NCBI GenBank assembly: GCA_016778085.1
Contig: JADHQF010000002.1
Span: 1 to 37,860, forward strand
DNA length: 37,860 nt
Source of the DNA: Luminiphilus sp.
GTDB lineage: Bacteria > Pseudomonadota > Gammaproteobacteria > Pseudomonadales > Halieaceae
Reading direction: 5' to 3'
The position numbers were made by a program, and so were the translations under genes. Within the stretch, counting starts at the first letter, position 1. Every line of letters starts with the position of its first letter. Of this stretch, positions 1-37,860 are shown piece after piece. The notes beneath the pieces were generated by a model. It was not told the origin of the DNA. It saw only the letters and a program-made list of their open reading frames with translations, and made no database searches.

Positions 1-361
1 TCTCGCGCTTGGTTTGTTTGGACCCCGAGTGCCGGAGGTAAGCGGCTTCGGCCGGTGAGATGTAGGCGTCATCAATAGCGTTGCGCAGCAGGATGAGATC
101 CTGTGTCGTCTGATTGTCTACTTTTATCCAAACAGGCTGCACACGAGCGGCATACAGATCTGTGCCAAATAGCTGTTTGGTTTCTGTCTGTGAGGGCACT
201 GATACGGTCACAGTTGCCCCTGCAGAACTGCTTGTTTGTCTTGCTGATATGAACTCGATCTGATCAGCGGGAATGGGTTGCTGCCAAGACGGGGTGCAGC
301 TCACCAAGAGGCCGAATGCCAGCAATGCCCCAACAACTCGGACAATTACCCTGAGCGGCAA
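1..361 (-). CDS. Putative lipoprotein, 3' end outside the window
   Basis: This reading frame is missing from the ORF track because it runs off the window edge and probably starts at TTG. It reads MPLRVIVRVVGALLAFGLLVSC followed by about 95 polar residues. This is a lipoprotein signal with lipobox LVSC, so the product is probably a lipid-anchored envelope protein. A ribosome site GGTGGAG lies 5 bases before the TTG. An in-frame ATG at 394 is an alternative start but has no good ribosome site and would put 11 polar residues before the signal. The mature part includes DLYAARVQPVWIKVDNQT, and I do not recognise the family. The C-terminus is cut by the window end, so total length and function are unknown. 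Confidence 0.6.
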   Translation of the reverse strand, partial: MPLRVIVRVVGALLAFGLLVSCTPSWQQPIPADQIEFISARQTSSSAGATVTVSVPSQTETKQLFGTDLYAARVQPVWIKVDNQTTQDLILLRNAIDDAYISPAEAAYLRHSGSKQTKRE

Positions 362-634
362 AAAAACTCCACCTGACGTTGGCCACCTAGACATCGTTCG
401 ATGTTACTGCATTCTGCGCCGAGAGTTGAGGTCTTCCACATCTGAGTACTAATCTGCTTCACTTCATCATTCGCGCACTGCAAATGATCGCTTAGCCCTC
501 GGCCTATACCGACTGCTTTATGTGATCCGCCCGCGCTGATTTTTTCGGTGTGTTTGGGTATGGTGGCGAGTGGGAGCACAAGACGGGGCAGGGAGAGCTG
601 CTCAATTCACACGGCATAAAAGAGCAAGGGAAAG

Positions 635-1063
635 ATGATGAAAAAATGGTTTTTAGTTTGTTTGATGTTTGTCACACCGCTAGCGTTGGCCGATGGTCAC
701 GGTGATCTGGGGCTTGAGAAGCGACAGCCAGATGCGCCCATGAATGTGACCTCGGTGGTACTAGGAGAGGAAGTCACTTCGGTGAGTGCCGAAGGCGATA
801 TGGAGGGGTATGGCAAGGTGTATGTCACCTATCACCTCAGCTACAACGCGGCTCGCACGGGCGGCACCGTTGATGGCCAAGGTCGCGGTTTTACACCCGA
901 CGGCTATGCGTCGGGTCGTTTCCAGGGCTTCTGGGAGCTGGTTGACGGTGTTGTTGTGATGCGCAACGTGGTGAGCATCACCGATAACACCATGAATCTC
1001 GATGTCATCAAGTTCAACCCGCTCACGAGAGAGTTGGTGGTGCAGGCCTATATTTTGAAGTAA
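635..1063 (+). CDS. Small secreted protein of unknown function
   Basis: The 142-residue product starts with a Sec signal peptide (MMKKWFLVCLMFVTPLALA, cleavage probably at ALA-DG). The mature part, about 120 residues, is rich in valine, glycine and threonine with alternating hydrophobic residues, as in a small beta-barrel or lipocalin-like fold. I do not recognise the family. The start is ATGATG behind AAGGGAAAG, so either Met could be used. The gene is monocistronic: the preceding gene is divergent and a strong hairpin terminator begins 16 bases after its stop. It is likely a periplasmic protein. Confidence 0.75.
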   Translation: MMKKWFLVCLMFVTPLALADGHGDLGLEKRQPDAPMNVTSVVLGEEVTSVSAEGDMEGYGKVYVTYHLSYNAARTGGTVDGQGRGFTPDGYASGRFQGFWELVDGVVVMRNVVSITDNTMNLDVIKFNPLTRELVVQAYILK

Positions 1064-1079
1064 GCCCAGGGCTGCGCAT

Positions 1080-1107
1080 AAAAAACCCCGCAGTTGCGGG
1101 GTTTTTT
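1080..1107. terminator. Bidirectional rho-independent terminator
   Basis: A perfect 6-bp stem CCCCGC/GCGGGG with loop AGTT is flanked by A6 on the left and T6 on the right, so it gives a hairpin plus U-tract in both directions. It separates the convergent genes at 635-1063 (+) and 1155-2612 (-) and probably ends both transcripts, including the long minus-strand catabolic operon. Confidence 0.92.
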
Positions 1108-1154
1108 ATGGCTTGTTATCTCATCGGTACCGCGAGGCGCGGACATTGTGATGA

Positions 1155-2612
1155 TCAGCTTTTGATCTGCGCCTTGATGGTCTTATCGCTGGTCTTGCCA
1201 TAAGGCGGCAGCATGCCACCCAGCTTGGCCACATTGAACTTCAGCGTCTGGCTGTAGATCGACTTCGCGTGGCTGAAGGTTTTGAAGCCTTCGATGCCAT
1301 GGTAGGAGCCCATACCAGACGGGCCGACGCCGCCGAAGGGCATGTCTTCCTGTGCGATGTGGAAGATCACATCGTTGATGCACACACCGCCTGAGGTGGT
1401 GCGATGCAAGAACGCCTCCTCTTCACCTTTGTCCGTGCCAAAGTAGTAGGCAGCCAGCGGCCGCGGATTGGCGTTGATGTAGTCGATGGTCTCATCGAAG
1501 TTTTTGTATGTGCGGATCGGCAGCAGCGGCCCAAAAATTTCCTCTTCCATACAGAGCGCGTCACGCTCAGGCGATACGATCAGCGTGGGCGGAATCTTGC
1601 CGGTTCCGTTACTGAAGTCCTCATTCGCGGGGTTTAGCGGGATGATGCGGCAACCGCGTTGCTCGGCATCCTCAAGGTAGCCGCTCAGGCGCTTGTGGTG
1701 ACGTTCGTTGATCACCGAAGTGTACTGCTCATTGTCGCGCAGGCTTGCATACATCTCGTTGACAGCTTTGGTCGCAAGGCTAATCACTTCCTCCAGCTGC
1801 TCCTCGGGCACCAGCAGGTAGTCAGGTGCGAGGCAGATCTGGCCGGCGTTGAGCGTCTTGCCCAGCATCACGCGCTGCATTGCCTGCTCGAGATCCGCTG
1901 AGCGGGAAATTACCACCGGCGACTTGCCGCCGAGTTCTAGTGTCACCGGCACAAGATTACGTGCAGCGGCGGTAAGTATATGGCGGGCGATGTTGGTCGC
2001 GCCTGTGAAGATCATGTGGTCAAAGGGCAGGGCTGAGAACGCCTGACCGACTTCGGGGCCGCCAGAGAAGGTGGTGACCTCAGTGGGGTCAAAGGCCTCG
2101 GCGACGATTTCCTCGATTACCTTGGAAGTCTCCGGAGTGAATTCGGAGGGCTTGATCATGGCCCGGTTGCCCGCAGCGAGGATGCCAGCCAGCGGCTGGA
2201 AAACCATCGCCACCGGGAAGTTCCAAGGTGCGACGATACCGACCACGCCCTTGGGCTGATATTGAATATGTGAGCGGCCGCCGAGCAGCCCCAACGGGAA
2301 GGTAGAGGGGCGCTTTTCGTCCTTCATCCACTTCTTGAGGTGCTTGCGGCAGTGCTTCATGGAGCCGATAGAGGCGGCCACATCGGTCATCAGATTGACC
2401 TGGTCGGGTCGGCACACGAAGTCCTTGTTGATGGCCTCGCTAATGCGATCCGCGTGGCGGACCAGCACGTCGATCGCGCGATTCAGGCGGTCGATGCGAG
2501 TCTCTGCAGAGACAAAGCCTTCCTGCAGGTAGCTTTCGCGCTGCGCCTGTAGCGCATCCTGCATTTTGATTTCAACGTCGGGGCTGACTGCGACTTGCTG
2601 CGGGGCATTCAT
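1155..2612 (-). CDS. Aldehyde dehydrogenase, coniferyl-aldehyde-dehydrogenase-like
   Basis: NAD(P)+-dependent oxidation of an aldehyde to a carboxylic acid in the cytoplasm. The 485-residue protein is full length for the short, class-3-like branch that includes coniferyl aldehyde dehydrogenase. The oxyanion Asn is in APWNFP (about residue 131), the general-base Glu in LELGGKSP (about 226), the nucleophile Cys in NAGQICLAPDY (about 260), and the EEIFGPLLPI signature follows. The gene is last in the minus-strand operon, but the 143-base gap before it holds a possible promoter of its own (-10 TATACT, complement of 2645-2650). The terminator at 1080-1107 follows. The substrate is not readable; context suggests an aldehyde made by the upstream oxygenase, amine oxidase or aldolase steps. 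The family call is firm; the coniferyl label is only nearest resemblance. Confidence 0.9.
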   Translation of the reverse strand: MNAPQQVAVSPDVEIKMQDALQAQRESYLQEGFVSAETRIDRLNRAIDVLVRHADRISEAINKDFVCRPDQVNLMTDVAASIGSMKHCRKHLKKWMKDEKRPSTFPLGLLGGRSHIQYQPKGVVGIVAPWNFPVAMVFQPLAGILAAGNRAMIKPSEFTPETSKVIEEIVAEAFDPTEVTTFSGGPEVGQAFSALPFDHMIFTGATNIARHILTAAARNLVPVTLELGGKSPVVISRSADLEQAMQRVMLGKTLNAGQICLAPDYLLVPEEQLEEVISLATKAVNEMYASLRDNEQYTSVINERHHKRLSGYLEDAEQRGCRIIPLNPANEDFSNGTGKIPPTLIVSPERDALCMEEEIFGPLLPIRTYKNFDETIDYINANPRPLAAYYFGTDKGEEEAFLHRTTSGGVCINDVIFHIAQEDMPFGGVGPSGMGSYHGIEGFKTFSHAKSIYSQTLKFNVAKLGGMLPPYGKTSDKTIKAQIKS

Positions 2613-2755
2613 TGCGCTTCTCTTTGTTGAAGGACGGGACCCGCAGTATACACATTTGCACGCGAAAATTGGCCCGACGAGGGGGCATTGCTTAAGTCAA
2701 TATTCGCCGAAGAAAGTCGCTTTAACTAATTGAACTTAATAGACTTATAGGGCAA

Positions 2756-4171
2756 TTAACGAGGGTCGAGCTGGTCGCACAGCCAGCCCACGGCTTTGGC
2801 CGGCACTCCCCCGCGGTATCGGTCCAGAAGCCATTCCTCGGCGCCAAACGCCATCATTGTGGCGCTGAGACCGAGTCTGGGAATCGGTTCGGGCTCCCAG
2901 CGTTTCAGTTCTTCTATTGACCGTCGAGTCACCCACGGCATGAGGGTTCGATCGGTGTCCTGACCCGTGAGCAGTTCAGCCAGCGTTTGGCCGAACAGAA
3001 AGCTGGCGCCAACGCCTTCACCGACGTAGCCACCCGCGGTGGCGATACCGGAGTAATCGTCGTGGATGACATGCGGGTGCCAGCCGCGGGGCACGCCCAC
3101 GCTGCCGCCCCAGTTGTGGGTAAAGCGCACGCCGGCAAGCTGAGGAAAAAGACTGAGGGCGATCTTCTCTCGCCGGAGCCCGGTGGCCGGTGAGTCTCCA
3201 AGCCCGTGTTGTGGCACGCCCCCGGGCTGATAGTGGCCCCGCGCACCGATCACCAATCGATTGTCGGCTGTCCGCTGCAGGTAAGTGGCCGCACGGGTGC
3301 AGTCCGCGAAGGCCTCGTTGTTGGCAAAGCCCAGGTCTGACCATTGAGCGTCACTTAAGGGTTCGGTGGCGACCATGCCGGTCTGCACCGGAATCAGTCG
3401 CCGGTGCAGCGGGTTACCGGCCTCGGAATAGCCCTCGGTGGCGATCACAATCTGCCCAGCCTGAATGCTACCGCAGTCGCAACGAATTACGCCCGGTTGA
3501 ATCACGTGAGCGCGGGTATGTTCAAACACCCGCACGCCAAGCGACTTGACCACCCGGCCCAGCCCTGTCACCAGTTTGGCTGGCTGAATACGGGCCACGT
3601 GCGGGGTGAATACCGCGCCACCCGGGTTCGCAACGTGAATGCGATCGCTGAGCTCGGTCGCGGTGAGCCAGCGGTAGTCGTCTTCTCCAAAACCCAGGCC
3701 CCTAAAACTAGCGAGCATTTTTTGTGCTCGCGCGACCTGTGCGTCATGCCGTGCTGCGGCCATCACGCATCCACCGTGGTGAAAATCGCAGTCGATGCCC
3801 TCTCTAGCAAAGATCTCGCCTGCGCGTGAGACCAGTTGTGTCAGTTGCTGCCGCGTCTCTATGGGCAGTGTTCCGCTGTCGTCAGTAAATGCATCGCAGC
3901 CTTCTAGCGCCCCCATTAACCAGCCACCGTTGCGTCCGGAGGCGCCGTGCCCGATGTGCTTGGCTTCGACCAGCGCAATGTCGAGGTCGGGTTGCATCTG
4001 CTTCAAAAAATAGGCGGTCCAGAGCCCCGTGTAGCCTCCGCCCATGATCGCGATGTCAGCGGTGGTGTCCGTCTCAAGGGGGGGCGCGACTGCGGTACGC
4101 TCGAGGCCATCCCACCACAATGAGAGGCTGGCCACGGGTTGAGCGTCTGGATGGGGGTTCGCGGCTTCCAT
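2756..4171 (-). CDS. FAD-dependent oxidoreductase, DAO/OrdL (PuuB-like) family
   Basis: The 471-residue flavoprotein has the N-terminal dinucleotide-binding motif DIAIMGGGYTGLWTA (about 39-53), the acidic ribose ligand in LVEA (about 69) and the FAD-contact segment GASGRNGGWLMG. It closes with a second glycine-rich strand, GIATAGGYVGEGVGASFLFG. This is the D-amino-acid-oxidase fold used by gamma-glutamylputrescine oxidase-like enzymes, which oxidise C-N bonds and release aldehyde, amine and H2O2. It lies 42 bases after the Rieske oxygenase gene and before the aldehyde dehydrogenase, consistent with amine to aldehyde to acid. The true substrate is not known; other DAO-family reactions (sarcosine- or glycine-oxidase-like) remain possible. 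Confidence 0.85.
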   Translation of the reverse strand: MEAANPHPDAQPVASLSLWWDGLERTAVAPPLETDTTADIAIMGGGYTGLWTAYFLKQMQPDLDIALVEAKHIGHGASGRNGGWLMGALEGCDAFTDDSGTLPIETRQQLTQLVSRAGEIFAREGIDCDFHHGGCVMAAARHDAQVARAQKMLASFRGLGFGEDDYRWLTATELSDRIHVANPGGAVFTPHVARIQPAKLVTGLGRVVKSLGVRVFEHTRAHVIQPGVIRCDCGSIQAGQIVIATEGYSEAGNPLHRRLIPVQTGMVATEPLSDAQWSDLGFANNEAFADCTRAATYLQRTADNRLVIGARGHYQPGGVPQHGLGDSPATGLRREKIALSLFPQLAGVRFTHNWGGSVGVPRGWHPHVIHDDYSGIATAGGYVGEGVGASFLFGQTLAELLTGQDTDRTLMPWVTRRSIEELKRWEPEPIPRLGLSATMMAFGAEEWLLDRYRGGVPAKAVGWLCDQLDPR

Positions 4172-4213
4172 TACCGCAAGTTCGGTTGCGAGAGCCGGCA
4201 GATGCTTCTCAGC

Positions 4214-5566
4214 TCAGGCATTCAATCGGCGTTCCAATTCGACATGGAAATGCCGCAGCCGTTGTTCCTGTTCACCCCAGAGTTGTCCTTTGAAGGCCTT
4301 GCTGCGCATGCCTTCTTGCACTGACGGCAGGAACGCGGCGTCCTGACTCAATACCAAACCCAGTCCGGGGTCCTCGTCGATCAGAAAATTCTCGGTCTCG
4401 GGCCGTACGCTGCCGGTGACATCTGTACCCTCTGGCAACCCCATCCAAGCGGGCGGACAGTAGTCGGGGTCTTCCACCGGGAACATGAGTGTCATGGTGT
4501 CGTACCAAAACCGCTCGGGGTCGGTGTCATGGGGAATGAAGCGCATCAAAAAGATGGCCTCGGGGTGGCAGCCAATTTGCACGTTGGGAAAGATGCCCGT
4601 CGCCCAGCTGTCCGAGAGTTGGCCGTCAGAAAATCGCTCGTAGCCCAAGCCCAGACGATCAGAGCGCTCCCGTTTGGCTTGTTGAATCGCTGCGCGCACA
4701 TCGGCGGCCGTGCCGGTAAAACCCCCGGGATCCACGCCGGCTTCCTGCAACATCCACTGCAGACCCTCGTTGACCGTGGTCTGGTCCGCCTGCCGCGGGC
4801 TGGGTTGTCCCAGCGGCACAATCATGCGGCTGGCGCCGTTGGGGTAGCAGTCGTATTGCACATTCAGATCGCCCATCACGCCGCGCGTTTCCGGATGGAT
4901 GGCGTGTAGGTGATAGCTTTCGTAAAACGCTTCGACGCCGACTTTCCAGTTCGAGCCCCACTCGCTTCGCACATGGCGCACCACCCGCATCTGGTCGATC
5001 TGGTAGTTCTCTAGGTAGCCCTCTGGGAGACCAATAGACTCCTGAAGCGGGGGTGGATTGTCGGCCATGCTGACGAAGATCAGCCCCGCGCACTCTTCGC
5101 AGGCTACTGGTGTGAGTCCGGGGCGGTGACAGATCACGGGGTCCTGAAAGGTTTCCTCATCGGTGATGGTGCGCAGTTCCCCGTTGTTGCGAAAACTCCA
5201 ACTGTGGAAAGGGCAGACAAAGACTTTCTTGTTGCCACGCTCCTCGGTGAGTAGCCGAGCACCGCGGTGTGGACACACGTTGTAAAAGGCTTTTACGCCT
5301 TCCTCGGTTTGGGTGACGATGATCGATTCACTGCGGACCCGGAATAAAAAATAGTCGCCCGGCGCCTGCAGGTCAGTGCTGACCCCGGCAATCAGCCAGC
5401 TCCCGGTCCAGACCTTATCCCACTCGCGTTGCATGTGCTCCGCGCTGAAATAGCCGTCTTTGCCGTAAATCTCGGCGCCATTATCGATGCTGGGTTGCTT
5501 GGCCTCGAGACTTTCAGCAGGGGCATTGGGATTAATGACGGCCACGGGAATGATCTTGCTGTTCAT
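4214..5566 (-). CDS. Rieske non-heme iron oxygenase, alpha subunit
   Basis: 450 residues from the ATG at 5566, which has GGAGAG in front; the longer track start (5659) would overlap the upstream gene. The Rieske 2Fe-2S motif is CPHRGARLL...CPFHSW (Cys98, His100, Cys118, His121). The mononuclear iron site is ESYHLHAIH (Glu216, His219, His224), matching the (D/E)xxHxxxxH pattern. The residue bridging the two metal centres is Glu rather than the usual Asp of arene dioxygenases. Electron-transfer partners (reductase, ferredoxin) are not in the window. No clear beta subunit is adjacent, although the operon's first gene has the same NTF2 fold as beta subunits. Expected role: hydroxylation or demethylation of an aromatic, alicyclic or quaternary-amine compound. 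The family is certain; the substrate is unknown. Confidence 0.92.
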   Translation of the reverse strand: MNSKIIPVAVINPNAPAESLEAKQPSIDNGAEIYGKDGYFSAEHMQREWDKVWTGSWLIAGVSTDLQAPGDYFLFRVRSESIIVTQTEEGVKAFYNVCPHRGARLLTEERGNKKVFVCPFHSWSFRNNGELRTITDEETFQDPVICHRPGLTPVACEECAGLIFVSMADNPPPLQESIGLPEGYLENYQIDQMRVVRHVRSEWGSNWKVGVEAFYESYHLHAIHPETRGVMGDLNVQYDCYPNGASRMIVPLGQPSPRQADQTTVNEGLQWMLQEAGVDPGGFTGTAADVRAAIQQAKRERSDRLGLGYERFSDGQLSDSWATGIFPNVQIGCHPEAIFLMRFIPHDTDPERFWYDTMTLMFPVEDPDYCPPAWMGLPEGTDVTGSVRPETENFLIDEDPGLGLVLSQDAAFLPSVQEGMRSKAFKGQLWGEQEQRLRHFHVELERRLNA

Positions 5567-5586
5567 GGTTCTCTCTCCGTTAGTGC

Positions 5587-6009
5587 CTAGGGTCCAGCAT
5601 CCCCGCCATCCAGTGCGGGGTGTAAACGAAATACCGGCAGTGTGATGTCTTCTGACCACGCTGCAAAGTCCACCTTGACCGACAGCCCGACCGCTAAGGC
5701 GTCGGGGTCAGCGTCGATGATCTGGCTCATCATCCGCGGACCTTCGGCGAGGTCGATCAGGGCGATCACATAAGGCGCTTCAAAATCGGCAGAAACAGCC
5801 CGGCGGACCACCGTGTAACTGGCGATGGTGCCAGCGCCGCTGGCGTCTTCCCACGCCAGCTGATCACTCTGGCAGGCATCGCAGTGGGTGCGCGGATAAA
5901 ACACAACATGACCACAGTGCTGGCAGCGCTGTAGCACCAGTTTGCCCGCTGCACAGGCATCATAAAAAGGTTGCTCGGTCGGCGTGGGGCGCGGTACAGG
6001 CTTAGCCAC
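5587..6009 (-). CDS. DUF35 zinc-ribbon/OB-fold acyl-CoA-binding protein
   Basis: I place the start at GTG 6009, giving 140 residues (MAKPVPRPTPTEQ...). GGAGG lies just upstream and the start is two bases after the stop of the thiolase-like gene, as expected for coupled translation; the track ATG at 6075 would overlap that gene by 64 bases. Four cysteines (C29xxC32...C43xxC46) form a rubredoxin-like zinc ribbon, followed by an OB-fold (GTIASYTVVRRAV, PYVIALIDLAEGPRMMSQI). DUF35 proteins bind thiolase-fold partners and are required for activity of Ltp2-type aldolases. Its place directly after such a gene supports a heteromeric complex. Confidence 0.9.
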   Translation of the reverse strand: MAKPVPRPTPTEQPFYDACAAGKLVLQRCQHCGHVVFYPRTHCDACQSDQLAWEDASGAGTIASYTVVRRAVSADFEAPYVIALIDLAEGPRMMSQIIDADPDALAVGLSVKVDFAAWSEDITLPVFRLHPALDGGDAGP

Positions 6010-6011
6010 GG

Positions 6012-7184
6012 TCAGTCCTCCGCGCCCAGAATGATAGTGGCGTGGCTCGACATAATGCCCCCTTGTGCATGGCACAGTGCCGTGCGCATGTTAGGCAGTT
6101 GCCGTTCACCGGCGTTACCGCGCATCTGGATCATCGCCTCGGTGAGGCCGAACATCGCACCGGGGTTGCCGGGATGACAATAAGACAACATGCCCCCGTG
6201 GGTATTCATGGGTTTGCTGCCGCCGGGTTTACTGATGCCGCTGGCCAGCCAGGCGCCGCCTTCACCCTTGTCACAAAAGCCGAGATCTTCGATTTGAATG
6301 AGCAGGGCAGGGGTAAAGCAGTCGTAGAGTTGCAAAAGATCGATATCGTCGGGTGTGAGCCCCGCCTCGGTGTAAGCGGCGCGACCCGATTGCGCCGCAG
6401 CCGACGTCGTCAGATTTTTCGCTTGGCTGATGTGTTCGTAGGCGTGCCCTTCACCATAGCCGAGTAGGGTGACGGGCTTATGAGGCCCGTTTTTGGCCCG
6501 GTCTTTACGGGTGATCACGACCGCCGCTCCGCCGTCGGAAACCAGCGAGCAATCCAAGACCTTGAGTGGATCAGCGATCGCACGGGAGTTCATGACGTCC
6601 TCTACGCTGATGGGGTCGCGTTTCTGCGCCTTGGGATGCTGGCTGGCCCAGGCCCGGCAAGACACCGCGGCCTCTGCAAATTGGGCTTCGGTGGTGCCAA
6701 ACTGGTCCATGTGGGCGCGGGCGATCAGTGCGTAGTAAGCGGGCACGGTGGGCCCATAGGGTTGTTCGTAATGGGGGTGTCCGGAGCTCGACTGCACCAC
6801 CATGGCCTGCTCACGGCTCATGAAGCTCCGCAGGCTATCGGCCATAGCGACTACGATCGTATCTGCCATGCCAGCCTGGATGGCGGCCGCGGCCATGTTG
6901 AGCGCCATAAAGGTGGTGCCACCGCCGGTATTCACGGTGACACAGTGTCGTGGCTGCCAGCCGATGTACTCGGCCACCGCCTCGGCGTGATACATGATGG
7001 GTTCGGCAAAGGCGTTACAGGTAATCAGCCCGTCAACCTCTCCGAGCGTCAGACCGGCGTCCTGTATGGCATCTAGGGTGACCTGCACACAGAGCTCACG
7101 GGGACTTTTATCCGGTACGATGCCCACGGCACTCTCGGACATGCCGATCAGCGCGAACTCACCTCCCAGTCCCGAGACACTCAT
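6012..7184 (-). CDS. SCP2/Ltp2-like thiolase-fold protein, probable retro-aldolase
   Basis: 390 residues of the thiolase fold, SCP2/lipid-transfer branch. Markers are DGLITCNAF, LVSDGGAAVVITRKD, LQLYDCFTPAL (about 285-294), NTHGGMLSYCHPGNPG (about 327-342) and CHAQGG (about 371). Where true thiolases carry the nucleophilic Cys (CSxGSTA-type motif), this protein reads VNTGGGTTFMAL, without Cys. Loss of that residue together with an adjacent DUF35 gene is the signature of Ltp2-type aldolases, which cleave a 3-hydroxyacyl-CoA into a ketone or aldehyde and a shorter acyl-CoA; tyrosines such as those in YDCFT serve catalysis there. A hydratase encoded just upstream would supply the 3-hydroxyacyl-CoA. 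Thiolase-type annotation is the alternative. The reaction is inferred from motif and context. Confidence 0.85.
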   Translation of the reverse strand: MSVSGLGGEFALIGMSESAVGIVPDKSPRELCVQVTLDAIQDAGLTLGEVDGLITCNAFAEPIMYHAEAVAEYIGWQPRHCVTVNTGGGTTFMALNMAAAAIQAGMADTIVVAMADSLRSFMSREQAMVVQSSSGHPHYEQPYGPTVPAYYALIARAHMDQFGTTEAQFAEAAVSCRAWASQHPKAQKRDPISVEDVMNSRAIADPLKVLDCSLVSDGGAAVVITRKDRAKNGPHKPVTLLGYGEGHAYEHISQAKNLTTSAAAQSGRAAYTEAGLTPDDIDLLQLYDCFTPALLIQIEDLGFCDKGEGGAWLASGISKPGGSKPMNTHGGMLSYCHPGNPGAMFGLTEAMIQMRGNAGERQLPNMRTALCHAQGGIMSSHATIILGAED

Positions 7185-7189
7185 GACTG

Positions 7190-7603
7190 TCAGCTCGCCA
7201 AGGTTAATGTTGCAGTGATCACGCCGGGCGTGAGCACCTCATCGCGTTCGTTCTTCACAAACACCTCCAGCGTCACCTCGCCAGTCGCCTCGTCATACGC
7301 TGTCACGGTGCCGCCCGACGTCACTGTCTCACCGACGTACGCCGCGATGCGGTTGGAGTACTCAATACCAGTGATCATGCCTGCGTCTCCCAGCCACTCA
7401 TCGACCACTTGATGCAGCCAGTCGCCCATCAGTGGGCCGGCCACGACAAGGCCGGGGTAGCCCTCGACCTCGGTGGCGTAGGGCATATCAAAGTGGATAC
7501 GGTGCCCGTTCCAGAGCGAGGCGTTGTAAAGCATCTGCTGCACCTCGTCGCAGTAGTGCTGACGCTGGGGAATCGCCATGCCGACGGTTGGCGCAGGGCT
7601 CAT
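7190..7603 (-). CDS. MaoC/HTD2-like hotdog hydratase, C-terminal-type subunit
   Basis: 137 residues of single hotdog fold. The segment LWNGHRIHFDMPYA (about 30-43) corresponds to the catalytic GDxNPIHxD region of R-specific enoyl-CoA hydratases in its HTD2/mesaconyl-hydratase variant, where Asn takes the Asp position and His37 is kept. PGLVVAGPLMGDWL follows, as in this family. The start overlaps the stop of the MaoC_N gene by four bases, so the two subunits are probably made in equal amounts and form one enzyme. It should add water across the 2,3 double bond of an acyl-CoA. Whether the Asn-containing site is fully active is not readable. Confidence 0.85.
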   Translation of the reverse strand: MSPAPTVGMAIPQRQHYCDEVQQMLYNASLWNGHRIHFDMPYATEVEGYPGLVVAGPLMGDWLHQVVDEWLGDAGMITGIEYSNRIAAYVGETVTSGGTVTAYDEATGEVTLEVFVKNERDEVLTPGVITATLTLAS

Positions 7604-8055
7604 CGCAGAATCCTCGTGGTTTTTTCGGTAACCACCAGTTCATCGTCATCGCCCCGCACCTCCATCAACACCTCGTAGAAGATGAGCGGTCCGCTGCGGC
7701 CGGCCTTTTCATAAATATTGGTCAAGGTGCGGGTTGCGGTGAGCCAATCGCCGGGTTTAATCGGCTTGTGATAGGTGATGTCAAGGCCGCCTGCCATCGC
7801 TTTCTCCAGCGGGAACTTGGGCAGCAACGAATCTATAGACACGCCATCCGGCGAGAGCTCGCTCAGCGGCACGACGTCCCAGAATAAATGCAGATGAAAG
7901 AGCGGCGGTGCCACGTCACCATCAAGATATTTTGCCTGACGGTTGTTGGTCGCGACCGCGTACTTGCGTATATCCCGCCGCGTTACGATCTCCCGTCGGG
8001 GTTCGCTCTGTTTACCAATGTGCGACAGCACATCTTCCGAGAGCAGTCCGCTCAT
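7600..8055 (-). CDS. MaoC N-terminal-domain (FAS1-like dehydratase) protein
   Basis: 151 residues matching the N-terminal hotdog half of two-domain MaoC hydratases, with DVAPPLFHLHLFWDVVP, the G-L-D-I-T-Y-H strand and PIKPGDWLTATRTLTNIYEKAGRSGPLIF. In one-gene homologues of about 280 residues this half lacks catalytic residues and binds the acyl-CoA tail. Here it is a separate gene overlapping the catalytic partner by four bases (ATGA), and also overlapping the stop of the acyl-CoA synthetase by four. The same split arrangement is known for heteromeric steroid side-chain hydratases of actinobacteria (ChsH1/ChsH2). Confidence 0.87.
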   Translation of the reverse strand: MSGLLSEDVLSHIGKQSEPRREIVTRRDIRKYAVATNNRQAKYLDGDVAPPLFHLHLFWDVVPLSELSPDGVSIDSLLPKFPLEKAMAGGLDITYHKPIKPGDWLTATRTLTNIYEKAGRSGPLIFYEVLMEVRGDDDELVVTEKTTRILR

Positions 8056-9608
8056 ACCTGACGCGTCTCATCCTGCCAGTACGGATCGCGCAGATCCCGT
8101 TTCAGGATCTTGCCGGTGGGGGCCTTGGGCAGGGCGTCGACGAAGTCGACCGACTTGGGCTTTTGATAGGAGGCCAGATGCTTGCTCGCCTCGGCAATGA
8201 TCTCTTCCTCGGTCGCAGTCTGCCCGGGTTTCAACACGACTACAGCCTTCACCGCCTCGCCCCAGGTGTCGTCGGGAACGCCAAACACGGCGGATTCCAA
8301 CACGGCAGGATGCTGGTGAATCGCTGCCTCGACCTGGGTGCTGTAAATGTTCTCGCCGCCGGAGATGATCATGTCCTTGGCGCGATCAACAATGAATACG
8401 TAGCCTTCTTCGTCCCAGGTGGCGATATCGCCAGTCCACATCCAATCCCCGCGTATGGTCTGTTCCGTGAGGTCCGGTCGGCGCCAGTACCCCAGCATGT
8501 TGGCTTCGGAGCGAACCGCGATCTCGCCCGCGGTCTGTCCATCTCTCGGTACGGGTTCGCCTTCAGGGTTAACGACACGGATCTCCGAAACAAAGCCCTC
8601 TCGGCCGCAGGAACCAAGCCGCTCGGGATGGTCACCGGTCACGGCGCGTTGGTGATCCTCCTGTGACAGGAAGGTCATCGTCATCCCCTCAGTCTGACCA
8701 TAGCCTTGAATCATAGTGCAGGGGAAAGCTTGCAGCGCAGCTTCCACTACCGAACGTGGCATGGGGCCGCCACCATATTGAAAGTTCCGCAGGCTGCTGA
8801 GGTCGTAGTCTTCAAACCCCTCGACCGCCATCATCCAGTTGATCATGGTGGTAATGCCCAGAAAGGCCGAAACGCGTTCTTGCTGGATCACGTCCAGTGC
8901 CAATTTGGCGTCAAAGTTGATCAATACCACAGGGCAGCCGTGGGCCATGTAGTTCATAGCGAGTGCGACTGGAATATGGAACATCTGTCCGGTGAGCATG
9001 TACACGTCGGTAGGTACGATCCGCTCTGCAATGGATTGATTCAGCATGCCCATATAGAGCGAGTGGTGAGAGTGCAGGGCGCCTTTGGACTCGCCTGTTG
9101 TGCCGCCGGTGTAGAGAATGAGCACAGGATCATCCCCCGTGACCCCGGTAGAGGCTGCGGGTTCCGCATCGCTCGACGCAGCGATCAGTTGCTCGTAGTC
9201 GCAGTTAGCGGCAGTGGTGAAAACCAGTGTTGCGGTGGTATTCGTGGCCTGGGCGAGACTACCTGTTAGCTCGGCATACTCCTCGGAGCCAATCAGAACG
9301 GCAGGCTCGCCGTCCTCAAGAATCCGCGCCATCTCGGGCTCACTCAGCCGCCAGTTGAGCGGCTGGGCAATCAGGCCGCAGCGCGCGCAGGCATAGAACA
9401 CTTCCATGTACTGGATGCAATTCTTGGAGAGGATGGCGACGCGATCACCCTTGTTGAGCTTGAGCTCATCGCAGAACGCGTTGGCGAGCCGGCGGACGCG
9501 CTCGTCGAGGGCGCCAAAGGTCATCCGCCGGTCATTGGGGATATCGATCAGTGCCTCGCGCTCAGGGTCGAGCAGCGCGGTTTTGGCAGGGATGCGACCC
9601 AGATTCAT
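8052..9608 (-). CDS. Acyl-CoA synthetase (AMP-forming, FadD-like)
   Basis: Activates a carboxylic acid to its CoA thioester using ATP. The 518-residue protein has the full ANL-family set: P-loop YTGGTTGESKG, the A5 motif GYGQTEG, MWTGDIATWDEEGYVFIVDRAKDMIISGGENIYSTQVE (A7-A8 hinge), and the catalytic C-terminal Lys in PKAPTGKILKRDLR. Length is normal for single-domain members. It is the second gene of the operon; its stop overlaps the next start by four bases. It presumably loads the substrate acid that the MaoC and Ltp2/DUF35 proteins then process. The chain or ring specificity cannot be read from the sequence. Confidence 0.93.
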   Translation of the reverse strand: MNLGRIPAKTALLDPEREALIDIPNDRRMTFGALDERVRRLANAFCDELKLNKGDRVAILSKNCIQYMEVFYACARCGLIAQPLNWRLSEPEMARILEDGEPAVLIGSEEYAELTGSLAQATNTTATLVFTTAANCDYEQLIAASSDAEPAASTGVTGDDPVLILYTGGTTGESKGALHSHHSLYMGMLNQSIAERIVPTDVYMLTGQMFHIPVALAMNYMAHGCPVVLINFDAKLALDVIQQERVSAFLGITTMINWMMAVEGFEDYDLSSLRNFQYGGGPMPRSVVEAALQAFPCTMIQGYGQTEGMTMTFLSQEDHQRAVTGDHPERLGSCGREGFVSEIRVVNPEGEPVPRDGQTAGEIAVRSEANMLGYWRRPDLTEQTIRGDWMWTGDIATWDEEGYVFIVDRAKDMIISGGENIYSTQVEAAIHQHPAVLESAVFGVPDDTWGEAVKAVVVLKPGQTATEEEIIAEASKHLASYQKPKSVDFVDALPKAPTGKILKRDLRDPYWQDETRQV

Positions 9609-9617
9609 GGCAGAGAT

Positions 9618-10031
9618 TCAGTAGGCGCTGTCGAGATCAATGTGACGTCGGGTGATTTTCCACTCGCCATCGATTTGCCCGACCTGATCGCGGTACACCC
9701 CGGTGGTCAACAGCTTGGTCTCGGCGTTCTCGGTCGCGAACAGAGTCAGGTATGAGGTGACCGCCAGCGACTCTCCGGAAGCATCGAACATCACGTTGGT
9801 GATGTCATGTCGACGCACATCGGTCTGACTCGCTTTGGCGCCTCGGTAGAGCTCCATGATGCTGTCACGACCCTCAAATGGCCCGACCATGTCGCCCCCG
9901 GCGATCTGCATGCTCATCACGGCATCGGGCGCAAAACTGGCGGCGAGGTCATCGAGCTGACCCTCGTCATAGTAATAGGCCATTCGGTTCAGTAGTTCAG
10001 AGATGGCAAAGCGCTCTTCGGCTGACGGCAT
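9618..10031 (-). CDS. SnoaL/NTF2-like protein, first gene of the catabolic operon
   Basis: 137 residues with the SnoaL_4/NTF2-like cone fold: SAEERFAISELLNRMAYYYDEGQLDDLAASFAPDAVM, then FEGRDSIMELYRG, DVRRHDITNVMFD and a final strand GEWKITRRHIDLD. Members include steroid-isomerase-like enzymes, cyclases and beta subunits of ring-hydroxylating dioxygenases. AGAGGA precedes the ATG. It is the promoter-proximal gene, nine bases before the acyl-CoA synthetase. It could act as an isomerase, dehydratase or lyase on the substrate, or as a distant partner of the Rieske alpha subunit; the sequence does not decide. Confidence 0.8.
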   Translation of the reverse strand: MPSAEERFAISELLNRMAYYYDEGQLDDLAASFAPDAVMSMQIAGGDMVGPFEGRDSIMELYRGAKASQTDVRRHDITNVMFDASGESLAVTSYLTLFATENAETKLLTTGVYRDQVGQIDGEWKITRRHIDLDSAY

Positions 10032-10089
10032 GGTAAGGGTCCTCTCGAGACAAAATCGTTATGGTTATGACTGCGCCCGGCGCACATTC

Positions 10090-10106
10090 ACTTGTTCCGA
10101 ACAAGT
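10090..10106. promoter_or_regulatory. 17-bp perfect inverted repeat, probable repressor operator
   Basis: ACTTGTTC-C-GAACAAGT is a perfect 8+1+8 inverted repeat, 59 bases upstream of the first gene of the minus-strand catabolic operon. Its size and position fit a dimeric regulator such as a TetR-family protein of lipid or aromatic catabolism. No TetR gene is in the window, so the regulator would act from elsewhere. That it is an operator is inferred. Confidence 0.6.
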
Positions 10107-10157
10107 CACCGCACTTTAGGCTATCAGGGTGGTACGGATCAACAGATGGAGCCGGGC

Positions 10158-10189
10158 CAGACGGGAGGGCCGGATAAATAGCCCGTCTG
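10158..10189. other. Stem-loop between two minus-strand genes
   Basis: Perfect 8-bp arms CAGACGGG and CCCGTCTG are separated by 16 bases. It lies in the 170-base gap after the stop of the M48 peptidase gene (minus strand) and could end or stabilise the lemA-peptidase transcript. No U-tract follows, so a rho-independent terminator call is weak. Confidence 0.4.
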
Positions 10190-10201
10190 ACAGCCTTGGT
10201 C

Positions 10202-12106
10202 TTAAATGTTGGTTGTGCTCAGTTTGATCCCGTGGGCCTCAAGCATGACGTCGGTTACGGGGCAATCCATCACCACCGCCATGGCTTTGACCAATGTGAT
10301 TTCCAGGTCACTGATTTCCCCGTCGTCAGCGGCGACCGCCGCCATGGCTTTCAACACTTGCACTTTTAATAGCGGGTAGCACTCAGCCAGCGTATCCACC
10401 GCCTTGCCAAATTCGGCAACGGACAACGACGGGGTTTCAGGCAGTGTCAGGGGCAGATGGAGCAGGTCTTGACCTCTCTCAAAAGCACGCACCGTGCTCT
10501 CTTCCGTCAGGTGAGCCAGCGTGCCCAGCGCGATGGCGAGCTCACTGGAGACCCCGCTCAGACTTTTATGTCGCGGTCGGGCAGGGCGGGTGTCTAGAAG
10601 TGCGGCGTCGAGGGTGTGGCGGACCATTTGAAACAGACACCACTCTGATAAAGCGGTCTTGCCGTCGGCACTGATCCAGCTCATCAGCAGTGTGCGAAAA
10701 GTCTGATACTGGGGTACTGAGATGCCCCGCAAAGTGGGGAGGCACAGTTCGAGCAGATGAAGCCGCTGCGCGGCAGAGCGTGCTCGCAGGGTTTTGCACC
10801 AACGCTGGGTGGTCTCGGCAAGGCCTTTGATCTCCACCTCGGATAGCGCACGCCACTGGGTCTCCTCGTGTCGGGGGTCCCACGCCATACCCAGTACCAA
10901 TGCCATCGCGCCCAGCGACTCCTTGGTCTCCTGGAGCAGTAAAGCGTCCTCATCCCGGTCATTGGCTGCGCCACTGGCATCTGGCTGAGCGCTACCTGCG
11001 ACAGCGAGCGCCGCACCAACAGCGGCTGCGGCAGCCAGATGCCCCGGGTCGTTCTCTGCTTCCTCCGCCGAGGCGGTTTGAGGGGCGGTCACAGTGATAA
11101 ATTGCCCGTCCCACTGCGGATCGATGCGTTCGATGCGTTCTTCAATTGGGGGATGGGTCGCGAAGGCGCTCCATAAACGATGCCTCACCTGACCGAAAAA
11201 CAGGTGGGACATCTCCTCAGCGCGCGCGGTCTCAACGAAGGTGCCTGCACTGTGGCCGCCGATGATTTTCAGTGCATCACCAATGCCTTCGGGATTGCGC
11301 GTGAATTGCACTGCCGAGGCATCGGCGAGGTATTCCTTCTGCTTGGAGATGGCTGACTTAATGAGCCCCGCCATCAAGCCTCCCAGCAGGCCAATAAGAT
11401 AGAGCCCCAGACCGATGGCTAATACCGCGCCGCGGCCATCATCTTTTTTACTACTGCGGTATCGACGACGGTGTGATGCGCTGTGCAGTAAAATACTGCC
11501 CACATCGCCTATAAAGGTAATGCCTCTGAGCATCGCAGCCAGGCGAATACTTAGCCGCATGTCACCGTTCAGGATATGGCTGAACTCGTGCCCGATGACC
11601 CCTTGAAGTTGGTCTCTGTTCAGTGAGGTCAGCGCACCTTGTGTCACCGCCACCACGGCATTGGCAGGGCTGGTGCCCGCCGCGAAAGCATTGATCCCCG
11701 CTTCCTCGTCCAATACAAACAGTGACGGCACGGGCATATTGGCCGCCAGCGCCATTTCCTGAACGATATTTGCTGCGCGTTGTTCCAAAGGATCGTCTGT
11801 GCCGGGTTGAACCAGTCTGCCGCCGAGGGCGGCCGCAACCTGCTTGCCGCCCCGGGCGAAGTTGATCCAGTTCACCAGCACTACCGCGCCGATGATCAAA
11901 GTGATCACCGCCCCCACAGCAATAAAGGACTGCCAGTCGAGCATGTCGTCCGACAGACTGGCATGACCACCCCCGGATTCGAAAACTACGAACCCGACGA
12001 GCAGCAAGTTGGTCATGGCGATCAGTACCAGCACCGCTATCCCAAAAAGTAGCGTCAGCAGGCGGGTGTTACGTCTGGCAATATCCTGTTCGCGGAAGAA
12101 ATCCAC
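10202..12106 (-). CDS. M48-family membrane metalloprotease with C-terminal extension
   Basis: 634-residue zinc protease. Two transmembrane segments (about 15-42 and 60-82) precede the catalytic HEFSH (about 173-177) in GVIGHEFSHILNGD. A further hydrophobic segment (GAVLAIGLGLYLIGLLGGLMAGLI) is followed by the third-ligand region KQKEYLADASAVQFTRNPEGI. HtpX-type proteases end near 290 residues; this one has about 300 more. The extension includes a helical end, AAVAADDGEISDLEITLVKAMAVVM, that resembles the acidic helical TerB fold. The gene follows lemA by 14 bases, an arrangement seen in many proteobacteria. The likely role is membrane-protein quality control; the extension's function is not established. 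Confidence 0.9.
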   Translation of the reverse strand: MDFFREQDIARRNTRLLTLLFGIAVLVLIAMTNLLLVGFVVFESGGGHASLSDDMLDWQSFIAVGAVITLIIGAVVLVNWINFARGGKQVAAALGGRLVQPGTDDPLEQRAANIVQEMALAANMPVPSLFVLDEEAGINAFAAGTSPANAVVAVTQGALTSLNRDQLQGVIGHEFSHILNGDMRLSIRLAAMLRGITFIGDVGSILLHSASHRRRYRSSKKDDGRGAVLAIGLGLYLIGLLGGLMAGLIKSAISKQKEYLADASAVQFTRNPEGIGDALKIIGGHSAGTFVETARAEEMSHLFFGQVRHRLWSAFATHPPIEERIERIDPQWDGQFITVTAPQTASAEEAENDPGHLAAAAAVGAALAVAGSAQPDASGAANDRDEDALLLQETKESLGAMALVLGMAWDPRHEETQWRALSEVEIKGLAETTQRWCKTLRARSAAQRLHLLELCLPTLRGISVPQYQTFRTLLMSWISADGKTALSEWCLFQMVRHTLDAALLDTRPARPRHKSLSGVSSELAIALGTLAHLTEESTVRAFERGQDLLHLPLTLPETPSLSVAEFGKAVDTLAECYPLLKVQVLKAMAAVAADDGEISDLEITLVKAMAVVMDCPVTDVMLEAHGIKLSTTNI

Positions 12107-12120
12107 GTGTCAGCGCTGAC

Positions 12121-12720
12121 TCAGGAAAAGCTGACGTTGGGTGCCGCTTGAATCTCGGCGCTGTCCTCGAACTCCAGTAGCTCAGCGTCTTCTCTGTGCC
12201 CAAACTGATTGGCGATCACAATATTCGGGAAGGACTGGCGGTAGGTGTTGTAGGACATCACCGCATCGTTGAAGCCCTGACGGGCGAACGCCACGCGATT
12301 TTCGGTTGATGTCAGCTCCTCGCTGAGTTGCTGCATGTTGGCGCTGGCCTTGAGGTCAGGGTAAGCCTCCATGACCACATTGAGTTTGCCCAACGCACCT
12401 GCGAGCGCGTTCTCGGCGCCTGCCAGGCTCTTAATGCCACTGGCAGTCACATCGCCGTCGCTCAGATTGCCGAGCGCCGAAGCGGCCTCGTTACGGGCAA
12501 GGATGACGGCTTCTAAGGTTTCCCTCTCGTGGCTCAGATACCCTTTGGCGGTCTCGACGAGATTGGGGATCAGGTCGTAGCGGCGTTTCAATTGGACTTC
12601 AATTTGAGCGAAGCCGTTTTTGTACCGATTCGACAACGAGACGAGTTGGTTGTAGATGGCGATCGCCCAAACGATGACAAGGACGATGACGCCCAGCGTG
12701 ATCCATGTGCTCGTTTCCAT
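12121..12720 (-). CDS. lemA: LemA family membrane protein
   Basis: 199 residues when started at the third in-frame ATG (12720), which has GGGAGG five bases upstream; the track start at 12741 would put that ribosome site inside the coding sequence. One N-terminal transmembrane segment (TWITLGVIVLVIVWAIAIYN) is followed by the LemA helical bundle with the hallmark stretches NRYKNGFAQIEVQLKRRYDLIPNLVETAKGY and AENALAGALGKLNVVMEAYPDLKA. LemA proteins are membrane-anchored helical bundles facing the periplasm and are often coupled to M48 proteases. Here the protease follows by 14 bases, so the two probably work together. Confidence 0.93.
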   Translation of the reverse strand: METSTWITLGVIVLVIVWAIAIYNQLVSLSNRYKNGFAQIEVQLKRRYDLIPNLVETAKGYLSHERETLEAVILARNEAASALGNLSDGDVTASGIKSLAGAENALAGALGKLNVVMEAYPDLKASANMQQLSEELTSTENRVAFARQGFNDAVMSYNTYRQSFPNIVIANQFGHREDAELLEFEDSAEIQAAPNVSFS

Positions 12721-12957
12721 ATTGCCTCCCATACTTGCCATTCCCTTGGCTTATTGGTCATTCCGTTCGGTCAAGATAACCCATGCTCGGGCTCACTTGC
12801 CCGACGCTCGCAGCGCAAGAGTAAGTCCGCCGAGTTTGAGCTTAGCATCCCGGTCCCTGAGAATTAAATTAGCGCAGTGGTTATCGGCAAAAGTCCCGAG
12901 GTTTTTGCGGCACCCAGAGTGCTAAAGTCTGCTTCTGAATCGGCGATTGGTGAAAGG

Positions 12958-14454
12958 ATGCACAAGAAGCGCTCGCTCGTTATCGGACTGTTTTGTCTCT
13001 TGCTCATGGCCTGCGGTGGCGGTGGCGGCAGTAGTAGCACGCCACCTCCTCCGCCTCCGATAGCGGACGGTGGCGACCCGGATGGTGATAGCACAGGTGA
13101 TACCGGGGAGTTAGATACCTGCGACGTGCCTTTACAAATCGATTTTGTCGAGGCGGTCACTGACAGCTGGTACCTCTGGTACGACGAGATGGCCGAGGTC
13201 GACAAGGCGGACTATGAGTCTGCTCAGGCGTATCTGGATGCGCGGCTGAGGCCTCTAATCGATGACGGGCGGGATCGCGGCTTTTCCTACATGACCACGA
13301 TCACTGAAGACGAGACCAATATCAGCTCGGGTGCCTATGTTGGGTTTGGTTTTCGCTCCAACTCAACATCCCGGGGGTTGTTCATTATCGATGTTTTCGA
13401 GAGCGGGCCCGCCTGGGCAGCGGGCGTCAGGCGCGGGATGGAGCTTGTGGCGGTCGATACGGGTGACGGATTCGAGACGCTCGCACAGCTGAGTGAACGC
13501 GAGGCAACCAGCGAGGAGATCTTTGGCCCCAGAGAGGTAGGTGCCGAGAGGGGCTTTCGCTTCAGCCTGAACGGTACACAGTTCGAGTTCTCTATTGCGA
13601 AGGACGAATTGGCGCCCCCCGCGCTGGCAGGTGAGCCCTTGCTGATCGAGCGCTCGGGCCTTGCGCCGGTCGGCTATTTGCACCTTCGGCAGTTTATTAA
13701 TGCGGCACTGACGCCAGAAGACGGCTTCTCCTCTCTCACAGATGCCACGACCTTGTTTAGAGAAGCGAGTGTGACGGATCTGATTATCGATCTGCGCTAT
13801 AACGGCGGTGGTTTGTTGAGTGTTTCGGACACCATGATGGACCTGCTGGCCGGCTTGACGGCAACCGGTGAACCCTCCTTCAAGATTCAGGTGAATGACC
13901 AGCACCCCGAATTCAACGAAGATCAGGATTACTGGGGCCTTTTTGACGAACTGCCAGATACGTTCTCTCCCATTCGAATCGCTTTCATTACCTCGCGCTC
14001 CACGGCCTCTGCCAGCGAGCTCGTCATCAATGGTCTCGACCCTCACATCGATGTGGTGATGGTGGGCGGCAATACCTTTGGCAAGCAGGTGGGGCAGGGT
14101 CGCTGGGACTTGCACGAGTTGGTGGAGGGTCTTGAGCGGGAAGATTGCGATGTGGCCTTGAGGCTCACTGCATTTGAGATTGTGAATGGGGACAACGAGG
14201 GCGGCTATCATCAGGTGGGCCTCGACGGCACCGGTCGTTTCACCCTTTGCGCCGCCGAGGACGATATTTCACATCCTTTTGGCGACCCGCAGGAGGCCTC
14301 GGTCGCGACAGCGCTTGATTGGTTCGGTACCGGCTCCTGCCCGTCCTCGGCCTCGGGCAGCAGGAATGGTTTGAAGCCTAATCAGCCCGTCGCGTTGCCA
14401 GCCTGGTTGGAAGCGGAATATATTCCCGTGCGTATCGACGCAAACCTGCGTTAG
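12958..14454 (+). CDS. S41-family C-terminal-processing-type peptidase, lipoprotein
   Basis: I start at ATG 12958 because MHKKRSLVIGLFCLLLMAC is a clean lipoprotein signal (lipobox LMAC, Cys19); the track start at 12877 would bury it. 498 residues. A Gly/Ser/Pro-rich linker follows the Cys, then an N-terminal helical region, a PDZ-like segment (GAYVGFGF...IIDVFESGPAWAAGVRRGMELVAV) and the S41 domain. The catalytic Ser is in SRSTASASELV and the Lys in GGNTFGKQVGQG. The enzyme should cleave proteins at the outer membrane. It is transcribed away from lemA and precedes the nitroreductase gene by 57 bases. Confidence 0.88.
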   Translation: MHKKRSLVIGLFCLLLMACGGGGGSSSTPPPPPPIADGGDPDGDSTGDTGELDTCDVPLQIDFVEAVTDSWYLWYDEMAEVDKADYESAQAYLDARLRPLIDDGRDRGFSYMTTITEDETNISSGAYVGFGFRSNSTSRGLFIIDVFESGPAWAAGVRRGMELVAVDTGDGFETLAQLSEREATSEEIFGPREVGAERGFRFSLNGTQFEFSIAKDELAPPALAGEPLLIERSGLAPVGYLHLRQFINAALTPEDGFSSLTDATTLFREASVTDLIIDLRYNGGGLLSVSDTMMDLLAGLTATGEPSFKIQVNDQHPEFNEDQDYWGLFDELPDTFSPIRIAFITSRSTASASELVINGLDPHIDVVMVGGNTFGKQVGQGRWDLHELVEGLEREDCDVALRLTAFEIVNGDNEGGYHQVGLDGTGRFTLCAAEDDISHPFGDPQEASVATALDWFGTGSCPSSASGSRNGLKPNQPVALPAWLEAEYIPVRIDANLR

Positions 14455-14511
14455 GTCGGGTTATCTACTCCCGGCTAGTCGGGACATTGAACCAGTGAGG
14501 TCAATATCACC

Positions 14512-15192
14512 ATGAATGACAGTGTGAGCTCCGGCGAGCTCTTTTTGAATATTGTGAGCAGTCGGCGATCGATGCGGGACTTTAAGCCCAATCCAGTGCC
14601 GAAAGACATCATCGAATCGGTCTTCGGGGGTGCCCAGCGCGCACCGAGTAACTGCAACACGCAGCCGTGGTTCGTACACGTGGTCACGGGTGAGACGCTG
14701 GAGCAGCTGAGGGCCGAGCTGCCCGCCAAGTTTGGGGCCGGCGAGATCGCGCTCGATTTTCCCTACGACGGTCAATACGAAGGGGTCTATAAAGACCGCC
14801 AGTTTGCGTCGGCGACGGCGCTCTACGATTCGCTGGGCATTGCGCGTGAGCAGAAGGCCGAGCGCAACGCCTGGTTCATGCGCAACTTCAGTTTTTTTGA
14901 CGCGCCTGCGGTGGCTTTCTTTACCTTGCCCACGGGCTTTGGTCTGCGCGAGGCCTGTGACCTTGGCATGTTCGCACAGACCGTGATGCTGGGGCTGACA
15001 GCGCATGGCTTGGGGTCCTGCCCCCAGACCGCGTTGGCTTTTCTCGCCAACGTGATTCGGCCTACCTTGGGGCTCGGTGACCACGAGCAGCTGATGTTTG
15101 GTATGAGCTTTGGTTACCCCACCGACGCGGCGGTGAATGAGGTGTGCACAGATCGGGCGGCGTTAGACGACGTAGTGACCTTCCACTCCTGA
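14512..15192 (+). CDS. Nitroreductase-family FMN oxidoreductase
   Basis: 226 residues with the FMN phosphate site SSRRSMRDFKPNPVP, the conserved APSNCNTQPWFVHVV segment and a C-terminal FGMSFGYPTD strand. Such flavoproteins reduce nitro compounds, quinones or activated double bonds with NAD(P)H. Length is normal. The stop codon TGA lies inside the first unit of the 17-bp tandem repeat array, so C-terminal evolution of this gene may be tied to that array. A weak ribosome site (GAGG) lies about 12 bases upstream. The substrate is unknown. Confidence 0.9.
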   Translation: MNDSVSSGELFLNIVSSRRSMRDFKPNPVPKDIIESVFGGAQRAPSNCNTQPWFVHVVTGETLEQLRAELPAKFGAGEIALDFPYDGQYEGVYKDRQFASATALYDSLGIAREQKAERNAWFMRNFSFFDAPAVAFFTLPTGFGLREACDLGMFAQTVMLGLTAHGLGSCPQTALAFLANVIRPTLGLGDHEQLMFGMSFGYPTDAAVNEVCTDRAALDDVVTFHS

Positions 15193-15307
15193 TGGCTCTC
15201 TCCAGCTGATGGCCCTCTCTAGCTGATGGCTCTCTCTAGCTGATGGCTCTCTCTAGCTGATGGCTCTCTCTGGCTGATGGCTCTCTCTGGCTGATGGCTC
15301 TCGTTAG
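15189..15307. repeat. Seven tandem 17-bp repeats (CTGATGGCTCTCTCTAG)
   Basis: Seven contiguous 17-bp units fill the gap between two convergent genes. Units 3 and 4 are identical, unit 1 has TCCAG, unit 2 GCCC, units 5 and 6 end in TGG, and unit 7 reads CTCGTTAG. The first unit contains the TGA of the nitroreductase gene and the last the stop (TAA on the minus strand) of the ribB-like gene. Because 17 is not a multiple of 3, the array puts stop codons in every forward frame. It looks like a VNTR-type minisatellite. No U-tract or stem is visible. Confidence 0.95.
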
Positions 15308-16413
15308 CGCCCCGGCGCGGCGAGAAAGTCGGTGATGTTCAGGTTGAAGCCCGACAGCGCGTTGAAGTGAAGCGGCGCCGACATCAACTGTAAATCGTTG
15401 AGCCCAAGATGCCTTAAAATTTGTGCGCCGGTGCCGATCAGGCGGTAATTCTGGGGAGGCGCGGGCCGCTGCTCGGCGTGGAGGAGCTGATCCAGATCCT
15501 CAAGGATGGTAGCCGGCGTTTCGGCGCCGCCTAGCAGTACCACTACACCTTTTCCGGCAGTGGCAATGTGACTCATTGCGGCGCGATATGACCATCCCGG
15601 CGCGCTCGAGGCGTCGAGCTGGGTGCCGAGCAGGTCACGAAGAGTGTTCACCGGCTGCACTCGCACCGGTACCGGTCCAGGCTGGCTCAAATCACCTAGG
15701 CTAAGCGCAAAATGCAGCTTGTCGTCGATCAGATCCCTGAAGGTGTGAAGTGTAAAGGGGCCCCACTCGGTCTGGATCGAATCGGCGCTATGCAGTTCGA
15801 TGGATTGTTCGTGCAGTGACCGATACTCAATCAGATCGGCGATGGTGCCCATGTTGAGTCCGTGCTCTTGGGCAAAGACCTCGAGCTCTGGCCGGCGCGC
15901 CATTGTGCCGTCGGGGTTCATGATTTCTACAATCACCGCTGCCGGTGACAGGCCTGCCATCCGCGCCAGATCGACACCGGCTTCGGTATGGCCTGCCCGC
16001 TTTAATACGCCGCCGGGTTTCGCCACCAGCGGGAAGATATGCCCGGGCTGACGAATGTCTTTGGGCGTAGCGTTGTCTGCCACCGCCTGCAAGATCGTAT
16101 GCGAGCGCTGCGCGGCGCTGACGCCGGGGCCGACCTGCTCGGTGGCGTCGATTGACACGGTGAAATTGGTCTCATGCTGGGAGCGGTTATCGCGAACCAT
16201 CAACGGCAGGTTCAGCTGCCGTGCCCGCTCTGGTGTAATCGGCATGCAGATCAAGCCGCAGGCTTCCGAGGCAAAAAAATTGATGATCTCCGGCGTGATT
16301 TTCTCGGCCGCAATGATTAAGTCGCCTTCATTCTCACGATCCTCATCATCCATCAGGATGACCATGCGACCGGCGCTGATGTCATCGAGCAGTGTGGGAA
16401 TGTCAGACAGCAT
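15304..16413 (-). CDS. ribB: 3,4-dihydroxy-2-butanone-4-phosphate synthase with degenerate GTP cyclohydrolase II-like domain
   Basis: 369 residues. The N-terminal domain (about 1-200) is a complete DHBP synthase: DDEDRENEGDLIIAAE binds metal and substrate, and RAGHTEAGVDLARMAGL completes the site. It makes the four-carbon precursor of riboflavin from ribulose 5-phosphate. The C-terminal part follows the GTP cyclohydrolase II layout but reads VRVQPVNTLRDLLGTQLDASSAPGW where active enzymes have HSECLTGD...LRCDCG, so the zinc cysteines are absent. This matches the RibBX-type hybrids of proteobacteria, in which the second domain lacks cyclohydrolase activity. It is 14 bases downstream of a thiolase gene, and I see no FMN riboswitch. 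Confidence 0.9.
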   Translation of the reverse strand: MLSDIPTLLDDISAGRMVILMDDEDRENEGDLIIAAEKITPEIINFFASEACGLICMPITPERARQLNLPLMVRDNRSQHETNFTVSIDATEQVGPGVSAAQRSHTILQAVADNATPKDIRQPGHIFPLVAKPGGVLKRAGHTEAGVDLARMAGLSPAAVIVEIMNPDGTMARRPELEVFAQEHGLNMGTIADLIEYRSLHEQSIELHSADSIQTEWGPFTLHTFRDLIDDKLHFALSLGDLSQPGPVPVRVQPVNTLRDLLGTQLDASSAPGWSYRAAMSHIATAGKGVVVLLGGAETPATILEDLDQLLHAEQRPAPPQNYRLIGTGAQILRHLGLNDLQLMSAPLHFNALSGFNLNITDFLAAPGR

Positions 16414-16427
16414 CGTCAGGCGCTCGG

Positions 16428-17606
16428 TTAGGAAACGAGCTCAATCGCAACCGCGGTGGCTTCGCCGCCGCCGATACACAGCGCAGCAACACCGCGCTGC
16501 TTGCCATAGTGTTCTAGCGCATGCATCAGGGTCACGATGATCCTTGAGCCGGTCGAACCGATCGGATGGCCCTGTGCGCAGGCGCCGCCATGGACGTTAA
16601 CGCAGGCGGAATCGAGATCCAGCGCGTGCGTTGTCAGCATGGTGACCATCGCGAAAGCTTCATTGATCTCCCACAGATCGACTTCAGAAGCGGACCAGCC
16701 TGCCTTAGCCAGCACCTGCTCTGCGGCGCCGATGGGTGCGAGTGTGAAATCCTCCGGTGCCAGGCTGTTTCGGGCGTGCGCCACGATGCGGGCACGCGGT
16801 TTGAGGCCATGGCGTGCGATGGCGTCTTCGCTGGCCAGCAGCAGGGCACTGGCGCCATCAGAGATGGAGCTGGAATTAGCCGGTGTGATGGTGCCGCCCT
16901 CGGCAAACGCGGGCCGGAGCTCCGGAATTTTCTCGAGGTTGGCTTTGTGAGGCTGCTCATCCACCGACACCGTATGCTCACCGCGCCGGGTGCGGATGGT
17001 GACGGGCGCTATTTCCCGGGCGTTAAGACCCTCATCAATCGCACGTTGTGCGCGCGTAAGGCTCTCAATGGCAAAGGCATCCATGCCCTCGCGTGTCAGG
17101 CCATGGGCATCAGCGGTTTTTTGTGCAAATGTGCCCATGGCGGCTCCAGTGTAGGCGTCTTCCAGGCCATCGATAAACATGTGATCAAACAGTTTGGTGT
17201 GCCCGAGCCGCTGACCCTTGCGCCCGCTCATCAGAATCTGCGGCGCGTTTGACATGCTCTCAAGCCCGCCGCTGACCACGAGCTGGTTGGTGCCGGCGGC
17301 GATGCTGTCGATGCCAAAAATGGTGGCCTGCATGCCGCTGCCGCAGGCCTTATTAATTGTGACCGCGCCAGTAGTGCTCGGAATGCCGGCTGCGAGCATA
17401 GCTTGCCGCGCGGGGCACTGCTTAAGCCCCGCCGGTAGCACGCAGCCCATGAATACCTCATCGACTGCCTCGGGTGACGCGCTGGCGCGCTCAAGCGTGG
17501 CGGCAATCGCAGTGGTGCCCAATTCATTGGCAGTGGCGTCGGCGAGGTCGCCCAACAATCCGCCCATCGGCGTGCGGGCACCATCAACAATCAATACATC
17601 TGACAT
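16428..17606 (-). CDS. Acetyl-CoA C-acyltransferase (thiolase)
   Basis: 392 residues from MSDVLIVDGARTPMG at 17606; the track start at 17639 adds 11 unusual residues. All thiolase catalytic elements are present: nucleophile Cys88 in NKACGSGMQA, His in NVHGGACAQGHPIGSTGSR and the second Cys in LCIGGGEA. The enzyme condenses or cleaves acetyl-CoA and acyl-CoA in the cytoplasm, in beta-oxidation, PHB synthesis or catabolism. It contrasts with the Cys-less thiolase-fold protein at 6012. The gene lies 62 bases downstream of an AraC regulator gene and 14 bases upstream of ribB, all on the minus strand, so co-transcription is likely. Confidence 0.93.
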   Translation of the reverse strand: MSDVLIVDGARTPMGGLLGDLADATANELGTTAIAATLERASASPEAVDEVFMGCVLPAGLKQCPARQAMLAAGIPSTTGAVTINKACGSGMQATIFGIDSIAAGTNQLVVSGGLESMSNAPQILMSGRKGQRLGHTKLFDHMFIDGLEDAYTGAAMGTFAQKTADAHGLTREGMDAFAIESLTRAQRAIDEGLNAREIAPVTIRTRRGEHTVSVDEQPHKANLEKIPELRPAFAEGGTITPANSSSISDGASALLLASEDAIARHGLKPRARIVAHARNSLAPEDFTLAPIGAAEQVLAKAGWSASEVDLWEINEAFAMVTMLTTHALDLDSACVNVHGGACAQGHPIGSTGSRIIVTLMHALEHYGKQRGVAALCIGGGEATAVAIELVS

Positions 17607-17668
17607 GGAGGAGTTCTCAACAAATACGCGGGCGGGCATTTAGCCCGAACTGCGAGCACCCTGCAAGT

Positions 17669-18703
17669 TCAGTCGGGGCTGGCGTTTGCCGCAAAAGACT
17701 TGTCGCGCACGGCGGTGCGAAATGCGGAGGGCGTCACCCCGGTTTGCTCGCGGAACATGCGGCTGAAATGTGAGGGGTCGTTGAGGCCCACTGCCACCCC
17801 TACCTCGGTGATCGACAGATTGGTTCGGCGGAGCAGCGCCTGCGCTTCGTCCAGCCTGCGTTGCTGGAGGTACTGGCCAATCGACACGCCGGTGGCGGAT
17901 TTGAAGCGTCTGATCAGTGTGCGCGGGCTGACCCCCAATTGTTCAGCCAGCGTGCTCATGGTGCGAGTGATGCGCAGATCCCGGTTCAGCTCGGTTTGCA
18001 CGTCGGCAATGAGTTCATCGTGGTGTAGATCCTTTGGTGCACCGACCGGAGAGGGGGAAAAGCGCTGTCGAATTTCCGGTGAAAACTGATTCTCGATATG
18101 CCGCGCCACCCGGGGTGAGAACAGCTCACCACAGAGATACACCATCAGGTCAGCCACCGAGTTCACGCTGCTCACACAAAACACATTGTCAGACTGGGTG
18201 ATCAGCTGGCGGCGCTCCAGCTGCACCCGGGGGTAGCGATGCGCAAAGGTGTCGAACCACTGCCAGTGAGTGGTCATCGCTCTGTCTCTCATTCGGCCGG
18301 TTTCTGCGAGCAAAAAGCTGCCTGAGCCCACGCTAATCGTCAGGCCTCCTGCGCCGACATGTCGGTCAATGACTGCGATCTGCTCTGGGTGGCGGCGCAA
18401 TACTCGCTGCGGTTGACGCCAGATGGCGGGCACAATCAATAAGTCAGCCTGAGTCAGCTCGCTGAGTGGCATGGTCGCCAGCGTCAGCCCACTCTGAATT
18501 GTGATTGGACCGCCGGCCTGGCTGAAGCAACCAATACTGAGCCGCTGCCAGCCCGCGCGACCGAGTGCCTGTGCCGCACCGGTCAGAATCTCGAGCGGCA
18601 GCGTGAGCGACGAGGCCAACATGTCCTCGTGGGTCAGTGCCGCGATGCGAAAAAGCGGGCCCGTATTTGGCGTAATTATCATAATATATGGCGTTATACG
18701 CAT
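17669..18703 (-). CDS. AraC-family regulator with GlxA-type (DJ-1/PfpI-like) sensor domain
   Basis: 344 residues. The N-terminal domain (about 18-200) resembles DJ-1/PfpI: RIAALTHEDMLASSLTLPLEIL opens it and GAGGLTISVGSGSFLLAETG lies near the nucleophile elbow. The elbow has Ser (GSGSFLLA) rather than Cys, so it is a ligand-binding rather than an enzyme domain. The C-terminal 110 residues are two AraC helix-turn-helix motifs (MSTLAEQLGVSPRTLIRRFKSATG; ITEVGVAVGLNDPSHFSRMFREQTGVTPSAFR). Starts at 18703 or 18682 are both possible and neither has a strong ribosome site. It faces the ketoacyl synthase gene divergently across 83 bases and precedes a thiolase, so it may regulate either. Confidence 0.9.
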   Translation of the reverse strand: MRITPYIMIITPNTGPLFRIAALTHEDMLASSLTLPLEILTGAAQALGRAGWQRLSIGCFSQAGGPITIQSGLTLATMPLSELTQADLLIVPAIWRQPQRVLRRHPEQIAVIDRHVGAGGLTISVGSGSFLLAETGRMRDRAMTTHWQWFDTFAHRYPRVQLERRQLITQSDNVFCVSSVNSVADLMVYLCGELFSPRVARHIENQFSPEIRQRFSPSPVGAPKDLHHDELIADVQTELNRDLRITRTMSTLAEQLGVSPRTLIRRFKSATGVSIGQYLQQRRLDEAQALLRRTNLSITEVGVAVGLNDPSHFSRMFREQTGVTPSAFRTAVRDKSFAANASPD

Positions 18704-18786
18704 AGAAATAACTGGTGTCGAGGGTAAACTGCCCGGCTGTCGTTGGCTCCTTGGGAGTCCGTTGTCCTTAGCAAGGTGGAGAACCC

Positions 18787-20619
18787 ATGCTCAGACTGCC
18801 CGTCATGGTTGCCGCAGGTGGTATCAACAGCGCTGGCCGCACGTCGCGGCGCCACGCCTATCGGCGCATGATCTGGGATCACCTGTCGGTCCCTGATCAA
18901 ACCGCGACTGCGGGCGCGTTGGCGCAGATGATGGGCACGGCGGATGCCGACACGCTCCTCAAGCACACGCTGGTGCGCGAAATTGAAAAAGACTGGTTTG
19001 ATCATCGCGCGGTGCCCTGGCACCGGCGAGCTCAGGTGAGCGCCGATCAAGCTCAGGGGCTCTTCGACTACAACCCGGGCGGCATCGGTGAGGGTGAAGT
19101 CGTCGGTGGGCAGACATCGTCTCTGGATGACAAACGGGTTCGAGTCGCGCTTGGGCCCGAGTCTGACGTGTTGCTACCCAGCACCCGTCTGTTTGACGTG
19201 AGCAGCGCAGGGCAGTTGCCGACCGGTTTCAACCCAGGGGATCTCTACCCCTCGCGTAATCATCCCCGCGCAGTGCAGATGACCGTATTTGCTGTGTCGG
19301 ATGCGCTTGCGGACCTGGGGATGGATTGGGCCATGCTGGCCGATAAGGTGCCCGCGGAGGCTGTGAGCGTATACATCTCTAGCGCAATGGGTCAGCTCGA
19401 CGACGCGGGATCGGGCGGCATGCTCCGCGCGCGTCTGCAGGGGCGTCGCGTCAGTTCAAAGCAGTGCCCATTTGGTTTCGCCGAGATGCCGGGTGACTTT
19501 GCCAGCGCCTACGTGCTGGGCACTATGAGTGCGACCGGGCCCGCGCTCGGCGCCTGTGCCACTTTTCTATACAACCTGCGTCTCGGTATCGCTGATATTC
19601 GTGCCGGGCGATCGCGCATTGCCTTCGTGGGCGCAGCGGAAGCGCCTGTGAATGTCGAGGTGATGGATGGTTATGTTGCCATGGGCGCGCTGGCCACCGA
19701 CAAGGGGCTTCGGCAACTCGATGGTCTCGCTGAGGGCGAGCAGGTGGATAACCGCAGGGCCTGCCGCCCTTTTGGCGAGAACTGCGGCTTTACCATGGCG
19801 GAGTCGGCGCAAGTAGTGATCCTGATGGATGACGCGCTGGCGCTCGAACTGGGTGCTCCCATCCTTGCCGGCGCGCCGTTTGTCAGCGTGCGTGCTGATG
19901 GCGCTAAGAAGTCAATTTCCGGCCCCGGAGCGGGCAACTATCTGACCGTGGCAGAGGCCATGGCAACGCTGCGCAATATCCTGGGTGACGAGCGGCTCAA
20001 ACATCGCGGCATGGTTCAGGCGCACGGCACAGGGACGCCCCAGAACCGTGTCACGGAATCAACCTTGCTCAACAAGGTTGCCGAAGCGTTTGGTGTCTCA
20101 GAGTGGCCGGTTGCGGCGATTAAAAGTTACGTGGGTCACTCGCTCGGCGCAGCGGCGGGGGATCAGCTCACCGCAACACTCGGTATCTGGCAACACGGGA
20201 TGATTCCCCGCATCCACACGGTGGATGCGCTGGCTGATGATGTGGTCACTGACCGACTCAACTTTGCGCTCCGCGAGCAGGACAGTTCGGAACGGGATTA
20301 CGCGCTGATCAACAGCAAGGGGTTTGGTGGCAACAACGCGACCGCTGCCCTATTGAGTCCCGATACCACCGAACAGATGCTGGCGCGTGCGCACGGCCAT
20401 GACGAGATTGCCGCCTGGCGGGAGCGTCGCGAGGCGGTGGCGGCAGCCCAGGCCGCGACAGAAGCCGAGCGGATCGCCGGCAACTGGGCGCCCAGCTACC
20501 ATTTTGACGAGGGCGTACTCACCGATGCCGACGTCACGGTGACATCTGAGTCCATCGTCTTTGCCGGCCAGACCATCTCACTCAACGGGGGCGTGCCAGA
20601 GGGTTGGCAAGTCGACTGA
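18787..20619 (+). CDS. Large beta-ketoacyl synthase
   Basis: 610 residues, about 200 more than FabB/FabF. The extra length is an N-terminal region (about 1-160) and a C-terminal tail. The Cys-His-His triad is intact: Cys257 in GACATFLYN, His413 in QAHGTGTPQN and His451 in KSYVGHSLGAAAG. It should carry out decarboxylating Claisen condensation on an ACP- or CoA-bound chain. No ACP, ketoreductase or acyltransferase gene is adjacent, so it may serve standard fatty acid synthesis or an unassigned pathway. It is divergent from an AraC/GlxA regulator gene (gap 83 bases). The ribosome site GGTGGAG lies shortly before the ATG. Confidence 0.9.
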   Translation: MLRLPVMVAAGGINSAGRTSRRHAYRRMIWDHLSVPDQTATAGALAQMMGTADADTLLKHTLVREIEKDWFDHRAVPWHRRAQVSADQAQGLFDYNPGGIGEGEVVGGQTSSLDDKRVRVALGPESDVLLPSTRLFDVSSAGQLPTGFNPGDLYPSRNHPRAVQMTVFAVSDALADLGMDWAMLADKVPAEAVSVYISSAMGQLDDAGSGGMLRARLQGRRVSSKQCPFGFAEMPGDFASAYVLGTMSATGPALGACATFLYNLRLGIADIRAGRSRIAFVGAAEAPVNVEVMDGYVAMGALATDKGLRQLDGLAEGEQVDNRRACRPFGENCGFTMAESAQVVILMDDALALELGAPILAGAPFVSVRADGAKKSISGPGAGNYLTVAEAMATLRNILGDERLKHRGMVQAHGTGTPQNRVTESTLLNKVAEAFGVSEWPVAAIKSYVGHSLGAAAGDQLTATLGIWQHGMIPRIHTVDALADDVVTDRLNFALREQDSSERDYALINSKGFGGNNATAALLSPDTTEQMLARAHGHDEIAAWRERREAVAAAQAATEAERIAGNWAPSYHFDEGVLTDADVTVTSESIVFAGQTISLNGGVPEGWQVD

Positions 20620-20645
20620 AGCCAGACATTTGCTACGCTAGCCCT

Positions 20646-20696
20646 GCTGTCATGAAAACGCCGCTGCTATGAAAGCGCCGCGGCTTTGAAGAAGAA
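20646..20696 (+). repeat. Three degenerate 17-bp tandem units
   Basis: GCTGTCATGAAAACGCC, GCTGCTATGAAAGCGCC and GCGGCTTTGAAGAAGAA lie end to end in the 85-base gap before the nitroreductase gene. Units 1 and 2 match at 14 of 17 positions; unit 3 is more decayed. The period equals that of the 15189 array but the sequence is unrelated. Confidence 0.6.
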
Positions 20697-20704
20697 GTAC
20701 TGAT

Positions 20705-21256
20705 ATGTCTACCCTCGATACGTTGCTCAATCGTAACTCCCACCCGCGTCTGACCGAACCCGGTCCCGATGCCGATCAGCTACAGACAATTCTGCAGGCC
20801 GCTTTCCGTGCCCCGGATCACGGGCGGTTGCGGCCGTGGCGTTTTGTGGTGATTAGCGGGGATCGTCGCTCGGCGTTGGGTGAGTGTTTTCAGCGCAGTC
20901 TCCAACTGAAAGGCGTCACCGATGACGCTCAGTTAACGAAGGCCCTCAATGCGCCATTGCGCGCACCACTGGTGCTCGCCGGCCTGCTCCATGCTGTGGA
21001 TCATGAAAAAATATCCCGCGACGAGCAGGGCCACGCGGTGGCGGCGTCACTCCATGCAGCGCAGCTGGCGGCGGATGCCCTTGGCTTCGGCTGCGTATGG
21101 CGCACGGGTGGCTATGCCACCGACCCTCATGTTGTCGAGGCGCTGGGGGGTGACTCCGGTGATGAGGTGATCGGGTTCCTCTACATCGGCACCCGCGAGG
21201 GCCCGAGTAAGCTGTTATCTGATGAGCCCCTTGAATCCCTTGTCAGCTACTTTTAA
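20705..21256 (+). CDS. Nitroreductase family protein, YdjA-like
   Basis: 183 residues, the short type of FMN-dependent nitroreductase. Features: RNSHPRLTEPGPDADQLQTILQAAFRAPDHGRLRPWRFVVI (FMN phosphate and cofactor contacts), HAVAASLHAAQLAADALGFGCVWRTGG and a C-terminal GFLYIGTREGPSK. E. coli YdjA has the same size and layout. The start ATG is preceded by AAGAAGAAG. It sits between the ketoacyl synthase and a parvulin-like gene, all on the plus strand, with gaps of 85 and 33 bases. The natural substrate is unknown. Confidence 0.88.
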   Translation: MSTLDTLLNRNSHPRLTEPGPDADQLQTILQAAFRAPDHGRLRPWRFVVISGDRRSALGECFQRSLQLKGVTDDAQLTKALNAPLRAPLVLAGLLHAVDHEKISRDEQGHAVAASLHAAQLAADALGFGCVWRTGGYATDPHVVEALGGDSGDEVIGFLYIGTREGPSKLLSDEPLESLVSYF

Positions 21257-21289
21257 ATTGCGCCCACACTCGGGGAGCGCATTGGCACC

Positions 21290-22210
21290 ATGTTGAGAAA
21301 ACCTTGGCTGCACTTTTTGCTGCTGGGACTAATGTTGTTCGCCGTTGGCGAGCGGCTTTTCCCAGAGCCAAAGCCAGTGTTGGGTCCCCCCAACCCTGAG
21401 CGGCTCAGCGCTATGGTGGAGAACTACACGCGTTTCGCCCCCGATGGTGTCAGTCCGGCCCTGTTTGAGCGATTTATTGACACCGAACTGCGAGACGAGC
21501 TGCTGTTTCGGGAGGCGCTCAATCGCGATCTCCAGTACCGCGACGCCGCCGTCGAACAGCGGATCATCCGCAATATGCGCTTTCTCGACACCAATACCGC
21601 TGCCAGCGATCGCGAGCTGATAGAACAGGGCTATGCGCTGCGGCTTCACCTTACCGATGAGGTCATTCGCAGGCGCCTGGTGCAGATCATGGAGCGACTG
21701 ATCGTGGCCACCCGACTCAACCCTGCACCGAATGCTGAGGCGGTGGCGACACGGTATCAGCAAGCGCTCGACAGCTGGCGCGAACCCGCGCGGTATACCT
21801 TCAGTCACGTGTTCCTCTCAACCGAGCGTGCGGCAGAGATGCCCAGCCTGATGGCGCAGATCAATGCCGAGAACTTAAGCCCCGATGCGGCTCGAATACT
21901 TGGTGCACCGTTTTTGTCAGGGTATGCCTTCCGGCGCCAGAGCCCTGAGCAGATGACCCGTGTGTTCGGTGCCGAGTTCGCCGAGCAGGTCAGCGCCACT
22001 GAGGTCCGGGCCGGTGCATGGATTGGGCCGGTGTCGTCGGTCTTTGGGCAGCACTATGTCTATATCGAGGCGTTCGAGCCGTCGCGCACGTTGGAGCTGG
22101 ACGAGGTGAGTGTGCGCATCGAGCGGGATTTGGTCCGCGAGGGAGAAGAGCAGGCCGTTGTCGATTGGGTAGAGGCGGCGATGGCGGGCTATGAGGTGCG
22201 GCGCTCATGA
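21290..22210 (+). CDS. Membrane-anchored parvulin-type peptidyl-prolyl isomerase-like protein
   Basis: 306 residues with an N-terminal signal-anchor (KPWLHFLLLGLMLFAVGERLF) and a periplasmic part. The helical N-domain (about 30-150) resembles the chaperone region of PpiC/SurA-like proteins. The parvulin-like domain follows: YTFSHVFLSTERA, APFLSGYAFRRQSPEQMTRVFGAEFAEQV and GAWIGPVSSVFGQHYVYIEAFE. It overlaps the HupE/UreJ-like gene by four bases (ATGA), so the two are coupled, probably as folding factor and membrane client. Catalytic competence cannot be judged. Confidence 0.82.
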   Translation: MLRKPWLHFLLLGLMLFAVGERLFPEPKPVLGPPNPERLSAMVENYTRFAPDGVSPALFERFIDTELRDELLFREALNRDLQYRDAAVEQRIIRNMRFLDTNTAASDRELIEQGYALRLHLTDEVIRRRLVQIMERLIVATRLNPAPNAEAVATRYQQALDSWREPARYTFSHVFLSTERAAEMPSLMAQINAENLSPDAARILGAPFLSGYAFRRQSPEQMTRVFGAEFAEQVSATEVRAGAWIGPVSSVFGQHYVYIEAFEPSRTLELDEVSVRIERDLVREGEEQAVVDWVEAAMAGYEVRRS

Positions 22211-23181
22211 GAGTGTGGCTGATACTGTGTAGCTTGCTGATCGCGACCGACGCCGCCGCGCACCGGTTCGCGCCCTCGTTACTCGAAGTGACGCAGCTTT
22301 CCGAAATGGCCTTCAACGCTACCTGGAAAACACCGCTGCAAAAGGTGTCGGCGACGCCGATTGAGCCGCGCTTCCCCGAGTCTTGTGAGATCACCTCAAG
22401 ATCACCCTGGATTCAGGAGGGCACCGGAGAGCTCAAGCAGATTCAATTTGAATGCCCGATGGGCTTGGTTGGGGAGACTGTGTCGGTCACAGGCTTGGGG
22501 CAAAACCAGTCCTCCGCGCTGCTTCGCATCACCCTGGCTGACGGTATTTTTCATCAGGCTGTGTTTACCGCCACCGAGCCTGACTTTGTGGTGCCCCAAG
22601 AAGGCTCTGCCGGCACGGTGGCCCTCGACTACACGTGGCTCGGCGCCGAGCATATCTGGGCAGGGCCCGATCACCTTCTGTTTGTCATGGGGCTGTTGTT
22701 GCTGGTGGGCTGGAACCGGCGCCTCATTTATACCGTCACGGCGTTTACGCTGGGCCACAGCGTGACCCTTGCCATGGTGACGCTTGGGCTCTTCGACTAC
22801 CCGGTCTCGTTGGTAGAGTTCATGATCGCCTTGTCAATTTACGTACTGGCGGTTGAGCTGGCGCGGGGGTCGGCGGGCGCCTTGTGGCGGCAGCCCTGGT
22901 GGTTGGCGGGTGGCTTTGGGTTGTTGCACGGCATGGGCTTTGCCGGTGCGCTGGCCGAAACCGGTCTGCCGCAGTCAAACGTGCCGTTGGCGCTGCTGTT
23001 CTTCAACGTGGGGATCGAGCTGGGTCAGCTCGCCTTCATTGCGCTACTGGTTCTGTTGGCGGCCCTCGGCGGTCGCCTGATTGGCGAGCGGGCTGCGGCG
23101 CTCAGACCGTTACCGGTTTATGTGCTCGGGGGGCTATCAGCAATGTGGTGTATTGAGCGCGGGCTGGAAGTGCTGGCCTGA
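22207..23181 (+). CDS. HupE/UreJ-like membrane protein
   Basis: 324 residues: a signal peptide ending in AAAH, an extracytoplasmic beta-rich domain (about 20-145), then about six transmembrane segments carrying the HupE/UreJ marks. These are HIWAGPDHLLFVMGLLLLV, FTLGHSVTLAMVTLG, GGFGLLHGMGFAGALAE and LLFFNVGIELGQLAFIALL, with paired His and Asp that suit metal handling. The classic family transports nickel or related metals; this two-domain form is widespread and unassigned. No hydrogenase or urease genes are in the window. It is translationally coupled to the parvulin-like gene, and its stop abuts the stop of the convergent lipoprotein gene. Confidence 0.87.
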   Translation: MRVWLILCSLLIATDAAAHRFAPSLLEVTQLSEMAFNATWKTPLQKVSATPIEPRFPESCEITSRSPWIQEGTGELKQIQFECPMGLVGETVSVTGLGQNQSSALLRITLADGIFHQAVFTATEPDFVVPQEGSAGTVALDYTWLGAEHIWAGPDHLLFVMGLLLLVGWNRRLIYTVTAFTLGHSVTLAMVTLGLFDYPVSLVEFMIALSIYVLAVELARGSAGALWRQPWWLAGGFGLLHGMGFAGALAETGLPQSNVPLALLFFNVGIELGQLAFIALLVLLAALGGRLIGERAAALRPLPVYVLGGLSAMWCIERGLEVLA

Positions 23182-24018
23182 TCAGAGGTTACCCGGCCAT
23201 TTTTTCATCGCAATGATCGGATGAAAGGCGATAGCAATACCCTCGTCGATGTGATTTTCGTTTTCCAGCACATCGCGGCGACGCACAAAGGCGGTGCCGC
23301 TACGGGTATCCACCGCATCGGTAACATCCATACCGCCCTCGCCTGAGAAGATGCGCTCGAGCTCCGTGTTGAACCACGCGATCCGCATGGTGGCGGCTGC
23401 GACGGGGCGAGACCAATCAAATTCCGCGGTGACGCCACTGCCAGCGCCCTGAACGGCGGGCTTTCGTGTAACACCGTCGAAACGCGTCACGCGGTTGAGC
23501 CCCTGCTCGTAGTAGACGTCTTTCTCGATGATGTCGGTGAAGACAATGCTGCCGATGTCGGTTTGATCGCGCAGCTGGTCACGCACTGCCTGCACAATCT
23601 GGATAAACGATTTTTGATTGACCCGGCTGGTGGTGGGGTCGATAGGATCGCCGTAAATCAGCACGGCATTGTTCCAGCGCTGAGAGAACTCGCGCTGGGC
23701 ACGAACCTCGTACCCCGCGTCTTCAAGATATTCCTGCACCCTCGCGTCGACAAAGCTCTCGCGCTTTTTCAAATAGTTGCGCGACGGCCCACCGAGGTTC
23801 ACGCTGGCGATCACCACGACATTACTGTCGAGCTGGTCAAATAATCCTTCTTCGAAGACATTGGTCGGCGTGGTCGGGTTGTAGCCCCCGCCCACCGTTG
23901 CGGAACCGCACGCGACAAGCCCCGTCAGCACCAGCGTGGCCAGCACTAAGTGCCACAAAGAGCGCATTGGGCTGGCAATCTGCCGAAAGACGGCAGGGTG
24001 GGAGTCGCGGCTGAGCAT
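23182..24018 (-). CDS. Unrecognised lipoprotein
   Basis: I start at ATG 24018, which has AGGAATGA upstream. MRSLWHLVLATLVLTGLVAC (from the in-frame ATG at 23967) forms a lipoprotein signal with lipobox LVAC, so either start gives a lipid-anchored product; the longer track start at 24294 is unlikely. The mature part of about 240 residues has NVVVIASVNLGG, FVDARVQEYLEDAGYEVRAQREF and RVTRFDGVTRKPAVQG, an alpha/beta pattern recalling lipoproteins of the outer-membrane assembly class. I do not recognise the family. It is convergent with the HupE-like gene and divergent from the hydrolase gene. Confidence 0.75.
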   Translation of the reverse strand: MLSRDSHPAVFRQIASPMRSLWHLVLATLVLTGLVACGSATVGGGYNPTTPTNVFEEGLFDQLDSNVVVIASVNLGGPSRNYLKKRESFVDARVQEYLEDAGYEVRAQREFSQRWNNAVLIYGDPIDPTTSRVNQKSFIQIVQAVRDQLRDQTDIGSIVFTDIIEKDVYYEQGLNRVTRFDGVTRKPAVQGAGSGVTAEFDWSRPVAAATMRIAWFNTELERIFSGEGGMDVTDAVDTRSGTAFVRRRDVLENENHIDEGIAIAFHPIIAMKKWPGNL

Positions 24019-24069
24019 GGCGTCATTCCTAATGAGCGGAGCACGTATGCTAACAAAGGAGCAGAGCAG

Positions 24070-24852
24070 ATGAACAATATCCTTTATACGGGGACCTCGG
24101 GGCAGGGCCCTGATCTGATATTGCTGCATGGGCTTTTTGGTCAGGGCGGCAACTTGCGCAGTGTCGCCCGGGCGCTCGAGACGGACTTTTGTGTGCACTG
24201 TCTGGATTTGCCCGATCATGGCCGTTCGCCTTGGCTTGCAGAAGCGTCTCTGGCGACCTATGCCGCGGCAGTGGGTCTCTGGATGGATCAGCACGAGTTA
24301 ATGGCGGCCCACATTCTGGGTCACTCGTTGGGTGGCAAGGTGGCGATGGAGCTGGCGCTGACTGAGCCGGGGCGGGTAGAGAAGTTGGTGGTGGCAGATA
24401 TAGCGCCGGTGACTTATGCCGATCACCACCAAGTGATCCTCGACGCCCTGCAGCAGGTGGCAGCCCGAGGCTGTCAAACAAGAACGGAAGCTGAGGCGCT
24501 GCTGGGCGAGGTGATAGACGATCCCGGCGTAGTGGGGTATCTGCTGATGAGCCTCCAGCGCGGCGCTGAGGGTGAGGTGTTCCAGTGGCGCTTCAACTTG
24601 GCGGGTTTGGCCAGCGCTTATGGCCAACTGCGCGAGGCACCTTCTGAGACGGCGCCGTTTCAGGGCCACACCCTGTTCCTGAAGGGCAGCGAGTCCGCTT
24701 ACATACAGGCATCGCACGAGCGCGAGATTCAAAGGCGCTTTCCCTGCAGTCAGCTCGTTACGGTGCATGAGGCCGGGCATTGGCTTCATATCGACCAGCC
24801 GGAACAATTCAACGGTGCAGTGCGTGGATTTTTACTCGCAGAGGCGGGCTAA
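24070..24852 (+). CDS. Alpha/beta-fold hydrolase, YbfF-like
   Basis: 260 residues from ATG 24070, with AAGGAG nine bases upstream; the track start at 23950 adds 40 residues of non-coding look. The serine-hydrolase elements are present: oxyanion LLHGLFGQGGNL, nucleophile elbow GHSLGGK, an acid in the later strand (FLKGSESAYI region) and catalytic His in HEAGHWLHIDQPEQF. The layout is that of E. coli YbfF, an acyl-CoA esterase. Substrate unknown; probably a small ester or thioester in the cytoplasm. Confidence 0.88.
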   Translation: MNNILYTGTSGQGPDLILLHGLFGQGGNLRSVARALETDFCVHCLDLPDHGRSPWLAEASLATYAAAVGLWMDQHELMAAHILGHSLGGKVAMELALTEPGRVEKLVVADIAPVTYADHHQVILDALQQVAARGCQTRTEAEALLGEVIDDPGVVGYLLMSLQRGAEGEVFQWRFNLAGLASAYGQLREAPSETAPFQGHTLFLKGSESAYIQASHEREIQRRFPCSQLVTVHEAGHWLHIDQPEQFNGAVRGFLLAEAG

Positions 24853-24940
24853 GCAGGCGCCTTCAGGACGGGGTTTGGCGGGTTAGCCGAGGTCGGCGGT
24901 GCGAAAATGGTTCGATCCTGAGTCCGATCGATCAAAAGTG

Positions 24941-24972
24941 TCCACAGATTCTGTGGATAACTCTCTGGATAA
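24941..24972. promoter_or_regulatory. DnaA-box-like cluster with inverted repeat
   Basis: TCCACAG-ATT-CTGTGGA is a perfect 7+3+7 inverted repeat (24941-24957). It runs into TGTGGATAA (24952-24960), an exact match to the DnaA box TTATNCACA on the minus strand. TCTGGATAA (24964-24972) is a one-mismatch copy 12 bases further in the same orientation. A second exact box lies at 25141-25149. Binding by DnaA is inferred. Confidence 0.5.
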
Positions 24973-25020
24973 TTTGTTTAATCACGCCTTCAGGCCCGAA
25001 AAGCCGTCTAAATCAGCGAA

Positions 25021-25039
25021 TTGGTTAAATTTTAACCAA
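25021..25039. repeat. 19-bp perfect inverted repeat
   Basis: TTGGTTAAA-T-TTTAACCAA is a perfect 9+1+9 palindrome in the AT-rich non-coding stretch, between the two DnaA-box sites. It could be an operator for a dimeric regulator or an easily extruded element. Confidence 0.6.
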
Positions 25040-25140
25040 CCCTTTAAAAGATAGTAAAAACAGAAAGTTATGGATGATCTATGAGCGGGATTGTCCGGTG
25101 TGTCATATAAATCCCATAAAAATGTCATCGACACGGCGCG

Positions 25141-25149
25141 TGTGTATAA
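25141..25149 (-). promoter_or_regulatory. Second exact DnaA-box match
   Basis: TGTGTATAA on the plus strand equals TTATACACA on the minus strand, an exact match to TTATNCACA. It lies 180 bases from the first exact match (24952) and 83 bases before the stop of queD. Confidence 0.45.
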
Positions 25150-25231
25150 CCATTCGAGGGCGGGTACTACAGAACTGTGACGCCACGCAACCCCATTTCA
25201 GCACTTTTTTAGCCTTCAGGGCAAAAATTTT

Positions 25232-25588
25232 TCAGTCTCCGCGGTAGCGACACCCAGCGTCACAGGTTTCGCGCACCTCTACCTCAGTGAGTTCGGGCAA
25301 CGCAGGCTTCAGCCGGGTCCAAATCCAGCGACAGAGATTTTCGCTGGTGGGGTTCTCAAGCCCTTCGATGTCATTGAGGTAGTGGTGGTCCAGCTTTTCC
25401 AGCAGGGGATCAAAGGACTGATTAATCACATCGAAATCCATGATCCATCCGGTCTCAGGATCGACTTCGCCCTCGATAGTGATGCGAATGTGGTAGGAGT
25501 GGCCGTGCAGACGCGCACATTTATGGCCCTCCGGGACTTTGGGGAGAAGATGCGCTGCTTCAAAGCGAAAATCTGTGTAGAGCTCCAT
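25232..25588 (-). CDS. queD: 6-carboxytetrahydropterin synthase QueD
   Basis: 118 residues from ATG 25588 ([16 protein letters not shown]); the track start at 25690 would reach into the tRNA promoter. It converts dihydroneopterin triphosphate to 6-carboxytetrahydropterin, the second step of queuosine/preQ0 synthesis. Zinc ligands are His in RFEAAH and His-x-His in [11 protein letters not shown], where the Cys of CxxxHGH is the catalytic residue. DHHYLND and the pterin-anchoring [11 protein letters not shown] complete the site. No other queuosine genes are in the window. A short divergent gap with the tRNA promoter suggests an independent promoter. Confidence 0.94.
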
Positions 25589-25689
25589 CGCATAATCTCG
25601 CAGTGGGGGCGAAAATTTCGCCGCGATTCTACACGTTTTGGGTGGCGCTGAGATGCCTGAGAACGACGCGCTAATGGCCAGAAAGCGCA

Positions 25690-25717
25690 TTGACAGTGGG
25701 GGTGCGATCCCTATAAT
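25690..25717 (+). promoter_or_regulatory. Consensus sigma70 promoter of the tRNA pair
   Basis: TTGACA (25690-25695), a 16-base spacer and TATAAT (25712-25717) match both consensus hexamers exactly. The tRNA-Val gene starts 17 bases after the -10. The GC-rich discriminator GCCGTGC is typical of stringently controlled stable-RNA promoters. Confidence 0.88.
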
Positions 25718-25733
25718 GCCGTGCTCTGGCTCG

Positions 25734-25809
25734 GGGTGATTAGCTCAGCTGGGAGAGCATCTGCCTTACAAGCAGAGGGTCGGCGGTTCGATCCCGTCAT
25801 CACCCACCA
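25734..25809 (+). tRNA. tRNA-Val (anticodon TAC)
   Basis: 76 nt with encoded CCA. The acceptor stem GGGTGAT/ATCACCC is perfect. The D-arm holds AGCTCAGCTGGGAGAGC, the anticodon stem-loop CTGCCTTACAAGCAG gives TAC, and the T-arm has GGTTCGATCC. It decodes GUA and related valine codons. It is first of two tRNA genes under one promoter. Confidence 0.97.
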
Positions 25810-25868
25810 CCCTCTCTGTTGGAGACGGGTCCAAGCCACAACCGATGCAGCTGCTGCATTGTCTACCT

Positions 25869-25945
25869 GGAGCGGTAGTTCAGTTGGTTAGAATACCGGC
25901 CTGTCACGCCGGGGGTCGCGGGTTCGAGTCCCGTCCGCTCCGCCA
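25869..25945 (+). tRNA. tRNA-Asp (anticodon GTC)
   Basis: 77 nt with encoded CCA. Acceptor stem GGAGCGG/CCGCTCC, D-arm TAGTTCAGTTGGTTAGAATA, anticodon loop CTGTCAC giving GTC, T-arm GGTTCGAGTC. Probably processed from one transcript with tRNA-Val 59 bases upstream. No copy of its 3' end is repeated elsewhere in the window, so there is no sign of an integrated element here. Confidence 0.97.
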
Positions 25946-26398
25946 TTTCCCTCAAAGACTTTAGGTAAGCCAATCTGGTGCGGTTTCTAACCCACTGAGG
26001 GCGATTCTAGCCCACCAATCTAACCCGCATACCTCCCGCAATCGCCCGCGACAAAGACACCCACGGGGGGCCTGTCAAGGCGTCGTCGCGTGGGGGGTAC
26101 CGCCCCCACTTGCGAAGAGAAGAATCAGAATCGCTGGTAATACTCACCAGTGACCGCATCTGATGTTCCGTGCGCGTTAGAGCCAACCCAAGCTGACTAC
26201 GCGTATGGCGTTCCACTCCGCCGCTTTCCCCACCGGTTAGCCCACGGTGCGCGTACGGGCTTCCCAACACATTGGCGCCTTCAGCCAAGCTGTTGGGGCA
26301 CTCTGCTAATCATTCCGACCCCCTCCAAAGCAAAACTGTCACTGCCACGGAATGACCCCTCCTGCCACGAACGGCACCATTAACTTGAGGGCAAGAAA
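25946..26398. other. 453-base stretch without a recognisable gene
   Basis: Only weak frames are found (26007-26288 minus, 26150-26383 plus), with no recognisable motif and no good ribosome site. No terminator with a clear U-tract follows the tRNA genes. I see nothing else that can be supported. Confidence 0.5.
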
Positions 26399-26671
26399 AT
26401 GAGTAAGCAGGCAACTGACGCCGAGGTCATGGAGTACCTCTGGCCAACAAGACGGTTGGCTCAACGAGAGCGCACCATGAACAGCCCAAGGATAACGAGC
26501 GTAGGCATCGCCGCTGCGTTGCTCTTGTTCAGTGCATTGCTGTTCGGTCAGCGAGCGGAGGCAGGCGCCCATCACAGCTCATCCGCCGAAATTAAACATG
26601 AGCGAAATGAGATCTGGGTTTCGCACACGTTCGATCACCGAGCGACTTTCCGGGGTGCTTACGCGCATTGA
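26399..26671 (+). CDS. Possible small exported His-rich protein
   Basis: 90 residues if started at ATG 26399, which has GAGGG upstream, or 64 residues from ATG 26477. The second start gives a typical signal peptide (MNSPRITSVGIAAALLLFSALLFGQRAEAGA) followed by a short mature part, HHSSSAEIKHERNEIWVSHTFDHRATFRGAYAH, with five His. I do not recognise it. It could be a real small periplasmic protein or a chance frame; the signal peptide is the main support. Confidence 0.4.
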   Translation: MSKQATDAEVMEYLWPTRRLAQRERTMNSPRITSVGIAAALLLFSALLFGQRAEAGAHHSSSAEIKHERNEIWVSHTFDHRATFRGAYAH

Positions 26672-26783
26672 TCACACACTTTTTGATTGATGATTCCAGC
26701 TGCTGGATTTGTATCCGGTCCTCGAGTGTAAGGTCCGTCGTTGACGCAATTGATACTGTGGCTGCACATGAGAAGCGGATTTT

Positions 26784-26813
26784 AAAAAAGCTCCTGTGGT
26801 CATTCTCCGCAGG
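26784..26813 (-). terminator. Probable rho-independent terminator of the GDT1-like gene
   Basis: On the minus strand CCTGCGG-agaatga-CCACAGG forms a 7-bp stem with one C/A mismatch. It is followed by AGC and a run of six T, beginning 12 bases after the stop of the gene at 26825. Confidence 0.5.
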
Positions 26814-26824
26814 GGAAAGCAGCC

Positions 26825-27097
26825 TTAAGCGCGCGCCAATGTAAGCGCTCCAATAAGGATAAATCCTGCTCCAGCAATGTAGTTGAGATATCTCTCGTTG
26901 ATGAACTCTGAGAGAAGCGTGCCAGCGATGACCCCTATGGCAGTGGCAACTATTAATGCTGCAGACGCGCCCCAAAATACAGTCCACTTGCTGACTTCTT
27001 TATCAGCCGCAAACAGCATCGTCGCAAACTGGGTTTTGTCGCCCAGTTCTGCAATAAACACCGCGGCGAATACTGTGAAAAACACTTTCAATTCCAT
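26825..27097 (-). CDS. UPF0016/GDT1-family single-domain membrane protein
   Basis: 90 residues with three transmembrane segments. The family mark ELGDKTQFATMLFAADK (ExGDK[ST] motif) sits in the first membrane segment, and GFILIGALTLARA ends the protein. Family members export Mn2+ or Ca2+ and usually have two copies of this domain in about 190 residues. This one encodes a single copy and would have to work as a dimer, possibly with another half-protein. The ATG follows CTCAAGGAGCC, a good ribosome site. I looked for a yybP-ykoY manganese riboswitch in the leader and found none that I could support. Confidence 0.85.
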   Translation of the reverse strand: MELKVFFTVFAAVFIAELGDKTQFATMLFAADKEVSKWTVFWGASAALIVATAIGVIAGTLLSEFINERYLNYIAGAGFILIGALTLARA

Positions 27098-27214
27098 GTT
27101 GAAAGCGGCTCCTTGAGACCCTAGTTGGGTTCAAATGTACCCGTAAAATAGAACAGGGAGTTAACCGAGATCCCCGGCCATGCTGCGGGAAGCCAAACCC
27201 TCTATGCTTGGACT

Positions 27215-27388
27215 ATGAATTACAGCGAATACAAAGCCCTTCAGGTGCTACTTTTTTTCAGCCTGCCCGTCCTCTGGTGCATTTGGCAACTGATTGCCCT
27301 AAACCGATCTTCTGGCGAGGCCGACAACCCTGCGTGCGAGGAGGGCCTGGCGAAAGTCCAGGCTCCCGAGCCCGGTAACATCGACTAA
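27215..27388 (+). CDS. 57-residue membrane protein, missed by the ORF track
   Basis: MNYSEYKALQVLLFFSLPVLWCIWQLIALNRSSGEADNP... has one clear transmembrane helix (about 9-29) and a charged acidic tail with two Cys in total. It is below the 60-residue cut of the track. It lies 37 bases upstream of a 75-residue two-helix membrane protein on the same strand, so they may form a unit. The ribosome site is not strong. I do not recognise it. Confidence 0.55.
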   Translation: MNYSEYKALQVLLFFSLPVLWCIWQLIALNRSSGEADNPACEEGLAKVQAPEPGNID

Positions 27389-27425
27389 GGTGAGGCAATG
27401 AGAGAAGTGCCTTTAAGGGAATGAT

Positions 27426-27653
27426 ATGGAAAAGAACAGCCGCTTGATTTTCGCCTTCGTTGCTGGGCCCATCGTCATAGGAGTCGCCTACGGCGTTAGC
27501 TCATTGTTGACAGGTGGCGACTCTGGGAGCGAGCCAGCCGACGCCGGTATGTCTCTCGCTTACGGTCTGCTGCTCTGGATCGGGGCGCCAGTGGCCTTCG
27601 TGGCCGCCTTGCCACTGCTCGCTGGTATCCTCAAGGTCTTCAACAAATCCTGA
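27426..27653 (+). CDS. Small two-helix membrane protein
   Basis: 75 residues: MEKNSRLIFAFVAGPIVIGVAYGVSSLL, a Gly/Asp/Ser-rich loop and LAYGLLLWIGAPVAFVAALPLLAGILKVF. Two predicted membrane segments joined by a soluble loop. The ATG has AAGGGA a few bases upstream. It follows the 57-residue membrane protein gene. Function unknown. Confidence 0.6.
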   Translation: MEKNSRLIFAFVAGPIVIGVAYGVSSLLTGGDSGSEPADAGMSLAYGLLLWIGAPVAFVAALPLLAGILKVFNKS

Positions 27654-27746
27654 GCCAGGGTACGCGAGGGCCCCGGCCCCGGAAGTGTCTGTGACCGCCC
27701 GGCCTTGATAAAGTCGGTTTACATTTGAGATCGATAGGAAGACGTC

Positions 27747-28235
27747 TTGTTGTCAATTCGCCAAGCACAGGCCATCGATTTCACACGTATCCTGGACATC
27801 AACGCGACTGAAGAAGAGAAGACCAGCCGGATCGATCTAGCCAGAATTGCTCAGCTGGATCGCTGGGCGGACTATCACCGGGTCGCGGTAGTAGACGATG
27901 AGATCATTGGCTTTTTGCTGGTAATGGGTGAGGCATCAGACTACGACGGCGACAATTTTCGATGGTTTGTCGAGCGTTACGATCGTTTTCTGTATGTCGA
28001 TCGGATCGTAATCGATCAGGCGTACGCGGGACGGGGAGTAGGCAGTGCGCTGTACGGAGATCTGATTGAGTTCGCAGCAACTCAAGGCTGCCCCGCGCTG
28101 TGTTGTGAAATTAATGTGTCGCCACCTAACCCTGTATCGCATGCGTTTCATGCGCGCTTTGGTTTCAACGAGGTGGGGCGCAGCCCAGAGGCCAATGCGC
28201 CCAAGGTTGTCTCCTATCAATTGGCAGCGCTGTAG
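27747..28235 (+). CDS. GNAT-family N-acetyltransferase
   Basis: 162 residues; the start codon is TTG (GGAAGA upstream), with a second TTG directly after. The acetyl-CoA-binding motif A is VDRIVIDQAYAGRGVGSALYGDLIEFAATQGC (Q/RxxGxG/A as AGRGVGSA), and HAFHARFGFNEVGR is motif B. It transfers an acyl group to an amine of a small molecule, peptide or protein N-terminus; the substrate is unknown. It stands alone between small genes. Confidence 0.87.
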   Translation: MLSIRQAQAIDFTRILDINATEEEKTSRIDLARIAQLDRWADYHRVAVVDDEIIGFLLVMGEASDYDGDNFRWFVERYDRFLYVDRIVIDQAYAGRGVGSALYGDLIEFAATQGCPALCCEINVSPPNPVSHAFHARFGFNEVGRSPEANAPKVVSYQLAAL

Positions 28236-28259
28236 CATTTAAGGCCTGCCTACCTGTGA

Positions 28260-28466
28260 TTAATAGTCAGCCCCGGGCCTCATTGCAGGGCGAGCCTCGA
28301 CGTAGTCAAGTTTGAAGCAGGTTTTACCAGCGACCCCAACGCCGTGAATTTAGACGAGGTTGCTTGTATCGCGAGCGCTGATGAGTTTCTGTTAACCGAT
28401 GCGCTGGTGAGCGGAACTTGTTGGGACATTGTCCTAACCTGGAGGACCGTGGAGCAAAGCTTCTAG
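28260..28466 (+). pseudogene. Possible gene remnant without start codon
   Basis: An open frame with no ATG and no early alternative start reads SLDVVKFEAGFTSDPNAVNLDEVACIASADEFLLTDALVSG... It looks coding-like (balanced hydrophobic and acidic residues, no low complexity) and ends at TAG 28466. It may be the tail of a lost gene or a chance frame; I do not recognise it. Confidence 0.25.
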
Positions 28467-28512
28467 ATTGTGGAAATAAGGTAAGCTCAGAAAGAATAAA
28501 AAGGCGAGCGAG

Positions 28513-28713
28513 TTAGATCAGCGCAACACTCATTTGCGAATTTTTAGGCTCCACATCCTCAATCGCCACCAATTCCCCAACGGTGTTTAGCGCCGAGAGT
28601 AGGTCGCGATCATCTCTGCAGCGCTGCCATTTGCAAAGTTGTTCTATGATTTGGTTTCTAAGGAAGGTTAATTCTGCCGCGAGCAGACCCGCGCGAAGTT
28701 CATCGGAATTCAT
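28513..28713 (-). CDS. Small hypothetical protein
   Basis: 66 residues from ATG 28713, which has GGGGGA upstream (GGGGGAATAATG); the track start at 28758 is less likely. It reads MNSDELRAGLLAAELTFLRNQIIEQLCKWQRCRDDRDLLSALNTVGELVAIED..., a mostly helical, charged, soluble protein. It is third of three small minus-strand genes. No function recognised. Confidence 0.5.
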   Translation of the reverse strand: MNSDELRAGLLAAELTFLRNQIIEQLCKWQRCRDDRDLLSALNTVGELVAIEDVEPKNSQMSVALI

Positions 28714-28840
28714 TATTCCCCCAAGCCTGCTGTCTGCGGCTTTTGTTTGAGTAGGCACAATAGCCTACTTGAACAGCGTTTACAGATTTATCTACACCAA
28801 CCTGAGCGTTAATTATCCCCTTAATGGGGCCAGAGCTAGG

Positions 28841-29014
28841 CTACTGTTTCTGCGTTGGGCCGGGCGCTAGCGGTTTGCCGCGACCGTACGGATCTTGTCC
28901 CGATACACCATCTGGTATCTGCGTGATTTTATGCCCGGCTCTCAGAAAAGCCTTGGTTTCCTCGGCTATCGACTCACGCTTTGCGTCAGAGGATAGTTTG
29001 GGGGTTGTCTTCAT
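28841..29014 (-). CDS. 57-residue protein, SutA-like tail, missed by the ORF track
   Basis: MKTTPKLSSDAKRESIAEETKAFLRAGHKITQIPDGVSGQDPYGRGKPLAPGPTQKQ. The stretch AEETKAFLRAGHKITQIPDGV recalls the C-terminal part of SutA, a small RNA-polymerase-associated regulator of gammaproteobacteria; this is my recollection of the motif, not a search result. The start overlaps the upstream small gene by 29 bases in another frame, suggesting coupled translation. A weak hairpin CCCC-ATTAA-GGGG lies about 15 bases past the stop. Confidence 0.5.
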   Translation of the reverse strand: MKTTPKLSSDAKRESIAEETKAFLRAGHKITQIPDGVSGQDPYGRGKPLAPGPTQKQ

Positions 29015-29123
29015 TGTCACGCTGGTCCGCCTTCTCAGTTTTCTTCAGCCGCTTAGCCTCTCGCTTCTTTTGCTTGGCGACCTCGCGCTGTCTCTTCTCA
29101 AACGAATAATTAGTTTTTCTCAT
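28986..29123 (-). CDS. 45-residue basic protein, missed by the ORF track
   Basis: MRKTNYSFEKRQREVAKQKKREAKRLKKTEKADQRDNEDNPQTIL. About half of its residues are charged, with a strongly basic middle. The opening MRKTNYSFEKRQRE and the K/R-rich helix look like a conserved small gammaproteobacterial protein, although I cannot name it. It is too short for the track and overlaps the SutA-like gene by 29 bases. The product may bind nucleic acid or ribosomes; inference only. Confidence 0.6.
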   Translation of the reverse strand: MRKTNYSFEKRQREVAKQKKREAKRLKKTEKADQRDNEDNPQTIL

Positions 29124-29500
29124 ATCTGAGGCTCGAGCAGGGCAGAAAAATTTCGCAGGGATGCTGTGATGGCTCAGACTCCAGTGATGGTGATCACCAT
29201 CTGCACGTGGGGAGTCAGACAGAGGAGAGAGCGTAGCACCAACCGCTTGTTCAGACCACTTTTAACGCCGATGTGCGCCTGCTTCGACTCAAAGACCCTG
29301 CAAGAGTCAATCGAGGACGAAAAGCGGGCGTCTAAAAACAGGATTGATAATCCCGATTGGCAATAAGGCATGGCCGCGTTCGCAGAAAAGCGCAAGACCG
29401 TGTTTAATCGCGACAAGGGATAAGGAGCGAGTCGACAGACGCTGTGACTTGTTACAGTTCCGGAGAAAACAACCGCAGTGAATTGTTTGAAAAACGCCCT
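29124..29500. other. 377-base stretch without a supported gene
   Basis: Weak frames at 29166-29366 (+) and 29174-29416 (-) have no motif and no good ribosome site. TAAGGAGCGAG at about 29421 looks like a ribosome site but no start lies close behind it. It may hold promoters for the two divergent neighbours. Confidence 0.4.
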
Positions 29501-30052
29501 ATGAAAACAATTTTTGCAGCCTCTTTGTTCTGCCTGTTGGCAGGGTTTTCTGCCGCCAAAACGGATGCCGCGAATGCAGATGAGGGCAACGGTTTAAGCC
29601 TTCTAAACCGAATAGATTACTCTCCGTCTTTGACGACCTCCGGCCAACCAACCGAGGCTGAACTGGCGCTGATCGCAGCGGCCGGTTACGACCAGGTCAT
29701 TTTTCTGGCATTTACTAGTCACCCCAAGGCAGTCGCTCATGAAGACGATATGGTGAGAGGGTTGGGGGTCCAGTTCATTCACATACCGGTCGAATGGGAA
29801 TCTCCTAGTCTTGGGGATTTCGCCGCCTTCGCCGCGGTGATGCAAGCGCACGGCGGCGCCAGGACGCTGGTGCACTGCGAGGTGAACTTTAGGGCGTCTG
29901 TCTTTGGTTTCCTATATCAGGTCCTTTACGAGGGAGCTGATCTGGACGAGGCGATGTCACTTATGCAATCGATATGGGTGCCAAATGCCACATGGGACGC
30001 GTTTATCGCGCGTGTTATGGGCTATAAAGGGATTGATTATCCGCCGCTCTAG
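29501..30052 (+). CDS. Exported protein-tyrosine-phosphatase-like protein
   Basis: 183 residues from ATG 29501, the start that gives a signal peptide (MKTIFAASLFCLLAGFSAAKTDA); the GTG start at 29444 would bury it. The fold follows small dual-specificity phosphatases: SLTTSGQPTEAELALIAAAGYDQVIFLAF, GVQFIHIPVEWESPSLGDFAAF and the P-loop VHCEVNFRASVFGF. The loop is Cys126-x4-Arg131, one residue shorter than the classical CX5R, as in the DUF442-type relatives. A periplasmic phosphatase or sulfur-carrier-like role is possible. The ribosome site is weak. Confidence 0.78.
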   Translation: MKTIFAASLFCLLAGFSAAKTDAANADEGNGLSLLNRIDYSPSLTTSGQPTEAELALIAAAGYDQVIFLAFTSHPKAVAHEDDMVRGLGVQFIHIPVEWESPSLGDFAAFAAVMQAHGGARTLVHCEVNFRASVFGFLYQVLYEGADLDEAMSLMQSIWVPNATWDAFIARVMGYKGIDYPPL

Positions 30053-30176
30053 CACCACAAGCCCCGTCGCTGCCTGTGGCCGCGGTGCGGGGCGGCTCGA
30101 AAGGTCCTATCTTTTGCAAACGCGTTGATTTAATTTCAGTGGCGTCAATTTCGTAAATCTAATGGTGGGGGCAGCA

Positions 30177-30725
30177 ATGAAGAAGCTTAATGTGAGTTTG
30201 ATGGCAGGAATCATGGCGGCGGTGTCTGCGCACGCAGCCGATGAGTCGGTTGTGATTGGCGATGTGACGATGCCTGCTGTAGAGAGCAGCACCGCATTTC
30301 AGCAGGTGGAAAAGAAGCTTGGCAAGTGGGAAGGCAAAATGACTCAGGGCCTGACCGGCGCGGTTATCGATGTGTCCTATGAGTGGCGGCTGACCTCCGG
30401 GGGCAACACCATCACCGAGACGCTGGTTGAGGACGGGGTGGAAATGCTCACCACCTACAGCGACGACAAGGGCGAGCTGGTGGTGAAGCATTACTGCGCG
30501 CTGGGAACTCAGCCTGTGTTTAGCGTCAGTAGCGTGTCAGATACCGAGTTGGCGCTGGCCCTCGATGAATCAGCTAATGATCTTCACGCGGAGCATGAGA
30601 GCTTTGTGACGTCAATGAAGTGGACCATGCAAGAGGATGATAATAGCTCCATGCTTTTTACCAACACCATCATGCTTGATGGCGAATTAACTGAAAACTC
30701 CGCAGTGCTCACCAGAGTGGAGTAA
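30177..30725 (+). CDS. Small secreted protein of unknown family
   Basis: 182 residues from ATG 30177 (MKKLNVSLMAGIMAAVSAHA signal), with a GGGGG ribosome site six bases upstream. The mature part has KWEGKMTQGLTGAVIDVSYEWRLTSGGNTITETLVEDGVEMLTTY, an alternating beta pattern like small lipocalin- or DUF1579-like folds. It lies alone among exported proteins. Function unknown. Confidence 0.7.
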   Translation: MKKLNVSLMAGIMAAVSAHAADESVVIGDVTMPAVESSTAFQQVEKKLGKWEGKMTQGLTGAVIDVSYEWRLTSGGNTITETLVEDGVEMLTTYSDDKGELVVKHYCALGTQPVFSVSSVSDTELALALDESANDLHAEHESFVTSMKWTMQEDDNSSMLFTNTIMLDGELTENSAVLTRVE

Positions 30726-30997
30726 ATCGCTGAAATCGCCTTAGGCCCCAACTGACCTGAGGCGAATCTAGCGGGGAATTGGCTGGCTCGCTTGCGGCAG
30801 CCGGACCTGCGTCACTCGGTTGGCGTTGTTTCACCGCAGAATCTTTTCCGTCTCGTGGCGAGGCACGTCAGTACTGCCCAGCCTGATTGGGAAAGTTCGC
30901 TGACATACTTGACCAAGTGTTGGGCGTGTCTGGTAAATCACTCTCCGGCGCTCCGCGCTTTAATGTCTCCTCAGGTTTCAGCAACAGGAGACAGCCG

Positions 30998-31645
30998 ATG
31001 AAATCACTGATTACAGCCGTACTTTGTGCAGCAGGCGGCTCTGCCGCCATGGCAGCCCCGGGCAGCCTTCAGCCTAGCAATGCCGATGCCAGCTTAAGGT
31101 CTGTGATTGAGCAATTAGGGGGAGGATCTGATACCAGCACCTCAGACCTGTCACAGCTATTAACGAGTTTGTTGGGGCTTTCTGGAGAGGGTTCGGCGGA
31201 TCTCGAGGCGTTGGTGGAGCAGCTGGCGGCGCTTGATTTTCAGGTGCTGGCCGACGAGATTGCCGCGCTACGCGATAGCTTGGGAATGTATCGCTACAGC
31301 TATGTGGGTGTGGCTGATGCGCTGGTCACGGAAGACGAGGGCGTGCCGGCTTTCTGGAATCTGTCAGACATGTGCCAGGCGAACTTTGGCGAAGGCGCCC
31401 GTTTGGCGCGGACCAGTGATGTTGCCTACCTTCTGGAGGGCGGTGATTTCCCACTGGCAGGGGTCGATCGGGCCATTTTTAAATCAAGCCTCCCTATTCC
31501 CTTTGGGGACGGCCTTTACGACACCTTGGTCAATGCAAAGGTCGATCTTGACGGCGTGGTGATTTACGACGGTGCCGCTGACCGCTTTGTCGCCACGGAT
31601 CCCACGCAGTCGGCAAATCCGGCCTGTAGTGCGAGAGGCGGGTGA
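30998..31645 (+). CDS. Secreted protein of unknown function
   Basis: 215 residues from ATG 30998 (MKSLITAVLCAAGGSAAMA signal), with CAGGAGA seven bases upstream. It has a Ser/Gly/Leu-rich N-terminal helical part, then a C-terminal module VPAFWNLSDMCQANFGEGARLARTSDVAYLLEGG and a final Cys pair region. The C-terminal module recalls secreted lectin-like domains that bind through MCQ-type loops, but I cannot name it. Probably periplasmic. Confidence 0.65.
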   Translation: MKSLITAVLCAAGGSAAMAAPGSLQPSNADASLRSVIEQLGGGSDTSTSDLSQLLTSLLGLSGEGSADLEALVEQLAALDFQVLADEIAALRDSLGMYRYSYVGVADALVTEDEGVPAFWNLSDMCQANFGEGARLARTSDVAYLLEGGDFPLAGVDRAIFKSSLPIPFGDGLYDTLVNAKVDLDGVVIYDGAADRFVATDPTQSANPACSARGG

Positions 31646-31716
31646 CAGCAGATCAAAGCCTGATTGGATTGGCCCTCATTTCTCACCTAGTATGGGTCGG
31701 GCATTGAGGGCCGACT

Positions 31717-32238
31717 TTGTTTATGAACTTGCGTTATCAACAGCAAGACTGCGACCTAACCCTCCGGGAAGGTGTCGCCGAATACCGCGCATATCTTGAT
31801 GCCATCGGCAGAAAGGCCATGGTCGATCGCCCAGATTCTCGTTTAATCCTTGAGCACGATGCGACGCATGTGATGTTTGGCATGGACACGTCGTTGGAGC
31901 AGGAGGCCGGTCTCGATACCTGGCTAATTTTTGGATGCCAATACCAGTGGCGATACCTGCGCGGTTATGGCCAGCTCCCCGAGATTAAGGCCTTGTACAA
32001 GGCGCTCATCAAGGAAAACGGCTGGTGGTTGTTTCCCAAGCTTTACTGGAAATGCCTGGGGTTAAAGTGGCGGATTATCAGGCGTACCCGACGCATGACC
32101 CATAAATGGCCCTTTCAGTTCCCCGAGGAATGGCTGGATCAGTCTGTGACCGCGTTGAGAGCGCAGCACGGCATCAGCATTCTGACGGAGGAGGAGCGCG
32201 CCACAGGTGACCTGCTGGAGTGGAGCGGACAGTACTGA
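31717..32238 (+). CDS. Coq4-like ubiquinone biosynthesis protein
   Basis: 173 residues; a TTG start at 31717 has GAGGG six bases upstream, or ATG 31723. The central HDATHVMFGMDTSLEQEA fits the Coq4 metal motif HDxxH(x)11E. Coq4 supports coenzyme Q head-group modification and is soluble or membrane-associated. The remainder (YQWRYLRGYGQLPEIKALYKALIKENGWWLF) is aromatic-rich. No other ubi/coq genes are near. The motif is a good match; the role is inferred. Confidence 0.72.
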   Translation: MFMNLRYQQQDCDLTLREGVAEYRAYLDAIGRKAMVDRPDSRLILEHDATHVMFGMDTSLEQEAGLDTWLIFGCQYQWRYLRGYGQLPEIKALYKALIKENGWWLFPKLYWKCLGLKWRIIRRTRRMTHKWPFQFPEEWLDQSVTALRAQHGISILTEEERATGDLLEWSGQY

Positions 32239-32399
32239 GCAATCGGCAGCGAGTCGCTCACCAGAGCGGCGTGAAGCTCGTCAGCGACATCGCGTTACCC
32301 CAATTGAAAAATAGGCTCGACAAGCATAGCGTAGGCACAGTCAAGCACAGCAAAGAATCACGACAAGCAAGCACAACAAAGAAAAGGGGGGAATTCAGC

Positions 32400-33287
32400 A
32401 TGTCGATCAGATCATTCATTGTTGCGGGCATTTTTTTCGCGCTAGCAGGGTGCCAAGCCGACTCGGGTAAACAGGATGCCGCGGTCATCGCGGCTGCGAA
32501 AGCGGGCTACGACGCCTTTGCAACGGGCGACATGGCAGCATGGGCGGCCACGCAGGCACCGGATGCACAATGGGAGATGCCCAAGGGTTTTCCCTATGGC
32601 GGCAATTACGTGGGTCCTAAGCAAGTGATCGATGAGGTCTTCATGCCCATCGGTGAGCTCTGGCCCGACTTCAAGGTCGAGCCCACGGCGTTCCATGCTG
32701 CGGGCAACGTGGTCTTTATCGAAACTAAAATGACGGCGGGTGGTGTCACCAGTGACTCCATTCATAAAGCGGTCATCGAGAATGGCAAGTACGCCGCGTT
32801 TCAAGTCTACGACGACGCCGGCTTCATGATGGCCCACTCCACCGCCGGCGCGAGCATCGGTAAGCAATATTTTGATAACGGCTCATCCAAGCCCTTGTTG
32901 CAAGGCAGTGGCGCAAACGGACAGGTCTGGATGGATTATATCGCCGCACATAACGCGAGGGATTTTGGGGCCATCGCCGCGATGAACACCGAGGATTTCC
33001 GGGGGATCGCAGCCCACGGTGAGGTCGTGGAGGGCAACGCCGCCCACACTGACTTTTTGCAAAACTGGGTCGCCACTGAGAATCCCCGTTGGCAGGTGTG
33101 GTGGGTCATTGCCAATGACGGAGAGAACGCCGACGGCGTCATGGAGGAATGGCTGGCCACCGGCAACGTGGTCACGACCACCGGGCCTGACGGCACCGAG
33201 CGCAGGGCCTACGAGACAATCGATGTGTTGCTCGAGAACGGCAAAGTCAAAATGCTTAATGTGGCCTCTCAAACCATGCCTGAATAG
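32400..33287 (+). CDS. Lipoprotein with two NTF2/SnoaL-like domains
   Basis: 295 residues from ATG 32400 with GGGGGGA upstream; the track start at 32220 adds 60 residues before the signal. MSIRSFIVAGIFFALAGC is a lipoprotein signal. The mature part has a first domain (AAKAGYDAFATGDMAAWAATQAPDAQWEMPKGFPYGGNYVG) and a second (VWMDYIAAHNARDFGAIAAMNTEDFRGIAAHG...). Both have the SnoaL/polyketide-cyclase-like layout, so this is an internal duplication. Expected location: periplasmic face of the membrane. Substrate unknown. Confidence 0.78.
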   Translation: MSIRSFIVAGIFFALAGCQADSGKQDAAVIAAAKAGYDAFATGDMAAWAATQAPDAQWEMPKGFPYGGNYVGPKQVIDEVFMPIGELWPDFKVEPTAFHAAGNVVFIETKMTAGGVTSDSIHKAVIENGKYAAFQVYDDAGFMMAHSTAGASIGKQYFDNGSSKPLLQGSGANGQVWMDYIAAHNARDFGAIAAMNTEDFRGIAAHGEVVEGNAAHTDFLQNWVATENPRWQVWWVIANDGENADGVMEEWLATGNVVTTTGPDGTERRAYETIDVLLENGKVKMLNVASQTMPE

Positions 33288-33336
33288 CGGCTAGCGGCTT
33301 GACCTCAAGCACCACTGACGTACATTGACAGGCGTC

Positions 33337-33353
33337 CCCGCCGAATAGGCGGG
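33337..33353 (+). other. GC-rich stem-loop before the rhodanese gene
   Basis: CCCGCC-gaata-GGCGGG is a perfect 6-bp stem, 19 bases before the ribosome site of the rhodanese gene and about 50 bases after the stop of the lipoprotein gene. No U-tract follows, so it may be an mRNA-end or leader hairpin rather than an intrinsic terminator. Confidence 0.4.
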
Positions 33354-33384
33354 CCGCTAATAAGCATAACAAGGAGGTGAATCC

Positions 33385-33966
33385 ATGATCACCGTACTCA
33401 AGAAATCAGGGCTGCTCTGCGTGATGTTGCTGACGGCTTTTACGCAATCGGTTGTAGCGGAAGATCTTCGTATCATTGGCGAGGATAAAAGCTTTGTCGC
33501 GACCCTGCCTTCCGGTGAGACCATCACCATTACCCGTCAGATGACGGATTGCGCCAAGAACAAAGGCTGGTTGCAGCCGCTGGTCCCCGAGCCGGGCATC
33601 GTGCCGGTGACAGAAATAGAAGTGTTGAACGCCATCAGCGATCCCGACACGATCCTGGTCGATATGCGCACCGAGGAATGGTTCCTCGACGCTACGATTC
33701 CCGGTTCCGTCAACATTCCCTATACCGAAGTGGCCATGCGTATGGACGAGCTTGGGTGTAGCAAGAGTGACGCGGGTTGGGACTGCAGCAACGCCTCGAA
33801 CGTGGTTGGCTTTTGTAATGGCCCGGTCTGCCCTCAGAGTCCCACCGCAATGAAGGCGATGATTCGCGATGGCTTCCCCGCTGAGAAAATCCACTACTAT
33901 CGTGGAGGAATGCTCGACTGGGACGCGCTGGGGCTGACCACTGTGGAGGGCGACTTCGCTTTCTGA
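33385..33966 (+). CDS. Exported rhodanese-like protein
   Basis: 193 residues behind a near-consensus ribosome site AAGGAGGTGA. Signal peptide LLCVMLLTAFTQSVVAE. The rhodanese domain has VDMRTEEWFLDATIPGSVNIPYTE (the D and substrate-strand region) and the active loop GFCNGPVCPQSP, with catalytic Cys144 in CNGPVC. It would transfer sulfane sulfur, or act in redox handling of thiols, in the periplasm. Cys125, Cys134 and Cys149 could form disulfides. It precedes a symporter gene by 78 bases. Confidence 0.87.
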   Translation: MITVLKKSGLLCVMLLTAFTQSVVAEDLRIIGEDKSFVATLPSGETITITRQMTDCAKNKGWLQPLVPEPGIVPVTEIEVLNAISDPDTILVDMRTEEWFLDATIPGSVNIPYTEVAMRMDELGCSKSDAGWDCSNASNVVGFCNGPVCPQSPTAMKAMIRDGFPAEKIHYYRGGMLDWDALGLTTVEGDFAF

Positions 33967-34044
33967 TTGAACCTGCCGCGCTCCGGTCATTGATGAACCC
34001 CGGGGGTTGCTACTCAGCGCCGCCCGGATGACCGGGAGAGCGGT

Positions 34045-35655
34045 TTGCTAGCTACGTTAGATTGGTGGGTGATCGGGACCTATCTGCTTCTGTTGCTCGC
34101 ACTCGGCGGGTTTCTCTCGAGGCGCCAGCAGTCAGGTGCGGATTATTTCGTAGCTGGCCGCAGCGAGCGGCCTTTCAGTATCGCGCTGTCAGTGCTCGCC
34201 ACCCAATGTTCTACTAACAGTATTCTCGGTGCCCCAGCCTTTGTTGCCTTCGCAGCCGGAGGGGGGCTGGTTTGGTTGCAGTATGAGCTGGCGGTCCCGC
34301 TGGCAATGATCTTCACCATGATATTTGTGATCCCGATGTTCCAGCGGCTTCAGCTGGTGTCGGTCTATGAATATCTGGAGCGACGCTTTGATCTGAAAAC
34401 CCGACTGTTGTTGAGTGGCGTGTTTCAGGTACTGAGATTACTGGCGGCGGCCGTCACGATTTATGGCGTCTCGGCGATGATTGATCTCATCACCGGTATC
34501 GGTTTTTTGGCTTCTGTGCTGATATTCGGCGCTTTTACGGTGCTGTATGACGTGCTTGGGGGCATCCGGGCGGTGATCTGGAGCGACGTATTGCAAATGT
34601 CGGTGCTGGTGAGTGTGCTGGGGTACCTGCTCTGGCTGCTCACAGGGGATGCTGGTGGCCTCAATGCCATGTTGGGTAGTGTCTCGGGAGACAGGCTGGC
34701 GGCGCTGGACTTTGGTCATCACGGTCTGGGAGACGGTCACGACTTCGCCTTCTGGCCAATGCTGATCGGGGGCTTTTTTCTCTACGTCTCCTATTACGGC
34801 TGTGATCAAAGTCAGGTGCAGAGGCAACTGTGCGCGAAAAACCAAAGAGATGGTCAGACGATCCTGCTGCTGAATGGTTTGCTGCGCTTTCCGCTGGTGC
34901 TGCTCTACTGCCTGATAGGGGTTGGTATAGCGGTCTACGCGGATACCCATACCGAATTTGTGACCTTGCTGCCTGACACTGACGGCCAGCCCAACTACAA
35001 CATGGCCTTGCCGCTGCTGTTCCTTATGGAGCTGCCCGAAGGCTTAAAGGGGATAGCCATCGTGGGGGTACTGGCAGCCGCGATGTCGTCGCTGGATTCG
35101 GTGATCAACAGCCTGTCCGCGGTGACAATGGAGGATTTCATCAAGCGCTGCGGCTGGGTCTCGATGGGCTCGGACCGTGTGGAGATACTGTGGAGCAAGG
35201 CGCTCACGGGGGTGTGGGGCGTGTTGGCTATCGTGCTCGCTTTTTGGGTTGATGATATTGCCAGTACGGTATTGGTGGCGGTCAATAAATTGGGGTCTTT
35301 GATCAACGGGCCCCTGCTGGCGGTTTTTGTGATGGGCTTGCTGACCCACAGGGTAACAGGGCGGGGCGCGAGGATCGGCTTTGCAGCAGGATTTATCAGT
35401 AATCTTTTACTGTGGTTGGGTGCGCCAGGGGTGTCCTGGCTGTGGTGGAACGTCAGCGGGTTTTTGATCGCGGTCGCTATCGGAGTGCTCAGCAGTCGGC
35501 GCGAAGCGGAGTGGGTCGCCGCCTCCGATACTATCTGGACGCCAGCATTTTTCATTGGTCAGGGCTTTGAGCGGACCTGGCTGCTGGGTTACCTCACGCT
35601 CGCGGGTGGGACGTGCGGATTTTTGCTGGTGTTGGCTGTGTTTGGCCTGCGGTGA
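34045..35655 (+). CDS. Sodium:solute symporter (SSS/SLC5 family)
   Basis: 536 residues; the start codon is TTG (MLATLDWWVIGTYLLLLLALGGFLSRRQQS) with GGGAGAG five bases upstream. About 13 transmembrane segments. Family signs: GADYFVAGRSERPFSIALSVLATQCSTNSILGAPAFV (TM1-TM2 region), YDVLGGIRAVIWSDVLQM, YVSYYGCDQSQVQRQLCAKN and AIVGVLAAAMSSLDSVINSLSAVTMEDF. It imports an organic solute with Na+. The substrate cannot be read; the adjacent rhodanese might hint at a sulfur compound, but weakly. Confidence 0.9.
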   Translation: MLATLDWWVIGTYLLLLLALGGFLSRRQQSGADYFVAGRSERPFSIALSVLATQCSTNSILGAPAFVAFAAGGGLVWLQYELAVPLAMIFTMIFVIPMFQRLQLVSVYEYLERRFDLKTRLLLSGVFQVLRLLAAAVTIYGVSAMIDLITGIGFLASVLIFGAFTVLYDVLGGIRAVIWSDVLQMSVLVSVLGYLLWLLTGDAGGLNAMLGSVSGDRLAALDFGHHGLGDGHDFAFWPMLIGGFFLYVSYYGCDQSQVQRQLCAKNQRDGQTILLLNGLLRFPLVLLYCLIGVGIAVYADTHTEFVTLLPDTDGQPNYNMALPLLFLMELPEGLKGIAIVGVLAAAMSSLDSVINSLSAVTMEDFIKRCGWVSMGSDRVEILWSKALTGVWGVLAIVLAFWVDDIASTVLVAVNKLGSLINGPLLAVFVMGLLTHRVTGRGARIGFAAGFISNLLLWLGAPGVSWLWWNVSGFLIAVAIGVLSSRREAEWVAASDTIWTPAFFIGQGFERTWLLGYLTLAGGTCGFLLVLAVFGLR

Positions 35656-35679
35656 CGGTTCGCCGCGGCAGAGAGGAAA

Positions 35680-35707
35680 AAGGGCCAGAGCGCAGGCTCT
35701 GACCCTT
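35680..35707 (-). terminator. Rho-independent terminator of the gene at 35716
   Basis: On the minus strand AAGGGTCAGAGC-ctgc-GCTCTGGCCCTT forms a 12-bp stem with one mismatch, followed by TTTTCC. It lies eight bases after the stop of the secreted-protein gene; no U-tract exists in the other direction. Confidence 0.85.
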
Positions 35708-35715
35708 GCGCTATG

Positions 35716-36456
35716 TTAGCCGCCCATGTTGCCAAAGACCGCCATATCGACTGTCACGATATTTTGCTCAATGGTTCGGATGCCGTCGACTTCCTTAACA
35801 AACTTCTGGAAGTCCTTGTCTGCGCGATTGGCAGCCATCTGCGCCATGACTGCTCCAACACTCTTGCCGGTTACTGAGACAACATGCGTAGTATCGCCGA
35901 CTCCACCCGCTGGCATGGCAAATAGCATGGTGTCTGTTTCACCAATATCAGTACTGCCCATCATCTTTTGGAAAGCTGAGGCGTATTTTGCAGGGTCTGA
36001 AACTGAAGCAAAGACGTAGAGGCTTGCCGTGCCTGGACCAAATCCGATCTGGTTTTTCATCGAACCGAGGCCGGTGGATTCGAACATTGAAGAGGTCACC
36101 ACTTCCACAGCGCCGCTTACCTCACGCTGAAAGGTTGCAGCATCCTCTGATTGAGCGTTGATAGCGAATGCGGCATCCATTGCCTCGTAGGACGGATACA
36201 CAACAGAAACAATGTGAGAAATAGGGCTTTCTCCTCCAGCGACGACCTGCCTCAAAATGGCAACGCCAGGATTTTGCTCGCCCGTGGGTGAGCTCCAGTA
36301 TTTGCCCATAGCCGCAGCAAATGCTGCAGGGTCAGAGACATCCAGCCCATAAACCATACCTACGGGTGCAGACGGTGCCGCGTGATCGTCGGCGTGGGCG
36401 AATGTGGCGCCGAGGGCCAGCGCCATAGATGCCAAGATGCTGATTAATGTTTTCAT
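35716..36456 (-). CDS. Secreted protein with duplicated alpha/beta-barrel-like domain
   Basis: 246 residues; signal MKTLISILASMALALGATFAHA, GGGGAAC upstream of the ATG. Two similar halves of about 105 residues: LDVSDPAAFAAAM...SHIVSVVYPSYEAMDAAFA and ASVSDPAKYASAFQKM...THVVSVTGKSVGAVMAQMA. This is an internal duplication of a ferredoxin-like (dimeric alpha/beta barrel-like) unit. No conserved cysteines. It ends at its own terminator and is preceded by another on the upstream side. I do not recognise a function; ligand binding in the periplasm is plausible. Confidence 0.75.
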   Translation of the reverse strand: MKTLISILASMALALGATFAHADDHAAPSAPVGMVYGLDVSDPAAFAAAMGKYWSSPTGEQNPGVAILRQVVAGGESPISHIVSVVYPSYEAMDAAFAINAQSEDAATFQREVSGAVEVVTSSMFESTGLGSMKNQIGFGPGTASLYVFASVSDPAKYASAFQKMMGSTDIGETDTMLFAMPAGGVGDTTHVVSVTGKSVGAVMAQMAANRADKDFQKFVKEVDGIRTIEQNIVTVDMAVFGNMGG

Positions 36457-36490
36457 AATGTTCCCCTTTATTATGTGGATGAAAAGTTGC

Positions 36491-36524
36491 TCAAAAATAA
36501 GGGCCGCTTTGTGCGACAGCGGCC
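36491..36524 (-). terminator. Rho-independent terminator of the gene at 36540
   Basis: On the minus strand GGCCGC-tgtcgcacaaa-GCGGCC is a perfect 6-bp stem followed by CTTATTTTTG. It separates the gene at 36540-37325 from the one at 35716-36456. Confidence 0.75.
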
Positions 36525-36539
36525 AGCAGGTGTTTTTTT

Positions 36540-37325
36540 TCAGGGTCTGTTCATCACCTGGGATAGATATACTCGGCTGGAGTCACAGGCCACAATGTCA
36601 CCGTAGAGAGCATTCCAGGCACTGCCCAGCCCTTCATTCCACGACATGTTGGTGAAGTCGGCGTAGGCAGACAGCGTCGGATAACCCCTGATCCATTTGA
36701 AGCTGATGGCGTTCTCAAGACCAGCAGGCGCCCCGGCGCGCGGCCACAGTTGTACTTCGCCAAGGTCGGCACCGGTGAGTCCTCGCGCAGACATCTCTTC
36801 GGCGAAGGCGATATTGGCCACTAGCAGATCCGCATCACCCTTGCCCTCTTTATAAAAGCAGTCAGAAAACTCGGTGACGTGATTGCCCAGCGTCCAGTCT
36901 TCCGCGGGAAAGACGTCCCAGGCGCCCCACTCGCTGTGCGAGCACTGCTCAAGGAATTTATTCGCTTCGACAAACAGTTCGGCGCCGTGCTCCGCGCGCT
37001 TGTCCATGTCAGCGCCGTAGTCGGCGTAGTTCTCCCAATAACCCAGCCACGTAAACTCGGTTGGGTATTGCCCATCGGAGAACTCAGGCCACATTAGTTG
37101 GCCAACGTGGTTTTGAAATGCATCGTGCTCTTCGCCCCAGGCGTTGACCAGCGCAGCATGCTTCATAGACATCTCGTAGCCATTGACGCCGTCCTTGAAG
37201 CTGCAGCCGTAAATTTCGACCGGGTTACCCATGCTCCACTCAGGGTTGCCGGTAGCGTGGTTGTCAGCGAGTGCCAGTGGCGCGGCGATAATGCAAGCCA
37301 CACTAACTAAAGATGGAATGTTCAT
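36540..37325 (-). CDS. Secreted protein with a repeated two-cysteine domain
   Basis: 261 residues from ATG 37325, which has GAGGAGAG upstream and gives the signal MNIPSLVSVACIIAAPLALADNHA; the track start at 37499 is not credible. Two repeats of about 105 residues each carry a Cys near the start and one near the end (GCSFKDG...LEQCSHSE; DCFYKEG...VACDSS). Both contain P-rich and aromatic segments (LMWPEFSDGQYPTEFTWLGYW; LWPRAGAPAGLENAISFKWIRGYP). The adjacent partial gene has the same domain. Family not recognised. Confidence 0.75.
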   Translation of the reverse strand: MNIPSLVSVACIIAAPLALADNHATGNPEWSMGNPVEIYGCSFKDGVNGYEMSMKHAALVNAWGEEHDAFQNHVGQLMWPEFSDGQYPTEFTWLGYWENYADYGADMDKRAEHGAELFVEANKFLEQCSHSEWGAWDVFPAEDWTLGNHVTEFSDCFYKEGKGDADLLVANIAFAEEMSARGLTGADLGEVQLWPRAGAPAGLENAISFKWIRGYPTLSAYADFTNMSWNEGLGSAWNALYGDIVACDSSRVYLSQVMNRP

Positions 37326-37407
37326 AGATATCTCTCCTCGTGAGAAACCGGGGGGCGCCGCGCCCACAGTGAGTAGGGCGACGTCCCTCGACAGGTGGTT
37401 AGTGAAA

Positions 37408-37860
37408 TCAGGGACGGTGCAGCACCGTCTCGATGTTGAGTTGCTCGCCGGTGCAGTCCGCGTAGTTTTGGTAGTACTCACGCAGGCCTCTCCAGCCACC
37501 TTGTGCTTCCATGGCCCGTCTGCCCATGAAGGATTCCAGATCAGGATAGATGGCTAAATGGGCAAAATCCCCCGGGGCGTCAGCGGCGCCGGTGTGAGGG
37601 AACATGAGTGCCCAGCCGATCAAACCACTGGGATCCTCACTGATCTCTGCCACGTATTCGGCGTGCTTCTGCGACAGTTGCTCAAATCCGACCTTGGCCG
37701 TGCACCAGTTCCAGGCAACGTAGCGCTCATCGTCGTTCTCCAGCGCTTCGGTATCGGCATACAGCACCTGGCCGTGCGCCTGCTTCACATGACAGACCGC
37801 CAGAGACTGCCAGCGCTCGTTCAGCGCCATGCCGTCCTCCGAGGTCAGCCACAGATCCCA
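37408..37860 (-). CDS. Paralogous two-cysteine-domain protein, N-terminus outside the window
   Basis: The frame stays open to the window end (WDLWLTSEDG precedes the track Met at 37830), so the track start is not reliable and the gene is 5'-partial here. The visible part has one copy of the domain found twice in the neighbour: NWCTAKVGFEQLSQKH...LMFPHTGAADAPGDFAHLAIYPDLESF...YADCTGEQLN...VLHRP, parallel to the neighbour's end VACDSS...VMNRP. This supports a tandem gene duplication. Function unknown. Confidence 0.7.
   Translation of the reverse strand, partial: WDLWLTSEDGMALNERWQSLAVCHVKQAHGQVLYADTEALENDDERYVAWNWCTAKVGFEQLSQKHAEYVAEISEDPSGLIGWALMFPHTGAADAPGDFAHLAIYPDLESFMGRRAMEAQGGWRGLREYYQNYADCTGEQLNIETVLHRP

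Follow-up and report, generated by a model that had tools for sequence, protein, structure and literature searches.

Gene content and conservation of the block

The window analyzed here, a 37,860-nucleotide stretch of DNA from a Luminiphilus sp. genome that is 72% complete, carries on its minus strand an operon that encodes a SnoaL-like protein, an acyl-CoA synthetase (ACS), two halves of a split hydratase (MaoA and MaoB), a thiolase-fold protein, a DUF35 protein, and a Rieske oxygenase alpha subunit (Table 1). The genes are tightly packed, with ATGA overlaps (-4 bp) at both the ACS/MaoA and MaoA/MaoB junctions and gaps of 5 bp between MaoB and the thiolase-fold gene, 2 bp between the latter and DUF35, and 20 bp between DUF35 and the Rieske alpha gene. 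The operon described in the first-pass annotation was recovered with every gene that it named, overlaps included; the annotation left out the SnoaL-like gene, which lies 9 bp upstream of ACS and is conserved with the block. A promoter scan of the operon region found none, the core block contains no acyl-CoA dehydrogenase gene, and the operon contains no Rieske reductase gene.

Table 1 Features of the operon and of the two genes that follow it
Feature	Position	Strand	Best-scoring evidence
SnoaL/NTF2-like protein, 137 aa, first gene of the operon	9618..10031	-	SnoaL_4, 76 bits
ACS (acyl-CoA synthetase), 518 aa	8052..9608	-	AMP-binding, 262 bits
MaoA, N-terminal half of split MaoC/HTD2-type enoyl-CoA hydratase	7600..8055	-	FAS1_DH_region, 62 bits
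MaoB, catalytic half of split hydratase	7190..7603	-	8HUC/8KHG C-terminal half, 46 bits
Thiolase-fold protein, probable retro-aldolase	6012..7184	-	4U4E, 308 bits; 9MYR CtSal, 207 bits; 6OK1 TcLtp2, 173 bits
DUF35 partner (OB-fold + zinc ribbon), GTG start	5587..6009	-	OB_ChsH2_C, 76 bits; zf-ChsH2, 43 bits
Rieske oxygenase alpha subunit, 450 aa	4214..5566	-	Rieske and Ring_hydroxyl_A above cut-off
DAO-type flavoprotein, loosely attached	2756..4171	-	DAO, 168 bits
Aldehyde dehydrogenase (ALDH)	1155..2612	-	Aldedh, 287 bits

The module had been expected to depend on a gene order shared by relatives, and the same seven-gene order was observed in 40 of the 47 loci examined. An ortholog of the Rieske protein occurs in 50 of 140 Halieaceae genomes, representing 11 of the 28 genera of the family, and its proposed linkage to the module is kept across genera. 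The ACS, which reaches no curated NCBIfam cut-off, is 67 to 98% identical across 44 loci. The thiolase-fold orthologs are 57 to 97% identical, and their next homologs about 45% or less, with the exception of one 54% relative where the operon is absent. The repeated gene order and this identity gap indicate that the operon is more than a chance assembly. Three blocks (L038, L079, and L080) lack the Rieske gene but retain the SnoaL-like gene, so the Rieske step may be a detachable part of the route.

Outside Luminiphilus, most genera with the block have it within a larger cluster of ∼16 genes, alongside genes for monooxygenases, a TonB receptor, an alpha/beta hydrolase, a PQQ-like protein, and a GST. 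Such neighbors would be expected where a hydrophobic compound is catabolized. The full cluster is carried by the cultured host Pseudohalioglobus sediminis NY5, which makes growth and knock-out experiments possible.

The two genes downstream of the operon, which had been assigned to the module, show a different pattern. The DAO flavoprotein gene, 42 bp from the Rieske alpha gene, was found at some Luminiphilus loci only and is absent from the other genera examined. The ALDH gene, a further 143 bp away, adjoins the block only in Luminiphilus; each of the 15 related genomes tested has it at another place, and at the seven loci examined it had no neighbor among the six other core genes. On this conservation pattern, both were rejected as module members. 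Within Luminiphilus, ALDH is missing (E 1e-220) from five of the six operon-less genomes searched, so a looser link between ALDH and the operon may exist in this genus. An empty-site comparison via the M48/LemA flank returned only relatives at 54 to 57%, with neither ALDH nor the operon adjoining.

Several related loci were observed outside these blocks. The genome bin contains another Rieske copy on contig C47 (94% identical), together with the end of DUF35, DAO, and ALDH; a paralog was considered and rejected, as the copy seems to represent this locus in a close relative. Relatives of the Rieske protein on plasmids (46 to 56%) sit in other catabolic clusters. In Rhodococcus oxybenzonivorans, plasmid pRB98 carries a 62% ACS relative beside a Baeyer-Villiger-like enzyme and a thiolase/DUF35 pair; the open-licence literature searched nowhere names the substrate of that cluster.

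Active-site signatures

MaoA matches the N-terminal half of itaconyl-CoA hydratase (8KHG/8HUC) and lacks the catalytic motif; one half of ChsH1/ChsH2 is likewise motif-less (PMC11321319). MaoB carries the motif N32-G-H34-R35-I36-H37-F-D39, in which N32, H34, R35, I36, H37, and D39 reach at least 98% conservation across 47 loci. Canonical MaoC hydratases employ an Asp/His catalytic dyad; in MaoB, the His is kept, but the Asp position is occupied by Asn32 in at least 98% of the orthologs. Given the double hot-dog halves and the NGHRIH(Y/F)D motif, the pair resembles the itaconyl-CoA hydratase/HTD2 type of MaoC proteins more than the ChsH1/ChsH2-like hydratase suggested by the first-pass annotation.

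Degradative and SCP2-type thiolases possess a nucleophilic Cys in the N-terminal domain. In the operon protein and every ortholog of its group, this position is Gly (NTGGGTT, residues 85 to 91), and the motif Y287-D288-C289-F290 (YDCF) is invariant among the orthologs; the true thiolases aligned with them carry the nucleophilic Cys and HDCF instead. H337 is the thiolase-like His. The earlier description of the protein as Cys-less holds for the nucleophile but not for the second catalytic Cys, C289. The combination of Gly with a Tyr/Cys pair in YDC(Y/F) is that of Sal-type aldolases: CtSal has Gly in place of the nucleophile Cys, and its Tyr302 and Cys304 are essential (PMC12329534). Because the invariant YDCF contains the two residues, Tyr and Cys, without which the bile-acid aldolase Sal does not work, retro-aldol cleavage is the best-supported predicted activity.

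Phylogenetically, the operon thiolases form one clade (100/99 support) that lies outside the clades holding CtSal, the branch of which is long in this tree, and TcLtp2. The YDHF motif and Tyr344 of the Ltp2 type are replaced by YDCF and His, so the protein is not the Ltp2-type partner that had been envisaged. The structural model (pLDDT only 79, with low values near residues 331 to 339) matched, in order, 4U4E, CtSal, TcLtp2, and TbSLP; 4U4E, also the best PDB match, has YDSF at the motif. In the DUF35 partner, the zinc ligands C29, C32, C43, and C46 are at least 98% conserved and compose a canonical C4 site instead of the C3H1 site of the Sal-type partner.

In the Rieske alpha subunit, C98, H100, C118, H121, E216, H219, H224, and D409 are at least 98% conserved, comprising the CXH...CXXH cluster ligands, the 2-His-1-carboxylate iron site (D409 assigned by position only), and a Glu (E216) as the bridging residue. 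The best PDB match is CntA (98 bits), over residues 35 to 227 only. Some Group V Rieske monooxygenases, to which CntA belongs, have a Cys-X-X-Cys pair beside the iron site; the operon protein has YESYHLHAIH there, with no Cys. The SnoaL-like protein exceeds the Ring_hydroxyl_B (PF00866) cut-off of 27 bits only narrowly, at 28.2 bits, and its model (pLDDT 93.6) resembles Rieske beta subunits about as closely as cystatin-like/NTF2 folds, so that by these matches it is possibly a dehydratase/isomerase-like protein or a Rieske beta-like subunit.

A candidate route for C-C bond cleavage and its alternatives

From its gene content and motifs, the operon appears rather likely to encode a CoA-dependent C-C cleavage module with a hydratase, a retro-aldolase, and a Rieske step. 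A carboxylic acid, probably bulky as had been supposed, would be activated by ACS. The alpha,beta-enoyl-CoA would be hydrated to beta-hydroxyacyl-CoA by a heterodimer of MaoA, the substrate-holding half, and MaoB, the His-bearing half. The thiolase-fold protein, held in a complex by its DUF35 partner, would then cleave the product by retro-aldol chemistry, with Tyr287 as the base on the beta-hydroxyl, Cys289 as the acid on the enolate, and His337 possibly helping, to give acetyl- or propionyl-CoA and an aldehyde or ketone. The Rieske oxygenase would hydroxylate either the starting compound or the cleavage product. We infer that the natural substrate is a cyclic acid, possibly terpenoid-like or aromatic. 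The hydratase and retro-aldolase pairing, put forward in the first-pass annotation, appears to be the best reading of the MaoA/MaoB and thiolase/DUF35 pairs. Counting against this explanation are the replacement of the usual catalytic Asp by Asn in MaoB, a nearest structure (4U4E) without a named activity, the absence of an acyl-CoA dehydrogenase from the core and of a Rieske reductase, the Rieske-less blocks, and the modest thiolase model.

An unlikely alternative follows ibuprofen degradation, where a CoA ligase, a Rieske dioxygenase, and a retro-aldolase yield propionyl-CoA and 4-isobutylcatechol, and disruption of the thiolase gene ipfD by insertion prevents growth on ibuprofen (PMC9195938). 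Here, the Rieske protein with the SnoaL-like protein as its beta subunit would dioxygenate the ring of an aryl-acyl-CoA at the side-chain carbon to give a beta-hydroxy thioester, from which the thiolase/DUF35 pair would release acyl-CoA, leaving a catechol, with MaoA/MaoB acting in another step. The operon does hold the same functional kit, the SnoaL-like protein barely passes as a Ring_hydroxyl_B member, and a Sulfitobacter plasmid carries reductase, Rieske alpha, beta, AMP ligase, and thiolase genes in a single run. However, the Sulfitobacter thiolase is 33% identical, with close relatives in the alignment of the YDDY type, and the Rieske protein is 27% identical over half its length. Furthermore, this scheme leaves the conserved MaoC pair without a role, the SnoaL-like gene persists where the Rieske gene is absent, and no extradiol dioxygenase was recognized among the annotated neighbor genes.

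It is also quite improbable that the thiolase-fold protein is not an aldolase but a decarboxylase, a condensing enzyme, or simply a binder of a CoA thioester within an ordinary beta-oxidation or biosynthetic set. Such a role would agree with the lack of a named activity for 4U4E, with the slow malonyl-CoA decarboxylation by TbSLP, which shares YDCF (PMC12329534), and with the retained H337, unlike the Gln of CtSal and the Tyr of TcLtp2; the constant pairing with a hydratase and DUF35, the missing nucleophile, and the catabolic neighbor genes fit an aldolase better.

A steroid or bile-acid side-chain pathway, that is, a Halieaceae counterpart of Shy/Sal or ChsH1-ChsH2/Ltp2, is suggested by the hydratase-aldolase logic, the Tyr/Cys pair, growth of a sponge-derived Halieaceae isolate on cholesterol (PMC5790920), and the commonness of KstD-like flavoproteins in the family, but is very unlikely given the separate thiolase clade, the C4 site, the other MaoC type, the lack of recognizable steroid-ring genes adjoining the block, and the lack of a KstD-like match in 23 of the 50 operon-bearing genomes. 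The KstD-like co-occurrence of a 9,10-seco steroid pathway was not found: at E 1e-100, with a generic marker and many incomplete genomes, matches were detected in 27/50 genomes with the operon versus 60/90 without it, that is, no positive association (Fisher p 0.15).

Comparison with known systems

To our knowledge, DUF35-partnered hydratase-aldolase complexes have been characterized almost only on steroids. A conserved marine version untied to steroid genes and with its own active-site signature would widen the range on which these complexes act, and the operon would offer a set of genes open to testing for a marine compound yet to be named. Such systems are not confined to Actinobacteria, as had been assumed: Shy/Sal has been published in proteobacteria (PMC11321319, PMC12329534), so finding one in a gammaproteobacterium is no novelty in itself. 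What is new here are the thiolase clade, the hydratase type, and the Rieske linkage. The operon looks like a new arrangement of known enzyme kinds; the route looks undescribed, and no description of the operon was found in the open-licence papers searched. Tentatively, a third, unnamed class of thiolase-fold retro-aldolase (Tyr-Cys plus His, not Gln or Tyr) might, with a split HTD2-type His/Asn hydratase, form the core of an undescribed marine Halieaceae pathway for a widespread cyclic acid, joined by the Rieske enzyme and, in larger versions, by the 16-gene monooxygenase/uptake cluster.

Among the known systems, Shy/Sal of Comamonas testosteroni (9MYR) likewise combines a MaoC hydratase, a thiolase-fold aldolase with Gly at the nucleophile and Tyr and Cys in YDCY/YDCF, and DUF35. 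In Shy, however, DUF35 is fused to a single MaoC and has a C3H1 zinc site, whereas in the operon DUF35 is separate with a C4 site and the hydratase is split and of another MaoC type; Sal has Gln at position 352 where the operon thiolase has His, the clades are separate, and the operon is associated with a Rieske gene rather than with steroid genes. The actinobacterial ChsH1-ChsH2/Ltp2 system (6OK1, Ltp2-DUF35) shares the two-subunit MaoC with one motif-less partner and the thiolase-fold aldolase with a C4 DUF35, but Ltp2, from a separate clade, has YDHF and Tyr344 instead of YDCF and His, and ChsH2 carries a fused DUF35 that is a gene of its own in the operon. The itaconyl-CoA hydratases (8HUC, 8KHG), also HTD2-like MaoC proteins, are single chains, unlike MaoA/MaoB. 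The bridging Glu is shared with CntA (6Y8J) and with further Group V Rieske enzymes, but the operon protein lacks the Cys-X-X-Cys pair. Finally, ipfABDEF of sphingomonads (PMC9195938), compared by description and not by sequence, brings together a CoA ligase, a Rieske oxygenase, and a retro-aldolase thiolase gene as in the operon; as described, it has no MaoC pair and is a dioxygenase system, whereas the operon has an alpha subunit and an uncertain SnoaL-like protein.

Conservation and surroundings of the seven-gene block

The block of seven genes running from a SnoaL-like protein to a Rieske alpha subunit is real and conserved. The first-pass annotation had read six of these genes, all but the SnoaL-like one, as a single tightly spaced minus-strand operon, which holds: the intergenic gaps, from SnoaL-like through Rieske alpha, are 9, -4, -4, 5, 2, and 20 bp, and all seven genes keep one order on one strand in 40 of the 47 loci examined, a set that includes a few copies of the same genome. 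Three of the remaining loci are truncated at contig ends, and four have no Rieske gene; one of these (L058) also stops at a contig end, so the Rieske-less loci proper are L038, L079, and L080. No acyl-CoA dehydrogenase or Rieske reductase was found within the window's gene run.

Genes of the run in the window, in order of transcription
Feature	Position	Strand	Order	Remark
SnoaL-like protein	9618-10031	minus	first	
Acyl-CoA synthetase	8052-9608	minus	second	
MaoA	7600-8055	minus	third	
MaoB	7190-7603	minus	fourth	
Thiolase-fold protein	6012-7184	minus	fifth	
DUF35 protein	5587-6009	minus	sixth	GTG start
Rieske alpha	4214-5566	minus	seventh	
DAO-type flavoprotein				42 bp gap after Rieske alpha
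Aldehyde dehydrogenase (ALDH)				143 bp gap after DAO-type flavoprotein

The host genome of the window's contig (C115) is 1.7 Mb and 72% complete; its nearest named relatives by the thiolase-fold protein are Luminiphilus and other Halieaceae (82 to 97% identity). On another contig of the same bin (C47, locus L160), a Rieske gene (94% identity) is accompanied by DAO, ALDH, and the end of DUF35; this probably represents the same locus in a second close strain or species. Elsewhere in the window, a strong terminator-like hairpin (1077-1110) separates ALDH from the gene at 635-1063, and a 355-aa protein (32220-33287), encoded near a sodium:solute symporter (34045-35655), combines a SnoaL_2 domain with a further weak SnoaL-like stretch.

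Thiolase orthologs share 57 to 97% identity and are clearly separated from the next homologs (∼45% or less). One relative at 54% comes without the operon. At L167/L136 (G310), a thiolase-fold relative (54%) and a DUF35 gene (37%) directly follow apparent TRAP transporter permease genes, the other operon genes being absent. Within Halieaceae, the Rieske ortholog occurs in 50 of 140 genomes, which represent 11 of the 28 genera; for MaoB, the count within the genus is 26 of 57 genomes. Almost nothing further turned up in samples of the class and phylum, and the thiolase/DUF35 pair by itself was found in a few other genomes (L040, L041, L136).

Across most of the family's other genera, a larger cluster encloses the block, which is preceded by genes for an APH-family kinase, a second acyl-CoA synthetase, TetR, an alpha/beta hydrolase, a luciferase-like monooxygenase, another TetR, and an SDR, and followed by a TonB receptor, a GST, and a PQQ-like protein. 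In a second type of Luminiphilus locus, a Zn-dehydrogenase, a P450, and a glyoxalase-like protein come ahead of the block, and it is followed by DUF3604, two GSTs, and an SDR. The flavoprotein and ALDH, earlier joined to the module, fall outside the conserved core, because DAO was seen only in some Luminiphilus loci and ALDH, found in 15 of 15 related genomes, had no core block beside it at the seven loci inspected.

Putative hydratase and thiolase-fold protein

MaoA and MaoB correspond to the two halves of itaconyl-CoA hydratase. The nearly invariant MaoB motif, N32-G-H34-R35-I36-H37-F-D39, retains the His of the usual dyad and replaces its Asp with Asn. MaoA lacks the catalytic motif, a division of labor similar to that of ChsH1/ChsH2 (PMC11321319).

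By sequence, the top PDB matches of the thiolase-fold protein are 4U4E (308 bits), the bile-acid aldolase CtSal (9MYR, 207), and the steroid side-chain aldolase TcLtp2 (6OK1, 173); its model matches the same three folds, then TbSLP. True thiolases in the same alignment have the nucleophilic Cys and HDCF, whereas all orthologs have Gly at that position, YDCF, and a His within LS(Y/H)(C/S)H or a closely similar motif. The first-pass label "Cys-less" for the window's protein is right for the nucleophile, though the Cys of YDCF is present. CtSal likewise has Gly in place of the nucleophile and requires Tyr302 and Cys304 of YDCY, TcLtp2 uses Tyr294 and Tyr344, and TbSLP has YDCF (PMC12329534). In a tree with several long branches, including that of CtSal, the operon thiolases all form one clade (support 100/99) separate from CtSal and TcLtp2. 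Judged by clade, the protein thus belongs to neither Sal nor Ltp2, yet its active-site residues suggest that it would work in a Sal-like way. The operon DUF35 has a C4 zinc site, whereas that fused in Shy, the hydratase partner of CtSal, has C3H1. An aldolase mechanism is likely for the module.

Rieske partner, substrate, and precedent

Rieske alpha conserves the cluster ligands and iron-site residues; it shares with CntA a Glu as bridging residue but has no Cys pair of the kind present in some Group V enzymes. The SnoaL-like model is confident (pLDDT 93.6) and has many NTF2-type fold matches, including Rieske beta subunits; the gene's presence in the three Rieske-less loci counts against a pure beta-subunit role.

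The monooxygenases, hydrolase, and TonB receptor surrounding the block suggest a cyclic or terpenoid-like candidate substrate, as does a Baeyer-Villiger-type enzyme next to it in L079. Downstream genes for an acylating acetaldehyde dehydrogenase and HMGL-like aldolase (L038) and a cyclase, SDR, and amidohydrolase (L080) would fit aromatic catabolism. A cholesterol-degrading isolate is known among Halieaceae (PMC5790920); a KstD-like gene, a generic marker, was absent from 23 of the 50 operon genomes, many of the genomes being incomplete, with no positive association with the operon (Fisher p 0.15).

On the Rhodococcus oxybenzonivorans plasmid pRB98 (L198, 7138-18834), an acyl-CoA synthetase with 62% identity to that of the window is encoded next to a Baeyer-Villiger-like enzyme; two hydrolases, acyl-CoA dehydrogenases, and a thiolase/DUF35 pair also lie beside it. 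On a Sulfitobacter plasmid (L205, NZ_CP139708.1, 3496-11801), one run flanked by TRAP transporter genes encodes a reductase, Rieske alpha and beta, an AMP ligase, SDRs, a cyclase, and a thiolase-fold protein of the YDDY-type group, whose close relatives are found in Burkholderiales and on many plasmids of marine alphaproteobacteria.

In ibuprofen degradation, a CoA ligase works together with a Rieske dioxygenase and a retro-aldolase (PMC9195938), so this combination of enzyme kinds has a precedent; what is new here is a separate clade, conserved and accompanied by both a split hydratase and a Rieske enzyme.
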